A stretch of DNA of 64,000 bases. Source: Cellulomonas sp. KH9 (GTDB lineage Bacteria; Actinomycetota; Actinomycetes; Actinomycetales; Cellulomonadaceae). The stretch lies in contig NZ_FOSE01000002.1 of NCBI RefSeq assembly GCF_900114185.1, forward strand, positions 683,909 to 747,908, given 5' to 3'. The notes below the pieces were generated by a model. It had not been told where the DNA came from, searched no databases, and worked only from the letters and a program-made list of their open reading frames with translations. Of the stretch, positions 1 to 64,000 are shown piece after piece; position 1 is the first letter of the stretch; every line of letters starts with the position of its first letter. Position numbers and translations under genes: made by a program.

Positions 1-311
1 TGGTCCTCACGGAACCGCTTGTGGCACGACAGGCACTCGGTCAGCGGGTCGGTGAAGACGCCGACGTGGCCGGACGCGACCCAGACCTGGCGCGGCAGGA
101 TCACCGAGGAGTCGAGGCCGACGATGTCGTCGCGGCTCGTGACCATCGCGCGCCACCACTGGCGCTTGATGTTCTCCTTCAGCTCGACACCGAGCGGTCC
201 GTAGTCCCACGCGGAGCGGGTGCCCCCGTAGATCTCACCGCTCGGGAACACGAAGCCCCGGCGCTTGGCGAGGGAGACGACGGAGTCGAGACGGGACGGT
301 GCGGCAGCCAC
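1..311 (-). CDS. glyS: Glycine--tRNA ligase, N-terminal part (runs off the window)
   Basis: Charges tRNA-Gly with glycine in the cytoplasm. The 103 codons seen begin with a GTG preceded at 9 nt by CAGGAG (321-326), a good ribosome binding site. The translation contains '[18 protein letters not shown]' and '[15 protein letters not shown]', the start of the class II catalytic domain of the single-chain (alpha2, eukaryote/actinobacterial type) glycyl-tRNA synthetase, and a C-x2-C motif (SCHKRF) near the window edge. The C-terminal anticodon-binding part lies outside the window. It is transcribed divergently from znuA across about 150 bp. I chose this start because the family begins shortly before the SLAKRRGF block and the RBS spacing is right. 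Confidence 0.93.
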
Positions 312-424
312 GGTGGGTTTCTCCTGGGTCGAGGACGTCCGCGGCTGGGTGCCGCGGGGCACAGCAGCCCAGGTTATCGGTCGCCCGGCAGGGTGCCGCA
401 CACGTCTCCGGTCGGGTCGCTGTT

Positions 425-454
425 TTGACAACGGTTCTCGACAGGATTGAGAAT
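425..454 (+). promoter_or_regulatory. znuA promoter (-35 TTGACA, -10 GAGAAT), probably leaderless
   Basis: TTGACA at 425-430 is a perfect -35. GAGAAT at 449-454 is a 4/6 match to the -10, 18 bp downstream. The expected start of transcription falls about 7 nt later, on or next to the A of the znuA ATG at 462, so the mRNA would have no 5' leader. No Shine-Dalgarno sequence precedes this ATG. Confidence 0.6.
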
Positions 455-462
455 CGGTCTCA
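448..462. promoter_or_regulatory. Zur-like inverted repeat over the znuA start
   Basis: TGAGA-N5-TCTCA is a perfect 5+5 palindrome that covers the -10 box and the first base of znuA. Known actinobacterial Zur boxes are AT-richer palindromes of the general form TGAaAatgattTTCA, so the outer TGA...TCA and the spacing agree but the core does not. Position over the promoter of a zinc importer makes zinc-dependent repression the natural inference. No zur gene is in this window. Confidence 0.45.
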
Positions 463-1427
463 TGTCCCCGCATCACCGTCGCCCCGCCCTCCTCGCCGCA
501 CTCACCGCGCCCGTCCTCGCGCTGTCGGCGTGCGCGTCCACGGCCGGCGACGACGGGACGGTGCGGGCGCTGGCGTCCTTCTACCCCCTGCAGATGGTGC
601 TCGAGGAGGTCGGGGGCGACCGGATCGACGTCGACTCCCTGACCCCGCCCGGCGCCGAGCCGCACGACGTCGAGCTGTCACCCGCGCAGGTCGCCGCCCT
701 CGACGCCGCGGACCTCGTCGTCTACCAGTCCGGCTTCCAGCCCTCCGTGGACGACGCCGTCGCGCAGACCGCACCCGAGCACGTCGTCGACGCGGCGGAC
801 CGGGCGGACCTCGACAGTGCCGCGACGCACGAGGACGAGCACGCCGACGACGGGCACGCGGAGGACGAGCACGCCGACGACGAGCACGCCGACGACGGGC
901 ACGACCACGACGGCCTCGACCCCCACTTCTGGCTCGACCCGACGCGCCTGGCCGCCCTCGCCGGGCCGGTCGCCGACGCGCTGTCCGAGATCGACCCCGA
1001 CGGCGCCGAGACGTACCGGGCCAACGCCGACGCGCTCGTGGACCGCCTGACCGACCTCGACGAGACGTACACCGCCGCCCTGGCCACCTGCGAGCGCCGC
1101 GTGCTGGTCACCTCGCACGAGGCCTTCGGCTACCTCGCGGACCGCTACGACCTGGAGCAGGTCGGCATCTCGGGCATCGACCCGGAGTCCGAGCCGTCGC
1201 CGGCGCGGCTGCGGGAGGTCGGCGACGTCGTCCGCGACCGGGGCGTCACGACGATCTTCTTCGAGACGCTCGCGTCGCCCAAGGTCGCGCAGACCCTCGC
1301 CGCGGACCTGGGCGTCGAGACGGCCGTGCTCGACCCGATCGAGGGCGTGACGGACGACTCGCAGGACTACTTCTCGATCGCCGAGGCCAACCTCGACGCC
1401 CTGCGCGTGGCATTGTCCTGCTCGTGA
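462..1427 (+). CDS. znuA: Zinc ABC transporter substrate-binding lipoprotein
   Basis: Extracytoplasmic zinc-binding protein (cluster A-I, 321 aa) that delivers metal to ZnuB/ZnuC. It begins with a lipoprotein signal: Arg-containing n-region, hydrophobic core, lipobox LSAC, so the mature protein is lipid-anchored at about Cys22. Residues 122-150 are a His/Asp/Glu-rich loop made of decapeptide repeats ([10 protein letters not shown]), followed by DPHFWLDP, the conserved metal-ligand His block of the family; later ligands are in SHEAFGYL and in [11 protein letters not shown]. The ATG at 462 was preferred to an in-frame TTG at 447 because the lipoprotein signal starts there. Its TGA overlaps the GTG of znuC, showing one operon znuACB. 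Zinc rather than manganese is inferred from the His-rich loop. Confidence 0.93.
829..911 (+). repeat. 30-bp tandem repeat encoding the His-rich metal loop of znuA
   Basis: Two nearly identical 30-bp units (831-860 and 861-890) and a partial third unit encode [10 protein letters not shown] / [10 protein letters not shown] / DDGHDHD. The copies differ by single bases, so the array looks recently expanded and could vary in copy number between strains, changing the number of loop histidines. Confidence 0.8.
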
Positions 1428-2194
1428 ACGCGATCGAGGCCGTCGGCGTCCACGTGACCCTCGGCGGCCAGCCCATCGTCCGCGGCGTCGACCTGGCGGT
1501 GCCCACCGGCCAGGTGCTCGCGCTGCTCGGCGCCAACGGGTCCGGCAAGTCGACCCTGGTCCGCGCACTGCTGGGCGTCGTCCCGCACGTGTCGGGGACC
1601 GTCCAGCTGCTCGGTGCACCGCTCGGGCCGCGGGTGCCCTGGGACCGCGTCGGGTACGTGCCGCAGCGGATGGCCGCGGCCGGGGGCGTCCCCACCACCG
1701 CCCTCGAGGTCGTCGTCTCGGGGATGCTGCACGGTCGCCGGCTGCGCCCGCCCCGCGACCGGCGACCGCGGGCGCTCGCCGCACTCGACGCGCTCGGGGT
1801 CGCGCACCTGCGGGACCGCCGGGTGCAGGAGCTCTCTGGCGGCCAGCAGCAGCGCGTGCTCATCGCCCGTGCACTGGTGCGCGAGCCCCGGCTCCTGGTG
1901 CTCGACGAGCCCACGTCCGGGATCGACCTGCCCACGCAGCGCGCGTTCGTGGACACGTTGTCCCGCCTGCGCGACACGGGGACCACCGTCGTCGTGGTCC
2001 TGCACGAGATCGGCCCGTTCGCCCCGCTCATCGACCGCGCCGTCGTGCTGCGGCACGGGCAGGTCGTGCACGACGGCCCCCCACCGCCCGCCCGCGGCGA
2101 GCACGGCGACGCCGGCCACGACCACACGCACCCGCACGCCGACCCCGAGCCGCCCACCGACGGCCCCGACCTGACGCTGGAGGTGACGCCGTGA
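1424..2194 (+). CDS. znuC: Zinc ABC transporter ATP-binding protein
   Basis: Cytoplasmic ATPase (256 aa) that drives zinc import through ZnuB. Walker A GANGSGKST lies at about residues 37-45, the ABC signature LSGGQQQRVLIARAL near 142-156, and Walker B LLVLDEPTSGID just after. The last 40 residues are a family-atypical His-rich tail (HGDAGHDHTHPHAD) that could buffer or sense zinc at the inner face of the membrane; that role is inference. It starts with GTG overlapping the znuA stop (GTGA) and its own stop overlaps the GTG of znuB, so the three are translationally coupled. Confidence 0.93.
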   Translation: MNAIEAVGVHVTLGGQPIVRGVDLAVPTGQVLALLGANGSGKSTLVRALLGVVPHVSGTVQLLGAPLGPRVPWDRVGYVPQRMAAAGGVPTTALEVVVSGMLHGRRLRPPRDRRPRALAALDALGVAHLRDRRVQELSGGQQQRVLIARALVREPRLLVLDEPTSGIDLPTQRAFVDTLSRLRDTGTTVVVVLHEIGPFAPLIDRAVVLRHGQVVHDGPPPPARGEHGDAGHDHTHPHADPEPPTDGPDLTLEVTP

Positions 2195-3168
2195 CCGGGT
2201 GGGAGCAGGTGCTCACGCTGCTGGCCTCGCCGCTGATGCAGCGTGCGCTCGTCGCGGCCGTGCTCGTCGGTGCCGCGGCCCCCGTCGTGGGCACGTTCCT
2301 GGTCCAGCGCCGCATGGCGCTCATGGGGGACGGCATCGGTCACGTCGCGCTGACGGGCGTGGCCCTCGGCTGGCTCGTGGGCAGCTGGGCGGCGGTCTCC
2401 CCCGCCGACTCCCTCGCGGTACCCGGTGCGGTCGTCGCCGCGCTCGTCGGGTCCGTCGTCATCGAGCTGGTCCGCGAGCGCGGCCGCACGAGCGGCGACC
2501 TGGCCCTCGCGATCATGTTCTACGGCGGCATCGCCGGCGGGGTGCTGCTCATCAAGGTCGCGGGCGGCACCAACGCGAACCTCATGAGCTACCTGTTCGG
2601 GTCGATCTCCACGGTCTCGACGGGCGACCTCTGGTGGACGGCGGCGCTGGCCGTGCTCGTCCTGGTGGTCGGCGTCGGTCTGCGCTGGGCGCTGTTCGCG
2701 GTGAGCCACGACGAGGAGTTCGCACGCGCCAGCGGGCTGCCCGTGCGGGCGCTGTCGATGGTCGTCGCCGCGCTCGCCGCGCTGACGGTCACGATCTCGA
2801 TGCGCGTCGTGGGGCTGCTGCTCGTCAGCGCCCTGATGATCGTGCCGGTCGCGGTGGCCCAGATCCTCTCCCGCTCGTTCGGCCGCACGATGCTGCTCGC
2901 GAGCGGCATCGGGGTCGCGGTGAGCGTCGTGGGCCTGCTGATCACCTACTGGAACGACGTGCCGCCGGGCGCGACGATCGTCGTGCTCGCGATCGGCCTG
3001 TACGCGGCGGCGGCGGTCGCGCACCCCCTGGTGGCCCGGCGCCGCGCCGCCGGGCGCGACCCGCACCCGGACGTGTCGGACGACGTGCTCGTGCCCGCGA
3101 CGGACCCGGACTGCGCACCCGGGTCCGCACCCGGGTCGCCGGCCGGGACCGGGACCACCGGCCGGTGA
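2191..3168 (+). CDS. znuB: Zinc ABC transporter permease
   Basis: Integral membrane permease of the ABC-3 family (325 aa). At least seven hydrophobic segments are visible, beginning with ALVAAVLVGAAAPVVGTFLV. The family hallmark RRMALMGDGIGHVALTGVA, which couples to the ATPase, follows the first helix. The last 45 residues are a hydrophilic Asp/Pro/Gly tail. It starts at a GTG overlapping the znuC stop and is the last gene of znuACB. Confidence 0.93.
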   Translation: MTGWEQVLTLLASPLMQRALVAAVLVGAAAPVVGTFLVQRRMALMGDGIGHVALTGVALGWLVGSWAAVSPADSLAVPGAVVAALVGSVVIELVRERGRTSGDLALAIMFYGGIAGGVLLIKVAGGTNANLMSYLFGSISTVSTGDLWWTAALAVLVLVVGVGLRWALFAVSHDEEFARASGLPVRALSMVVAALAALTVTISMRVVGLLLVSALMIVPVAVAQILSRSFGRTMLLASGIGVAVSVVGLLITYWNDVPPGATIVVLAIGLYAAAAVAHPLVARRRAAGRDPHPDVSDDVLVPATDPDCAPGSAPGSPAGTGTTGR

Positions 3169-3187
3169 GACGCCCCGCCGCCGGACG

Positions 3188-3193
3188 TACGAT
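3188..3193 (+). promoter_or_regulatory. -10 box TACGAT upstream of the DedA-like gene
   Basis: TACGAT ends 6 nt before the ATG at 3200. The intervening CGAGGG could act as a weak Shine-Dalgarno, or the transcript may be leaderless. No convincing -35 is seen. Confidence 0.4.
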
Positions 3194-3199
3194 CGAGGG

Positions 3200-3790
3200 A
3201 TGACGTCGCCGCAGGTGCTGGCCGAGTACGGCCTCGACGGGATGCCCGTCGCGGTCGCGCTGGTGTGCCTGTTCGGCATCGTGATGGCGCGGTCGCACCT
3301 CACGTACTGGGCGGGACGCGGCGTCGAGCGCGGCGCCCGGCTCGAGGGCGAGCGGCGCCACGGCCCCCGCTGGTGGCAGCGCGTCGTCGAGCGCACGACC
3401 CGGGTGGCGTCGACACCGTCGGCGCGGCGCGGGGTGGCGCTGGTGCACCGGTGGGGCTGGATCGCGGTCACGCTCGCGTACGTCACCGTCGGCATCCAGA
3501 CGGCCGTGTTCGTCGGCGCCGGCGTCCTGCGCATGCCCTACCTGCGCTTCACGCTCGCGTCGATCCCCGGTGCCGCCATGTGGGCGGTCATCTGGGGCAC
3601 GGTCGGGATCGGCGCGGTCTGGGGCGCCCTGTCGCTCGCCGCCGGCTCCCCGTGGGGCGTGGCCGCGCTGACGCTCGTCGTGCTCGCGCTGGTGCGTGCC
3701 GTGGTCGTGGGCCGTCGCCGGCGCGCCGAGCCGGGCCTGGCCCCCACGGGCACGCACGCCGAGCCCGCGACGACGCCCGAGCACCGCTGA
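3200..3790 (+). CDS. Short DedA/VTT-like membrane protein
   Basis: Membrane protein of 196 aa with about four hydrophobic segments. The stretch 'VLRMPYLRFTLASIPGAAMW' resembles the C-terminal half of the VTT/DedA domain, where an Arg and a Phe/Tyr-x-x-x-F pattern precede G-x-x-x-W; DedA proteins are thought to act in lipid transport and envelope homeostasis. The usual N-terminal half (E-x-x-x-P loop) is not visible, and an amphipathic basic region (residues 40-75) sits in its place. It may therefore be a shortened or diverged member. It follows znuB after 31 bp but has its own -10 box, so it is not clearly part of the zinc operon. Function unknown; the family call is moderate. Confidence 0.6.
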   Translation: MTSPQVLAEYGLDGMPVAVALVCLFGIVMARSHLTYWAGRGVERGARLEGERRHGPRWWQRVVERTTRVASTPSARRGVALVHRWGWIAVTLAYVTVGIQTAVFVGAGVLRMPYLRFTLASIPGAAMWAVIWGTVGIGAVWGALSLAAGSPWGVAALTLVVLALVRAVVVGRRRRAEPGLAPTGTHAEPATTPEHR

Positions 3791-3813
3791 GCACCCGGGC
3801 CACCACCGACACG

Positions 3814-4605
3814 TCAGGAGGTCACCGGGGCGTCCACGGCGCCGCCGTAGCGCCGGTCACGGCGCGCGTACGTCTCCACCGCCCGCCACAGGTGCCGACG
3901 GTCCACGTCGGGCCACGGCTCGTCGAGGAAGACCAGCTCGGCGTACGCCGACTGCCAGAGCATGAAGTTCGAGATGCGCTGCTCCCCCGACGACCGCAGG
4001 AACAGGTCGACGTCCGGCAGGTCGGGCTCGTCGAGGTACTTCTGCACGGTCTTCTCGGTCACGCGCTCGGGCTTCAGCCGTCCCGCGGCGACCTCCCGTG
4101 CGATGGCCTGCGCCGCGTCGGCGATCTCGGCGCGCCCGCCGTAGTTCACGCACATGGTCAGCGTGCAGGTGGTGTTGCCGGCGGTCTGCCGCTCCGCCGT
4201 CTCGAGCTCGTTGATGACGGACCGCCACAGACGCGGGCGACGCCCCGCCCACCGCACCCGCACGCCCCAGGAGTCCATGAGGTCCCGCCGGCGGCGCAGC
4301 ACGTCGCGGTTGAAGCCCATGAGGAAGCGCACCTCGTCGGGCGATCGCGACCAGTTCTCGGTCGAGAACGCGTACGCCGACACGTGCTGCACGCCGATCT
4401 CGATCGCCCCGGCCACGACGTCCAGCAGCGAGGCCTCGCCGGCTCGGTGCCCCTCGACGCGCGGCAGCCCGCGGGCGTTGGCCCAGCGGCCGTTGCCGTC
4501 CATGACGACCGCGACGTGCCGCGGTACCAGCTCCCGCGGGATCTGCGGCGGGCGGGCGCCGGACGGGTGCGGGTAGGGCGGGACGATCTCGCGGGGCACG
4601 TCCAC
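3814..4605 (-). CDS. uppS: Isoprenyl transferase (undecaprenyl/decaprenyl diphosphate synthase type)
   Basis: Cis-prenyltransferase (263 aa) that condenses isopentenyl diphosphate units onto an allylic primer to make the long polyprenyl diphosphate carrier for cell-wall synthesis. The invariant block [13 protein letters not shown] carries the catalytic Asp (D36). Further conserved blocks are [32 protein letters not shown] and, at the C-terminus, [24 protein letters not shown] in part, which holds the Arg and Glu that bind diphosphate. The start is GTG 4605; GTG 4599 two codons later is equally possible. It lies 46 bp downstream of recO on the same strand, a common actinobacterial arrangement. 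Confidence 0.93.
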
Positions 4606-4651
4606 ATCGTGCCACCCGCGGTCGGCGGTGCGGTGCCCCCGGACGGGCGGG

Positions 4652-5383
4652 TCAGACCCGCTCGACCATCGGCAGCGAGCGCAGCCGCCGTTCGAGGTGG
4701 AACTGGCAGAACACCGCCACGAGCCCGTTGCCCTCCGCCCGGTGACGCTCGGCGCTGGCGTCGGCCACCGCCCAGTCGCCCGACAGCAGCGCGGCGAGCA
4801 GCGCGAACGTCTCGGGGGCCGGTGCCGCGGCGCCCGGCGGCCGGCACGCACCGCACACGGCGCCGCCCACGGCCGGGGCGAACGCGTGGTGCGGGCCCGG
4901 TGCCCCGCAGCGGGCGCAGTCGGTGAAGCTCGGCGCCCAGCCGGCCACGGCGAGCGCGCGCAGCAGGTAGGAGTCCAGGACCAGGCCCGCCGCGTGCGCC
5001 CGCGTCGCGAGCGCCCGCACGGCGCCCACCAGCAGCCGGTACTGCTGCACGGAGGGCTCCCGCTCCGCCTCGACCAGCCGCTCGGCCGTCTCGAGCATCA
5101 CCGTGCCGACGGTGTACAGCGCGTAGTCCTCGCACACCTGGCGGCCGTACGACCCCAGCGTCTCCACCTGGGTCACGACGTCGAGGTTGCGCCCGGTGCT
5201 CAGCTGCACGTCGACGTGCATGAACGGCTCGAGCCGCGACCCGAACCGCGAGGTCGTCCGGCGGACGCCCTTGCCGACCGCGCGCACCTTGCCGTGCTCG
5301 CGCGTCAGGAGGGTCACGATGCGGTCGGCCTCCCCCAGCTTGTGGGTGCGCAGGACGATCGCCTCGTCGCGGTAGAGGCTCAC
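4652..5383 (-). CDS. recO: DNA repair protein RecO
   Basis: Recombination mediator (243 aa) that helps load RecA with RecF/RecR. The N-terminal OB fold starts with the typical [21 protein letters not shown] central helical region follows. Cysteines in DCARC and VCGAC (around residues 155-180) form a four-Cys zinc-binding element seen in many RecO proteins. The GTG start places this conserved block at residue 4. A GACAAT hexamer 6 nt upstream suggests a leaderless transcript that continues into uppS. Confidence 0.94.
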
Positions 5384-5389
5384 GGGGCC

Positions 5390-5395
5390 ATTGTC
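5390..5395 (-). promoter_or_regulatory. -10 box GACAAT upstream of recO
   Basis: On the minus strand GACAAT is followed by GGCCCC and then the recO GTG, a 6-nt gap that places the transcription start at the start codon. There is no Shine-Dalgarno sequence. Confidence 0.45.
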
Positions 5396-5453
5396 CCCCG
5401 CGCCGCCGACACGGGCGGGCGCGGCGCGCAGGCGACGCCGTGCACCGCCAGTC

Positions 5454-5483
5454 GCCCGGGCCCTCTCGTGCGGGGGCCCGGGC
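5454..5483. terminator. Hairpin after leuA
   Basis: A perfect 10-bp stem (GCCCGGGCCC / GGGCCCGGGC) with a 10-nt loop lies 22 nt after the leuA stop and before recO. No U-tract follows, as is common in GC-rich actinobacteria, so it is terminator-like on structure alone. Confidence 0.6.
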
Positions 5484-5504
5484 CGACGTCGGGCGGCGCG
5501 GTCG

Positions 5505-7373
<1,869 letters not shown>

Positions 7374-7391
<18 letters not shown>

Positions 7392-7421
7392 GCGACGAAG
7401 AAGCAGCGAGCGTGCGCGCAC
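7374..7421 (-). CDS. leuA leader peptide
   Basis: A 15-codon ORF translates as VRARSLLLRRRDEAL and ends in TAG 72 nt before the leuA start. Three consecutive Leu codons (CTG CTT CTT) followed by Arg codons are the hallmark of transcription-attenuation leaders upstream of actinobacterial leuA. CTT is rare in such a GC-rich genome, which would make ribosome speed more sensitive to charged tRNA-Leu. The GTG lies 6 nt after a TAGGGT -10 box, so the leader itself is probably read from a leaderless transcript. Confidence 0.72.
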
Positions 7422-7427
7422 GGGACG

Positions 7428-7433
7428 ACCCTA
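7428..7433 (-). promoter_or_regulatory. -10 box TAGGGT of the leuA transcript
   Basis: TAGGGT is followed by CGTCCC and the GTG of the leader peptide. A TTGCGG about 19 bp upstream is a possible weak -35. Confidence 0.5.
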
Positions 7434-7519
7434 CCCCCGGGGGCACCCCGATCCGCAACCCGTCCTGCCGTGCCGCTCCCGACCCGGCCCGCACGACCCG
7501 ACGGGCCCGCACCGGGGCG

Positions 7520-8995
7520 TCACCCCAGCACGAGCACCTCGGACGCGGTGCGCGCGACCACGTGCCCACCGGCCGCCGTCACCGTGCGCACCCCCTCGGG
7601 CAGCGGCACCCGCCACGCCTCGACGCCGTCCCGCAGCCCGCGGGCCACCAACGTCGTGCGGTCCGGCCCCTCGTGCTCGGCGACCAGGACGTGCAGCGCG
7701 TCCGTCAGGGGCGACGCGCGCGGCGTGACGACCAGGTCCCGCTCCCACAGCAGCCGCCCGTCGGCACCGTCGACGGCACCCACGGACGCCTCCCCGGCGA
7801 GCACGACCACGCCGTCGGCCACGGCCACGGGTGACATCGAGGTCGGCAGCGACCACGCCGTGGTGCCGTCGGCCGCGCGCACGCCCAGGACCTGGCTGCC
7901 CGCGTCGACCAGCAGCGCGTCCACCGAGCGGTCCCCCACGGGCGAGGCGGGCAGCCCGGGGGCGGTCGCCCGGACCCCGCCGTCGGCGTCCCGCAGCTGC
8001 CCCGCGAGGCCGGAGGTCCAGGTCGCGAAGCCGCCGTCGGGCAGCGCGCTGACGAGGATCTGCCGGCCCGGGGGGCCGTCCTCGAGCACCCGGCCGTCGT
8101 CGACGTCGATCAGGACGGTCGAGACGGCCACCAGCGCGACGACGTCGCCCGCGAGCCGCAGGTCGGGTGCGGCGCGCAGGCCGCCGTCGTCGACCAGCGG
8201 GCCGGGCGAGGCCCAGGACCAGCGCACCGTGCCGTCCGTGCCGGCGCGACGCTCGACGAGCACCCGCCGGTCGGGCAGGGCGGTCGCCACGACGACGTCG
8301 TCGTCGTGGCGCAGGGCGCCGAGCAGCGGGCCCGTCACCTCCCAGGTGCCGCGCCGCGTGCCGTCGTCCGGCGCCAGGGCCAGGACGTGCGTGGGCGGGA
8401 CGTACGGCGTCGACTCCCCCGCACCGCCGTACACGACGTTCGGCTCGTCCCACAGGCACAGCAGCAGCGCGGCCGGGTCGGGGTGGCCGACGCAGGCGAC
8501 CGCGACGGACTCGAACCCCGCGCCGGGCGACTCGGTCACCTCGGCGCGCCACCGCAGGTCGCCCGTCGCAGGGTCCGAGGAACGCACGACCCAGGGCCCC
8601 TCGTCGTCGGTCACGGTCACGATCGCCCCGCCCGACGTCATGACCGGTGTCGGCCCGTCGGCCGCCGCGCGCCAGCGGACCACGGGGGCCTCGTCGAGCG
8701 GGCGGACGACACCCTCGAACCGGGCGAAGGCGTCCGCGCGTGCGGTCGCGGCCCGCTCGGTCGCGGCGGTCGCGAGCGCCCCGGCGGCCAGCACCACGAC
8801 CAGCACCCCGAGCAGCCAGGGCCACCAGCGCCGTCCGGACGGCTGCGGCCCGGAGCTGGTCGGCGGGTCCCCGGGACCGGCCGCACCGGGGCCGTCGCCG
8901 TGCAGCGACGACCCACCGGTCGGCGGACCACGGTCGTCCGCGTCGTCGACCAGCTCGACCGGCCGCATCCGCGAGGCCGGGCGCATGGCACCCAT
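7520..8995 (-). CDS. Membrane-anchored PQQ-like beta-propeller protein
   Basis: Protein of 491 aa with a Pro/Gly-rich cytoplasmic N-terminus, one membrane helix at about residues 57-80 (WPWLLGVLVVVLAAGALATA) and a large outside domain. That domain repeats the pattern of PQQ/Trp-docking propeller blades: 'dGtvRWsWas', 'aaDGTTAWSLP', 'GADGRLLWERDL', 'LRDGVEAWRVPLP'. No catalytic residues of quinoprotein dehydrogenases are evident, so a binding or scaffold role outside the membrane is more likely; function unknown. The ATG at 8995 lies 6 nt after a TAGTCT -10 box, which supports this start. It is monocistronic between leuA and the glyoxalase gene. Confidence 0.75.
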   Translation of the reverse strand: MGAMRPASRMRPVELVDDADDRGPPTGGSSLHGDGPGAAGPGDPPTSSGPQPSGRRWWPWLLGVLVVVLAAGALATAATERAATARADAFARFEGVVRPLDEAPVVRWRAAADGPTPVMTSGGAIVTVTDDEGPWVVRSSDPATGDLRWRAEVTESPGAGFESVAVACVGHPDPAALLLCLWDEPNVVYGGAGESTPYVPPTHVLALAPDDGTRRGTWEVTGPLLGALRHDDDVVVATALPDRRVLVERRAGTDGTVRWSWASPGPLVDDGGLRAAPDLRLAGDVVALVAVSTVLIDVDDGRVLEDGPPGRQILVSALPDGGFATWTSGLAGQLRDADGGVRATAPGLPASPVGDRSVDALLVDAGSQVLGVRAADGTTAWSLPTSMSPVAVADGVVVLAGEASVGAVDGADGRLLWERDLVVTPRASPLTDALHVLVAEHEGPDRTTLVARGLRDGVEAWRVPLPEGVRTVTAAGGHVVARTASEVLVLG

Positions 8996-9001
8996 GGGCC
9001 G

Positions 9002-9007
9002 AGACTA
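9002..9007 (-). promoter_or_regulatory. -10 box TAGTCT upstream of the propeller gene
   Basis: TAGTCT, then CGGCCC, then the ATG. The 6-nt gap implies a leaderless mRNA. Confidence 0.45.
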
Positions 9008-9039
9008 GGCCACGGGTGCCCTGCACGAGGCGCGGACGG

Positions 9040-9417
9040 TCACACCCACGTGACGAGCTGCCAGACGATCCCGTTCGGGTCGGCGACCTGGCAGTAGCGC
9101 TCGCCCCACGGCTCCGTCTCGGGCGGCGTGACGACCTCGGCGCCCGCGGCCGCCACGCGGGCGAACTCGGCGTCGACGTCGTCCACGACGAACACGACCA
9201 GCAGGCCCTGCCCGGAGGGTCCGGCGATCCGCTCGGGCCGGAACGAGGGCAGGCCGGTGCGCAGCAGGGTGATGTTCCAGCCCAGGTCGGGGTGGGTGAT
9301 CGCGACGAACCCGTCGGCCGACATCGCGTCGGTGAACCCGAAGTGCCGGCGTGCGAAGTCGGCCGACGCCTCGACGTCGTCCACGGTCAGGGACAGGGCG
9401 GATCCGGTGATGTGCAC
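9040..9417 (-). CDS. Glyoxalase/bleomycin-resistance-like (VOC) protein
   Basis: Small cytoplasmic VOC-fold protein (125 aa) with the two beta-alpha-beta-beta-beta halves: ALSLTVDDVEASADFARRHFGF at the start in part, and 'VDDVDAEFARVAAAGAEVV' then 'WGERYCQVADPNGIVWQLV' in the second half. The conserved Glu/His metal ligands of true glyoxalase I are not all present, so its substrate cannot be predicted; a drug-binding or dioxygenase-like role is possible. The GTG start has GAGGAG 4-5 nt upstream. It is divergent from a TetR gene across a perfect palindrome, so it is the likely target of that regulator. Confidence 0.8.
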   Translation of the reverse strand: MHITGSALSLTVDDVEASADFARRHFGFTDAMSADGFVAITHPDLGWNITLLRTGLPSFRPERIAGPSGQGLLVVFVVDDVDAEFARVAAAGAEVVTPPETEPWGERYCQVADPNGIVWQLVTWV

Positions 9418-9462
9418 GGTGCTCCTCACGGGTCGGGGCCGGGGTCGTCCCCCCCGGTGGAC

Positions 9463-9485
9463 TACCTTGTTCACCGTACAAGGTA
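9463..9485. promoter_or_regulatory. Operator-like palindrome between glyoxalase and tetR genes
   Basis: TACCTTGT-N7-ACAAGGTA is a perfect 8+8 inverted repeat, centred between the divergent start codons (9417 and 9516). Size and symmetry fit a TetR dimer site. It would let the TetR protein control both its own gene and the glyoxalase gene. Confidence 0.78.
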
Positions 9486-9515
9486 TCTGTCCCCGCGGAT
9501 GTTCCCGGAGGGTCC

Positions 9516-10280
9516 ATGGCACGCGAGCTGCTCGACCTGCTGTGGCGCGACCACCCCGCCGCACCCCGCGGCGGCAGCCGCGGACCACGGTCCCGGGTCA
9601 CCACCTCCGAGGTGGTCGACGCGGCCGTCGCGCTGGCCGACGCCGAGGGCGTCGACGCCGTGACGGTGCGTCGCCTCGGCGCCCGGCTGGGCATCGCCCC
9701 CAACGCCGTGTACTCGCACGTCGGCGCGCGCGACGACCTGCTGGTGCTGATGGTCGACGCGGTGCACGCCCGGCAGCACCGGGCACCCCACCCGGACGGC
9801 GGGTGGCGCGCCCGGGTCACCGCCGTCGCCGAGGCCGACCTCGCGACGTACGGGCGGCACCCGTGGCTGCTCGACGTCGACGACCAGCGGACGGCGTTCG
9901 GCCCCGGCACCATCGCCGCCTACGACCACCGGCTGCACGCGTTCGACGGCACCGCACTGGGCGACCTGGACCGCGACGCGGCCGTCACGTTCGTCGCCGA
10001 CTTCGTGCGGGCGTCCGCGCACGCCCGGCGCACCGACCCGCCCGCCGGCGCCTCCGCGGCCGTGTGGGCCCGGTGGTCGGAGCGGCTCGCCACGTACGTC
10101 GGCGACCGGTTCGACCTGGCACGGCGGGTCGGTGCGGTCGCCGGAGCGGCGATGGCCGGGCCCGCCAGCGCGGAGCACGCGTGGCGCTTCGGCCTGGCGC
10201 GGGTCCTGGACGCCCTCGACGCCCTGGTCCGCGCGGCCGACGGCCGACCGGAGCAGACCGGGCCGGGCCGGGCCGGTTAG
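9516..10280 (+). CDS. TetR-family transcriptional regulator
   Basis: DNA-binding regulator of 254 aa. The helix-turn-helix lies at about residues 30-75: VVDAAVALADAEGVDAVTVRRLGARLGI in outline, then 'APNAVYSHVGARDDLLVLMV', the typical TetR recognition helix ending in Y-x-H. The C-terminal part has the length and the aromatic/His pattern of the TetR_C ligand domain. About 28 residues precede the HTH, more than usual. GGAGG lies just upstream of the ATG. Ligand unknown. Its stop codon overlaps that of the convergent RDD-FHA gene by 4 bp. Confidence 0.87.
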   Translation: MARELLDLLWRDHPAAPRGGSRGPRSRVTTSEVVDAAVALADAEGVDAVTVRRLGARLGIAPNAVYSHVGARDDLLVLMVDAVHARQHRAPHPDGGWRARVTAVAEADLATYGRHPWLLDVDDQRTAFGPGTIAAYDHRLHAFDGTALGDLDRDAAVTFVADFVRASAHARRTDPPAGASAAVWARWSERLATYVGDRFDLARRVGAVAGAAMAGPASAEHAWRFGLARVLDALDALVRAADGRPEQTGPGRAG

Positions 10281-11530
10281 CCGGGGGGCGCCGCCGGGGG
10301 CATCGCCACGACACGCAACGACGTGTCGCCGAACACCACGACCGCCCCCTGCCGCAGCCGCACGGGGTGGTCGACCGGGCACACGACCTGCCCGCCGTCC
10401 GGCAGCGTCACCAGGGTGCCGTTGGTGGAACCCCGGTCGACGACCCAGGCGCCGCCGTTCGCGTCGACCGCGAGCTGCAGGTGGGTCTTCGACACGGACC
10501 GCGACGGGTCGACGACGCGCACGACCTGCAGCCCCGGACCCGGTGACGGGTTGCGCCCGACCAGCGCGAGGCGCTCGACCGTGACCCGGCGGCCGTCGTC
10601 GAGCGCGATCCGCAGACCCGTCGACGTCCCCGGCCGCGGCTCCGGGACCACGTCGGTGCGCGGCGGCGCCGGGCGTGTCAGCTCGAGCTCGGGCGCCAGG
10701 CCGAAGGCGAGGGTGGGGGCCGACCGCACCGCGGGGATCGCCCGGGTGTCGAGGTCGGGCCCGGAGCGCGTCGGGTGCAGCGGCGCGAGCACGAGACCGC
10801 CGGTCGGCGTCGCAGCCGGTGCCGCGAAGGAGTCCGGCGCGGCCGGTGCCGACAGGGCGTCCGGCGGGGCCGGGACCCCGCCGCGCGCGCCCGCGTCCCG
10901 GAAGGCCGTCGGCACACCGTGCGGGCGCGGCACGTCACCACCCCGGTCGGGCGCCGCCGTCGCCGGACGGCCCTGCCGCGCCGCGACGGCCGCCGGGGCG
11001 ACCCGGCCGCCCGCCACGTGCGCACCCGGGGCGGCGCGCAGCACCTCCGCACCCACGGCCCGGTCGTGCCAGCCCCGCCCGCGGCCGGTCCGGTCCAGCA
11101 GCGGGGAGAGCAGCACGACGTACTGGCCGATGCCGAGGACCAGGGACCCCGCGGCGACCACGAGCCCCCGCACCAGCACGCGGCCCGCCCCGATCGGCCG
11201 TCGGCTGTGCTCGTCGACCGTGCGCACGCCCAGCAGCCGGCGCCCCAGCGTCCAGCCGTGGCGGCCGTGCAGCAGCCACTGCACCACGGTCACGACGAGC
11301 GCCAGCACGGCACCGGTCACCACCAGCGCGGGCGGGACGGCGGGCGACGCCACCTGCCCGTCCGGCACGGCCCCGCCGTCCTGCAGCGTCGCCGCGGCAC
11401 GCACCACGGTGACCAGCACGACGCCACCGCCCAGCACCAGGACGAGCACCTGGTCCACCAGGACCGCGAGGAACCTCCGGCCGAGGCCGGCGGGGCGGTC
11501 GTCGACGGCGGGGACGGGACGGGGGCTCAT
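10277..11530 (-). CDS. RDD-domain membrane protein with C-terminal FHA domain
   Basis: Last gene of the kinase/surface operon (417 aa). An N-terminal RDD domain (residues 14-170) starts GLGRRFLAVLVDQVLVLVL, has three or four membrane helices and includes the typical GWTLGRRLLGVRTVD. A long Pro/Ala-rich linker follows. Residues 325-410 are a forkhead-associated domain with the phosphothreonine-binding residues in place: GRNPSPG, SVSKTHLQL and STNGT. It should therefore recognise a phospho-Thr partner at the membrane, presumably a substrate of the kinase encoded upstream. Its ATG overlaps the stop of the transglutaminase-like gene. Confidence 0.85.
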   Translation of the reverse strand: MSPRPVPAVDDRPAGLGRRFLAVLVDQVLVLVLGGGVVLVTVVRAAATLQDGGAVPDGQVASPAVPPALVVTGAVLALVVTVVQWLLHGRHGWTLGRRLLGVRTVDEHSRRPIGAGRVLVRGLVVAAGSLVLGIGQYVVLLSPLLDRTGRGRGWHDRAVGAEVLRAAPGAHVAGGRVAPAAVAARQGRPATAAPDRGGDVPRPHGVPTAFRDAGARGGVPAPPDALSAPAAPDSFAAPAATPTGGLVLAPLHPTRSGPDLDTRAIPAVRSAPTLAFGLAPELELTRPAPPRTDVVPEPRPGTSTGLRIALDDGRRVTVERLALVGRNPSPGPGLQVVRVVDPSRSVSKTHLQLAVDANGGAWVVDRGSTNGTLVTLPDGGQVVCPVDHPVRLRQGAVVVFGDTSLRVVAMPPAAPPG

Positions 11531-13971
11531 CGTTCACCTCGGGCTCGGCGGGTGCGGTGGGGACGTCCGTGACGGGTGGCGCGGCGCGTGGTGCCGGGCG
11601 GCGCCGGCGTGCGGCCACCCGCCCCGCGGCCGGCGGCGGGGGTGTCCGCCGCCCGGCCGTCCGACCCCTGCCGTGCGCGGGGCGCGCGAGGCCGCCGACC
11701 ACCGCCGGCGCGCAACGAGGCGAGGGACGCCTGCGAGCGCACGCGCGCCCGCCACGGGAGCGTGCGGCGCAGGGCGACCACCGTGGCGTCGACGTCCGCC
11801 CAGTAGGCCTCGACCTCCGAGCGCTCCGGGGTGCCGGCGGCGAAGACGGCCCGGTCGGCACGCCGTGCCAGCGCCTCGACGCGTGCCGCCACCGCGGGGT
11901 GCCCGGCCACGAGCGAGAGCGCCCAGGCCCGCGCCGCCTCGCGGCGCGTCGCGGCGGGCGGCGGTGCGCCTCCCATGTCGCGCGCCGCGTCGACGACCTC
12001 GTCCCAGCCACCGGCGACCCGGCGCACGGGGTCGGCGGCACGGCGACGACGGCGACGACGGCGCCACTTGATCGCGAGCACCACCAGCACGGGAGACAGC
12101 AGCAGCAGCACCCCGCCGAGCCCGATGCCGACCCACGCCGCGACGCGCAGCCACACCGCCAGCCCGGAGTCGTCCTGCGCGGGGTCCTCCGTCTGCGGCT
12201 GCTCGGTGTCGTCGTCCGGCGGCGTGACGCGGTCGGGCGGGAGCGCGGGGGGCTGGACGACCTGCGGCTGCGGGTCGGTGTCCGTCTCCTCCTGCTCCTG
12301 CTCCGGTGTGCGCGAGCGCGGCGGGGTCACGTCGAACGGCACCCAGCCGTGGCCGGCGAACGCGACCTCGACCCACGCCTGGACGTCGCGCCCGCGGATC
12401 TCGACGGGGCCGTCCTGGTCCGTCGGCGGCGCACCCTCGCCGTCGTCGTCGCCGGACCCCGGCACGAACCCGAGCACGACGCGGGCCGGCAGGCCCATCT
12501 CCCGGATCATCAGCGCCGCGGCTGGGGCGTACTGCTCGCCGTCGCCCACCATGAGGTCGCCGGCCACCAGGTCGGCGAGGCGTGCCGCCCCGTGCCCCGA
12601 GAGCGACGGGTGGTCGCCCGCGTCGGTGATGCCGTGGCTGAAGTAGCCCTGCTCGGCCAGGTGCACGGCGATGGCCTCGGTGATCTGCACGGCGGTGCCG
12701 GCGTCGCGCGCGATGTCCGTGGCGGCCACGGAGACCGCCTGCACGTCCTGCGAGGCGGGCTGCACGACCGGCCCGGCGGCGGCGTCGCCGATGTCGTCCG
12801 CGCCGGGCACCGGCGGCACGACGACGTCCAGCGCGTACGTCATCCCCTCGCGCAGGCCGGAGGTGACCACGGCCCCGCCGGTCGCGTCGTTGTACCGCAG
12901 GTCCCCGGTCACGCGTCCCAGGTCGATCGCCCGGGCGTACCCGACGGTCGGCAACCACACCCCCTGCAGCGCCCCGACGGTCACCTCGACGCGTGCGCGC
13001 TCCCCGGCGACCGGGACCTCGATCCGGTCCCCGACCCGCCGGAACTCACCGGACGCCTGCGCGGTCCCGTCGCCCGCCACGTTGAACACCACGCCGTCGT
13101 ACCGGTCGAACGTGGCCAGCCGGACGCGCGCCCCCTCGGGCAGCCCGTCCACGGTCAGCAGCACGGTCTCGTCGAGCTTGACGAGGCGCCGGAACGCGGC
13201 GAGCGGGCTCGGGTAGTCCCGCGGGTCGAACGGCGGCACGATCTCGTCGCGGACGACGACGCGCGGCTCGTCCGCGACGACGAGAGGACCCCCGAGCAGT
13301 CCCCCGGTCAGCGCGACGGCCGCCAGGGCGCCCGTGGCGACGACACGTCGCGGCCGCCACCGGCCGGTCCGCCACGACGCCCACGTCAGCCCCAGCACGG
13401 CCAGGGCGGTGCCCGCCACGGCGGGCGGGACGGGCGGCTGGCGGGTGCCCAGCACGATCGCGCCGACGAGCACGAGGACGGGCACCAGCCCGGCGAGGGC
13501 CGCGACCGCCGGCCGTCGCACGCGCAGCGTCAGGGCGAGGGCCGTCGCGGTGCCGACGAGCGCCAGCAGGTACGCCGCGACGAGCAGCGTGCCGCCCGTG
13601 CCCACCGGGGGCTGCAGCGTGAGCACCTGCTTCCAGGTCGACGCGGCCCCCCGCGCGAGCGCGAGCAGGGTGGTCGGTGTGGGCACGACCCCGCCGACCG
13701 TCGTCGTCGGGGCCGCCAGGGCGCCGCCCGCGAGCGCGTACGCACCGACCAGCACCGCGACCACGACGACCGCGGACCACCGGCGCAGGGCACCGACGAC
13801 CGTCACGGCCGCGCCCAGGACCACCCCGCCGACCAGCGCCGGGAGGACCGCGGACGAGCCGTAGGCCGGCAGCAGGGGCGTCAGGGCGAGGGCGGTCGCG
13901 ACGGTCAGCACGAGCACGTCGCGGACGGCGTCGGCGGGCTCCCGGACCCCGATGCGCTGCCCGGGCCTCAT
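11527..13971 (-). CDS. Transglutaminase-like (TgpA/DUF3488-type) membrane protein, catalytic residues missing
   Basis: Protein of 814 aa with about six N-terminal membrane helices (residues 20-230), an outside domain, another helix near residue 645 and a cytoplasmic DUF4129-like tail. The outside part aligns with the transglutaminase core, but the motif normally read G-x-C-E-x-[FY]-A is GDGEQYA here (Gly478 in place of the nucleophile) and the H-A-W-x-E motif is DVQAWVE (Gln531 for His). Only Asp547 of FDVTPP remains. It is therefore probably a non-catalytic fold, for peptide or peptidoglycan binding. It sits in the standard MoxR-DUF58-transglutaminase order, 19 bp after the DUF58 gene, and overlaps the next gene by 4 bp. 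Confidence 0.85.
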   Translation of the reverse strand: MRPGQRIGVREPADAVRDVLVLTVATALALTPLLPAYGSSAVLPALVGGVVLGAAVTVVGALRRWSAVVVVAVLVGAYALAGGALAAPTTTVGGVVPTPTTLLALARGAASTWKQVLTLQPPVGTGGTLLVAAYLLALVGTATALALTLRVRRPAVAALAGLVPVLVLVGAIVLGTRQPPVPPAVAGTALAVLGLTWASWRTGRWRPRRVVATGALAAVALTGGLLGGPLVVADEPRVVVRDEIVPPFDPRDYPSPLAAFRRLVKLDETVLLTVDGLPEGARVRLATFDRYDGVVFNVAGDGTAQASGEFRRVGDRIEVPVAGERARVEVTVGALQGVWLPTVGYARAIDLGRVTGDLRYNDATGGAVVTSGLREGMTYALDVVVPPVPGADDIGDAAAGPVVQPASQDVQAVSVAATDIARDAGTAVQITEAIAVHLAEQGYFSHGITDAGDHPSLSGHGAARLADLVAGDLMVGDGEQYAPAAALMIREMGLPARVVLGFVPGSGDDDGEGAPPTDQDGPVEIRGRDVQAWVEVAFAGHGWVPFDVTPPRSRTPEQEQEETDTDPQPQVVQPPALPPDRVTPPDDDTEQPQTEDPAQDDSGLAVWLRVAAWVGIGLGGVLLLLSPVLVVLAIKWRRRRRRRRAADPVRRVAGGWDEVVDAARDMGGAPPPAATRREAARAWALSLVAGHPAVAARVEALARRADRAVFAAGTPERSEVEAYWADVDATVVALRRTLPWRARVRSQASLASLRAGGGRRPRAPRARQGSDGRAADTPAAGRGAGGRTPAPPGTTRRATRHGRPHRTRRARGER

Positions 13972-13990
13972 CGCGGTCCTCCGTGGCGGC

Positions 13991-15139
13991 TCATCCGACC
14001 ACCCGTCGCAGCGCGCGCGGGAGGTCGGCGAGCTCGCCCACGGTCGCCAGCGTCAGCGTGCCCTGGGTGCGCACGGCGACCTCCTGCCCCAGGGCGCACC
14101 GCAGGACGACCGCGCGGGTGCCCGCGGGCAGTGCACGGGCCCCGAGCCGCAGCTCGGCGTCCGTGGGCGTGCCGCCCGTGACGAGGAACGCGACGGAGGC
14201 GTCGGGGGTCTCGCGCACGACCCGCCGGCCGAGCAGCACGGCACCGGCCCCGGCCGGCGACCACGACAGCCGCGAGCAGTCGTCGAGCAGCAGCGGCGGG
14301 GTCGCGGTGCGCAGCCGGCCCGGTCCGGCCAGCACCTCGACGTCCCGCTCGTCGCGGATCGCCTGCACGGCGATCGAGGCGGCCGCCGAGACGGCCAGCT
14401 CGAGCTCGTCGGGGTGCGCGTAGTCGGACGTCGCCGTCGCCAGCGCGATCGACGTCAGCGTGCGGCGGGTGTCCTCGAACTGCTTGACCATGAGCTTGCC
14501 GCGACGGGCGGTGGTGCGCCAGTGGATGTACCGCCGGTCGTCGCCGGCCACGTAGTCGCGCAGCGCGTGGAAGTTCAGGTCCGAGTCGGACAGGTCGCGC
14601 GTGGCCTGGCCCTCGAGGTCGCGCAGCAGCCCCGCGTTGGCGCCGCCCAGCGCCACGACCTCCGGGTGGACGAACAGCTCGGCCGGCTCCGTCCAGCGCA
14701 GCCGACGCTGCAGCAGCCCCAGGGGGTCGCCGCGACGCGACACCACGGGCCCGACGACGATGACCGCCCGTCGCTCCGTCGGTACCGCGAACAGGTCGTC
14801 GTGCGCGCCTCCCGGGGGCAGGCTCGGGACGGCCAGCTCGACGACACGCTCCCCCACGGGCAGGTCGACCTGCGACGGCAGGGACCGCCGCCGTGCGGCG
14901 TTGCGCACGTCGACGCGGCCCACGGCGCGCTGCCCGATCCGCACCCGGTGGTCGGCCAGGTCCAGCACCACGTGGTACCGCGTGCGCCCCGCCGTCATCA
15001 GCAGGGACGCCAGGACGACGCCGAGCAGCGCCACCCCGACGGCGGCCAGCTCGCCCCACCCCAGGAGGCGCCCGGCCACCAGGGCGCCGAGCGCGAGGAC
15101 GGTCACCCCCCAGCCGAGGGGTGCGACCCGCAGACCCAC
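13991..15139 (-). CDS. DUF58-domain membrane protein
   Basis: Protein of 382 aa with two N-terminal membrane helices (residues 8-45) and a cytoplasmic VWA-like region. The DUF58 signature appears as 'LREYvaGDd.R.IhWrtTAR': here DYVAGDDRRYIHWRTTARRG, followed by LMVKQFE. DUF58 proteins are nearly always encoded with a MoxR ATPase and a transglutaminase-like protein, as here, and are thought to act with the ATPase as a chaperone or assembly unit; the target is not known. GTG start 4 bp after the moxR stop. Confidence 0.88.
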   Translation of the reverse strand: MGLRVAPLGWGVTVLALGALVAGRLLGWGELAAVGVALLGVVLASLLMTAGRTRYHVVLDLADHRVRIGQRAVGRVDVRNAARRRSLPSQVDLPVGERVVELAVPSLPPGGAHDDLFAVPTERRAVIVVGPVVSRRGDPLGLLQRRLRWTEPAELFVHPEVVALGGANAGLLRDLEGQATRDLSDSDLNFHALRDYVAGDDRRYIHWRTTARRGKLMVKQFEDTRRTLTSIALATATSDYAHPDELELAVSAAASIAVQAIRDERDVEVLAGPGRLRTATPPLLLDDCSRLSWSPAGAGAVLLGRRVVRETPDASVAFLVTGGTPTDAELRLGARALPAGTRAVVLRCALGQEVAVRTQGTLTLATVGELADLPRALRRVVG

Positions 15140-15143
15140 GCCC

Positions 15144-16100
15144 TCAGCCCTGCCGCAGCGCGGGCGGTGCGACCTGCTCCAGGACGCGGCCCACCACCTC
15201 CGTCGCCGTCACGCCCGCGAACTCCGCCTCGGAGTCCAGCACGAGGCGGTGCGCGAGGACGGACTGGGCGAGCGCCTTGACGTCGTCGGGCAGCACGTAG
15301 TCGCGCCCGTCGGCCGCGGCGCGCACCTTGGCGCACCGCACGAGGGCGAGACCGCCGCGCACGCTCGCGCCGAGCGCGGTCTGCGGGTCGTCGCGGGTCG
15401 CCTCGAGGAGCCGCGCGATGTAGTCGAGCACCACCTCGTCGACGTGCACGGTGAGCGCGAGGTCGGCCATGGTGCCCACGGCCTGCGTCGTGATGCGCGG
15501 GCGCAGCGCGGCGGTGCGGTCCTTGGCACCGGCCAGGATCTCGACAGCGGCGGCGCGGTCGGGGTAGCCGAGCGAGGTCTTGAGCAGGAACCGGTCGAGC
15601 TGGGCCTCGGGCAGCCGGTACGTCCCCGCCTGCTCGATCGGGTTCTGGGTGGCGATCACCATGAACGGCCGCCCCACGGGGTGGGTGACGCCGTCGACGG
15701 TCACGTTGGCCTCCTCCATGACCTCCAGCAGCGCGGCCTGGGTCTTGGGCGAGGCACGGTTGATCTCGTCCGCGAGCACGACGGACGCGAAGATCGGTCC
15801 CGGGTGGAACTCGAACCGCTGCGTCGACTGGTCGTAGATCGTCACGCCCGTGACGTCCGACGGCAGGAGGTCCGGCGTGAACTGGATCCGGTGGTGCGAC
15901 CCCTGCACCGTCGCCGAGATCGCCTTGGCCAGCGACGTCTTGCCCGTGCCCGGCGCGTCCTCGAGCAGCACGTGCCCGTCGGCCAGCATCGCCGTCAGGA
16001 CGAGGCGGACCGTCTCCTCCTTGCCGAGGAGCGCCTGCCCCACGTTGGCCACGAGGGCGTCGAACGTCTCGGCGAACCAGGTGGTCTGCTCGGGGGTCAT
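15144..16100 (-). CDS. MoxR-family AAA+ ATPase
   Basis: Cytoplasmic AAA+ chaperone (318 aa). Walker A is EDAPGTGKTSLAKA (residues 47-60), Walker B is VVLADEINRASPKTQAALLE, and sensor-1 is MVIATQNPIEQAGTYRLPEAQ in part, all typical of MoxR/RavA ATPases. With the DUF58 protein it forms a pair of the kind proposed to remodel or mature VWA-containing or surface protein complexes. It starts 50 bp after the stop of the giant repeat protein, the widest gap in the operon, so an internal promoter is possible. Confidence 0.93.
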   Translation of the reverse strand: MTPEQTTWFAETFDALVANVGQALLGKEETVRLVLTAMLADGHVLLEDAPGTGKTSLAKAISATVQGSHHRIQFTPDLLPSDVTGVTIYDQSTQRFEFHPGPIFASVVLADEINRASPKTQAALLEVMEEANVTVDGVTHPVGRPFMVIATQNPIEQAGTYRLPEAQLDRFLLKTSLGYPDRAAAVEILAGAKDRTAALRPRITTQAVGTMADLALTVHVDEVVLDYIARLLEATRDDPQTALGASVRGGLALVRCAKVRAAADGRDYVLPDDVKALAQSVLAHRLVLDSEAEFAGVTATEVVGRVLEQVAPPALRQG

Positions 16101-16149
16101 GTGCTCAGGCTCCAGTCGGTGGGGGCGTGCGGGCGGGACGGGCGGCGGG

Positions 16150-19100
16150 TCATCCGCCGTCCCCGGGGTCGGGAGGGGCGGGGGCGGCGGGCACGGTCAC
16201 CTGCTGCGACTCCCCCCACCGGGACGACGACCCGATGTCGTTCACCGCCTTGACCCGGACGCGGACGGTGGCGCCCGGGGGGGCTGCCGTCGGCAGCACG
16301 GCTCCCTGCAGCGACGCCTGGGCGACGCGCCCGAGAGCCTGCCACGAGCCGTTCACGGCCACCTCGACGTCGTAGCCGACGATGCCCGAGCCGCCGTCGT
16401 CGGGCGGTGACCAGGACGCGCTCACCGTCGAGCCGTCGGCGGCGACCGTCAGGCCGAACCCGCCGCGGACGTCGTCCGGCGCACTGGCACGCGTGACGCG
16501 GACCTCGCTCGCGGCGCGCCCGCCCTCCCCGGCGCTGTTGACGGGTGTGACCACGACCCGGAAGGTGGCGCGGCGGTTGACGAGGTTGAACGACGGCATG
16601 CCGGCCGACGAGGCCGCGCTGGTCCCCGTCACCGTCTGCGTCTCGGTCAGGCGGTCGTCGACGTAGAACTCGACGCGGTAGGAGCCGGTGCTGCCACCCC
16701 ACGCGACGGCCGCCCACGAGGCGCTGACCGACGTGACCTGGCGGTCACCGTTCCACGCGGGCACCGGCTCGCCCAGGCCGGTCACACCGGTCGGGCGCGT
16801 GACCGGTGCCGGGTCGGCGCGGACCGCCGCGCTCCAGTCGCCGCACCCGGCGGCGTTGCAGGCCTGCACCCGCACGTCCACGGCCTCACCACCGGGCAGG
16901 CCTGCCACGGAGGTCGAGGTCGCAGGCCCGACGGAGCGCTCGCTGCCGCCGACGCTGACCCGGTAGTCCGTGACCGGCGACCCGCGGTCGCCCGCGCGGG
17001 ACCAGGTGACGTCCACGGCGCCGTTGCCCGGGTCGCCGCCGACGGCGCCGCGGGCGACGACACCCGTCACGGCCTCCGGCACGCCGAAGGTCATCGAGCG
17101 TGCGACGGCCGACGCACCGAGCCCCGCCTTGTTGCGGGCCCGGAGCTCGAACGTGTACTCCACACCGTTCGCCGCGCCCCTGAAGGGGTAGGACCGGGCG
17201 TCGGCCGACAGGGGGAACGTCCCGCCCCCGGGCCCACCGCTGATGACGAGCTGGTAGCCCTGGATCGCGTCACCGTTGGGCCGGGTGTCGCCCCACACCA
17301 CGTTGATCTGCCCACCGAGCGGCGTGTTCTCCCGCGTCGCCGCGAGACCGTCCGGTGCGTCCGGCACCCCCGCCGGGACCTCCGTCGCCGACCACAGGCT
17401 CCACCCGCTCGGCTCGGGCGCCTTGTTGTGCGCCCGCACGCGCACGGCGTACGCGACACCGTTGCGCAGCCGGTCGAACGTGTACGACGTGGCCGTCGTC
17501 GTGCGGCTCACCGAGCCCGCCTCGGGCGCGGGGCTGATCTCGAGGGTGTAGCTCGAGACGGCGGACCCGACCGACGGGGGCGCCTCCCACGTCGCGGTGA
17601 CGGACTGGTCGCCGAAGACGAGGCGCGGCGCGCCGGGGACCTCGGGCACCGCGTCGGGCCGGGCGGGCGCCGAGACCGGCGACTCGTCCGACCACCCGAT
17701 GCGGTTGCGCGCCGCCACCGTGAACGTGTACTCGACGTCGTTCGTCAGCCCGTCGATGGTGCAGGTGGTGCTGACGCAGCTGCGCGCCATCCCGCCCGGG
17801 GACGCGGTCACGCGGTACTCCGTGATCGGCTCGCCCCGGTTGTCCGGCGCGGTCCACGACAGCACCACGGTCCGGTCCCGGATCTCCCCGATGCGCGGTG
17901 GCACGGGTGCGAGCGGGACCCCGCTGACGCGGACCGTGATGCGCCCCTCGACCTCGCGGCCGGGGTCGCCGGTCACGTCACGCACGCGGAACCGCACGAC
18001 CATCTGGCCGATGAAGTCGGCGTCGGGGCGGATCGTCACCGAGTCCGCGGACGCACCGGCCGTGCCGGCGCCCGCGGTCTCGACGACGGCGCCGACGACC
18101 GTCAGCGGGCCCTGCTCCGGGAACGGGTTCACGGAGCCCTCGAGCACCCGGACGGTGCTCTCCCTGCCCTGCGCCCCGTCGTCGACGACGAAGTTCTGCA
18201 CCGTCGCGGTCCGGCGCTTGCTCGCGACGACCCGCAGGTCCACCGCCACGTCCAGGACGCCGCTGCGCCCGTACGTCACCTGCAGCTCCAGCCGGCCGGT
18301 GGTGCCCTTGGGCGTGTCGGCCTTGGCGGACACCTGCAGCTGCGAGCCGTCGAGGACCACGGTGAAGCCCGCGGGCGTCCCGGAGACCGTCCGGTAGCCG
18401 TACCGGTCCGCGGGGCTCGCCGAGCCCTCGGCCTGCTCGGGCCCGCGCGTCAGTGCCAGCAGGTCGACCCGGGCAGCGGCCTCCCCCGGCTCCACCTCGA
18501 TGGTGGGGGCGTCGAACGTCGGCGGGTGGTCGTCGACCGCGTACACGGTGACCTGCAGGGTCAGCAGGGTCGTGCGCGCGGTCGCGTCCGTCGGTCCCGT
18601 GCGGTCGGTCACCGGTACGGAGATCGACGCGGGCCCCGCGTAGCCGGGCGCCGACGTGAACACCAGCGTCTCGGCGTCCCGCACGAGCTCGGCGCCGTCG
18701 GAACGGGTCGCGGTGACCTGGGTGGGGTCGGCGATGGAGGGCTCGCGGCCCGGTGCGACCTGGACGTGCTCGGCGAGCGGGATCACCAGCTGCTCGCCGG
18801 TGGCCACGCGCAGCTCGGGCGCCCGCGGGCGCAGCTGCGGCGGGAAGAACCCGAGCGCGGGCACCGTGATGAACGCGTACGCGTCGGCGTCCGGCGACGT
18901 GCGGTTGACCAGCCGGTACGGCACGTTCTGCGCGTGGTCCACGAGCGTGACCACCACGTCGCCGTCGGCGGTGACCCGTGCGACGTCCGCGTGCGACGAG
19001 GGCACCGACACCTCGAGGTCGGACAGCGGGCCGGACGGGTTCTGCGCCACGGCCAGGACGTCCACGGAGACCTCGGTCCGGCCGAGCGTGTCGATGGCGG

Positions 19101-22100
19101 GCACGAGGACGTCGCGTGCCACGGGCGGCAGGACGGGTGCGTCGTCGGTCACGGTGATCGTGAGCACGCCGTAGTCGCGCCCGCCGCCGTCGTTGACGAC
19201 GAGGTACGGGATCGGGACGACACCCGGGGTCGACGGCGCGGTGACCACGATCCGGCGCCCCTGGATCTCGGCCGCCACGCCCGGCGGCGGCTCGATCGAC
19301 TCCAGGCGCAGCTCGCGGCTCGTCGAGTCGATGTCGTTGGCCAGGACGCGCACCTCGACGCGCTGCCCGGGGCGCAGCGTCACCGCGTCGTCCACGGCGA
19401 CGATCTCCGACACGCCCGACGGACGGGGCGCGATGCCGACCCGCACGCGGGCCACGGCGCGCTGCCCGACCCAGTCCTCGACGGCGTACGTGAACGTGTC
19501 GGTCCCGCGCGAGCCCGGGTCCGCCGCGTACTCGATCCAGTCGGGACCGACGTCGACCACCCTGCCCAGCACCGGTGCCGACGCCTGGCCGAGCAGGGTG
19601 ACGCCGTCACCGTCGCCGTCGATGCCCACCAGCGGCACCGGGATGCGGACCGTGTCCCCGTCGAACACCCGCGCGTCGACGTCCTTCGGACGCGGCGGGG
19701 ACTTGGTCGCCGGGTCCGACTCGTGCACGCGGACGGTGACGGTCGCGGCGGTCACGTTGCCCGCGGTGTCCTGCACGGCGAACGTCGCGCGGGCCGTGAG
19801 CGCCCGGTCGGGCGCCTGGTAGCGCAGCACGTCCCCGGACACGAACAGCAGGCCGTCGCCGTCGGCGAGGGGCTCGGGCAGCTCGCGCAGCACCGTCAGG
19901 CGGTCCCCGTCGGGGTCCGACGCACCCGCCAGCACGGGGATCGTCACGACACCGCCGGCCCGCACCGTGGCCTCGACGTTGGGGACCACCGGTGGCTGGG
20001 AGGAGGCGGACGGCGGGACGGGCTGCACGACGATCTCGCCGCGGGCGGTGGCCGACCCGTTCGACACGTCGTAGCCCAGCACGACCGGACCGTCGGGCGT
20101 GCGCTCGGCCCGGATCTGCACGTAGCGGTGCTCGAGCACCGCGACCTGCAGCCCCGAGTCCTCCGGTGCCGTGACGGACTGCAGCACGAGCACGTTGTCG
20201 GCGGGGTCCTCGTCGTTCGCCAGCGGGTCGATCGTGACCTCGCCGCCCGCGGGCAGCAGGGCCAGGTCACGGACCGCCACGGGCGGCTGCGCCTGCTCGG
20301 GCCACTCGCGTACGTCGATCCGCGCGATCCCGGTCGCCTGCTGCGGCCCCGCCGCGACGACGAACGTGACGTAGTACGACTGGGCCCGGGGGGCCCTGAA
20401 GACGAACGTGCCCGCCTGCAGGTCCGGCACGATCGTCGCACCGACCGTGTCGGACACGGCGGCGAGCCGCGGCGGGTCGGCCGACGCGGAGCGCACCGCG
20501 TCGAGCGGGCGCACCGCGACCTCCTGCCCGACGTACGTCACGACGTGCACGGGGTCGATCCGGGGCGGCACCGAGCCGGCGGCGCGGACGTCCACCGCGA
20601 CCTCCCCCTCGACGACGTTGGTGCCGTCGGAGACCTGCACCGTCACGGTCGTGCGTCCGAGCGCACCGCCGTCGGCGGAGAAGGTCAGCACGCCGTCCTG
20701 GCGGAACCGGGCCGTGCCCGCCGCCGGGTCGGCGGTGGCGCCGACCAGCAGGAGGTCGTCACCGTCGGGGTCCTGGAAGTCGGCGAGGACGCCGTGCTCG
20801 AGCCTGCCCCCCGTCTCGACGGTCAGGGTCGACGTGCGGACCTGCTCCGGCGGCGTGTCACCGTCGCTGACGGTGAGGCGGACCGTCGCGGTCGCGGGCG
20901 CGTTGACGCCGCGCCCGTCGGTGACCGTGTACCGCACCTCCGCGGTCCCGGTGGCCTCCTCGAGGACGTGCACCTGCAGCGCACGCCCGCCACGGATCAG
21001 CTCGACCGTGCCGAACTCGGGCGGCAGGGCGTCCAGCACGGAGATGACGAGGATCCCGCAGTCGGACGACGAGTCGTTGTCGATGACCGGCAGGACGCGC
21101 GTGCGACCGGCCCGGACGCCGTACTCGTCGTCCACGGCCACGGGCGGCGCGCTCTGCTCGCTGCACTCCGTCACGGGCTCCTGGGTGACGTCGCCGCTCT
21201 CGGAGTCCTCCTCGGACTCCTCGGGCTCGTCCTCCGGCACGATGTCCGCCCAGTTGGGGACGCGGACCGCGGTGTCCTGCTGCGGCAGCCAGACCCGGCC
21301 CCCGACGGTCTCGTTGAGCACCACGAACCCGCGGTTCACCCGGAACGCGAGCCGGTCGGCCGCGGTCATGGTCTCGAGGTTCTCGACGACGGGGTCCTTG
21401 CCGTCGCACAGGCGCAGCGAGGAGCCGACGGCCGAGGCCCACGCGGCGTACGCGCAGTCCCCGACGCGGACGGGTGCGGCGGGCGGGCCGGAGCCCGTCG
21501 TGTCGTGCCGGCGGGGCGTGCCACCGTCGAGGGGCACCTCCCACAGCGCGGACGTGCCCGCCAGGAGCACCGTGCGGGCGGCCGGCCCGGGCTGCTGCAG
21601 CACGAGGTCGCTGTCGTCGACCGTGACCTGCCCCGCGAGCGTGCGGACCGTGGATCCCGACAGCACGACGAGCTCGTCGCCGACGGTCGTGACAGAGTCG
21701 ACCTCCACCGCGCCGAGGGCACCCAGCCGCTGCGGCGCCACCGGCTGCGTCGCGGGGACGAGCGTGACCGCACCGTCCTCGGGGGCGACGGCGAGCACGG
21801 CCCCGCTGCGGGCGACCACGGCGGCACCGCCCTCACCGAGCTCCAGGTCCGGGGCGTCGTCGCCGAGGTTCAGCAGGTCGAGCTCGCCGACCTGCCGCAC
21901 CCAGGTGTCCCCGGCGCCGTCGACGAACGCGACCCGGCCCGCCGCCATCGACACCTCGGTGTCCGTGGTCGCCAGCTGCGTCGTCGTCGCGACGCTCGCG
22001 GGGTCGACGACGGAGACCGCCGTCGACTCCTCCAGCAGCACCCAGCCGCCGTCCTGGTGCACGTCGAACGTGCTGGTCGCCGCCACCAGCCCGCCGTCGA

Positions 22101-22305
22101 GCTCCTCGACGGGCACGTTGTACCGGCCGAGGCTGGACTGGCCGGTGGCGGTGAGCCAGACGCCGCCGTCGTTGAGGTCCACCCGCGCCAGCGGGAAGCC
22201 GCGGTCCATCAGCGCGAGGGTGAGCACCAGCGCCGGCACGGTGACGACCGCGGCGACCGTGGTCACGGGGCGCCGGCGCCACGTGCGGGGTGCCCACCAC
22301 GTCAC
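16150..22305 (-). CDS. Giant membrane-anchored Ig-like/cadherin-like repeat protein with six fibronectin III domains
   Basis: A 2051-residue surface protein. It has a short basic N-terminus (WWAPRTWRRRP), one membrane helix at about residues 14-35, a propeller-like region (40-350), an acidic Glu/Asp/Ser linker (355-375), then about ten tandem Ig/cadherin-like modules of 85-100 residues (400-1460) recognised by 'DPDGD', 'YTVTDGRG', 'VANDxD' signatures, and six fibronectin type III domains (1465-2040) beginning at RIGEIRDRTVVLSWTAPD. There is no LPxTG or other C-terminal anchor. The GTG at 22305 overlaps the kinase stop (GTGA) and has AGGGG 8 nt upstream, so it was preferred to GTG 22314. Co-translation with the kinase suggests it is a regulated surface or wall-spanning structural protein. 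Confidence 0.88.
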   Translation of the reverse strand: MTWWAPRTWRRRPVTTVAAVVTVPALVLTLALMDRGFPLARVDLNDGGVWLTATGQSSLGRYNVPVEELDGGLVAATSTFDVHQDGGWVLLEESTAVSVVDPASVATTTQLATTDTEVSMAAGRVAFVDGAGDTWVRQVGELDLLNLGDDAPDLELGEGGAAVVARSGAVLAVAPEDGAVTLVPATQPVAPQRLGALGAVEVDSVTTVGDELVVLSGSTVRTLAGQVTVDDSDLVLQQPGPAARTVLLAGTSALWEVPLDGGTPRRHDTTGSGPPAAPVRVGDCAYAAWASAVGSSLRLCDGKDPVVENLETMTAADRLAFRVNRGFVVLNETVGGRVWLPQQDTAVRVPNWADIVPEDEPEESEEDSESGDVTQEPVTECSEQSAPPVAVDDEYGVRAGRTRVLPVIDNDSSSDCGILVISVLDALPPEFGTVELIRGGRALQVHVLEEATGTAEVRYTVTDGRGVNAPATATVRLTVSDGDTPPEQVRTSTLTVETGGRLEHGVLADFQDPDGDDLLLVGATADPAAGTARFRQDGVLTFSADGGALGRTTVTVQVSDGTNVVEGEVAVDVRAAGSVPPRIDPVHVVTYVGQEVAVRPLDAVRSASADPPRLAAVSDTVGATIVPDLQAGTFVFRAPRAQSYYVTFVVAAGPQQATGIARIDVREWPEQAQPPVAVRDLALLPAGGEVTIDPLANDEDPADNVLVLQSVTAPEDSGLQVAVLEHRYVQIRAERTPDGPVVLGYDVSNGSATARGEIVVQPVPPSASSQPPVVPNVEATVRAGGVVTIPVLAGASDPDGDRLTVLRELPEPLADGDGLLFVSGDVLRYQAPDRALTARATFAVQDTAGNVTAATVTVRVHESDPATKSPPRPKDVDARVFDGDTVRIPVPLVGIDGDGDGVTLLGQASAPVLGRVVDVGPDWIEYAADPGSRGTDTFTYAVEDWVGQRAVARVRVGIAPRPSGVSEIVAVDDAVTLRPGQRVEVRVLANDIDSTSRELRLESIEPPPGVAAEIQGRRIVVTAPSTPGVVPIPYLVVNDGGGRDYGVLTITVTDDAPVLPPVARDVLVPAIDTLGRTEVSVDVLAVAQNPSGPLSDLEVSVPSSHADVARVTADGDVVVTLVDHAQNVPYRLVNRTSPDADAYAFITVPALGFFPPQLRPRAPELRVATGEQLVIPLAEHVQVAPGREPSIADPTQVTATRSDGAELVRDAETLVFTSAPGYAGPASISVPVTDRTGPTDATARTTLLTLQVTVYAVDDHPPTFDAPTIEVEPGEAAARVDLLALTRGPEQAEGSASPADRYGYRTVSGTPAGFTVVLDGSQLQVSAKADTPKGTTGRLELQVTYGRSGVLDVAVDLRVVASKRRTATVQNFVVDDGAQGRESTVRVLEGSVNPFPEQGPLTVVGAVVETAGAGTAGASADSVTIRPDADFIGQMVVRFRVRDVTGDPGREVEGRITVRVSGVPLAPVPPRIGEIRDRTVVLSWTAPDNRGEPITEYRVTASPGGMARSCVSTTCTIDGLTNDVEYTFTVAARNRIGWSDESPVSAPARPDAVPEVPGAPRLVFGDQSVTATWEAPPSVGSAVSSYTLEISPAPEAGSVSRTTTATSYTFDRLRNGVAYAVRVRAHNKAPEPSGWSLWSATEVPAGVPDAPDGLAATRENTPLGGQINVVWGDTRPNGDAIQGYQLVISGGPGGGTFPLSADARSYPFRGAANGVEYTFELRARNKAGLGASAVARSMTFGVPEAVTGVVARGAVGGDPGNGAVDVTWSRAGDRGSPVTDYRVSVGGSERSVGPATSTSVAGLPGGEAVDVRVQACNAAGCGDWSAAVRADPAPVTRPTGVTGLGEPVPAWNGDRQVTSVSASWAAVAWGGSTGSYRVEFYVDDRLTETQTVTGTSAASSAGMPSFNLVNRRATFRVVVTPVNSAGEGGRAASEVRVTRASAPDDVRGGFGLTVAADGSTVSASWSPPDDGGSGIVGYDVEVAVNGSWQALGRVAQASLQGAVLPTAAPPGATVRVRVKAVNDIGSSSRWGESQQVTVPAAPAPPDPGDGG

Positions 22306-23810
22306 GGCGCGCACCCCTGCGCGGGACGCGCGCTGGCGGTGCGGTCCGCCCGCACGATGGACACCTGGATGCACACCTCACCCGTCCCCTGGTCGGCGGG
22401 GACGGTGACGCTCTCCTGGTCCACCAGCTCCAGGGTGGGCTCGCCGGTCGCGGTGAGCACGCCCCACAGGTACCTGTCCCCGTCCTGCGGGTCCGGATTC
22501 TGCCACGTGAACGTCACCGCCCCGTCCGCCGAGCGCGTGCCGGCCAGCGAGTGCGGTGCGGGCACCGGGGCGGCCGCCGGACCGGTCTGCGGCGCGGCCA
22601 GGCCGTCGGTGGGCGCGACCGGCCCGGTGGGGTCCGCACCCCCGAGGGTGGTCACCAGGACCGCCCCCACCGCGGCGACCACGACCACCGCGGCCGCGGC
22701 CGCCACCCGGGCACCGCGGCGCGGCTCCGGGCCCACCGGCACCCCGACGGGTGGCGGTGCCGCCGGTGCGGGGGCGGGCGGGACGAGCGTGGGTCGCCCC
22801 ACCACGACGGCGCGCGCACGGGTCGCGTCCTCGTCGTCGACCCGGCGACCGGCGGCCGCACCGGGCACGGCGACGCCGCGCAGGCGGGTCGCGTCGTCGT
22901 CGGAGCGCAGGTCACCGAGGGGCCCCCCGGGGTCGCCGGAGTCGTCGGGCAGGTCGAGCGGCGTCACCGGCAGCCGGAGCGCCGCCTCCACCTCCTGCAG
23001 GGCGCGGGCGACCGCGACCGCCGACGCGTGCCGGCGCGACGGGTGCTTCGCCATCGCACGCTCCAGCACCGCCTGGAGCTGCGGCGGCACGTCCTCGCGC
23101 CCCACGGGCGGCAGCGGCGAGCGCTCGATGCGCGCGACGAGCTGCTGCGCGCTGTTGTTGCCGCCGGGCAGCTCGAACGGGGTGCGACCGGCGAGCAGGG
23201 AGTAGATCGTCGCCGCGAGCGCGTAGACGTCCGAGCGCTCGTCCCCGCCGGGGTGCTCGGCGAGCATCTCGGGCGGCGACCACGGGATCGACATGCCCAT
23301 GGTCTGCGCGGCCGGACCCGTGGTGGCCGCGATGCCGAAGTCGGTGAGCGCAGGCCACCCGAAGTCGGTGGTCAGCACGTTGGCGGGCTTGATGTCGCGG
23401 TGCAGGATGCCCGCGCGGTGCGCGGTCTCCACCGCGGACGCGAGCCGCACGCCGATGCGCAGGACCTCGGGCACGGGCATCCGCTCGGCCCGGTACCGCT
23501 CCGCCAGCCCGGGGCGCGAGCAGTACTCCATGACGAGGAACGGTCGTCCGTCGGCGGCGATGGCGGCGTGGTGGATCGTGACGATCGACGGGTGGTGCGA
23601 CAGCTGCGCCATGAGGTTGGCCTCGGTCTGGAACCGCCGGCGCACGTCGTCGTCGAGGCTGCCCGCGAGCAGCACCTTCACCGCCACGTCGCGACGCGGC
23701 AGGTGCTGGCGGTACAGGAAGACGTCGGCGAAGCCCCCGAGGCCGAGCACGCGCACGTACTCGTACCCCGGCAGGTCCGGCGGCGCGGACGCCTCACGGC
23801 GAGCGGTCAC
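22302..23810 (-). CDS. Transmembrane Ser/Thr protein kinase (PknB-like) with extracellular FN3-like domain
   Basis: Bacterial Hanks-type kinase of 502 aa. All catalytic elements are present: glycine loop GLGGFADV (23-30), Lys45 in VAVKVL, HRDIKPANV with catalytic Asp139, DFG 157-159, and an activation segment with Thr/Ser (TMGMSIPWSPPEM). A cytoplasmic Ala/Pro-rich linker leads to a membrane helix near residues 365-385. About 75 outside residues resemble one fibronectin III domain (DGAVTFTWQNPDP) with two Cys, instead of PASTA repeats. It overlaps the FHA gene before and the FN3 protein after it by 4 bp each. It probably phosphorylates the FHA-linked proteins of the operon. Confidence 0.93.
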   Translation of the reverse strand: MTARREASAPPDLPGYEYVRVLGLGGFADVFLYRQHLPRRDVAVKVLLAGSLDDDVRRRFQTEANLMAQLSHHPSIVTIHHAAIAADGRPFLVMEYCSRPGLAERYRAERMPVPEVLRIGVRLASAVETAHRAGILHRDIKPANVLTTDFGWPALTDFGIAATTGPAAQTMGMSIPWSPPEMLAEHPGGDERSDVYALAATIYSLLAGRTPFELPGGNNSAQQLVARIERSPLPPVGREDVPPQLQAVLERAMAKHPSRRHASAVAVARALQEVEAALRLPVTPLDLPDDSGDPGGPLGDLRSDDDATRLRGVAVPGAAAGRRVDDEDATRARAVVVGRPTLVPPAPAPAAPPPVGVPVGPEPRRGARVAAAAAVVVVAAVGAVLVTTLGGADPTGPVAPTDGLAAPQTGPAAAPVPAPHSLAGTRSADGAVTFTWQNPDPQDGDRYLWGVLTATGEPTLELVDQESVTVPADQGTGEVCIQVSIVRADRTASARPAQGCAP

Positions 23811-25333
23811 GCGGTGCGCTCCACCGTGAACGTCACGCCGTCACCCAGGTCCACCACCTCGTCCGTGCCCACGACGCTCGGCTCGCCGGGGTGCAGCCGC
23901 CGCACGCCCTCCCCCGGGCGGGACACGTGCACGCCGTTGGTCGAGTCCAGGTCGGTCACGACGACGTGCTCACCCTCGAGCCGCACCTCGGCGTGCGTGC
24001 GCGAGATGTCCTGGTTGGGGCTCGGCACCGTGACGAGCCGCGGCAGCTCGCGGTTGGTCACGCGGGCCACCTGCGGTGCGCGGCCCAGGAGCACGGCGCG
24101 GTCGAGCGCCACGACGAGGCCGGTGGACAGCACGAGACGCGCGGCCGGCGGCGCGGCCTCGGGCGTCGGGAACGGTCCGGACGCACCGTCCTGGGACCAG
24201 GCCGGGAGGCGGTCGCGCAGCCGCGCGAGGTCGCTCGACAGGATCGTCATCCCGTCGTGGTCGTCGGTGCCCGTGTCGAGGACGTCGGGGCGGCCGGAGC
24301 CGAGCGCGACGTGGCCGGCGGCCAGGGAGCCTGCCGGCGCGGCACCGACGGACGCCGCCGTGAGCGGCGCGTCCAGCGCGGTCGCGGGGGCCGGGTCGGC
24401 GGCCGTCAGGGGCCACCACGGGATCTCGGCCGCCGGCTCGGGCTCGGGCTCCTGCGGCTGCTCCTGCACCGCCGGGGCGACGGGCCAGGCGTCGAGCGCC
24501 GACCACCCCGTCGGGCCGTCCGTCGCCGCGACGGGCTCCTCGACCGCCACCACCTCGACCGCCGGCTCGGGCTCGACGGGCTCCGGCTCCACGACCACCG
24601 GCTCGACGGGCTCGGCCTCCACCGCCACGGGCTCGACGGGCTCGGCCTCCACGGCCACCGGGACGACCTGCTCGGGCTCGACGTGCTCAGCCGGTGCGAC
24701 GTCACCGGGCGCGACGTCCGCCGGCTCGGCGTGCCGGGCCTCGGCCACCGGCACGACCGGCGGCACGACCGGCGTGTGCGGCACGGCCGCGGTCACCGGC
24801 GCCGGCGCCAGGGCCGGCGCCGGCACGACCGGCTGCTCGTGCGTGGCGGTCCCGACCGCGTCGACGACCTCCTGCGCGGGGTCGTCGAGCGTGCCCGACC
24901 GCAGACCCGCAGCCTGCACGACGCCGCCCACGAGGGGCCACCAGTCCGTGCCCGACCCGGCGGCGTCGTCGACCGCGACCTCGAGGCCCGCCACCCCGAG
25001 CGCGCGGTGCTCGGTCCACACGGCGCCCTCGCCGGCGGCGACCTCCTGCACACCGTCGGCGCCGTGCAGGCGCAGCCGCAGCGGCCCTCGCAGCACGGCG
25101 TGCACGGCACCGTCCGCGTCGGTGCGGACCACGGCGAACCCGGGCAGGGCGGCGAAGCCGTCGGCCGCCACCACACCGAGCGCACCCAGCACGTCGCCGT
25201 CGCCGCTCGCCACCTGCCACAGCCCGTCCACCACGCGACGTGCCGCGTCCGGCTCGACCAGCGCGAGGAACCCCTCACCGGCGACGGCCGTCCACCGGCC
25301 GTGCTGGTACTCGTGGTGCGCGCGCTCGGTCAT
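23807..25333 (-). CDS. FHA-domain protein with N-terminal protein-binding domain and acidic repeat linker
   Basis: Soluble protein of 508 aa. The first 150 residues form an unrecognised alpha/beta domain (starts TERAHHEYQHGRWTAVAGEG). Residues about 190-330 are a low-complexity Pro/Glu/Val region with tandem VEPVAVEAEP units. The C-terminal 100 residues are an FHA domain: LGRAPQ, DISRTHAEV and DSTNGVHV carry the phospho-Thr contacts. The start ATG overlaps the phosphatase stop (ATGA) and has AGGAGG at 7 nt. An FHA protein placed between phosphatase and kinase is probably the kinase's adaptor or direct substrate. Confidence 0.85.
   Translation of the reverse strand: MTERAHHEYQHGRWTAVAGEGFLALVEPDAARRVVDGLWQVASGDGDVLGALGVVAADGFAALPGFAVVRTDADGAVHAVLRGPLRLRLHGADGVQEVAAGEGAVWTEHRALGVAGLEVAVDDAAGSGTDWWPLVGGVVQAAGLRSGTLDDPAQEVVDAVGTATHEQPVVPAPALAPAPVTAAVPHTPVVPPVVPVAEARHAEPADVAPGDVAPAEHVEPEQVVPVAVEAEPVEPVAVEAEPVEPVVVEPEPVEPEPAVEVVAVEEPVAATDGPTGWSALDAWPVAPAVQEQPQEPEPEPAAEIPWWPLTAADPAPATALDAPLTAASVGAAPAGSLAAGHVALGSGRPDVLDTGTDDHDGMTILSSDLARLRDRLPAWSQDGASGPFPTPEAAPPAARLVLSTGLVVALDRAVLLGRAPQVARVTNRELPRLVTVPSPNQDISRTHAEVRLEGEHVVVTDLDSTNGVHVSRPGEGVRRLHPGEPSVVGTDEVVDLGDGVTFTVERTA
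24571..24660 (-). repeat. Three 30-bp tandem repeats in the FHA protein linker
   Basis: Units at 24571-24600, 24601-24630 and 24631-24660 are near-identical and encode VEPV-A/V-VE-A/P-EP decapeptides. The array probably sets the length of the flexible linker between the N-terminal domain and the FHA domain. Confidence 0.8.
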
Positions 25334-26217
25334 GCGGGGTCCTCCTGGGCGTGGTCGGCCGCGGTCGCGGGCGGGACGGGCGAGGGGTCGGGACGTGCCG
25401 CCGGTCGACGGGGCACGGTGGCGCCGTTGAGCATCTCGTCCCACAGGTGCGGCCCGAGGTCGGGCGCCGAGCGCGGTGCGGTGGCGTGGCTCTGCTCGGG
25501 CGCGGTGGCGGTGGCGACGTCGACGACGACCGCGCTCACGTTGTCCCGTCCACCGCGCTCGAGGGCCTCCTGCACGAGCAGCGCCGCCGCCTCCTGCGGG
25601 TCGTCGACGGACGCCAGGACGCGGCTGATCTCGTGGTCCGCGAGCTCGCGCGTCAGGCCGTCGGTGCAGATCAGCAGCCGGTCCTCGGCACCGGCGGGCA
25701 GCAGCCAGTAGTCCGGCTCGGGGGGCTCGCCGGTCCCCAGGGCACGGGTCAGCACGTGCCGCTCGGGGTGCCGGCGCGCGGCGTCGGGCGACAGGTCGCC
25801 GGAGTCGAGCAGCTCCTGCACGACCGAGTGGTCGACGCTCACCTGCGTCAGGGCGGGGTCCGACCAGCGGTACACCCGCGAGTCGCCCACGTTGAACACG
25901 AGCCAGTACCAGCCGCCGTCGTGCTCCGTCACCGCGACCCCGGAGACGGTCGTCCCGCCCTGGCGCCCGCGCGTGAACTCCGTGCGGATGCGCGTCGAGG
26001 TGCGCGAGAAGCACGCGTGGACGTCGTCGGACGACGCGGACGGCTGACCGGCGAGCTGGGCGAACTCCTCGACCGCGATCCGGCTGGCGAGGTCGCCGGC
26101 GTCGTGCCCGCCCATGCCGTCGGCGACGAGGAACACCGGGGGGTACGCGAGGAGCGCGTCCTCGTTCACCTCACGGACCCGACCCCGGTCCGTCGCCGAA
26201 CCCCACGACGTTCGCAC
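25330..26217 (-). CDS. PP2C-family (PPM) Ser/Thr protein phosphatase
   Basis: Cytoplasmic metal-dependent phosphatase of 295 aa, first gene of the operon. The PPM motifs appear in order: GRVREVNEDALL, FLVADGMGGHDAGDLAS with the two-metal Asp and Gly, FNVGDSRVYRW, and 'LICTDGLTRELAD' then GGRDNVSAVVVD with the last metal Asp. The C-terminal 50 residues are a Pro/Ala tail. It is expected to reverse phosphorylation by the co-encoded kinase. GTG start; a GGGGTGG stretch lies just upstream. The 90-bp region upstream should hold the operon promoter, but I see no clear -10/-35 pair. Confidence 0.93.
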   Translation of the reverse strand: MRTSWGSATDRGRVREVNEDALLAYPPVFLVADGMGGHDAGDLASRIAVEEFAQLAGQPSASSDDVHACFSRTSTRIRTEFTRGRQGGTTVSGVAVTEHDGGWYWLVFNVGDSRVYRWSDPALTQVSVDHSVVQELLDSGDLSPDAARRHPERHVLTRALGTGEPPEPDYWLLPAGAEDRLLICTDGLTRELADHEISRVLASVDDPQEAAALLVQEALERGGRDNVSAVVVDVATATAPEQSHATAPRSAPDLGPHLWDEMLNGATVPRRPAARPDPSPVPPATAADHAQEDPA

Positions 26218-26307
26218 TGCACCACCCCGTCCCGACCTGAGAAGTCATCGGCGCACATGGTGCCTCACCTGAGCCGAACGGTTCACGTCCGTCCGTCCAC
26301 TTCACCC

Positions 26308-27897
26308 TCAGATGTTGAGCTGGAAGACACCCCAGTAGGCCAGGACGACCAGCAGCACGGCGGCGGCCACGACGACGCCGGAGGCCGCGACACGCCGCAC
26401 CACGCCCGGTGCGACCGGGACGCCTTCCTCGCGCGCGTCGTGGGCGCGGTGGGCGAGGAGCACGGCCGCGAGCACGGCACCGACGCCCAGCACACGCACG
26501 CCGATCCACCCGCCCTGCACGACCCAGGCGTTGCGCTCGTAGTCGAGGGCGAGCCGCGCGACGGCCAGGAGGTACCAGACCATCGCGGCGACGGTCGCGA
26601 CGGTCACGCCGCCGAGCGCGACCAGCCGGCCCGCGATCCCCGGGGCGAAGCGACGGACCGGCGCCGCCGGGTCCCGGCGCGACGCACCGCGCTGCACGAC
26701 GCGTGCGATGCCGACCGCGAGCCCGCAGACCAGCATGACCACCGGCGCACCGAGCACCAGGACGATCAGCGCGACGCCGTCGCGCAGCCACCGGGGTTGC
26801 GGCACCGGGCCGGCCACGTAGGTCTGCTCGGGTTCCGCCCCGGCCACCCGCGGCGGGGTGTCCCCGGTCGCGGGCAGCCCCATGACCCAGCCGGCCAGGT
26901 CCCGCAGGAAGGGTTCCGTGGGCGAGCCCCCGACGCGGATCCCGTGGTCCGCCCCCGCGTAGTAGCGGACGGTGACGTCCTCGTTGCCCGCCCGCGCCAG
27001 GTCCTCCCGGACCTGCAGCGCACCCTGGACGATCGGCATGGACGCGTCCGCCGTGCCGTACACGACCAGGACCGGCTGGGTCATGCGCTGCTGGTACGGC
27101 GAGACGTCGAAGTCCGCGTACTCGAACCCGCCGCCGGGCATCGACATGCCCACGGCCCGCGGGATCGCGCGGAACACCGCGTGCGGGACGCCGGTGTTGC
27201 GCAGGTAGGCGTCGACCGCGAAGGCCGCCTGCTGGCGCGGGGGCACGACCGGCGACGACACGAGCACCACGCCGGCGATCGCGGGCTCCTCGGCCGCCAT
27301 CACGGGCGCGATCCACCCGCCCTCGCTCTCCGCGTACACCACGACACGCTCGGGGTCGACCTCCGGCCGGTCCCGCAGCAGGTCGAGCGAGTGCAGGTAG
27401 TCGCGGGCCATCGCCACGTAGTCGCGGTGCGCGGTGCTGTAGGTGTCGAGCCGCTTGTCGGGCACCATCGCGACGACCCCGGCCTCCGCGAGCGACCGCG
27501 CCTGCCGGAGGAACGCCCGCTGGTAGCGTCCCGTGCCCGCGCCGTGGACGAAGAGCACGGCCGGGGCCGGCTCCGCGACGCCCACGGGCACGGAGATGCG
27601 TGCCCCGACGGTCGCACCGTCGAGGGGCACCGAGACCTCGACCTCCCGCACGTCGTACCGCCCGGCCTCGGGCGCGCCCCCGATCGCGGTGTCGGCGGTC
27701 GCGACCTCGATGCCCTCCTCGAGCGGCGCCGGGTCCCACGTCGGCCCGGTGACGGCCCCGACGACCGCGAGCAGCAGCGAACCGAGCGCGACGCTCGCGA
27801 CGAGCCGGTAGACCGAGCCGAACCGCGCGCCGCGCTGCGGCGGGCGGTCGTCCGGGCCTGCGGCACGGCTCAGCGCGCGCGGGACGTGCAGCGCCAC
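26308..27897 (-). CDS. Alpha/beta hydrolase with C-terminal membrane domain
   Basis: Protein of 529 aa. One membrane helix near residue 30 (ASVALGSLLLAVVGAV) is followed by a dienelactone-hydrolase/peptidase-like alpha/beta domain: VLFVHGAGTGRYQ (oxyanion region), YAESEGGWIAPVM with nucleophile Ser in G/A-E-S-E-G, VYGTADASMP with the Asp, and GADHGIRVGG with the His. The last 170 residues add about four helices. The catalytic domain should face outside or be membrane-apposed. Esterase or peptidase activity is likely; substrate unknown. It is the last gene of phoH-ybeY-corC-era; its GTG starts 1 nt after the era stop, so it is translationally coupled. Confidence 0.8.
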   Translation of the reverse strand: MALHVPRALSRAAGPDDRPPQRGARFGSVYRLVASVALGSLLLAVVGAVTGPTWDPAPLEEGIEVATADTAIGGAPEAGRYDVREVEVSVPLDGATVGARISVPVGVAEPAPAVLFVHGAGTGRYQRAFLRQARSLAEAGVVAMVPDKRLDTYSTAHRDYVAMARDYLHSLDLLRDRPEVDPERVVVYAESEGGWIAPVMAAEEPAIAGVVLVSSPVVPPRQQAAFAVDAYLRNTGVPHAVFRAIPRAVGMSMPGGGFEYADFDVSPYQQRMTQPVLVVYGTADASMPIVQGALQVREDLARAGNEDVTVRYYAGADHGIRVGGSPTEPFLRDLAGWVMGLPATGDTPPRVAGAEPEQTYVAGPVPQPRWLRDGVALIVLVLGAPVVMLVCGLAVGIARVVQRGASRRDPAAPVRRFAPGIAGRLVALGGVTVATVAAMVWYLLAVARLALDYERNAWVVQGGWIGVRVLGVGAVLAAVLLAHRAHDAREEGVPVAPGVVRRVAASGVVVAAAVLLVVLAYWGVFQLNI

Positions 27898-27898
27898 C

Positions 27899-28819
27899 TC
27901 AGAAGCCCAGCCGTCCGAGCTGCTTGGGGTCGCGCTGCCAGTCCTTGGCCACCTTGACGTGCAGGTCCAGGAAGACCCGGGCCCCGAGCAGCGCCTCGAT
28001 CTGCGTGCGGGCGCGCGTGCCCACGTCGCGCAGGCGCGCGCCACCGCGCCCGATGACGATCGCCTTCTGGCTGTCGCGCTCGACGAAGAGGTGGACACGC
28101 ACGTCCAGCAGCGGACGGCCGTCGGCGCCCGGCGGCTGGTCCCGCGGCACGATCTCGTCGACGACGACGGCCAGGGAGTGCGGCAGCTCGTCGCGCACGC
28201 CCTCGAGCGCCGCCTCGCGCACGAGCTCGGCGACCATGACCTGCTCCGGCTCGTCCGTGAGCTCGCCCTCGGGGTACAGCGCGGGCCCCTCCGGCAGGTG
28301 CTCGACCAGGACGTCGGCCAGCACGTCCACCTGGTACCCGTCGCGCGAGGAGACGGGGACGATGTCGGCCCACTCCCCCAGCTGGTCGACGGCGATGAGC
28401 TGCTCGGCCAGCCGCGCCCGCGGCACGGTGTCGGTCTTGGTCACGATAGCGACGACGGGGGTGCCGGTGCGCCCGGGCGGGGTCAGCCGGGCGAGCTGCT
28501 CGGCGATGAAGCGGTCACCGGGGCCGATCTTCTCGTCGGCGGGCAGGCAGAACCCGATGACGTCGACCTCGGTCAGCGTGTCGCGCACCAGGTCGTTGAG
28601 GCGCTCACCGAGCAGGGTGCGCGGCCGGTGCAGGCCGGGCGTGTCGACGAGCACGAGCTGGGCGTCCTCGCGGTGCACGATCCCGCGCACGACGTGGCGG
28701 GTGGTCTGCGGGCGCCCCGACGTGATGGCGACCTTCTGGCCGACGAGCGCGTTGGTGAGCGTGGACTTGCCGGTGTTGGGGCGGCCCACGAAGCACGCGA
28801 AGCCGGAACGGTACGTCAT
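27899..28819 (-). CDS. era: GTPase Era
   Basis: Essential 16S rRNA-binding GTPase for 30S maturation (306 aa). G1 is GRPNTGKST (12-20), the switch region contains RPQTTRHVVRG, G3 is VDTPGLHRP, and the G4 NKxD is read as TKTD in VAIVTKTDTV. The C-terminal KH domain has the VIGRGGARLRDVG loop, which binds the 3' end of 16S rRNA. The TKTD form is common in actinobacterial Era. It overlaps the corC gene by 4 bp. Confidence 0.96.
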   Translation of the reverse strand: MTYRSGFACFVGRPNTGKSTLTNALVGQKVAITSGRPQTTRHVVRGIVHREDAQLVLVDTPGLHRPRTLLGERLNDLVRDTLTEVDVIGFCLPADEKIGPGDRFIAEQLARLTPPGRTGTPVVAIVTKTDTVPRARLAEQLIAVDQLGEWADIVPVSSRDGYQVDVLADVLVEHLPEGPALYPEGELTDEPEQVMVAELVREAALEGVRDELPHSLAVVVDEIVPRDQPPGADGRPLLDVRVHLFVERDSQKAIVIGRGGARLRDVGTRARTQIEALLGARVFLDLHVKVAKDWQRDPKQLGRLGF

Positions 28820-30189
28820 CGAGCGGCCTCCGAGCCGTGGTCGCGCGCGGCGGGGGTGCCGCGCGGCGGGGTGCCGGCGGCCGAGGTGCCGCGGGCGGGG
28901 GTGGTGGGTGGGTCGTCGTCGTCGTCGAGGGCGGCGCGGTGCACCAGCACCGTCGCGAGCCGCTTGCGGCGCCCCTCGACGCGCTCGGCCTGCAGCCGCA
29001 GGCCGTGGATCTCGCCCACCGACCCGGGCAGCGGCACCTTGCCGAGCGCCTTGGCCAGCAGGCCGGCGGCCGTGTCGACGTCCTCGTCCTCCACCGCGAT
29101 GCCGAACAGGTCACCGAGCTCGTCGCGTCCCAGGCGCGCCGGCACCCGGTAGCCGCCGTCGCCGAGGTCCTCGACGCCGGGCGCGCTGGTGTCGTGCTCG
29201 TCGGTCAGCTCCCCGACGATCTCCTCGAGAGCGTCCTCGATGGTGACCAGCCCGGCGATGCCGCCGTACTCGTCGACGACCAGGGCGATGTGGCTCGAGC
29301 CGTCGCGCAGCTCCAGCAGCAGCTCGTCGACGGGCTTCGACTCCGGCACGTACACGGGTGGCCGGGCCAGCGAGGACGCCGGCGCGTCGAGCGGGTCCTC
29401 GCCGGTGGGCGCCGCGCCGTGGGCGCCGCGCGCGGGGATCCGCCGCACGACGTCCTTGAGGTAGAGCACGCCGATCACGTCGTCGACGGACTCGCCGACC
29501 ACGGGCACCCGCGAGAATCCCGAGCGCAGGAGCAGCGCGAGGACCTTGTGCAGCGGGGTGTCGGCCTGGGTGGTGATCATGTCCGTGCGGGGCACCATGA
29601 CCTCGCGCGTCAGCGTGTCGCCCAGCTCGAGCACCGAGCGGAACATCTCACGCTCGTTGTCCTCGATGGCGTCGGACTCGCTGACGCGCTCGACCATGTC
29701 GCGCAGCTCGGCGTCGTCCTGCTCGCTCGTCGAGCCCGAGGGGTCGGCACGGCGGCCCACGCCGCCGGCGAGGGTCGTGACGACGAGCAGCAGCCGCGAC
29801 AGGCTGGCGAGCACACCCACGGGGTGGCGTCGCCCCATGCTGCGGGGGCTCACCCGCACCAGCAGGTACGCCACGACCGCGCACGCGGCGATGGCCAGCA
29901 GCGCCGTGGCCCACCACGACAGGCTGCCCGCGCTGATCGCCAGGGTCAGGCAGACCGTCGCGGTCATCTCCCCCAGCAGGCGCACGAACGCCGCGGCAGC
30001 GGCGACGCGGGCGGGGTCGTCGACGAGGCGCCGCACGCGGGCGGCCGCACCGGGACGCTCCCCCTCGAGCTCGGTGACGCGGGCCCGCGTGACGCGCAGC
30101 ACCGCGACCTCACCGGCCGACAGCGCGGCCGCCAGGACGATCCCGATCAGCGCGACGGTGAGGAGCAGGGCGACGGGGACGCCGCTCAT
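28816..30189 (-). CDS. HlyC/CorC-family CBS-domain membrane protein
   Basis: Protein of 457 aa with a DUF21/CNNM-type membrane region (residues 1-150, about three to four helices), a pair of CBS domains (about 200-340; [11 protein letters not shown] and [13 protein letters not shown] mark the first, [22 protein letters not shown] in part the second) and a C-terminal CorC/HlyC domain (350-430). The family is linked to Mg/Co efflux or tolerance; the older 'hemolysin' name is not supported. The final 25 residues are a Gly/Pro/Arg tail. ATG overlaps the ybeY stop; its own stop overlaps the era ATG. Confidence 0.92.
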
Positions 30190-30638
30190 CGACCGGCCAG
30201 GAACGTCAGGAGCAGGCGACGCTGCAGCGCGAACATCTCCTTCTCCTCGTCCGGCTCGGCGTGGTCGTAACCGAGCAGGTGCAGGATCCCGTGCGTCGTC
30301 AGCAGCAGCATCTCCTCGGCCGTCGAGTGGCCCGCGGCGCGCGCCTGCGTGGCGGCCACCTCCGGGCACAGCACGACGTCGCCGAGCACGCCGGGGCCGG
30401 CGGGGTCGCCCTCGCGCCCGGGGCGCAGCTCGTCCATCGGGAACGACAGCACGTCCGTGGGTCCCGGCTCGTCCATCCACCGCACGTGCAGGTCCGTCAT
30501 GGTCGGGACGTCGACCAGCCGCACGAACAGGTCCGCCTGCGGGTGCACGTGCATCTCGTCCAGCACGTAGCGCCCGAGCGCGGCGAACTCCGCCTCGTCG
30601 ACCTCGACGCCGGACTCGTTGCTCACCTCGACGCTCAT
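30186..30638 (-). CDS. ybeY: Endoribonuclease YbeY / rRNA maturation factor
   Basis: Zinc-dependent single-strand endoribonuclease used in 16S rRNA 3' maturation and ribosome quality control (150 aa). The metal signature [11 protein letters not shown] gives His116, His120 and His126. The upstream [10 protein letters not shown] block is also conserved. It overlaps phoH (ATGA) and the CorC-like gene, in the usual phoH-ybeY-corC-era order. Confidence 0.95.
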
Positions 30639-31636
30639 GCCCCGTCCCACCTCGCGTACGCGTCGATGATGTCCCCCACCAGCCGGTGCCGGACCACGTC
30701 GGAGGACGACAGCCGGCAGAACTCCACGTCGTCGACCCCGGAGAGGATCTCCTCGACCACGCGCAGCCCGGACCGCGTGCCGCTGGGCAGGTCGACCTGC
30801 GTGACGTCGCCGGTGACGACGACCTTCGAGCCGAACCCGAGGCGGGTGAGGAACATCTTCATCTGCTCGACGGACGTGTTCTGCGCCTCGTCGAGGATGA
30901 TGAAGGAGTCGTTGAGGGTCCGCCCGCGCATGTACGCCAGCGGCGCGACCTCGATGGTGCCCGCCTCCATGAGCCGCGGGATGGACTCGGGGTCGACCAT
31001 GTCGTGCAGCGCGTCGTACAGCGGGCGCAGGTACGGGTCGATCTTGTCCGAGAGGCTGCCGGGCAGGAACCCGAGCCGCTCCCCGGCCTCGACGGCGGGG
31101 CGCGTCAGCACGATGCGGTTGACCTTGCGCGCCTGCAGCGCCTGCACGGCCTTGGCCATCGCCAGGTACGTCTTGCCGGTGCCCGCGGGGCCGATGCCGA
31201 ACGTGACGGTGTTGCGCTCGATCGCGTCCACGTAACTCTTCTGCCCCGGCGTCTTGGGGCGGATCGTGCGACCGCGGGTCGACAGGATGTTGAACGTCAG
31301 GACGTCCGCGGGGCGCGCGCCCGCGTCGGCCGTGAGCATCGCGACGGAGCGGGTCACGACGTCGGGGCTCAGCGGGGTACCGACCGCGGCCATCTCGACG
31401 AGCTCGTCGACGAGGCGCGTCACCAGGGCCACGTCGCCCGCGGGGCCGGTGAGCGTCACCTCGTTGCCGCGGACGTGGACGTCGACGGCGCGGAAGCCGT
31501 CCTCGATGCTGCGCAGCACCTCGTCGCGCAGCCCGAGCAGCTCGACCATCGACACGTCCGGCGGGACGGTGATGCGGTGCTCGATGCGCGCGTGACGGGG
31601 CTCGGGTGCACGGGGTGCGGGGCTGGACTCGGCCAT
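30635..31636 (-). CDS. phoH: PhoH-like ATPase
   Basis: Cytoplasmic P-loop ATPase of 333 aa, often linked with YbeY in RNA metabolism; the exact reaction is unknown. The N-terminal 110 residues are the KH-like region of the long PhoH form. Walker A is [12 protein letters not shown] (149-160), followed by [21 protein letters not shown] in part, and Walker [12 protein letters not shown]. The ATG at 31636 was chosen as the only sensible start; its Shine-Dalgarno is poor. A TAGGAT box about 60 bp upstream should drive the whole five-gene operon. Confidence 0.94.
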
Positions 31637-31695
31637 GTGCTCGGCGGGTGCCGTGCGCTCCTTCTCTCGACGCGTGCCGTGCTGCGGACGGCTCC

Positions 31696-31701
31696 ATCCT
31701 A
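31696..31701 (-). promoter_or_regulatory. -10 box TAGGAT upstream of phoH
   Basis: TAGGAT on the minus strand matches the sigma-A -10 at 5 of 6 positions and would start transcription near 31689, giving a 5' leader of about 50 nt. No clear -35. Confidence 0.45.
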
Positions 31702-31819
31702 CGTCGCCGGTCACCCGGGCCGCGGACTCCCGCGCGGCAGGGCGCGCGCGGGCGCCGGCGGTGTGGGTCCTTCGTCCCCGGGCACCGGCGCCCGAGCGGG
31801 AGAACACTGGAGCACAGAG

Positions 31820-31837
31820 CCGGGCAACGGAGCCCGG
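31820..31837 (+). other. Small hairpin in the ppdK 5' region
   Basis: CCGGGC-AACGGA-GCCCGG forms a 6-bp stem with a 6-nt loop 16 nt before the ribosome binding site of ppdK. It may only stabilise the leader. Confidence 0.3.
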
Positions 31838-31865
31838 TGGTGTGCGTGGCGACGGAGGAAGCACC

Positions 31866-34583
<2,718 letters not shown>

Positions 34584-34595
34584 CCCACCGGACCC

Positions 34596-34642
34596 GTGGG
34601 GGCGGCGGCAGCTCTCTCCCCGTCGCGCACCGCCGCCCCCAC
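34596..34642. terminator. Hairpin between ppdK and rsmE
   Basis: A perfect 13-bp stem (GTGGGGGCGGCGG with CCGCCGCCCCCAC) and a 21-nt loop lies 12 nt after the ppdK stop. It sits between convergent genes and may serve both. No U-tract. Confidence 0.65.
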
Positions 34643-34707
34643 GTACCCGGTCCCCCGCGAGGACCGGCCGCGACCTGCCGGGGCACCGTCGTCGGCGACC
34701 CCCGGCG

Positions 34708-35466
34708 TCAGCCCCAGCGGCCGAGCCGGTCCGCGAGCATCGCCAGAGCGACCGGGCCGGCCGTGGAGGTCCGCAGCACGTGCGGCCCGAGCCGGCAGAC
34801 CACGGCGCCGGCCCCGGTCAGAGCCTCCAGCTCCCGGTCGCTGATGCCGCCCTCGGGACCGACGACGACCAGCAGCTCACCCCCGGCGGGCGTCGCGACG
34901 CCGTGCAGCGGCGTCGTGGCGGACTCGTGGAGCACGACGGCCACCCCGCCGCCCGCGACGGTCGACGCGACGCGCGCGACCAGCCCCCGGTCGTCGAGGG
35001 CCTGCTCGACGACCGGCATGCGGGCGCGGCGGGACTGCTTCGTCGCCGCGCGCACCGTCCCGACCCACCGGGCGCGGCTCTTCTGCGCCCGCTCCCCCCG
35101 CCAGATCACCACGGAACGCTCGGCCTGCCAGGGCACGACCCCGTCGACCCCGACCTCGGTGGCCGCCTCGATCGCCATCTCGTCACGGTCGCCCTTGGCC
35201 AGCGCCTGCACGAGCACCAGCCGCGGGGCGGGCTCGGGCTCGACGACGACGTCCTCGACGTCGAGGCGCACCCCCTCCGGGCCGGCGGTCCGCACCCGGC
35301 CGACGAGCCGGACACCGGCGCCGTCGACCACGTCCACCCGCTCCCCCGGTCCGCGGCGCTGCACGACGCCGGCGTGCCGGCCCTCCGTACCGTCCAGGAG
35401 GTACTCCCCGCCCGGCCGCGCGTCGGCGAGCCGCCCCGGCTCGACGACGAAGACCGGCGCGCTCAC
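34708..35466 (-). CDS. rsmE: 16S rRNA m3U1498 methyltransferase
   Basis: SPOUT-family RNA methyltransferase (252 aa) that methylates N3 of U1498 in 16S rRNA. It has an N-terminal PUA-like region and a C-terminal trefoil knot with [16 protein letters not shown] and [16 protein letters not shown], which form the S-adenosylmethionine pocket. GTG start overlaps the dnaJ stop (GTGA). hrcA-dnaJ-rsmE is the usual actinobacterial order. Confidence 0.95.
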
Positions 35467-36587
35467 CGGCCCGCGAGCTTGTCGCGGAGCTTGGCGAACA
35501 TGCCGGGGTTGGCCGCGGCGAACCGCGCCTCGGGGCGCTCCTCGCCGCGCAGCACGGCGAGGCGACGCAGCAGCTCGGTCTGCTCGTCGTCGGCCGGGAC
35601 GGGCACCTGGACCTCCACGTGCACGTGGAGGTCGCCGCGGCCGCCCACGTGCAGGTGCCCGACCCCCAGCCCGCGCAGCGTGACGACCTGCCCGGGCTGC
35701 GTGCCCGGGCGCAGGTCGACCTCCTGCGGCCCGTCGAGCGTCTCCATCGACAGGACCGTGCCGAGCGCGGCCGCGGTCATCGGCACCTGGAGCGTCGCGT
35801 GCAGGTCGTCGCCGCGGCGCACGAACGTGTCGTGCTTGCGCTCGCGCACCTCGAGGTACACGTCGCCCGCCGGGCCGCCGGCCGGGCCGACCTCGCCCTG
35901 GCCGGTGAGCTTGATGCGCGTGCCGGTGTCCACGCCCGCGGGCACGTCCACCGACAGCGTCCGCCGCGAGCGCACGCGGCCCTCACCGGCGCACTCGGTG
36001 CACGGCTCGGGGATGACCGTGCCGAACCCGTGGCAGGCCGCGCAGGGCTGCGTGGTCATGACCTGCCCGAGGAACGAGCGCGCCACCCGCTGCACGGACC
36101 CGCGCCCGCCGCAGACCTCACAGGTGCGCGGCGAGGTGCCGGGCCGGCAGCAGGTGCCCCCGCACGTGGGGCACAGCACCGCCGTGTCCACCTGCACCTC
36201 GCGGTGCACGCCGAACGCCGTCTCGGCCAGGTCCAGGTCGAGGCGTACCAGGGCGTCCTGCCCGCGGCGGGCGCGCGGCACCGGTCCGCGCGGCGCACCG
36301 CCCGCGGCGGCACCGAAGAACGTCTCGAAGATGTCCTGGAACCCGAAGCCGCCGCCCATGCCGCCACCCGGCGACGAGGGGTCGGCGCCCATGTCGTAGG
36401 CACGGCGCTTCTCCGGGTTGCCCAGCACGTCGTAGGCGCGCGACACGTCCTTGAACCGCTCCTCGGACGCGGGGTCGGTGCCCGCCACGTCGGGGTGCAG
36501 CTCACGGGCGAGCCGGCGGTAGGCCTTCTTGATCTGCTCGGGCGTGGCGTCACGCGGCAGGCCGAGGATCTCGTAGTAGTCGGTCAC
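35463..36587 (-). CDS. dnaJ: Chaperone DnaJ (DnaJ2 type)
   Basis: Co-chaperone of DnaK (374 aa, type I). The J domain is at 1-65 with HPD 31-33. A Gly-rich segment (75-90) follows, then four zinc-finger repeats CPTCGGTC, CEVCGGRG, CAACHGFG and CTECAGEG, and the C-terminal substrate domains. The first repeat has a Cys in place of the usual Gly at its end. GTG start, 87 bp after hrcA in the same transcript, so it should be under HrcA control. Confidence 0.96.
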   Translation of the reverse strand: MTDYYEILGLPRDATPEQIKKAYRRLARELHPDVAGTDPASEERFKDVSRAYDVLGNPEKRRAYDMGADPSSPGGGMGGGFGFQDIFETFFGAAAGGAPRGPVPRARRGQDALVRLDLDLAETAFGVHREVQVDTAVLCPTCGGTCCRPGTSPRTCEVCGGRGSVQRVARSFLGQVMTTQPCAACHGFGTVIPEPCTECAGEGRVRSRRTLSVDVPAGVDTGTRIKLTGQGEVGPAGGPAGDVYLEVRERKHDTFVRRGDDLHATLQVPMTAAALGTVLSMETLDGPQEVDLRPGTQPGQVVTLRGLGVGHLHVGGRGDLHVHVEVQVPVPADDEQTELLRRLAVLRGEERPEARFAAANPGMFAKLRDKLAGR

Positions 36588-36674
36588 GTGGCGTGCTGCT
36601 CGCTTCCTGCTCGTGGGTGGCGTGCCCGGCCGCGCACGCGGTGCGCCCGACGGCGCGTCCGCGGGACGTGCCGG

Positions 36675-37703
36675 TCAGCCCGCAAGGATCCGGGTGAGGT
36701 ACCGGGCGACGGCACGGACCGCCGCCATGGTCTGGGGGTAGTCCATGCGCAGCGGGCCGACGGCCCCGAGGACGGCGACGGACGACCCGTCACCGCCGTA
36801 CCCGCTGGTGACGATGCTGGTCTCGGCCAGGCCCTCGTGCTGGGTCTCGCGGCCGATCCGCACCGCGACGCCGCCGGAGTCCTCGGCCATCTCGGACAGC
36901 AGGCGCAGCAGCACGACCTGCTCCTCGAGGGCCTCGAGGACGGGTCCGATCGTGTGCGGGAAGTCGGCGTTGGCGCTGCGGGCCAGGTGCGACGCCCCCG
37001 CGACGACGACCCGTTCCTCGCGCTCCTGCGCGAGGGTCTCGGCCACGACCGCGACCACCGAGCGGGCGAGGTCCTCGCCGCCCGACGTGAACTCGGCGGC
37101 CAGCGCCTCGAGGGCGCCGTCCAGCTCGGCGAGACGCAGGCCGGCGGCGGCGACGTTGAGCCGCACGCGCAGCCGCGCCACGACGGCCTCGTCGAGGTCG
37201 GTGGTGAGCTCCAGGGTGCGCTGCTCGACGCGACCCGTGGTGGTGATGATGACGACCAGCAGGTGACGCGCACCGACGGGGACCAGCTCGACGTGCCGCA
37301 GCGCCGAACGCCGCAGCGACGGGTACTGGACGATCGCGACCTGGTGCGTGAGCTGGGCGATGAGCCGCACCGCACGGTCGATGACGTCGTCGAGGTCCAC
37401 CGCCTCCTCGAGCAGCGTGCCGATGGCCCGCTTCTCGGCGGCGGACAGCGGGCGCACGCCCGACAGGCGGTCGACGAACTCGCGGTAGCCCAGGTCGGTC
37501 GGCACGCGACCGGCCGACGTGTGCGGCTGGACGATGAGCCCGGCGTCCTCGAGCGCGGCCATGTCGTTGCGGATCGTGGCCGGCGAGACACCGATCGCGT
37601 GGCGCTCCGCCAGGGCCCGCGATCCCACGGGCTCGCGGGTCGCGACGTAGTCCTCGACGATCGCGCGCAGCACGTCCAGCCGTCGGTCCTCGCTGATGCT
37701 CAT
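36675..37703 (-). CDS. hrcA: Heat-inducible transcription repressor HrcA
   Basis: Repressor of heat-shock genes (342 aa). N-terminal winged helix with [27 protein letters not shown] in outline, then a GAF-like dimerisation domain and the inserted segment typical of HrcA. It binds CIRCE elements; one lies 65-91 bp upstream of the start codon, so the hrcA-dnaJ-rsmE operon is autoregulated. ATG 37703 has GGAGGGA just upstream. Confidence 0.96.
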
Positions 37704-37767
37704 GTCGCTCCCTCCTGCCCCCGGTGGCCATCGAGCGCACCAGACGGCACCGCACCCCGGCGCCCTG

Positions 37768-37794
37768 GTAGCACTCGCCCGTACCGAGTGCCAA
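37768..37794. promoter_or_regulatory. CIRCE element (HrcA operator)
   Basis: On the minus strand TTGGCACTC-N9-GAGTGCTAC differs from the consensus TTAGCACTC-N9-GAGTGCTAA at one position in each arm. The spacer is exactly 9. It begins at the end of a TAGAAT -10 box, so bound HrcA would cover the transcription start. Confidence 0.92.
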
Positions 37795-37799
37795 TTCTA
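37794..37799 (-). promoter_or_regulatory. -10 box TAGAAT of hrcA
   Basis: TAGAAT (5/6 to TATAAT) sits immediately upstream of the CIRCE element on the minus strand; predicted start near 37787 gives an 84-nt leader. No good -35 was found. Confidence 0.6.
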
Positions 37800-37946
37800 C
37801 GCGCTCGTCCAGGAGGAACGGTGGCATGCCCCCGCGGGCGCCTCGGCGCCACCCCCGCGCCTCGCCTGCGTCTCGCCCTGCGCCGCTCCGTGCGCCGCTG
37901 CGGCCGCTCCCCGCGCGTCCGCCGCGAGGCCGCGCCCGCGACCTCC

Positions 37947-37952
37947 TAGAGT
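37947..37952 (+). promoter_or_regulatory. -10 box TAGAGT upstream of the DUF3097 gene
   Basis: TAGAGT, GCCCGC, then the GTG at 37959: a 6-nt gap consistent with a leaderless transcript. Confidence 0.5.
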
Positions 37953-37958
37953 GCCCGC

Positions 37959-38828
37959 GTGACCGACGACCGCTACGGATCCGACGTGCTGTCGGGCGAC
38001 CGCTCCCCGTCCCGTCCGGCCCACCACCGCCCCGCGCGCACGTCGCGCGAGCAGACGGCCGACCCCGGTCTGGTCGTCGAGGACGTCGAGACCGGGTGGG
38101 TCGGCGCCGTCGTGCGCGTCGAGAAGTCCGGGGGCCAGCACGTCGTGGTCCTCGAGGACCGGCGCGGCCGCACCCGGACGTTCCGGCTCGGTCCCGGGTT
38201 CTGGGTCGACGGTGAGCCGGTGGTGCTCACGGCGCCGGTGACGTCACGGGCGCCCGCACGGCCGACGCGCACCGCGTCCGGGTCGGTCGCCGTGCCGGAC
38301 GCGCCGGCACGCGTCGCGCGCGGGTCGCGCATCTGGGTCGAGGGCAAGCACGACGCGGAGCTCGTCGAGAAGGTCTGGGGCGACGACCTGCGCGTCGAGG
38401 GCGTCGTCGTCGAGCTGCTCGACGGTGTCGACCACCTCGCGGACGCCCTGCGGGACTTCCGCCCGACCGCGGACCGGCGCGTCGGCGTGCTCGTCGACCA
38501 CCTCGTCCCCGGCTCCAAGGAGAGCCGGATCGCCGCCGAGGCGCTGCGTGCCGCGCCCGCGGGGACCGTCCTGGTGCTCGGTCACCCGTACGTCGACGTG
38601 TGGCAGGCCGTCCGCCCGCAGCGCGTCGGGCTCGACGCGTGGCCCACCATCGAGCGCGGCACGGAGTGGAAGCGCGGCATCCTGCGCGAGCTGGGGTGGC
38701 CGGCGGACGACCAGGCGGACGTGGCGCGGGCCTGGCAGCGCATCCTGCGCTCGGTGCGCTCGTACGCGGACCTCGAGCCGAGCCTCCTGGGCCGCGTCGA
38801 GGAGCTCATCGACTTCGTCACCGCCTGA
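37959..38828 (+). CDS. DUF3097 family protein
   Basis: Protein of 289 aa of an actinobacterial family of unknown function. Typical family features are an N-terminal disordered stretch, a small beta-rich domain with GWVGAVVRVEKSGG and a C-terminal alpha/beta domain with RIWVEGKHDAELVEKVWGDDL in part and VLVDHLVPGSKESRIA. The 'EGKHDAEL' start of the second domain resembles a TOPRIM nucleotidyl-transfer fold (conserved Glu first, then D-x-x-V), so an enzymatic role on nucleic acid is possible; this is inference. GTG start placed 6 nt after a -10 box. Strong hairpin after the stop. Confidence 0.85.
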   Translation: MTDDRYGSDVLSGDRSPSRPAHHRPARTSREQTADPGLVVEDVETGWVGAVVRVEKSGGQHVVVLEDRRGRTRTFRLGPGFWVDGEPVVLTAPVTSRAPARPTRTASGSVAVPDAPARVARGSRIWVEGKHDAELVEKVWGDDLRVEGVVVELLDGVDHLADALRDFRPTADRRVGVLVDHLVPGSKESRIAAEALRAAPAGTVLVLGHPYVDVWQAVRPQRVGLDAWPTIERGTEWKRGILRELGWPADDQADVARAWQRILRSVRSYADLEPSLLGRVEELIDFVTA

Positions 38829-38836
38829 CCGACGAC

Positions 38837-38861
38837 GGGGCCCGTCCGCCGGACGGGCCCC
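38837..38861. terminator. Bidirectional hairpin between DUF3097 and Pro-rich membrane protein genes
   Basis: A perfect 11-bp stem (GGGGCCCGTCC / GGACGGGCCCC) with a 3-nt loop 8 nt after one stop and 18 nt from the convergent stop. Confidence 0.7.
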
Positions 38862-38879
38862 ACGTCGGTGCGTCGGCTC

Positions 38880-40034
38880 TCAGGCCGCGAGGCGCCCGCC
38901 GGTCAGACGGCGGTACGCGTACACGGTCAGCAGGGCACCGACCGGCAGCGAGACCAGGACACCGATCCCGCACACCAGGGTGCCGACCCAGCTGACCAGC
39001 GCGACGACCAGGTACACCAGGACCCCCGTGCCGAGGTCCCGCACCTGCAGGTTCACGCTCGTGCGGATCGCCTGCACGGCGCTCTCGCCACGGTCCACGA
39101 TCGCGGCCACCACGTAGAACACGAAGAACCCGGCGACGAGCAGCGCCACCTGACCCAGGAACGGGATGAGGCTCGCGACGATGCCGCCGGCGCACGCGAT
39201 GAGCGCGAACAGCACGAGCTGCCCCGCGTACGACGTGTCGAACAGGTCACCGATCGACAGCGGCCGACCGTCCGCGATCTTCAGCGCCGCCTTGGTGAAC
39301 GCCGCGCTGAACAGGACGAGCAGCAGCAGGAGCAGGGCACCGTAGATGGTGACGCCGATCGAGGCGCCGAGGCCCGCGAGCAGGCCGGGCGCGTCCCCGG
39401 ACCCGGTAATGGCGGCGGCGCCGCCGACCAGCGCGGCGCCGATCACCGCGACGACCGCGATGACGACGAACCACACCAGGCCGCCGAGCACGAAGGCCGC
39501 CCAGTTCTGCCCGAACTTCGAGAACGCCCACGAGAACCCGGCACCGATGTCGACCGGACCGGACGGCGACGCGTACGGCTGCCCGTAGGGCGGCTGCTGA
39601 CCCGGTGCGCCGTAGGGCGGCGGTGCGCCGTAGGGCGGCGGTGCGCCGTGGGGCGGCGGGGTCCCGTACGGCGACGACCCGCCGTACGGCGAGGCAGGCG
39701 GGGGTCCCCCGGGGCCGGACGGGCCGGGGGGTGGCGGGTACCCGCCACCGGGAGGCGTGGGCGGCGGGTACCCCGCACCCGGCGGCGGCGGGGGGTACCC
39801 GGCGCCCGGCGGCGGTGTCGGGGGCTGCGCGGGCGGCACGTCCTGCGCAGCCGGGCCGGGTGCCACCGGCGGCGGCGTGGGAGCCTGCGCGGGCGGCACG
39901 TCCCGGGCAGCCTCGCCGGGGGCGGACGGCGGCGACGGCAGGTCGTGGGCGCCCTCGCCGTGCGCGGGCGGGGGCGGCGGGACCGGGCTGCCGCCGTCGT
40001 CGCGCGGCGGCGTGCCGCCGGTGTTCTCGCTCAT
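38880..40034 (-). CDS. Pro/Gly/Tyr-rich N-terminus membrane protein (glycerophosphoryl-diester-phosphodiesterase-like membrane domain)
   Basis: Protein of 384 aa. The first 170 residues are low complexity, rich in PPPPGAGYPPP and PPYGA units. The remaining 210 residues carry about five membrane helices, beginning at FSWAFSKFGQNWAAFVLGGL. The arrangement of helices and the 'SVNLQVRDLGTGVLVYLV' block resemble membrane proteins that wrap a polytopic bundle found in many Micrococcales; no function is assigned. The ATG at 40034 has GGAGG 5 nt upstream. Two small Tic20/DUF4870 proteins are encoded divergently next to it. Confidence 0.75.
   Translation of the reverse strand: MSENTGGTPPRDDGGSPVPPPPPAHGEGAHDLPSPPSAPGEAARDVPPAQAPTPPPVAPGPAAQDVPPAQPPTPPPGAGYPPPPPGAGYPPPTPPGGGYPPPPGPSGPGGPPPASPYGGSSPYGTPPPHGAPPPYGAPPPYGAPGQQPPYGQPYASPSGPVDIGAGFSWAFSKFGQNWAAFVLGGLVWFVVIAVVAVIGAALVGGAAAITGSGDAPGLLAGLGASIGVTIYGALLLLLLVLFSAAFTKAALKIADGRPLSIGDLFDTSYAGQLVLFALIACAGGIVASLIPFLGQVALLVAGFFVFYVVAAIVDRGESAVQAIRTSVNLQVRDLGTGVLVYLVVALVSWVGTLVCGIGVLVSLPVGALLTVYAYRRLTGGRLAA
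39606..39659 (-). repeat. Three 18-bp tandem repeats encoding PPPYGA
   Basis: Units 39606-39623, 39624-39641 and 39642-39659 are identical but for one base. They encode the PPPYGA/PPPHGA hexapeptides of the Pro-rich head. Confidence 0.85.
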
Positions 40035-40196
40035 GCATGCCTCCAGGCGTGACCAGGGCGCGGACACGCCCTCCTCGCAGGGAACCCACATGGCCTGCGG
40101 CGTGTCAAGGCACCGCGCCGCCCACCGTGGCGCGCCCGGTCACCCGGGCCGTACGCTGCGGACGCCCACCACCACGACCACACCCGGAGCCGCCCC

Positions 40197-40574
40197 GTGT
40201 CGTACGACCCTCGGGCCACACCGCCCGGCCCGCCCGCCCAGGGCCGCACCCTGGCGATGGTGGCGCACCTGGGCGGTGTGCTCACCTACCTGTTCGCGGG
40301 CTGGATCGCGTCCCTCGTGGTCTGGCTGGTCCAGCGGGACCAGGACCCGGCCACGGCGCAGGAGGCGCGCACGGCGCTCAACTTCCAGCTCACGGCGCTC
40401 ATCGCGATGGTCGTGCTCCACGTGGTGGAGCAGTTCCCCGTGATCGGGATCATCGGCTGGATCGGCAAGCTCGCGGTCGGCGTCGTCGCGCTCGTGCTCT
40501 CGATCGTCGCGGCCGCCGCCGCGTACCGTGGCGGGTCGTACCGCTACCCCGTCAGCCTCGAGCTCGTCCGATGA
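40197..40574 (+). CDS. DUF4870 (Tic20-like) membrane protein
   Basis: Small membrane protein (125 aa) with three to four helices. After a Pro-rich start come 'MVAHLGGVLTYLFAGWIASL' and 'TALNFQLTALIAMVV', the two conserved DUF4870 blocks, and a C-terminal YRYPVSLELVR. The family is related to Tic20 and has no settled function. GTG start; its stop overlaps the ATG of a second DUF4870 gene (ATGA), so the two are co-translated and may form a hetero-oligomer. Confidence 0.82.
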   Translation: MSYDPRATPPGPPAQGRTLAMVAHLGGVLTYLFAGWIASLVVWLVQRDQDPATAQEARTALNFQLTALIAMVVLHVVEQFPVIGIIGWIGKLAVGVVALVLSIVAAAAAYRGGSYRYPVSLELVR

Positions 40575-40957
40575 GCACGCCGACGCCCCCGCCCGCGTGG
40601 GACGCGCCCGCACCCGTCCCACCGCTGAGCCCGCAGGACGAGCGGACCTGGGCGATCCTCGTCCACCTGCTCCCGCTCCTCGGGGTGGGGCTCCTCGCAC
40701 CGCTCGTCGTCTGGCTCGTCTTCCGCGGGCGCGGGCCGTTCCTCGAGCACCACGCGAAGGAGTCGCTGAACCTCCAGCTGACCGTGCTGATCGCCGTCGC
40801 CGTCGGCACGCTCCTGTCGGTGGTGCTGTTCGGCATCCCGGCGCTCCTCCTCGTCCTCGCCGGCGTGGCGTGGGTGGTGCTGGAGATCCTCGCCGCCGTC
40901 GCCGCGAGCCGGTGGGAGTGGTACCGGTACCCGGTGACGCTGCGGCTGGTCCCCTGA
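40571..40957 (+). CDS. DUF4870 (Tic20-like) membrane protein, second copy
   Basis: Membrane protein of 128 aa, paralogous to the gene just upstream: 'WAILVHLLPLLGVGLLAPLV', then 'KESLNLQLTVLIAV' and a C-terminal YRYPVTLRLVP. Identity between the two is limited to these blocks, so the duplication is old. Translationally coupled to the first copy by a 4-bp overlap. It ends 18 bp from the convergent hemW stop. Confidence 0.82.
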   Translation: MSTPTPPPAWDAPAPVPPLSPQDERTWAILVHLLPLLGVGLLAPLVVWLVFRGRGPFLEHHAKESLNLQLTVLIAVAVGTLLSVVLFGIPALLLVLAGVAWVVLEILAAVAASRWEWYRYPVTLRLVP

Positions 40958-40975
40958 GCCGGGGGCACCGACCGG

Positions 40976-42214
40976 TCAGACGACGAGGGCCCGCACGACC
41001 GCGTCGGCCAGCAGCCGCCCGCGACGGGTCAGCACCACTCGCCGCGGACCGTCGCCACCGAGCGCGGCGCGCGGGTCGACCAGCCCGTCGGCGACGAGCC
41101 CCGCGACCGCCGGACGCGCGGCGACGGGCAGGTCGTCGACGAGCAGGCCCTCGGCGATGCGCACGCCCAGCATCACCCGCTCCAGCTCCGCGGTGCCGCC
41201 GTCGACGACCTCGCGACCCGCGGCAGGGCTCAGCCCTCGCCCCAGACGGTCGGCGTACGCGCGCGGGTGCTTGACGTTCCACCACCGCACGCCACCGACG
41301 TGGCTGTGCGCCCCGGGGCCGATCCCCCACCAGTCGTCGCCGCGCCAGTAGCCCAGGTTGTGGCGCGACGCGTCGGCCGGTGTGCGCGCCCAGTTGCTCA
41401 CCTCGTACCAGTGCAGGCCCGCCGCCGTCAGCAGGTCGTCCGCCAGCTCGTACTTGGTCGCCTGGTCGTCCTCGTCGGGCAGCGTCAGCTCGCCGCGGCG
41501 CACCTGCACCGCCATGCGCGTGCCGGGCTCCACCACCAGGGCGTAGGCGCTCACGTGGTCGACGCCCGTGGCCAGCGCCGCCTCCAGGGACCGGCGCCAG
41601 TCGTCGAGCGACTCACCCGGGGTGCCGTAGATCAGGTCGAGCGAGACCCGCAGGCCTGCGTCGCGCGCCCAGCGCACGACGTCGGGGATGCGATCGGGGT
41701 CGTGGGTGCGCTCGAGCGTGCGCAGCACGTGCGGGACGGCGGACTGCATGCCGAACGACACGCGCGTGACGCCGGCGGCGGCCAGCCGTGCGAGGCCGTC
41801 GGGAGTCACCGAGTCGGGGTTGGCCTCGGTCGTGACCTCGGCGCCCGGGGCCAGGCCCCACGTGGTGCGCACGCCGTCGAGCAGACGCACCAGGTCGGCC
41901 ACGGGCAGCAGCGTCGGGGTGCCCCCGCCGATGAAGACCGTCGCGCCCTGACGCGGCGGCACGCCCGCCGCGCGGAGCACCCGGTCCGCGAGCGCCACCT
42001 CCGCCAGGGCCGTCGCCGCGTACTCGGCGAGGCTCGCACCGCCGCCGAGCTCGGTGGCGGTGTAGGTGTTGAAGTCGCAGTACCCGCACCGCACGGCGCA
42101 GAAGGGCACGTGCAGGTACACGCCGAAGGCACGGTCCTGCGCCCCCTCGACGGCCGACGGGGGCAGCGCGCCGTCCGCGGGGGCGGGGTCGCCGTCGGGC
42201 AGCGCGGGGCTCAC
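40976..42214 (-). CDS. hemW: Radical SAM heme chaperone HemW
   Basis: Radical SAM protein of 412 aa, formerly annotated as coproporphyrinogen oxidase; HemW proteins carry heme and help insert it into respiratory enzymes. The 4Fe-4S cluster Cys are in CAVRCGYCDF (Cys39, Cys43, Cys46), with the SAM-binding GGGTP at about 96-100 and a C-terminal HemN domain. The extra Cys-x-Cys of true HemN (C-x3-C-x2-C-x-C) is absent: Phe follows Asp47, as in HemW. GTG start 25 bp after the lepA stop. Confidence 0.94.
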   Translation of the reverse strand: MSPALPDGDPAPADGALPPSAVEGAQDRAFGVYLHVPFCAVRCGYCDFNTYTATELGGGASLAEYAATALAEVALADRVLRAAGVPPRQGATVFIGGGTPTLLPVADLVRLLDGVRTTWGLAPGAEVTTEANPDSVTPDGLARLAAAGVTRVSFGMQSAVPHVLRTLERTHDPDRIPDVVRWARDAGLRVSLDLIYGTPGESLDDWRRSLEAALATGVDHVSAYALVVEPGTRMAVQVRRGELTLPDEDDQATKYELADDLLTAAGLHWYEVSNWARTPADASRHNLGYWRGDDWWGIGPGAHSHVGGVRWWNVKHPRAYADRLGRGLSPAAGREVVDGGTAELERVMLGVRIAEGLLVDDLPVAARPAVAGLVADGLVDPRAALGGDGPRRVVLTRRGRLLADAVVRALVV

Positions 42215-42239
42215 CGGGCGCCGCCCGTGGCCACGCTGC

Positions 42240-44117
<1,878 letters not shown>

Positions 44118-44275
44118 CTCGACGTTCTCCGGCTTCTGGACGATCTGTGGGCGGTCGGTCGACCGTGGCGCTGGTGCCGTCGCGACGCCGGGCTCGCCCG
44201 TGGTCGGCGGGATCCCGACCCTCGGTGGCGGACCCGACCCTGTCGGGTGTCGGCGGCGGACACCACCATGGTCCC

Positions 44276-45022
44276 ATGACACGCGACCTGGGCGACGCAG
44301 CCGCGTCGACCGCACCGGGCCACGTCCCGACGTCCGGCCCGGACCTGGCGACGTTGGCCGCGCTGCAGGAGCGGTTCCGCGCGAGCATCGGCGAGGTGGC
44401 GGCCGACGTGCCGGTGCCGTGGTGCGGACGGTGGCGCGTGCGGCACCTCGTGGTGCACCTCGCCCGGATCCACCACTGGGCCGCCGGGCAGGCCCGCCGC
44501 CACCAGGAGACCCCGCTCGGCCGCGGGCCGTTCGTCCTGGACGACCTGTACACCGCGCAGGCGGCCGAGCTGTACGACACCCTCGCGGCCCTCGACCCGG
44601 CCGCACCCGCGTGGACCCTCGACGACAGCGGGGTCGTGCGGTTCTGGCACCGTCGCCAGGTCCACGAGACGCTGGTGCACCTGTGGGACCTGCGGACGGC
44701 CGGCGCCCTGCCGCTGGACGTCGCACCCGCTCTGTGGGCCGACACCGTCGACGAGGTCGTGACCGTCATGCACCCGCGCCAGGTGCGGCTCGGACGCGTG
44801 GCCGTACCCGGGCGGCCGATCGCCCTGGTCGCGGGCGACGCCGGCCGCGCGTGGGCGACGACGGCCGATGCCGCGACGGAGCCCGCGGCCGAGGTCACCG
44901 GACCGGCGGGCGCGCTGGCGCTGCTGCTGTGGGGCCGCACGACACCCGACGACCCGGCCCTGCGCGTCGAGGGCGACCGCGCGGCCCTCGACGCGCTGCT
45001 GGCGGGCCGCACCACGCCCTGA
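44276..45022 (+). CDS. Maleylpyruvate isomerase / mycothiol-dependent enzyme family protein
   Basis: Cytoplasmic protein of 248 aa of the DinB-like four-helix family. '[17 protein letters not shown]' contains the first metal-ligand His, and '[20 protein letters not shown]' the pair His-x3-Glu/His of the family; the C-terminal domain ([21 protein letters not shown] in part) is the usual SCP2-like end. Members use mycothiol or act as thiol transferases, but the reaction here is unknown. Convergent with the transglutaminase gene, one base apart. Confidence 0.8.
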
Positions 45023-45023
45023 G

Positions 45024-45863
45024 CTACGCCTCGCGCGTGATCCGCACCTGCACCTGCAGGTCCTGCGTGCGCGGCCCGGCGAAGATCCCGCGCAGCGGCG
45101 GCACGTCGTCGTAGCACCGTCCGCGTCCGAGCACGACGTGGTGCTCACCCGCGCGGACCCGGTTGGTCGGGTCGTAGCCGCACCACTCCCCGGTCCACCA
45201 CTCCACCCAGGCGTGCGACTCCCCCGTGACCGTCGCCCCGATCTCGCCCGACGAGTCCGGGTGCAGGTAGCCCGAGACGTACCGCGCGGGGATGCCGATG
45301 GCGCGCAGCGCCCCCAGCGCCAGGTGGGCCATGTCCTGGCACACACCCGTGCGCTTGGCCCACGCCTCCGCGGCGGGGGTGTGCACGGACGTGACGCCGG
45401 GGATGTACTCCATCTCGTCGCGCAGCGCGTGGCACACGGCTTCCGCGGCGGCCGCGGGCGCGAGGTCCCCGGCGGCGCGGCGCGCGAGCTCGACGACCTC
45501 CTGCGGGGCGTCGGTCACCTCCGTGTCGGCCAGCTGCTCGGACAGCCGGTCGCGCACCTCGGGCCCGCGCAGCACGTCCCAGCCGACCGACGACGACTTC
45601 GCCGGCCGCTCGGCCACCTCGACCAGGTGCTCGGCCGTCAGCAGCAGGGAACGGTGGGGCGCGAGCACCTCGAACGCCGTGACCTGCGTGCCCCAGTAGT
45701 CCCGGTAGTCGTGCGTCCACGTCTGCGGCTGGATCTCCAGCCGCGTCTCGAGGACCGACTGGCCCGCCTGGGACAGGGGCGTCATGCGGGCCTCGTTGTA
45801 CGAGGCGACGACCGGGTCCGCGTACCGGAACGTGGACGTGTGGACGATCCGCAGGCGGCTCAC
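45024..45863 (-). CDS. Transglutaminase-like protease, catalytic triad intact
   Basis: Soluble protein of 279 aa with the N-terminal bacterial transglutaminase domain (LRIVHTSTFRYADPV) and a C-terminal core that keeps all three catalytic residues: Cys in RTGVCQDMAHL, His in ESHAWVEWW and Asp in GYDPTNR. It is the last gene of the ATP-grasp / alpha-E / transglutaminase trio, whose joint product is thought to be a small peptide or amide. GTG start overlaps the alpha-E stop (GTGA). The natural substrate is not known. Confidence 0.9.
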   Translation of the reverse strand: MSRLRIVHTSTFRYADPVVASYNEARMTPLSQAGQSVLETRLEIQPQTWTHDYRDYWGTQVTAFEVLAPHRSLLLTAEHLVEVAERPAKSSSVGWDVLRGPEVRDRLSEQLADTEVTDAPQEVVELARRAAGDLAPAAAAEAVCHALRDEMEYIPGVTSVHTPAAEAWAKRTGVCQDMAHLALGALRAIGIPARYVSGYLHPDSSGEIGATVTGESHAWVEWWTGEWCGYDPTNRVRAGEHHVVLGRGRCYDDVPPLRGIFAGPRTQDLQVQVRITREA

Positions 45864-46789
45864 AGCGCCTCCCCCACCCATGTCAGCTCAGCCCCGGACG
45901 GGAAGTACCGCCCGCGGATCGCGTCCGACGCGGCCGAGCACGCACGCTGCACGCGCTCCATCTCCCGCGGCAGCGCGTCGATGATCTCCAGCAGCGGCCG
46001 GTACTCCAGGCTCGTGCGCACGTGCCCGATGTGCCGACGTGCGTCGTCGATGGTCGCGCGGTCGGCGATCGGCTCCAGTGCCGCGAGCGACGCCTCCGCC
46101 TCGTTCAGGGCGTAGACGATGGACCGCGGGAACAGACGGTCGAGCAGCAGGAAGCCCGCCGCGCGCTCGTCGGACGCGTTGCCGCGGTAGGTGCGCAGGA
46201 AGGCCTCGTGCGCCCCGCACGAGCGCAGCAGCGTCGCCCAGCTCGGCCCGGCCGACCCGGCCAGCGCGCGCGTCGTCAGCAGGCGCGCCGTCATGTCCGC
46301 CCGTTCGATCGACCGCCCCAGGACCATGAAGTGCCAGGTCTCGTCCCGGGACGTCGTGGACTCCATGATCCCGGTGACGATCGCGGCACGCTCGCGCACC
46401 CAGGTGAAGTAGTCGTGCGGGCGGGCCGGACGCATCTGGGACGGCAGCTGGTTCCAGCTGGTGTTGAGGCACTCCCACAGCTCGGTCGAGACGATCTCCC
46501 GCGCCCGGCGCGCGTTCTCGCGGGCGGCCACCAGGGCCCCGGCGATCGACGACGGCGAGAACCGGTCGTACGCCAGGATGTCCAGGACGTGCTCACGCCC
46601 CACCTCGAGGTCGTCGGGCGGCGCCGGACGGTCCATGACCGACAGCAGCGAGCGGCAGGCCAGGTCCTCCTCGGCCCACGGGTCCTCGAGCAGGATCTGC
46701 ACGTGGACGTCGAGCAGCCGGGCGGTGTCGTCGGCCCGCTCGACGTACCGGCCGATCCAGAACAGCGACTCGGCGATGCGGCTCAGCAC
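45860..46789 (-). CDS. Alpha-E domain protein (DUF403)
   Basis: All-helical protein of 309 aa that begins LSRIAESLFWIGRYVERADDTARLLD, in outline the diagnostic opening of the alpha-E family. The Glu-rich helices (ERADDTARLL and SIERADMTARLL) repeat the same motif at residues about 17 and 175, suggesting two related halves. It works with the circularly permuted ATP-grasp protein and the transglutaminase encoded next to it, but its biochemical role is unsettled. GTG start, 7 bp inside the upstream gene. Confidence 0.9.
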   Translation of the reverse strand: MLSRIAESLFWIGRYVERADDTARLLDVHVQILLEDPWAEEDLACRSLLSVMDRPAPPDDLEVGREHVLDILAYDRFSPSSIAGALVAARENARRAREIVSTELWECLNTSWNQLPSQMRPARPHDYFTWVRERAAIVTGIMESTTSRDETWHFMVLGRSIERADMTARLLTTRALAGSAGPSWATLLRSCGAHEAFLRTYRGNASDERAAGFLLLDRLFPRSIVYALNEAEASLAALEPIADRATIDDARRHIGHVRTSLEYRPLLEIIDALPREMERVQRACSAASDAIRGRYFPSGAELTWVGEAL

Positions 46790-48372
46790 GTCGCACCCCC
46801 GGTCGTCCGCTGCTGCTGCTGTTGCTGTTGCTGCATGACCTGGACGCGGGCGTCGGACGGGTTGGAGTCGATCGGCACGGAGGCGTCCTTCGGGACCGCC
46901 TGCGGCCGCGACTGGCTCTGCGTCTGCGCGCGGCGCGGGACGCGGCCGCCCAGGACCCAGGTGTCCTTGGAGCCGCCGCCCTGCGAGGAGTTGACGACCA
47001 GCTGCCCCTCCGGCAGCGCCACCCGGGTCAGGCCGCCGGGCAGCACGTAGACCGAGTCGCCGTCGTTCACGGCGAACGGCCGCAGGTCGACGTGCCGCGG
47101 GCGCAGGCCGTCGTCCACGAGCGTCGGGACGGTCGAGAGCTGGACGACCGGCTGCGCGATCCAGCCGCGCGGGTCCTCGCGCAGCCGGGCGCGCAGCACG
47201 TCGAGCTCGGCGCGGGTCGCTCGCGGCCCGACGACCAGGCCCTTGCCGCCCGACCCGTCGACCGGCTTGACGACGAGCTCGTGCAGGCGGTCGAGCACCT
47301 CCTCGAGGGCGCCCGGGTCCTCGAGCCGCCACGTGTCCACGTTGGGCAGGATCGGCTCCTCGCCCAGGTGGTACCGGATGAGGTCGGGGACGTAGGTGTA
47401 GAGCAGCTTGTCGTCCGCGACGCCGTTGCCGACGGCGTTGGCGATGGTGACGTTGCCGAGGCGCGCGCAGGTCATGATGCCCGGGCAGCCCAGCAGCGAG
47501 TCGGACCGGAACGTCACGGGGTCGATGAACTCGTCGTCGACCCGCCGGTAGATGACGTCGACGCGGCGCCGCCCCTGGGTCGTGCGCATCCACACCCGGC
47601 CGCCGGACACGTACAGGTCCCGCCCCTCGACGAGCTCGACGCCCATCGTCCGGGCGAGGAGCGTGTGCTCGAAGTACGCCGAGTTGAAGACGCCCGGTGT
47701 CAGGACGACCACCGTGGGGTCGTCGACGCCGTGCGGCGCCGCCGCGGTGAGCGCCGCCAGCAGCCGACGCGAGTAGTCCACGACGGGCCGGATGCGCAGC
47801 GTGGCGAACAGCTCCGGGAACGTCTGCGCCATGGCGCGGCGGTTCGACAGCACGTAGCTGACGCCGGACGGCACCCGCACGTTGTCCTCGAGCACGCGCC
47901 AGCCCCCGAGGGAGTCCCGCACCAGGTCGATCCCGGAGACGTGCACGCGCACGCCGTTGGGCGGCTCGATGCCCCGCGCGGCCCGGTGGAAGTGGTTCGA
48001 GGAGACGACGACCGACCGCGGCACCACCCCGTCCGCGACCGACTTCTGCGGGCCGTAGACGTCCGCGAGGAACGCCTCCAGCGCCCGCACCCGCTGCGAC
48101 ACGCCGGGCGCGACGTGCTCCCACTCGTCACCCGCCATCACGCGCGGCACGACGTCCAGGGGGAACGGGCGCTCCTCCCCGGCGAAGTCGAACGTGACGC
48201 CCTGCTTGAGGTACGACCGCGCGAGGGTGTCCGCACGCGCCCGCAGCTCGCCCGCCGACAGCTGCGCGAGCGCCGAGTGCACGTGGCGGTACGCCGCACG
48301 GACCTCACCGTCCGGGCCGATCATCTCGTCCCACGCGGTACCCGCCGGGTAGTCGTCGAAGAGGTCGGCCAT
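46783..48372 (-). CDS. Circularly permuted ATP-grasp ligase-like protein (DUF404/DUF407)
   Basis: Protein of 529 aa with the family's blocks VVVSSNHFHRAARGIEPPNG in part, GGWRVLEDNVRVPSGVSYVL in part, VIYRRVDDEFIDP and VVKPVDGSGGKGLVVGP, the last being the ATP-grasp Lys and Gly loop. It probably forms an amide or peptide bond with ATP. The C-terminus has a tail ending in eight Gln in a row that is not part of the conserved fold. ATG start 6 nt after a TAGATT -10 box; it heads the operon with the alpha-E and transglutaminase genes. Confidence 0.9.
   Translation of the reverse strand: MADLFDDYPAGTAWDEMIGPDGEVRAAYRHVHSALAQLSAGELRARADTLARSYLKQGVTFDFAGEERPFPLDVVPRVMAGDEWEHVAPGVSQRVRALEAFLADVYGPQKSVADGVVPRSVVVSSNHFHRAARGIEPPNGVRVHVSGIDLVRDSLGGWRVLEDNVRVPSGVSYVLSNRRAMAQTFPELFATLRIRPVVDYSRRLLAALTAAAPHGVDDPTVVVLTPGVFNSAYFEHTLLARTMGVELVEGRDLYVSGGRVWMRTTQGRRRVDVIYRRVDDEFIDPVTFRSDSLLGCPGIMTCARLGNVTIANAVGNGVADDKLLYTYVPDLIRYHLGEEPILPNVDTWRLEDPGALEEVLDRLHELVVKPVDGSGGKGLVVGPRATRAELDVLRARLREDPRGWIAQPVVQLSTVPTLVDDGLRPRHVDLRPFAVNDGDSVYVLPGGLTRVALPEGQLVVNSSQGGGSKDTWVLGGRVPRRAQTQSQSRPQAVPKDASVPIDSNPSDARVQVMQQQQQQQQRTTGGATC
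46810..46833 (-). repeat. Poly-Gln codon run (8 x CAG/CAA)
   Basis: Eight consecutive glutamine codons, six CAG and two CAA, near the end of the ATP-grasp gene. Such a run is uncommon in bacteria and could vary in length by slippage. Confidence 0.9.
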
Positions 48373-48378
48373 GGCGTG

Positions 48379-48384
48379 AATCTA
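48379..48384 (-). promoter_or_regulatory. -10 box TAGATT of the ATP-grasp operon
   Basis: TAGATT, CACGCC, ATG: a 6-nt gap and no Shine-Dalgarno, so the mRNA should be leaderless. Confidence 0.55.
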
Positions 48385-48485
48385 GTCGGCCCGTGTCAAC
48401 GTCGCGTTACGTGACGCGGTCGCCGCGACCTGGCGCCCGGCGCACGGCCCGCGCCGCCCGCACGGCGCCGTCGGCACGCCGCGGC

Positions 48486-48491
48486 TAGGCT
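48486..48491 (+). promoter_or_regulatory. -10 box TAGGCT of the PemK-like gene
   Basis: TAGGCT lies 8 nt before the GTG at 48500, again fitting a leaderless start. It is back-to-back with the ATP-grasp promoter about 100 bp away. Confidence 0.45.
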
Positions 48492-48499
48492 CGCCGACC

Positions 48500-48961
48500 G
48501 TGACCGACGGCCGCCGACCCTCCGCCCTGCGGCGCGTCGTGCGTCGGCTCCTGCACCCGACGTCCCGCGGCACCCGGACGGTCCGCCCGACGTACGCGCC
48601 GAGCGCCGACGGCCGGCCCGACCCGGGTGAGGTCGTGTGGACCTGGGTGCCCTACGAGGACGACCCACGGCGGGGCAAGGACCGCCCGGTGCTCGTGCTG
48701 GCGGTCGAGGACGCCACCGTCGTCGCGCTCATGCTCACCAGCAAGGACCACGACCGGGACGCCGCCGACGAGGCGCGGCACGGGCGCGTCTGGCTCGACG
48801 TGGGCAGCGGTGCGTGGGACCCCCGGGGTCGACCGAGCGAGGTGCGGCTCGACCGGGTGCTGCGGCTCCCCGCCGACGACGTCCGCCGTGAGGGCGCCGC
48901 ACTGGACCGCCGCCGGTACGACGAGGTCGTGGGTGCGGCCGGTCGGCTGCACGGCTGGTAG
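48500..48961 (+). CDS. PemK/MazF-like domain protein without visible antitoxin
   Basis: Protein of 153 aa. After a basic 45-residue N-terminus comes a PemK-like core: GEVVWTWVPYEDDPRRGKDRPVLVLA, read as G-x-V-x-W...Kx-RP-V-L-V-l, then LMLTSKDHD and RVLRLPADDV at the end. In MazF/PemK toxins these segments hold the RNA-cleaving surface. No antitoxin-like small gene adjoins it: upstream is the divergent ATP-grasp gene and downstream rpsT. It may be a housekeeping derivative of the fold. GTG start by position of the -10 box. Its TAG overlaps the -10 box of rpsT. Confidence 0.75.
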   Translation: MTDGRRPSALRRVVRRLLHPTSRGTRTVRPTYAPSADGRPDPGEVVWTWVPYEDDPRRGKDRPVLVLAVEDATVVALMLTSKDHDRDAADEARHGRVWLDVGSGAWDPRGRPSEVRLDRVLRLPADDVRREGAALDRRRYDEVVGAAGRLHGW

Positions 48962-48964
48962 GAT
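48959..48964 (+). promoter_or_regulatory. rpsT -10 box TAGGAT
   Basis: TAGGAT overlaps the stop codon of the preceding gene and is 5/6 to consensus. It predicts a leader of about 135 nt before rpsT, which is long compared with the leaderless genes nearby. Confidence 0.5.
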
Positions 48965-48976
48965 GTCGAACCGCGT

Positions 48977-48996
48977 GCCCGCCTGGGTCGGCGGGC
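48977..48996 (+). other. Hairpin in the rpsT 5' leader
   Basis: GCCCGCC-TGGGTC-GGCGGGC, a 7-bp stem with a 6-nt loop, close to the predicted 5' end of the rpsT mRNA. S20 synthesis is autoregulated in other bacteria, so it could be part of a control element; unproven here. Confidence 0.4.
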
Positions 48997-49105
48997 GCGG
49001 GCGCAGGCCTTTCCCGAGGGTGTCCCCACGCCCCAGTCCTGGCGCTGCGCATGCCCTCTACGACCTGTCGGATCGCTCCGGCGACCTAACCAAGAGAGTC
49101 CACAC

Positions 49106-49366
49106 GTGGCGAACATCAAGTCCCAGATCAAGCGCATCCGCACGAACGAGAAGGCCCGGCTGCGGAACAAGTCCGTCAAGTCCGAGCTCAAGACGTACGT
49201 GCGTCGCGTCCGCGAGGCCGTCGCCGGTGGCGACAAGGACGCGGCGAACGCTGCGCTCGCCGTCGCGGCGCGCAAGCTCGACAAGGCGGTGTCCAAGGGC
49301 GTGATCCACGCCAACCAGGCCGCCAACCGCAAGTCGGCGCTGTCGAAGGCCGTCAACGGCCTCTGA
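49106..49366 (+). CDS. rpsT: 30S ribosomal protein S20
   Basis: Primary 16S rRNA-binding protein of 86 aa, basic and helical, with the family start [20 protein letters not shown] and '[12 protein letters not shown]' near the end. GTG start with AAGAGAG about 7-14 nt upstream. It stands alone, as is usual for rpsT, with its own promoter and a strong hairpin after the stop. Confidence 0.97.
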
Positions 49367-49420
49367 GGCCGACGCGCAGCTTCCACCTGCGCAGGGACCT
49401 CGACGTCCCGCACGAACGCC

Positions 49421-49455
49421 GGAAGGGCGGCACCCGCGAGGGGTGCCGCCCTTCC
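49421..49455. terminator. Bidirectional hairpin between rpsT and the XRE-TPR gene
   Basis: A perfect 15-bp stem (GGAAGGGCGGCACCC / GGGTGCCGCCCTTCC) with a 5-nt loop GCGAG, 54 nt after the rpsT stop and 32 nt from the convergent stop. The strongest hairpin in the window. Confidence 0.85.
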
Positions 49456-49487
49456 GCTGTGCTCGGAACCGGCGTCGCCGGACGTCG

Positions 49488-50816
49488 TCAGCCGCCCAGC
49501 GCCCACGTCTCGCGCGGCGCACCCGTCGGCACCGACGGGTGGAAGCCCGCCTCGCGCAGGGCACGGTCGAACGCCCGCGCCGCCGCGTCGACGTCGCCGC
49601 GACGGAGGTAGCGGTCACCCAGGTCACGCCAGACGCCGGCGGAGTACCGCGAGGCCGCCATCATGCCGAGCATGTCGGCCGCCCACTTGAACGACGCGGT
49701 CGCGCCCTCGTGGTCCCCGCGGGCGTCGAGCACGTCACCCAGCGCGACGTGCGCCGTGGCGGACTCCAGCCGGGGCGCGTCGCCCAGACCCTCCAGCGCC
49801 CGCCGCGCGTCGGCCTCGGCCGCACCCTCGTCGCCCAGGAGCAGGTGCGCCCGTGAGCGCTCGACCTGCAGGCGCGCGATGTCGAGCGCCGAGCCGACCG
49901 CGCTCACCCCCGGCTCCGCCCTGTCGATCTGCTCGAGCGCGGCCCGCGGGTCCGCCGGCTCGGAGCGCAGCAGGAGCCAGGCGTAGTTCACCCGCAGCCG
50001 GGGCAGGTCCCGGTCGGGCTCCCCCTCCGACAGCAGGGCGAGCGCCCGCTCCGTGTACCGCTGCGCAAGCTCGTAGTCCCGGCGCTGCTCGGCCACCAGC
50101 GCGGCGTTCCAGTACACGCTGCCCCGGCCGCGGGGCGTGCCGAGCGACTCCGCGAGCCGCACGAGCTCCGCCGCGCGGTGCGTCGCGTAGAGCAGGTCGC
50201 CGCGCTCGACGTACGCCCACAGCACGGTCGACGCGAGCCGCAGGTGCTCGTCGGTCCCGAGCAGGTCCGCGGTGTCGAGGTCCGCGAGCGTGACCTCCCC
50301 CACCTCGACCGCGCGGTGCAGGTCGCCCGCCTCGAGGTAGCAGCCGACCAGGGCCGTCGTGAGCGAGGCGGCGCGCAGGTGGTCGGGGCGCTCCCGTGTC
50401 TCGGCCAGCAGCGGCTCGAGCAGGGCGATCGCCGTCTCCAGTTCACCGAGCACCTCGTGGGCGCAGGCGAGCGTGGTGAGCGCCTCGACGCGCAGCACGG
50501 GCGTGACCACGGTGAGGTCCAGCGCGTCGATGCGCCGGACCGCGCCGGCGGCGTCGCCGCTGGCCAGGTCGAGCCGCGCGTAGTCGAGCTCGAGCCGGGT
50601 CCGCGCCTCGTTGGGGCCGTCCTCGCCGTGCTTGAGGAACTCGAGCGTCGTGCCGAGACGCTCCGCCAGCACACCGAGCGCGGCGTCCGTCGGTTCCCGG
50701 TGGCCGGCCTCGATGAGAGAGATGTAGCTGGGCGAGAACGCGTTGCCCGCCAGCGCCGTCTGGGAGAGCCCGCAGGCCAGCCGCGCCTCGCGCACGCGGT
50801 CACCGATCGTCGTCAT
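49488..50816 (-). CDS. XRE-type HTH regulator with C-terminal TPR array (RRNPP-like)
   Basis: Cytoplasmic protein of 442 aa. Residues 1-62 are a Cro/CI helix-turn-helix (GDRVREARLACGLSQTALAG, then SPSYISLIEAGHREPT). Residues 70-430 are a long alpha-helical array with TPR-like spacing, for example 'GSVYWNAALVAEQRRDYELAQRYTERALAL' in outline and 'GDVLDARGDHEGATASFKWA'. This layout is that of the Rap/PlcR/PrgX class and of actinobacterial HTH-TPR regulators, which bind short peptides in the TPR groove. A gene for an exported 41-aa peptide lies 196 bp upstream on the same strand. A TACAAT -10 box 8 nt before the ATG suggests a leaderless mRNA. Confidence 0.88.
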   Translation of the reverse strand: MTTIGDRVREARLACGLSQTALAGNAFSPSYISLIEAGHREPTDAALGVLAERLGTTLEFLKHGEDGPNEARTRLELDYARLDLASGDAAGAVRRIDALDLTVVTPVLRVEALTTLACAHEVLGELETAIALLEPLLAETRERPDHLRAASLTTALVGCYLEAGDLHRAVEVGEVTLADLDTADLLGTDEHLRLASTVLWAYVERGDLLYATHRAAELVRLAESLGTPRGRGSVYWNAALVAEQRRDYELAQRYTERALALLSEGEPDRDLPRLRVNYAWLLLRSEPADPRAALEQIDRAEPGVSAVGSALDIARLQVERSRAHLLLGDEGAAEADARRALEGLGDAPRLESATAHVALGDVLDARGDHEGATASFKWAADMLGMMAASRYSAGVWRDLGDRYLRRGDVDAAARAFDRALREAGFHPSVPTGAPRETWALGG

Positions 50817-50821
50817 GAGAA

Positions 50822-50838
50822 GTCATTGTACGTATGAC
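50822..50838. promoter_or_regulatory. Palindrome over the XRE-TPR promoter
   Basis: GTCAT-N7-ATGAC spans the -10 box of the XRE-TPR gene. The 7-mer GACGTTC also occurs twice nearby (50836-50842 and 50874-50880) in the same orientation. Either could be the regulator's own binding site. Confidence 0.4.
50825..50830 (-). promoter_or_regulatory. -10 box TACAAT of the XRE-TPR gene
   Basis: TACAAT is 5/6 to consensus and lies 8 nt before the ATG; no Shine-Dalgarno. No -35 of quality, so activation by a regulator is possible. Confidence 0.6.
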
Positions 50839-51012
50839 GTTCGTGAAAGCCATCCCCCTGGCGATTCACGGCCGACGTTCACCCTCCGGGGTTGCGCGGC
50901 GCGCCGGGCCGGGCACGACAAGGTGCCGGCCCGGCGCGCGACGCGGACCGCCGGCGCGGCGTGACCGATCACCGCCGACCGGTCGCCGACCCGCGTCCGA
51001 CGGGGAGCGCGA

Positions 51013-51138
51013 TCAGAGGGCCTTGCAGCACCCGCTCGCGCCGCCGTAGATCGAGACCGACGCGGTGGCGGCAGGAACGCCGACGACGAGCGAACCGGCG
51101 ATGGCGAGGACGGCGAGTGCACTGGTGAGGGGCTTCAT
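51013..51138 (-). CDS. Small exported peptide (candidate pheromone precursor)
   Basis: A 41-codon gene. GGAG lies 7 nt before the ATG. The product has a textbook signal peptide: basic KP start, hydrophobic core LAVLAIAGSLVVGV, and a cleavage site ATA|S after residue 26. The predicted mature peptide is SVSIYGGASGCCKAL, 15 residues with adjacent Cys. A Sec-exported peptide of this size beside an XRE-TPR regulator fits a peptide-signalling pair; alternatives are a small secreted Cys peptide with another role (antimicrobial, metal binding). The sequence resembles no family I know. It is on the same strand as the regulator gene and divergent from the EAL gene. Confidence 0.75.
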   Translation of the reverse strand: MKPLTSALAVLAIAGSLVVGVPAATASVSIYGGASGCCKAL

Positions 51139-51258
51139 GGTCGTTCTCCTGTCAGAGGGCTTCGTGCTCCCTGGGGGACGTGGGCTCGACGGCCCGCCAG
51201 GTCGGGACGCGTCGCCGACAGGGTGACACACCGGCAGGATCCGCGCGAACACCCGTGC

Positions 51259-51270
51259 ACCCGAACGGGT
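51259..51270. promoter_or_regulatory. Palindrome between peptide and EAL genes
   Basis: ACCCG-AA-CGGGT, a perfect 12-bp palindrome. The half-site ACCCGT recurs at 51251-51256 and 51303-51308 in this 195-bp divergent promoter region, and a CACGTG/GTGATCAC pair lies at 51294-51304. A candidate regulator site. Confidence 0.4.
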
Positions 51271-51333
51271 CGGGCGGATTTCCACCCTCTCGACACGTGA
51301 TCACCCGTACGCACCTGTGGTGTCATAGGGCCC

Positions 51334-52062
51334 ATGACATCGGACGACCAGGACGCGACGCTCGCCCGGATCGGCGCGGCGGTCGATGCGGCGATCCCCC
51401 GCGCGCTGCGGCGCGCCTGGGAGCAGCACCTGGCGCACGATCCCGTGCTCGTCGCCCGGCAGGGCATCTACTCGACGCACGGCCGGCCCTTCGCGTACCA
51501 GCTCTCCTACCGTGCGCCCGGCCACCACCCGGACCTCGCCCGCACCTGGGACCGGGCCGCCCACGAGCACGCCACGGACCACGTGCTGCGCGCCACGTTC
51601 GGGCGCGCCGACCTCGAGCAGGTGGCGCACGGGCGCCTGCTGTTCGTCCGCTGCCCCCGGGCGCACCTGCTGGGCGAGCTCCCGGTGCCCGCACGCCCGG
51701 ACCGCCTGGTGATCGAGGTCAGCAGCACGGCCGAGGTCGACGCCGCGGCCCTGGCGGGGCTGCGTCGGCTCCGTGAGCAGGGATTCCGCATCGCGCTGCC
51801 GGCCTTCGCCGACCGTCCGGAGCAGCGGCGCCTGCTGCCGCACGCGGACTTCGTCAAGGTGGACGTGCGCGACCTGGACGTCGAGGGCGACCCCGTGGTC
51901 CGTGTCGCGCGCTCGTTCGGCGCGATGCTCGTCGCGGAGTACGTCGAGTCGCCCGAGGTGCTGCGCCACGCGCGCGACCTGGGGTTCACGCTCTTCCAGG
52001 GCAACCTGATCGAGCGGGCCGGCGTCCTCGACCGCGCCGGGGCGCGCCTCGTCGGGCACTGA
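51334..52062 (+). CDS. Degenerate EAL-domain protein (YuxH-like)
   Basis: Protein of 242 aa. VARQGIYSTHGRPFAYQLSYR is the shape of the 'RQPIfd..l...YELLfR' opening of YuxH/HDOD-EAL proteins in which the Glu of E-A-L/E-L-L is replaced by Gln (YQL). Later blocks are DFVKVDVRDL and AEYVES, and GFTLFQGNLIERAGV near the end matches the EAL C-terminus. The catalytic Glu and most metal ligands of c-di-GMP phosphodiesterases are missing, so it should bind a ligand or partner but not hydrolyse it. No HDOD domain follows. Divergent from the small peptide gene. Hairpin after the stop. Confidence 0.72.
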   Translation: MTSDDQDATLARIGAAVDAAIPRALRRAWEQHLAHDPVLVARQGIYSTHGRPFAYQLSYRAPGHHPDLARTWDRAAHEHATDHVLRATFGRADLEQVAHGRLLFVRCPRAHLLGELPVPARPDRLVIEVSSTAEVDAAALAGLRRLREQGFRIALPAFADRPEQRRLLPHADFVKVDVRDLDVEGDPVVRVARSFGAMLVAEYVESPEVLRHARDLGFTLFQGNLIERAGVLDRAGARLVGH

Positions 52063-52081
52063 CGTCCGCTCCCCGCGGACG
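52063..52081. terminator. Hairpin after the EAL gene
   Basis: CGTCCGC-TCCCC-GCGGACG, a 7-bp stem and 5-nt loop immediately after the stop codon. Confidence 0.55.
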
Positions 52082-52226
52082 CGCCCTGTCGGCAGGGTCC
52101 CGGGGCGTGTCACGACCGTGCGCGGACGGACGAGTCCGTACGGGTGAGCGCCCGGTGGGCCCAGTCACAGGCGGGTGCCCCGGGCACCTGGTGCGGACAT
52201 GACCGCCAGGCGCGCGGGTCCACGCG

Positions 52227-53273
52227 TCAGCGGTCGACCGCCGCCGCGACCCGCAGCACCGCACGCTCCACCGCGAACCGCGGGTCGCGTCCCTCGCCCT
52301 TGACCTCCGCGTCGGCCTGCGCCACCGCGGAGATGGCGACGGCCAGGCCCTCGGGGCTCCAGCGCCGCAGGTCCTGCGCCGCACGGTCCACCTGCCAGGG
52401 GGCCATGCCCAGCTCCCGTGCGGCAGCGGCGCCCCGCCCGCGGACCGCGCCCACCTTCGCCAGCGTGCGCAGCCGCGCGGCGACCGCCGCGACGACCGGC
52501 ACCGGGTCCAGCCCCGTCGCCATGGCGTGCCGCAGCAGCGCGACGGCCCGGCCCGCGTCCCCGGCGACCGCGGCGTCGGCGACCTGGAAGCCCGTCGCCT
52601 CGACACGCCCGCCGTGGTACCGCTGGACGGCCTCCTCGCCGATCACGCCGGTCGTGTCCGCCACGAGCTGCGCGCACGCGGCCGCCAGCTCCCGCAGGTC
52701 CGAGCCGACCGCGTCCACCAGAGCCCGCACGCCGCGACCGTCGGCGCGCCGGCCGGCCCGGCGCAGCTCCTCGGTGACGAACGCGGTCTTGTCCGCGTCC
52801 GTACGGACCTGGTCGCACGCGACCGTGGGGACCTGCTCCCGCTTCGCCGCGTCGAGCAGCCGCTTGCCCCGCTGACCGCCGCCGTGCCGGAGCACGACGA
52901 CGACGTCGGGCACCGGCGCCGCCAGGTACGCCTCGGCGTCGAGCAGGAGCGCGTCCCCCGCACGCTCCACCCCCTCGACGAGCACGACCTTGGCCTCCGC
53001 GAAGAGCGAGGGACTGGTCAGGACGCTCAGCTCGCCCTGCGCGTAGGTGGCGGCGTCGACCCGGGTCACCTCGACCTCCGGGTCGGTCTCGCGGACCTGC
53101 GCGACGATGCGCTCGCACGCACGGTCGGCCAGCAGGCCCTCCGGGCCGGCGACGAGGACCACGGGAGCCGGCGCCGCCTGCGTCCACGGCACGCCGCCCG
53201 ACGAGCCGGCGGACCGCCCGCGCGACGAGCCGGCGGTGCTGCGGGACGGACGTGCGGGTGTACGGGCGGCCAC
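52227..53273 (-). CDS. holA: DNA polymerase III subunit delta
   Basis: Clamp-loader wrench subunit (348 aa) that opens the beta sliding clamp. Recognisable by the AAA+-like but ATP-binding-deficient N-terminal domain (PVVLVAGPEGLLADRACERI in part), VDAATYAQGELSVLTSPSLFAEAKVVLVEG in outline, and the C-terminal helical collar. A 35-residue Ser/Arg-rich extension precedes the domain. GTG start 49 bp after comEC; comEA-comEC-holA is the usual order. Confidence 0.93.
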   Translation of the reverse strand: MAARTPARPSRSTAGSSRGRSAGSSGGVPWTQAAPAPVVLVAGPEGLLADRACERIVAQVRETDPEVEVTRVDAATYAQGELSVLTSPSLFAEAKVVLVEGVERAGDALLLDAEAYLAAPVPDVVVVLRHGGGQRGKRLLDAAKREQVPTVACDQVRTDADKTAFVTEELRRAGRRADGRGVRALVDAVGSDLRELAAACAQLVADTTGVIGEEAVQRYHGGRVEATGFQVADAAVAGDAGRAVALLRHAMATGLDPVPVVAAVAARLRTLAKVGAVRGRGAAAARELGMAPWQVDRAAQDLRRWSPEGLAVAISAVAQADAEVKGEGRDPRFAVERAVLRVAAAVDR

Positions 53274-53322
53274 GGCACCAGCCTGCCACGTGCCGGGGAC
53301 ATCCCCGCCCGTCCCGCACCCG

Positions 53323-54837
53323 TCACCGGGGGGCCGCGGGCCGCAGCGTCAGGGCCGCGGCGGCCGCGGCGACCAGGAGCGCGCAGACCGCTCCCCCGAC
53401 CCCCGGCCACCACGGCAGGGCGGCGCCCGGCAGGCCGGCCGACCACCGCGCGACCGCGGCGATCCACCAGCAGGCCGCCCCCGCCCCCGCGCCGGTGACG
53501 TCGGCGGCCCACGGCCAGGCGCTGGCCAGTGCGGCGGCGAGCAGGCCGAGCACCGTCGCGGGCGCGACGGCCGGGGCGACCGCCACGTTCGCGAGCACCG
53601 CCCACGGGCCGAAGGTCGGCCAGACCGCCAGCGTCACCGGCAGGCACCCGAGCTGCGCGGCGACGGGGGCGGCGAGCAGGGCGGCGACCGGTCGGCCGCA
53701 GCGCGGCGCCCACCGGTCGACGAGCGGCGAACCGAGCACCACGAGGCCGGCGGTCGCCGCGACCGACAGCGCGAACCCCACGTCGACCGCCAGCCACGGG
53801 TCGACGACGAGCAGCGCGACGACCGCTGTGCCGAGCGCCGCCGGTCCGGCGGCGCGGCGCCCGGCGAGCAGGCCCACCAGGCCCACCGCTCCCATCACGG
53901 CCGCCCGCAGGACGCTCGGCGCCGGCCCCACCACGAGCAGCAGCGCGGCACCCGCGGACGCCACCAGGCCCAGGCGCACGGCCCGGGGTGCCCGCGCCGC
54001 GGCCGCCCCGGCCAGCACGATCGCACCGACGATCGCGAAGTGGGCACCGGAGACGGCCATGACGTGCGCGAGCCCGGCCGCGCGCATCGCGACCGCGAGG
54101 TCGGCGGGGACGGCGCCGGTGTCACCGACCGTCACAGCCGGCAGCAGCCCGCGCACGTCGGGTGGCAGGGGCGCGGCCACGGCGCGGGCCCCGTCGCGCA
54201 CCCCCGCCGCCCACGCCCGGACCCCGCGCGGCGACGCGGTGACCACCGGCGCCTCCGCGGAGCGCAGGGTGACGGCGGTGCGGACGCCGGCGCTCCCCGG
54301 CGACGGCACGCCCCGCACGCGCACGACCGCGTCGAGCTCCGCACCCGCCGGAGCCAGGACGTCGACCGGTGCACGCACCCGGTGCCACGTGCCGTCCACG
54401 CGGACGGCCGACGCGGTGACGGTGAGCCGGGCGCCACCGCCGACCACCGACCGGGGGGCCGTGGACACCCGGCCCGTCAGCTCGACCGTCGCACGCTCGT
54501 GCGCGGCCCGCAGCAGGACGTCCGGCGCACGGGCCTGCTGGCCGACCGCCCCGGCCAGCAGGACCACGGCCGCCGTCACCACGGCCAGCACCAGCGCGGG
54601 CAGCAGTCCACCGGGTCGCCCGGTCGCGGGCCCGTCGTCCACGGCGCGTGGCCGGGCCACCCGGCGGACTCCGGCCACCAGCACGGCCACGACCGCGACG
54701 GCGACCACGGCACCCGGCACCGCGGCGGTCCGGGCGACGACGTCGGGGGCGTGCACGACCACGGCTCCGGCACCCCACGCGGCGACCGCCGGCGGGAGCA
54801 TCCGCAGGTCGACCGGTCCCGCGGCACCCGCGCTCAC
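53323..54837 (-). CDS. comEC: ComEC/Rec2-family DNA-uptake membrane protein, lacking the metallo-beta-lactamase domain
   Basis: Polytopic membrane protein of 504 aa. The N-terminus has helices and an OB-fold region (DUF4131). The Competence domain follows, recognised by LLPAVTVGDTGAVPADLAVAMRAAGLAHVMAVSGAHFAIVG in outline. Typical ComEC is 700-800 aa and ends in a metallo-beta-lactamase nuclease domain with HxHxDH; here the protein stops after the membrane region, so that domain is absent. Short ComEC forms are known in actinobacteria. GTG overlaps the comEA stop (GTGA). Confidence 0.88.
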   Translation of the reverse strand: MSAGAAGPVDLRMLPPAVAAWGAGAVVVHAPDVVARTAAVPGAVVAVAVVAVLVAGVRRVARPRAVDDGPATGRPGGLLPALVLAVVTAAVVLLAGAVGQQARAPDVLLRAAHERATVELTGRVSTAPRSVVGGGARLTVTASAVRVDGTWHRVRAPVDVLAPAGAELDAVVRVRGVPSPGSAGVRTAVTLRSAEAPVVTASPRGVRAWAAGVRDGARAVAAPLPPDVRGLLPAVTVGDTGAVPADLAVAMRAAGLAHVMAVSGAHFAIVGAIVLAGAAAARAPRAVRLGLVASAGAALLLVVGPAPSVLRAAVMGAVGLVGLLAGRRAAGPAALGTAVVALLVVDPWLAVDVGFALSVAATAGLVVLGSPLVDRWAPRCGRPVAALLAAPVAAQLGCLPVTLAVWPTFGPWAVLANVAVAPAVAPATVLGLLAAALASAWPWAADVTGAGAGAACWWIAAVARWSAGLPGAALPWWPGVGGAVCALLVAAAAAALTLRPAAPR

Positions 54838-55772
54838 ACGCGGACCCGCGCGCGCAGGTCCGCGAGCAGCGCGGGGCCGATCCCCGTCACGTCGTCGAGG
54901 TCGTCGACGGTGGTGAAGGGGTGCTCCGTCCGGTGCTGCACGATGCGCTCCGCCAGCACCGGGCCCACCCCGGGCAGGCCCTCGAGCGTCGCGGCGTCGG
55001 CCGTGTTGAGGTCGACCAGCCCGTCCGCGGCGGTGTCCGCGGCGGTGGTGCCGCCGGTCGCGAGGGGCACGGCCCCCACGACCGGCACGACCAGCTGCTC
55101 CCCGTCGGTCAGGACGCGCGCCAGGTTGACGCCCGCCAGGTCGGCACCCGGGGCGCTGCCCCCGACCGCGTCGACGGCCTCGCCCACCCGCGCCCCGCGC
55201 GCGAGCCGGACGACCCCCGGTCGCACGACCGCCCCGACCACGTGCACCACGACCTCGTCGCCCGCGCCGTCCGGGGACGCCGCCCCCTGCCCTGCTCCCG
55301 GCACGCCGTCCTGCGGCACGGCGGAGGTCCCCGCCACCGCGGGGGTCGGCAGCCGGACCGGCTCTCCCCGGGGCGCCGCGACCGCGCGCAGCACGATGCC
55401 ACCGGCGACCAGACCCAGGACCAGGACCGCCGCTCCCGCGGCCCGCCAGCCCGGCACCCACCGCACCCGGGGGGCCGCGGGCGGTGACCCGGGGGACGCG
55501 GCGGCGAGCGCCGCCCGCACGTCGGGACGCCACCGCTCGGGCGACGGCTCCTCGGCCCCGTCGTCCACGGGGGCCTCGTCAGGGGCACCGTCGGGGCGAG
55601 GGGTCCAGCCGCCGGGAGTGCCGTCGTCGCGGGCGGGACCGGACGCCACCGCGCCCGGCAGGAGGTGCCAGGCCGGGTGGTCAGGGGCGACCGGTCGGCG
55701 CGGGGCGGACGTCAGGGCCGCGAGGCGGTGCGCGACGTCGGGCGGGACGCGGCGGCGGTCGAGGGGCGGCAC
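54834..55772 (-). CDS. comEA: ComEA-family helix-hairpin-helix DNA-binding protein
   Basis: Membrane-anchored DNA receptor (312 aa). About 105 cytoplasmic residues precede a membrane helix (AAGAAVLVLGLVAGGIVL). Outside comes an SLBB-type ligand fold (VVVHVVGAVVRPGVVRLARGARVGEAV in outline) and two C-terminal HhH motifs: NTADAATLEGLPGVGPVLAERIV and DVTGIGPALLADLR in outline. GTG start 7 nt after a TAGCGT box. Together with comEC it suggests DNA import or recycling, though no type IV pilus genes are in the window. Confidence 0.9.
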   Translation of the reverse strand: MPPLDRRRVPPDVAHRLAALTSAPRRPVAPDHPAWHLLPGAVASGPARDDGTPGGWTPRPDGAPDEAPVDDGAEEPSPERWRPDVRAALAAASPGSPPAAPRVRWVPGWRAAGAAVLVLGLVAGGIVLRAVAAPRGEPVRLPTPAVAGTSAVPQDGVPGAGQGAASPDGAGDEVVVHVVGAVVRPGVVRLARGARVGEAVDAVGGSAPGADLAGVNLARVLTDGEQLVVPVVGAVPLATGGTTAADTAADGLVDLNTADAATLEGLPGVGPVLAERIVQHRTEHPFTTVDDLDDVTGIGPALLADLRARVRV

Positions 55773-55779
55773 CGTCGCG

Positions 55780-55785
55780 ACGCTA
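55780..55785 (-). promoter_or_regulatory. -10 box TAGCGT upstream of comEA
   Basis: TAGCGT, 7 nt, then GTG; fits a leaderless transcript for comEA-comEC-holA. Confidence 0.4.
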
Positions 55786-55870
55786 GGGGCATCCGTGCCG
55801 CCCCCTCGAGGACGAGGGCCCGACGGTGGGTCGTGCGGCGCACCGCGGGCCTGGGGTCGGCTCGTCGGCC

Positions 55871-55896
55871 GCCTGCGGGGACGCCGGGCCGCAGGC
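55871..55896. terminator. Hairpin after the DegV gene
   Basis: GCCTGCGG/CCGCAGGC, an 8-bp stem with a 10-nt loop, 12 nt after the DegV stop. Confidence 0.6.
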
Positions 55897-55907
55897 GCAC
55901 CGGGTTG

Positions 55908-56882
55908 CTACGCGTCGCTGACGACGACCGCCAGCAGACCGGGACCCACGTGCGCGGCGAGCACCGCGCCCGCGTCGGCCACGACGACCTCGCCGACCGC
56001 GGGACCCGCCGCCTGCGCCAGGCGTGCGGCCACGTCGTCCGCGACGTCCGACGGGCCCACGTGGTGCACGGCGACCCGGGCGCCGGGCCTGTCGGCCAGC
56101 TCCGCGAGCGCCAGCTGCTCCAGGCGCTCGCGCGCCACCCGCCGGGTGCGGACCTTCTCGCAGACCACGAGCCGGCCGTCCTGGACGGTCAGCAGCGGAC
56201 GCAGACCCAGCACGGTGCCCAGCGCCGCGGCCGCCGTCCCCAGCCGCCCGCCGCGGCGCAGGTGCTCCAGGGAGTCGACGAGGAACCACACCCGGCTGCT
56301 CGTCGCGGTCGCCGTCGCCACGTCGGCGACCTGCTCGGCGTCCGGCCACCGGAGGGTGGCCGTCCGGTGGACGGTGCGCGCCACCCACCGCCGCACGGTG
56401 CCGCCGACGCCGTCCTCCGGGTCGGCGTCGCCCGGCTCGTCCGGCAGCGGTGTCGCCGCGTACCGCGCCGCGGCCACCGCGGCGAACCCGAGCCCGAGTG
56501 CAGCGGTCCGCGAGTCGACCACCCGCACGGGCACCGGGCTGACCGTCGCCGCGGTCCGTGCCGAGCGCACCGTCCCCGACATCTCGCCGGACAGGTGGAC
56601 CGACACGATCGCGTGGGCGCCGTCGGCGGCCGCCTGCTCGTACGCGGCCGCGAACGCCGAGGGCGGCGGCTGCGACGTCGTGACCCGGGACCCGCGCGCG
56701 AGCGCGTGCAGCAGCTGCTCGGGCGTGACGTCGACGCCCTCGGCGTACCGGGCGCCGTCGATGCTCACCTCGAGCGGCACCACGTGCACACCGACGTCCG
56801 CCGCCAGGCCCGGGGGCAGCGCGGCCGTGGAGTCGGTGACGACCGCGACGCGGGACGCGTGCCGGCCCGTCGCGGGGCTCAG
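55908..56882 (-). CDS. DegV-family fatty-acid-binding protein; start codon unusual
   Basis: DegV/FakB-type protein that holds a fatty acid for phosphorylation in the Fak system (about 324 aa as drawn). The universal N-terminal motif [13 protein letters not shown] is encoded at 56849-56811, and [17 protein letters not shown] and [12 protein letters not shown] follow. However, no ATG, GTG or TTG lies in frame before GTG 56789, which would cut off that motif. I have drawn the CDS to CTG 56882, which overlaps the leuS stop (CTGA); ACG 56870 or GCG 56873 are other possible sites of a lost start. The last part (SVRLAQAAG...) is normal. Same strand and coupled to leuS. Confidence 0.8.
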
Positions 56883-59794
56883 GAAGGCACCACGTTGACG
56901 AGCCGGGGCGCGCGCACGACCACCGTGCGCACGTCGCGGCCTGCGAGGGCGCGCTGCACGCCGGCGTCCGCGAGCGCGAGCTCGCGCAGCGCGTCCTCAC
57001 CGATCGACGCCGAGACCTCCGCGCGCCCGCGCACCTTGCCCTGCACCTGGAACACGCAGGTCACGGTGTCCTCGACCAGGTACTGCGGGTCGGCCTGCGG
57101 GAACGCCGCGTGCACCACGGACTCGTCGTGGCCGAGCCGCGCCCACAGCTCCTCGGTGACGTGCGGCGCCACCGGGGCCGTCATGACGACGAGCGCCTCG
57201 ACCACCGGGCGCGGGCTGCGCTCGAGCGTCGTCAGGTGGTTGTTGAGGACGATGAGCTTGGCGATCGCGGTGTTGATCCGCATGCCCTCCATGTCCGCGC
57301 GCACGTCGGCGATCGTGCGGTGCAGCAGGCGCAGGGTCTCCGCCGAGGGCTCGTCGTCGGACACCACGAGCTCGCCCGTGGTCTCGTCGACGACGTTGCG
57401 CCACAGCCGCTGCAGGAACCGCTGCGCGCCGACCACGGCCCGCGTCTCCCACGGCCGCGACAGGTCGAGCGGGCCCATCGACATCTCGTAGACGCGCAGC
57501 GTGTCCGCGCCGTACGCCTCGTACATCTCGTCGGGCGACACGGCGTTCTTCAGCGACTTGCCGATCTTGCCGTACTCCCGGTTCACGGGGCGGCCGTCCC
57601 ACGTGAAGCCGGTCGGCGACGACTCGTCCTCCACGACCTCGGCGGCCGGCACGTACACGCCCCGCTCGTCGGTGTAGGCGTACGCCTGGATGTAACCCTG
57701 GTTGAAGAGCTTGTGGAAGGGCTCCGAGCTGCGCACGTGGCCCAGGTCGTACAGGACCTTGTGCCAGAACCGGGCGTACAGCAGGTGCAGGACGGCGTGC
57801 TCGACGCCGCCGACGTACAGGTCCACGCCGCCCGTGGAGCCGGCCGGCTGCTCGCCGTGGCCCGGGCCCATCCAGTACTCCTCGAGCACCGGGTCGACCA
57901 GGGCGTCACCGGAGTGCGGGTCCAGGTAGCGCAGGTAGTACCAGCACGAGCCGGCCCAGTTGGGCATGGTGTTGGCGTCGCGGCGGTAGCGCTTGGGCCC
58001 GTCGCCCAGGTCCAGCTCGACGTGCAGCCAGTCGGTGTTGCGGCCCAGCGGCGGCTCCGGCTCGGAGTCCGCGTCGTCCGGGTCGTAGGTGCGCGGCGAG
58101 AAGTCCGGCACCTCGGGCAGCTCGACGGGCAGGGCCGAGTCCGGCAGCGCGATCGGGTGGTCGTGCTCGTCGTAGACGATCGGGAAGGGCTCGCCCCAGT
58201 AGCGCTGCCGGCTGAACAGCCAGTCGCGCAGGCGGTAGGTGACCGTCCGCTCCCCCGCGCCGCGGGCCGCGAGCCAGTCGACGATGCGGTCCTTGGCATC
58301 GGCGACGTCCAGGCCGTCCAGGCTGATCTCGTCGTTGGACGAGTTGATGACCGCCCCGTCGCCCGTGCGGGCGCCCGGCGGGGTGCCCTCGGGTGCGTCG
58401 ACGGTGTAGACGACCGGCAGCCCGAACGCCTCGGCGAACTGGAAGTCGCGCTCGTCGCCGCCGGGCACGGCCATGATCGCCCCGGTGCCGTAGCCCATGA
58501 GCACGTAGTCGGCGGTGAAGACGGGCAGCAGCTCGCCGTTCACCGGGTTCGCCGCCAGGTGGCCCGTGAAGACGCCCGTCTTGCGGCCGGCGTCCTGCTG
58601 GCGCTCCACGGCGGTCTTGGCGGCCGCCTGCCGGCGGTAGTCCGCCACGGCGTCCACCGGCGAGGCGTGCCCGCCCGTCCAGGCGTCCGACGTGCCGTCG
58701 GGCCACGCCTGCGGCACCTCGTCGAGCAGCGGGTGCTCGGGCGAGACGACGAGGAACGTGGCGCCGAACAGCGTGTCGGGCCGCGTCGTGAAGACCTCGA
58801 CCTCCTCGCCGCCCTGCACCGCGAACCGCACGCGCGCACCCGTCGAGCGGCCGATCCAGTGCCGCTGCATCGCCTTGACCTTCTCGGGCCAGTCGATGCG
58901 CTCCAGGTCGTCGGTCAGGCGGTCGGCGTAGGCCGTGATCCGCATGTTCCACTGGCGCAGGCTGCGCTGGAACACCGGCATGTTGCCGCGCTCCGAGCGG
59001 CCGTCGGCCGTGACCTCCTCGTTCGCCAGGACCGTGCCCAGCCCGGGCGCCCAGTTCACGGGCGTCTCGGACAGGTAGGCCAGGCGCCGGCTGTCGATGA
59101 CGCGCCGACGCGTCGCCTCGTCGAGGTCCGCCCACGTCGCGTCCGCGGTCACGCCCTCGACGTCGGTCGGCAGCGCGCGCGTGCCCGCGGCGTACTCCTC
59201 GACCAGCTCGGACACCGGGCGCGCCCGGCCCGTGCCGCCGTCGGGTCGCGGGGCGTCCTCGTCGTACCAGGACTCGAAGATCTGCAGGAAGATCCACTGC
59301 GTCCAGCGCACGTAGTCCGGGTCGATGGTCGCGAACGACCGGCGCGGGTCGTGCGCCAGGCCCAGGCGGCGCAGCTGGCGCTGCATGATCGCGATGTTCG
59401 CCTCGGTCGTGACGCGCGGGTGCTGGCCCGTCTGCACGGCGAACTGCTCGGCGGGCAGCCCGAAGGCGTCGAACCCCAGCGCGTGCAGGACGTTGTCCCC
59501 GCACATGCGCCGGAACCGGCCCACCACGTCGGTGGCGATGTACCCCAGGGGGTGGCCGATGTGCAGCCCGGCGCCCGACGGGTACGGGAACATGTCCATC
59601 ACGAAGAAGGGCCGCGCGGCCGGGTCGGCGTGCCGGCCCTGGCCGTCCGTGAGCGGACCCACCGGGTTGGGCGTGAAGTACGTGCCGCGCTTCTCCCACT
59701 CGTCCTGCCAGCGCAGCTCGATCTCCTGCGCGAGGGCGGCGGTGTAACGGAACGGGACGTCGTCGGGGGTCGGGTTCGGGGACTGGTCGCTCAC
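56879..59794 (-). CDS. leuS: Leucine--tRNA ligase
   Basis: Class Ia synthetase of 971 aa, full length. HIGH is at 78-81 ([12 protein letters not shown]), the editing domain (CP1) spans about 260-470, and the KMSKS loop is KIGKS (about residue 740), the usual actinobacterial variant. The C-terminal domain ends near [15 protein letters not shown] start 6 nt after a TACGAT box, with no Shine-Dalgarno: a leaderless essential gene. The DegV gene follows without a gap. Confidence 0.97.
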
Positions 59795-59800
59795 CCGTGA

Positions 59801-59806
59801 ATCGTA
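59801..59806 (-). promoter_or_regulatory. -10 box TACGAT of leuS
   Basis: TACGAT, TCACGG, GTG. No T-box structure or leader space precedes the gene, so control by uncharged tRNA via a T-box is excluded. Confidence 0.5.
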
Positions 59807-59870
59807 CCGAGGGCCGGGGCGGGGCGACGTCAGGCCCACGACGCCGGACGGGCGACGTCGGCGTGCGGCC

Positions 59871-60563
59871 TCAGGGCCGCCCGGTGAGCCAGATCGCGCA
59901 GGCCGCGACCTCACCCAGCTCCACGCGCTCCGGACGGCCGTCGACCTGGACGCTGACGACACCGGTCACGGCGCGTCGCTCGTCGAGCACGACCGGCGCG
60001 TCCAGCACCAGGCCGACGCCCTCGAGGTACCGCAGGAGCTCGGGGTCCGCGTCGGAGATCCGTGCGACCCGGTAGTCGCCCGGCTCGACCTCCCACATGA
60101 CGCGGGCGTCAGGCAGGTGGACGGTGCCGTCGGCGGCGGGGATCGGGTCGCCGTGCGGGTCCCGGTCGGGGTGGCCCAGGAGGTCGGCGACCCGCTCGAC
60201 GAACCGGTCGCTGACGGCGTGCTCGAGCACCTCGGCCTCGTCGTGCACCTCGTCCCAGCCGTAGCCGAGCCGCTCGACCAGGTAGGTCTCGATGAGGCGG
60301 TGCCGGCGCACCATCGCCAGGGCGTGCGCCCGGCCCGCCGCGGTCAGCTCCACCGCGCCGTACGGCCGGTGCGAGACCAGCCCGGCGTCGACGAGACGCT
60401 TCACGGTCTCCGACACGGTCGACGGGCCGACACCCAGGCGCCCGGCCAGCAGCTTGGTCGTCACGGGGGCGTCCGACCACTCCTGCGCCCCCCAGATGAC
60501 CTTGAGGTAGTCCTGGGTCACCGCGCTGAGGTCGGCGGCCGCGGGGGCGGGGCTCTGCTTCAC
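59871..60563 (-). CDS. DtxR/MntR-family metal-dependent regulator
   Basis: Iron/manganese-responsive repressor of 230 aa with winged HTH ([22 protein letters not shown]), dimerisation domain and C-terminal FeoA/SH3-like domain. Metal ligands: in DtxR/IdeR the primary site is Met10, Cys102, Glu105, His106; here the equivalents are Asp18 (in TQDYLKVI), Glu111, Glu114 and His115 (EVLEH). Asp and Glu at the first two positions are the MntR pattern, pointing to manganese. Ancillary His88, Glu92 and His107 are kept. GTG start 7 nt after TACGCT. Downstream of the carboxypeptidase gene on the same strand. Confidence 0.88.
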
Positions 60564-60570
60564 GCCGCCC

Positions 60571-60576
60571 AGCGTA
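60571..60576 (-). promoter_or_regulatory. -10 box TACGCT of the DtxR/MntR gene
   Basis: TACGCT, 7 nt, then GTG; no Shine-Dalgarno. Confidence 0.4.
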
Positions 60577-60582
60577 GAGGGC

Positions 60583-62226
60583 TCAGGAGCCGTCGACGCT
60601 CCAGTGCCACGGCTCCCCCGGCAGGTTCGTCAGGCCGTACGTCGCCGCGTGCTCCACGAGCCACGCGTACCCGGGAGAACCGGCGGACAGGGACCGGCCA
60701 CCGCCGGTGAAGTCGATCGCCAGACCCCGCTCGTGCCGTGAGCTGCCCGGCCGGGCGGTGCTCGGGGAGCACGCCGAGGCGGGCTTGTCGTAGATGTCAG
60801 CGTCGGACGGGCCGCAGTGCGCGCGGCGCAGCGCGATCTGCTGCTCGGGGCTGCGCCAGCCGCCCCCGCCGAGCTCCACCCCGTCGGCGCGCGCCGCGGT
60901 CACCAGCGCGTCGACCGCGCCCGCCAGGCACGGGTGGACGCGGATGCCGCTGCTGGTGCGCACGACGTCCGCCTCGGCCACGGGCCCCTCGACGAGGGCG
61001 CAGTCGGTCGGCTGCGCCCCGGGCGCCGGTCCAGCGTCCACGGGTGCGGCCGCGAGGCCGTCCGGCACGGGCACCTGCCACGGCACCTCGCCGTCGGGCG
61101 TGACGAGGAGCACCGCCCGCTCCTCGAGCACGAGCCGCGCCCCGGTCCTGCCGGCCGTGCCCGTCGACCAGACCGGTGCGCCGGCGCCGTCCAGCAGCAC
61201 GAGGTCGCCGTCCTCCTGCAGCCGCACGGACGCCGCGCCGTCCGTGGGCGAGGACCAGAACGGCTCGCCGTCCCAGGAGGCGACCAGCGCACCGTCGCGG
61301 ACCGCCAGCCCGAGGTGCCCCGACGGGGAGCCGAGCGACCCGTCCGCGGCGACCTGACCGCCCGGCTCGAGCGCCGACGGTCCGATGGGCGTGCTCGAGC
61401 TCCACACGGGGGCACCCGCCGCGTCCAGCAGGACGAGGTTGCCGTCGTCCTGCAGCGTCAGCGTCGCCGGCCCGTGCCCGGCCGTGCGGCTGCGCCAGAC
61501 CTGGGCGCCGTCCGCGTCGAGCGCGACGAGGTTGCCGTCCTCGCGCAGCTCGAGCGCCACGGCGGTCGCGCGGGGCGCCGCCGAGGGCGACGGCCGCGGG
61601 GTGGGCGTCGCGCCGGCCCGCTGCGACCGCCCGCTCGACGACCCGTCGGACTCCTCGGGACGGGCCGGGGCCTGCGGCGCCCACCGCACGGTGCCGTCCG
61701 GCCCCATGAGCTGCACCCCGTCGGGTCCGATCAGGAGCGTGTGCCGGCCGTCCGGCGACGAGAGCAGGTCGTCCCCGGCCAGGCGACCGGGACCGGTGAG
61801 CGACGACGGGGCCTGCGCGGTCCCGCTGCTCCACAGCACCGCGCCGTCGGCACCCTGCACGACGAGGTCGCCGTCGTCCTGCAGGCGCAGCGTGCCGCCG
61901 GAGCCGCCCGTCCCGGTGCTCCACAGCACGGCGCCGTCGGGGGCCACGAGCCGGACGTCGCCGGTGGCGTCGGTGCTGAGGACGGAGCCCGCGACACCGC
62001 GACCCGTCGTCCACCGCACGACGTCGTCCAGCGCGTACATGCCGACCGAACCGTCCGGCTGCATGACGAGCACCTGCGCGCCGCCCGGCGCGAGCAGGGC
62101 CTGACCGGGGGCCAGCTGCTCACCGGGTCGCAGGACGTCCTCGCCAGGCCCGGCCAGCGCGGGCAGGGCGCCGGCCAGCACCAACCCTGCGGTGACCACC
62201 ACGATCGCGACACGTCGCACGCGCAC
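60583..62226 (-). CDS. Secreted B-lectin-like repeat protein fused to a VanY-type (M15) D-alanyl-D-alanine carboxypeptidase
   Basis: Exported protein of 547 aa. Signal peptide with AIVVVTAGLVLAGALPALAG and cleavage after ALA. Residues 30-390 hold two bulb-lectin (B_lectin/monocot mannose-binding) regions; each repeat is read 'LqdDGdLVlldgaGapVWsT', five to six times. The C-terminal 140 residues are the peptidase: SSRHERGLAIDF with the zinc His and Asp, and PGEPWHWSVDG with the last His, plus a GGGWRSPEQQ block. It probably trims peptidoglycan stem peptides while the lectin part holds a glycan. The gene ends 19 bp before the DtxR GTG. Confidence 0.87.
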   Translation of the reverse strand: MRVRRVAIVVVTAGLVLAGALPALAGPGEDVLRPGEQLAPGQALLAPGGAQVLVMQPDGSVGMYALDDVVRWTTGRGVAGSVLSTDATGDVRLVAPDGAVLWSTGTGGSGGTLRLQDDGDLVVQGADGAVLWSSGTAQAPSSLTGPGRLAGDDLLSSPDGRHTLLIGPDGVQLMGPDGTVRWAPQAPARPEESDGSSSGRSQRAGATPTPRPSPSAAPRATAVALELREDGNLVALDADGAQVWRSRTAGHGPATLTLQDDGNLVLLDAAGAPVWSSSTPIGPSALEPGGQVAADGSLGSPSGHLGLAVRDGALVASWDGEPFWSSPTDGAASVRLQEDGDLVLLDGAGAPVWSTGTAGRTGARLVLEERAVLLVTPDGEVPWQVPVPDGLAAAPVDAGPAPGAQPTDCALVEGPVAEADVVRTSSGIRVHPCLAGAVDALVTAARADGVELGGGGWRSPEQQIALRRAHCGPSDADIYDKPASACSPSTARPGSSRHERGLAIDFTGGGRSLSAGSPGYAWLVEHAATYGLTNLPGEPWHWSVDGS

Positions 62227-62303
62227 TCCCCCCGGCTCACCGCGCGGCGCTCCCCTGGGCCGGCGTGGTGGCTCGGGTCCAGGCGATCATCTGCGTCACG
62301 GAT

Positions 62304-62319
62304 GCGCAACCCGTTGCGC
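62304..62319. promoter_or_regulatory. Perfect 16-bp palindrome upstream of the lectin-carboxypeptidase gene
   Basis: GCGCAAC-CC-GTTGCGC, 78 bp before the start codon. The 2-nt centre leaves no room for a hairpin loop, so a protein-binding site is more likely than a terminator for the preceding gene. Confidence 0.5.
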
Positions 62320-62350
62320 CGGATTCGTCCCCCTGACCCCGGCCCCGCGC

Positions 62351-64000
62351 TCAGCCGTCCTGCGCATCGGCTCCGCCGTCCGGGGTCGCGCCCGGGCCCT
62401 CCTGGGGGTCACGACCGACCGTCCCGTCGCCCGGCGCACCGCCGTCCTGGTCGGTCGCGTCGTCGGCGTCGCCCAGCGCGGGCAGCGGCCACGGCTGCGG
62501 GCTGCCGACCGTGACGGTCGCATCGGGCGCGACCCGCACGACCTGCAGGTCCAGCAGCCGGCGTGACTCCGGGTCGAACCGCAGCACGGTCATCTCGGCC
62601 ACCCCGCGCAGCGGGCCGACGGTCGGCTGGTTGAGGGTGGCACCCGCGGTGCTCCCCGAGATGTACCGGACGCCCGACCCGACCTGCTCCGGACCCGACC
62701 GGCGGTGCAGGTGCCCGGAGACCTGCGCGGGGACGCACCCCGCCTCGAGCGCCTCGTCGCCCACCGCCGGGGTGTGGACCAGGAGCAGGTCGACCGCCCC
62801 GTCCTCGCACGCCGTCTCGGCGAGCCGCTCCCCCGCCTCCGCCACCGTCTCGTCGGCGGCCGACGCGGTGCCGCCGGCGCCCACGCGGGTCTCGTTGGGG
62901 TCGCTGTCACCGAGGATGCGGACCCCGGCGACGTCGATCACGGACCCGTCGAGCACGGTGGCGCCGGCACGCGCGTAGTTCGCGGTCGTCTCGCGCGAGT
63001 CGTGGTTGCCCGGCGACGTCACCAGCGCCACCCCCGGCGGGACGGCACGCGCGAACGACGTCACGCAGTACTGCTCGACGGACGTCCCGTTCATGGTCGT
63101 GTCGCCCGCGTCGAGCACGGCTGCTGCACCGGAGAGGCGCGCGAGCGTGCCGATCAGCGGGGCCATCCCGACGTTGCAGTGCAGGTCGGACACGACGACC
63201 AGCACCACCGGCTCGACCTCCGGCTCGGGCTCGGCGGACGGCGTGCGGCTCGGGAGCGACGCGCTCGGACGCGCCGTCGCGGTGACGTCCTCGCCCGCCG
63301 CACCCGTCAGCGCGTCCCCGCCTGCGTCCGCCCCGTCCGGGATGCCGTCCTGACCGTCGCCGGCACCGCCCCCGACACCGTCGGGGGACGCGCCGGCGTC
63401 GCCGTCGCTGCCCGCCCCCTCGGCTCCGTCCCCGCCCGTCCCCGTGCCGTCGTCGCCGGCCGCACGCTGCGCGGCCTCCTGCGCGGCCTGCTCGGCGAGC
63501 AGCAGCGCCTCCTGGGCCTCCCAGTCCTCCCACGCCAGGACGAGCGCGTCGTCGGCCGCCCGGTAGAACTCCTCGTTCTGCCGCCAGGCGTCCACCGCGT
63601 AGGCGCCGTAGGTGTCGATGACACCGCCCAGCCTGCCGGTGACGCGGGCGCCCTCCAGCGGGGTGCCGTCGAAGACGGCCGAGGCGAGCTGCGCCGGCTC
63701 CTGCCGCTCGTGGGGGCCGACGCTCGACGTGAGCACCGTCGTGCCGACCACGACGGCGAGGCCGCCGGCAGCCAGCGGGCGGGCGTGCGCGGCGAGCTGC
63801 TCCGTGAGCTCGCGCCGCCGCGGGCCGCCGAGCAGCGCACGTCCCAGCCAGAAGACGACCACGAGCACGACGAACGCCGCCCCGGACCGCAGCAGCGCGT
63901 CCCGCACGAGGGCGTTCGCGACGTCCTGCACGGCCGCGGCCGGGCCGGAGAAGAAGGCCACGTACGCGTTGAGGTCCTCCCCGAGCGCCTGCAGGGTGCG
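62351..64000 (-). CDS. Membrane-anchored metallophosphoesterase, N-terminus beyond the window
   Basis: At least 550 aa; the reading frame is still open at the edge (…RTLQALGEDLNAYVAFF) so the true start is outside. Two membrane helices (AAFVVLVVVFWLGRALL and PLAAGGLAVVVGTTVL) precede a long Gly/Asp/Ala-rich spacer. The calcineurin-like core has the metal motifs in order: SDLHCN, GDTT, GNHDSR, and GHLHRRS; HTPAV supplies another His. The N-terminal His/Asp (D-x-H) reads DLH. The C-terminus is a low-complexity acidic tail. The active site should face the outside; substrate (nucleotide, lipid or phosphodiester) unknown. Confidence 0.85.
   Translation of the reverse strand, partial: RTLQALGEDLNAYVAFFSGPAAAVQDVANALVRDALLRSGAAFVVLVVVFWLGRALLGGPRRRELTEQLAAHARPLAAGGLAVVVGTTVLTSSVGPHERQEPAQLASAVFDGTPLEGARVTGRLGGVIDTYGAYAVDAWRQNEEFYRAADDALVLAWEDWEAQEALLLAEQAAQEAAQRAAGDDGTGTGGDGAEGAGSDGDAGASPDGVGGGAGDGQDGIPDGADAGGDALTGAAGEDVTATARPSASLPSRTPSAEPEPEVEPVVLVVVSDLHCNVGMAPLIGTLARLSGAAAVLDAGDTTMNGTSVEQYCVTSFARAVPPGVALVTSPGNHDSRETTANYARAGATVLDGSVIDVAGVRILGDSDPNETRVGAGGTASAADETVAEAGERLAETACEDGAVDLLLVHTPAVGDEALEAGCVPAQVSGHLHRRSGPEQVGSGVRYISGSTAGATLNQPTVGPLRGVAEMTVLRFDPESRRLLDLQVVRVAPDATVTVGSPQPWPLPALGDADDATDQDGGAPGDGTVGRDPQEGPGATPDGGADAQDG

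Follow-up and report, generated by a model that had tools for sequence, protein, structure and literature searches.

The literature consulted presents peptide signalling by way of cytoplasmic TPR receptors as a trait of Bacillota; in the phylum Actinomycetota it is hardly known. In the paper on RRNPP_detector, the approach covers only Firmicutes and viruses, and the authors regard actinobacterial signals as typically small molecules (PMC10075063). By term counts, 'actinobacteria' and 'actinomycet' are absent from the main text of two large surveys. Population signalling by gamma-butyrolactones is described in actinobacteria (PMC4748050). Such a signal is an enzyme-made small molecule, whereas the candidate signal described here is a gene-encoded peptide. 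The gamma-butyrolactone receptors belong to another family.

The locus analyzed here lies in a window of 64 kb, the whole stretch of DNA under study, from a soil actinobacterium of the genus Cellulomonas. It resembles the RRNPP/RRNPPA systems of Bacillota (Rap, Rgg, NprR, PlcR, PrgX, AimR), especially SHP/Rgg and PapR/PlcR, in its HTH-TPR receptor, in a receptor gene that adjoins a small gene for a propeptide with a signal peptide (as called by simple rules), and in the conservation of and selection on the C-terminal part of this propeptide, whose pheromone activity is putative here. Autoregulation is implied by the operators, and pheromone copies are duplicated in some precursors, much as some Phr propeptides contain repeated copies comparable to the GNWPDPM precursors described below (PMC11343458). 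The locus differs from RRNPP systems in its actinobacterial host, in Cys-Cys or Trp-Pro peptides, in operators overlapping -10-like elements and in the linked EAL gene. The literature searched yielded no such peptide/HTH-TPR receptor system in Actinomycetota; the initial annotation had called RRNPP pairs much less well described in actinobacteria than in Bacillota. It appears quite probable that the locus encodes an RRNPP-like circuit of exported peptide and cytoplasmic receptor, which regulates itself and controls a degenerate EAL protein.

The locus and its regulator

All features named in the initial annotation were recovered by a check of sequence and open reading frames (Table 1). The peptide gene lies upstream of the regulator gene on the same strand, with 196 nt between the stop codon of the former and the start of the latter. 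Conserved neighbours of the pair are the EAL gene and two genes which we take to be S20 and holA, and inspection by eye of the S20-regulator-peptide-EAL-holA stretch of the window revealed no additional plausible gene; a RiPP precursor was rejected on this ground.

Table 1. Positions of the features of the locus within the window
Feature	Position	Strand	Basis
HTH (XRE/HTH_3) + TPR regulator, 442 aa; proposed cytoplasmic peptide receptor and DNA-binding protein	49488..50816	-	Pfam HTH_3, TPR
Operator O1, GTCATACGTACAATGAC, over regulator promoter	50822..50838	-	conservation in 67 systems
-10 element TACAAT within O1; start probably leaderless	50825..50830	-	operator-position conservation
Strong hairpin between the peptide and regulator genes; may terminate the peptide transcript	50899..50939	-	RNA fold
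Gene for 41-aa precursor peptide with RBS and signal peptide	51013..51138	-	conserved with regulator orthologs
Predicted exported part, SVSIYGGASGCCKAL	51016..51060	-	cleavage after ATA, predicted from sequence
Conserved core GGASGCCK, proposed pheromone core	51022..51045	-	residue conservation, dN/dS
Weak candidate operator O2, GTCACCCTGTCGGCGAC, before peptide gene, one mismatch, at -89	51211..51227	-	
Operator O3, GTCATAGGGCCCATGAC, overlapping EAL start codon	51322..51338	+	conservation in 52 systems
Degenerate EAL-domain protein, 242 aa, proposed output gene	51334..52062	+	PF00563 partial match

The reading of the regulator as an HTH-TPR protein holds, with an HTH_3 match of 1.6e-9 and TPR families over the Pfam cut-off; RRNPP receptors carry a TPR domain, preceded in most subfamilies by an HTH. 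It is presumably cytoplasmic, given the lack of a membrane domain among its family matches. Its Pfam and NCBIfam matches up to E 1 are general HTH and TPR models, plus others not of RRNPP, and include no model that we take to be RRNPP-specific, so that its sequence does not place the regulator in RRNPP. Links among RRNPP subfamilies are often recognised from structure and not from sequence. Among PDB sequences a match to PlcR was obtained (1.8e-7, best stretch 3-184), which may rest mainly on the HTH. NsdA-family TPR regulators (NCBIfam NF053720) show a weak likeness to residues 194-391 (E 6.8e-5), at 22.5 bits versus a cut-off of 75; we know of no peptide partner of this family. In RRNPP receptors, a network of Asn and basic residues in the TPR groove holds the backbone of the peptide. 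Near-invariant residues of the regulators are N237, W236 and R273 (each 52/53) and R397 (53/53), which would face the TPR groove if the register derived from the motif is correct. N237 belongs to a YWN motif that also occurs in the consensus of a group outside the class. A search of viral contigs with the regulator as query gave four matches confined to residues 1-64, the HTH part, and no phage version.

A small, probably exported peptide paired with the regulator

The proposed 41-aa precursor gene with its ribosome binding site could be confirmed, as could the signal peptide by simple rules rather than SignalP. The precursor reads MKPLTSALAVLAIAGSLVVGVPAATASVSIYGGASGCCKAL and ends in GGASGCCKAL; GACAGGAGAACGACC precedes its ATG. 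A lipoprotein reading of GASGCC was rejected, as a polar linker sits between it and the hydrophobic segment. The region between the peptide and regulator genes (50885-51012) folds at -87.7 kcal/mol (z -2.64), a value reached in 3 of 200 shuffles.

Of 48 same-genus genomes, 39 have a regulator ortholog. Each of these 39 loci has a signal-peptide ORF on the same strand, at a distance of 82-364 nt upstream, and every one of the peptides carries CC near its C-terminal end, although the filter did not ask for it. Additional candidates at four of the loci (L014, L015, L025, L026) are chance ORFs or fragments of the EAL gene. In the Cellulomonas/Actinotalea clade, where CC was part of the filter and a weak RBS-like string was added to it by hand for one locus (L132), 67 of 68 regulators have such a peptide gene, the exception being the first copy at L119, a tandem paralog adjoining a shared peptide. 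The peptide of L108 lay just below the hydrophobicity cut-off of the outside-class scan and was found in the background scan. The expectation that the peptide gene adjoins orthologous regulators was thus borne out, these orthologs being vertically related and the locus counts not independent events. With a closely similar signal-peptide/RBS filter (thresholds differ slightly between the same-genus, outside-class, background and clade scans), the rest of the window (61,200 bases) yielded two comparable small ORFs, and related loci, scanned over 334,178 bases at a distance from regulators, yielded 11. None of these 13 background ORFs over 395 kb has CC near its end. Since such ORFs are rare and lack CC, the pairing of regulator and peptide is not due to chance. 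A profile of the peptide gave, among the matches listed, many weak ones in nine genomes without the regulator, of which that in one genome (G031) was inspected.

Among the 65 unique clade peptides, CC is invariant, preceded by G in 63 and followed by K or R in 62. As judged from dN/dS, the core of the precursor is under purifying selection, as anticipated for its C-terminus: the ratio is 0.10, 0.15, 0.00 and 0.40 in four clades that take in 40 of the 65 unique peptides, whereas the signal part has 0.30-0.77 and the tail 1.5-5.6, all values resting on very few codons. Linker and tail are divergent, unlike the core. A toxin-antitoxin or bacteriocin-like pair, in which a small membrane-active peptide is held in check by an XRE regulator, would fit a small hydrophobic ORF next to an XRE-type regulator, a common layout. 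This explanation is very improbable, as the core and not the hydrophobic segment is most conserved, the operator reaches to the EAL gene and the window has no additional plausible gene between S20 and holA.

Beyond these orthologs, same-genus paralogs have the peptide downstream of the regulator in 17 of 17 loci, with two tandem peptides in three, and in eight of eight judged loci (seven Jiangellaceae, one MAG) the peptide is divergent and ends in CC; two loci were left out of this judgement (L138 and L142), where the contig leaves 270 and 187 nt of upstream sequence. At 15 of 18 loci outside the class, the regulator has next to it a short ORF with a signal peptide and a different C-terminus. 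Peptides without Cys occur here (GYPWPK, NWPHH), and a more distant regulator-peptide pair has two or three GNWPDPM copies per precursor. No peptide was detected by the filter at L135, L161, L162 and L167, and no convincing one at L169, L174-L176 and L178, although L169 (genome G442) has a regulator homolog. The loci represent the best 80 of 217. Across the loci compared, the pairing outlives relocation, with three gene orders and very different peptides.

The invariant Cys pair, present also where it was not required, could point to a secreted thiol- or metal-binding peptide, the regulator sensing metal, redox state or peptide backlog instead of a population signal. We consider this unlikely: Cys-free partner peptides exist, including the GNWPDPM repeats of the distant pair, so that Cys is not what maintains the pairing, and the conserved neighbours are S20, EAL and holA.

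Taken as a pheromone-receptor pair, the system raises the prospect, which we favour only slightly, that gene-encoded peptide pheromones with cytoplasmic HTH-TPR receptors have radiated broadly within Actinomycetota, separate from the known RRNPP families and with lineage-specific codes (GCC[K/R], PCCK, terminal CC, WP-type and GNWPDPM repeats). In the Cellulomonas code, a vicinal Cys pair would be followed by a tail that changes fast and may determine strain specificity; through control of the degenerate EAL protein, peptide signals would be linked to cyclic-di-GMP physiology. In Cellulomonas, which can be cultured, a conserved circuit defined by its operators, with apparent relatives across the phylum, offers a directly testable case, the peptides being short and easily synthesized, and the combination of a homologous HTH-TPR gene with a tiny signal-peptide ORF provides a way to find further systems.

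Operator sites

Both palindromes of the initial annotation are present and, beyond what it had claimed, represent one 17-bp operator, GTCAY-N7-RTGAC, which occurs on the regulator promoter (O1), often upstream of the peptide gene (O2) and where the divergent EAL gene begins (O3). The sites are defined by conservation, and the regulator is their putative ligand. O1 is perfect in 56 of 67 systems, with one mismatch in nine and two in two, at 21-22 nt upstream of the start codon. The suggested TACAAT promoter is found within it, and operator positions T9 (64/65 sites), A10 and T14 (65/65 each) are conserved; the distance from TACAAT to the regulator ATG is 8 nt, which makes a leaderless regulator mRNA probable. 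O2 is weak in the window's own clade, which lacks the site that many other clades have near -50; one-mismatch sites are frequent by chance (10.3 expected, 13 seen in the window), and O2 carries two mismatches in 11 of 67 systems. In many relatives its CATNAT pattern overlaps a -10-like element.

Where an EAL gene adjoins the system (52 cases), O3 is perfect in 45 and lost, with at least three mismatches, in seven. It is imperfect in all nine genomes without the regulator, several of which retain the GTCAT half; these genomes may form one related group and the imperfect site may reflect one event. Of the 17 paralog loci, eight have similar sites, with at most one mismatch, upstream of both the regulator and the peptide, and nine lack one or both.

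Proposed circuit and the EAL gene

In the proposed circuit, the precursor would be exported via its signal peptide, and the C-terminal part around GGASGCC[K/R], perhaps further trimmed, would accumulate outside the cell. An oligopeptide transporter would re-import it, a possibility allowed by seven oligopeptide-binding proteins (PF00496) in the genome, and in the cytoplasm the peptide would bind the TPR groove of the regulator. The regulator would occupy O1 at its own promoter, O2 upstream of the peptide gene and O3 at the EAL start. A -10-like element is overlapped by O1 and, in many relatives, by O2, so that the free regulator most likely acts as a repressor; its release by the peptide would create positive feedback on the peptide and switch on the EAL protein. 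Judged from these sites, relief of repression by the peptide seems moderately probable and is the least certain step. By analogy, a design that works like the RRNPP systems of Bacillota is the best reading.

O2 and O3 mark the peptide and EAL genes as putative targets, and binding of the peptide to the regulator is conjectural. The regulator might respond to another ligand, with the peptide as an exported effector, such as a surface or development peptide, and a target only. This alternative is rather doubtful, although less so than a thiol- or metal-binding role, as the pairing is maintained with very different peptides in three gene orders, and tandem peptide genes and precursor repeats are changes expected of a ligand.

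As for the output of the favoured peptide-receptor circuit, the protein indeed looks like a degenerate EAL protein: it matches only positions 114-235 of PF00563 (2.4e-12), its N-terminal half is unmatched, and a weak alignment to BlrP1 (E 0.001) shows PAFA in place of DDFG. The intact EAL and DDFG motifs by which an EAL phosphodiesterase is recognised are thus not both present. Since DDFG is absent, the protein more likely acts in binding or as a scaffold than as a phosphodiesterase. An obligate partnership of EAL gene and pair was rejected: an EAL gene match is present in 48 of 48 same-genus genomes, nine Cellulomonas genomes have it without the regulator, and Actinotalea retains the pair without an EAL gene at the same place.

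A wider regulon was sought in eight genomes. GTCATN7ATGAC was found at O3 in all eight, at O1 in six and at 11 other places, compared to 11 in all for a control pattern; GTCATCATGAGGATGAC is the only recurrent one among these other places (3/8 genomes). A looser operator pattern occurs at 34 places in the genome of the window, against six for its control.

Organization of the locus and the EAL gene

The peptide gene, the HTH-TPR regulator proposed as its receptor and a divergent EAL-domain gene lie between genes that we take to be rpsT and holA, both of which are also found near the loci of most relatives. RNA folding places a strong hairpin 3' of the peptide gene, which may form the end of the peptide transcript.

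Features of the peptide, regulator and EAL locus in the window
Feature	Position	Strand	Remarks
rpsT (S20), presumed	49106-49366		flanks the set on one side
HTH-TPR regulator, 442 aa	50816 to 49488	-	start 196 nt downstream of peptide gene
Peptide gene	51013-51138	-	product MKPLTSALAVLAIAGSLVVGVPAATASVSIYGGASGCCKAL; clear RBS in front
EAL-domain gene, 242 aa	51334-52062	+	divergent from peptide gene
holA, presumed	52227-53273		flanks the set on the other side

Since its sequence is missing the DDFG motif, the EAL protein is probably inactive as a phosphodiesterase. Many relatives have another EAL-like gene (about 40% identity) immediately following the first, for example at G031:C1:730887-731459; in the window species there is just one match. 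Elsewhere in the window, eight consecutive Gln codons (46810-46833) occur near the C-terminus of a 529-aa ORF (46783-48372, minus strand).

Conservation of the pair and selection on the peptide

A regulator ortholog is present in 39 of 48 same-genus genomes, the own genome included (78 genomes searched), with 60-97% identity when the own protein is excluded. Upstream regions of up to 1,200 nt were scanned for ORFs with a signal-peptide-like start, an RBS and an AxA-like site. A peptide ORF was found at all 39 ortholog loci (L001-L039) on the same strand, 82-364 nt ahead of the regulator, and each carries a CC pair near its end, although CC was not a criterion; four loci yielded additional, unrelated candidates. 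When CC was demanded, 67 of 68 regulators scoring above 400 bits in named genomes and the own genome had a peptide (best 80 of 217 loci, one RBS string being let in by hand), the single exception being a tandem copy that adjoins the shared peptide. By a filter much like these, the rest of the window (61,200 bases) contains 2 small signal-peptide ORFs and 334,178 bases of related loci contain 11, none of them with CC. The initial annotation had coupled the peptide gene to this regulator, and the pairing is borne out by sequence conservation in both sets. Among 25 database proteins resembling the peptide, the 7 that carry names are all hypothetical or uncharacterized.

At L037, L038 (G037, G043) and L119, the ortholog is in tandem with another HTH-TPR regulator, which has diverged and stands between the EAL and peptide genes; one peptide appears to be common to two receptors. 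The ortholog at L025/L066 (G039:C1:1505595-1506916) is broken into two frames, either by natural loss or by sequencing error; its peptide ORF and operators are still there.

All 65 unique peptides contain CC, preceded by Gly in 63 and followed by Lys or Arg in 62. Nei-Gojobori dN/dS values from four clades (40 of the 65 peptides) were 0.10, 0.15, 0.00 and 0.40 for the core (conserved GGASGCCK), 0.33, 0.58, 0.30 and 0.77 for the signal part, 0.40, 1.47, 1.45 and 2.01 for the linker and 2.25, 3.99, 1.52 and 5.60 for the tail after CC[K/R]; they are indicative because each region has few codons. The values fit a constant core with a changing end, and conservation shows selection on the core.

A shared operator and the proposed mechanism

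The regulator upstream regions have in common GTCAY-N7-RTGAC, located 21-22 nt ahead of the start codon and enclosing a TANART -10 element. Over the regulator promoter (O1), this candidate operator is perfect in 56 of 67 systems, with one mismatch in 9 and two in 2; before the peptide gene (O2), the corresponding numbers are 36, 20 and 11. At the EAL start codon (O3), 45 of the 52 systems with an adjacent EAL gene have a perfect site and 7 have three or more mismatches. O1 and O3 are perfect in the window; O2 (51211-51227) is weak, having one mismatch where about 10 such sites are expected there by chance. Conservation across these systems shows a shared operator.

Nine same-genus genomes, which may have one common ancestry, lack the regulator; in these the EAL gene is next to S20, and no regulator was detected between the two. 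Their EAL-start site is perfect in none, has one mismatch in 3 and is worse in 6, several retaining a GTCAT half; no strong match to the peptide-derived profile A3 was among the matches listed. In eight genomes, the strict operator pattern occurs at O3 in all 8 and at O1 in 6, with 11 further occurrences elsewhere. The regulon looks local, because a control pattern gave 11 places in all in the same genomes, equal to the number outside O1 and O3.

In the proposed mechanism, the precursor would be exported and trimmed and the peptide re-imported; the own genome encodes seven PF00496 proteins. The peptide would then bind in the TPR groove of the regulator, a protein with conserved residues N237, W236, R273 and R397, and release the repression that the regulator would exert by covering the -10 element. 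No peptide/TPR-receptor pair in actinobacteria was found in titles and abstract openings of the open-licence papers listed, and other papers could exist. RRNPP_detector was applied to Firmicutes and viruses (PMC10075063) and a 2026 review describes RRNPP systems in Firmicutes (PMC13220807); term counts for 'actinobacteria' and 'actinomycet' are 0 in the main text of PMC12700828 and PMC9765709. The available sections of a 2016 review of actinobacterial quorum sensing list 'TPR' among predicted genes of some genera and do not name Cellulomonas (PMC4748050).

Paralogs and the wider family

Same-genus paralogs of the regulator (36-41% identity; one in the own genome, at C5) have a peptide downstream at 17 of 17 loci, ending in [A/S/T/Q]PCCK..., with two peptides in tandem at three. 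A candidate operator (at most one mismatch) lies about 70 nt ahead of the regulator in 9 of the 17, and 8 of these 9 have a second one about 80 nt ahead of the peptide. At L219 (G031:C6, 1501-1623), a 40-aa signal-peptide ORF ends in SPCCKAT; the genome search found no regulator ortholog or close paralog in G031, nor is there one in the 1.5 kb upstream, and the ORF is possibly an orphan peptide gene.

CC peptides also occur at the same-order loci L040, L041 and L048. Divergent CC-ending peptides were found at seven Jiangellaceae loci (L137, L139, L140, L143, L145, L147, L148) and one MAG locus (L146), and CC peptides at L136, L141 and the first copy of L144; none was found at L135 or for the other copy of L144, a 762-aa reading, and L138 and L142, where contigs end 270 and 187 nt upstream, were left out of this tally. 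Across a phylum sample, 24 of 396 genomes gave a regulator match with E < 1e-24, some of them partial. Outside the class, 15 of 18 loci (L150-L167) carry a signal-peptide ORF of 28-44 aa next to the regulator, in most cases divergent, with C-termini such as GFPWPK, GYPWPK, NWPHH, APWPPCC and APWPHCC; the filters used picked out none at L161, L162 and L167. Such an ORF is present at L171-L173, and L177 has a 61-aa ORF ending in GGNWPFFDD; L169, L174-L176 and L178 gave no convincing peptide ORF, and the partial regulator matches L168 and L170 were not counted. Precursors of two same-order genomes repeat GNWPDPM, twice in L061 and three times in L173. This is the weakest of the family links, because the regulators at these loci are only distantly related, at about 26-28% identity and with a tree branch of 3.9.

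Phylogenetic analysis of 49 regulators resolves well-supported clades, one each for the same-genus paralogs, Jiangellaceae, L150-L153, the NWP loci and the GNWPDPM loci; the window clade plus Actinotalea has support 94/90, and WP-labelled loci split over two places. L150-like regulators are numerous, with at least 334 matches among 8,000 scored candidates. Seven loci outside the class (L151-L155, L159, L160) have their own palindromes before the regulator, CTTAAC...GTTAAG in several and TGTAAC...GTTACA in L159, which suggests lineage-specific operators.
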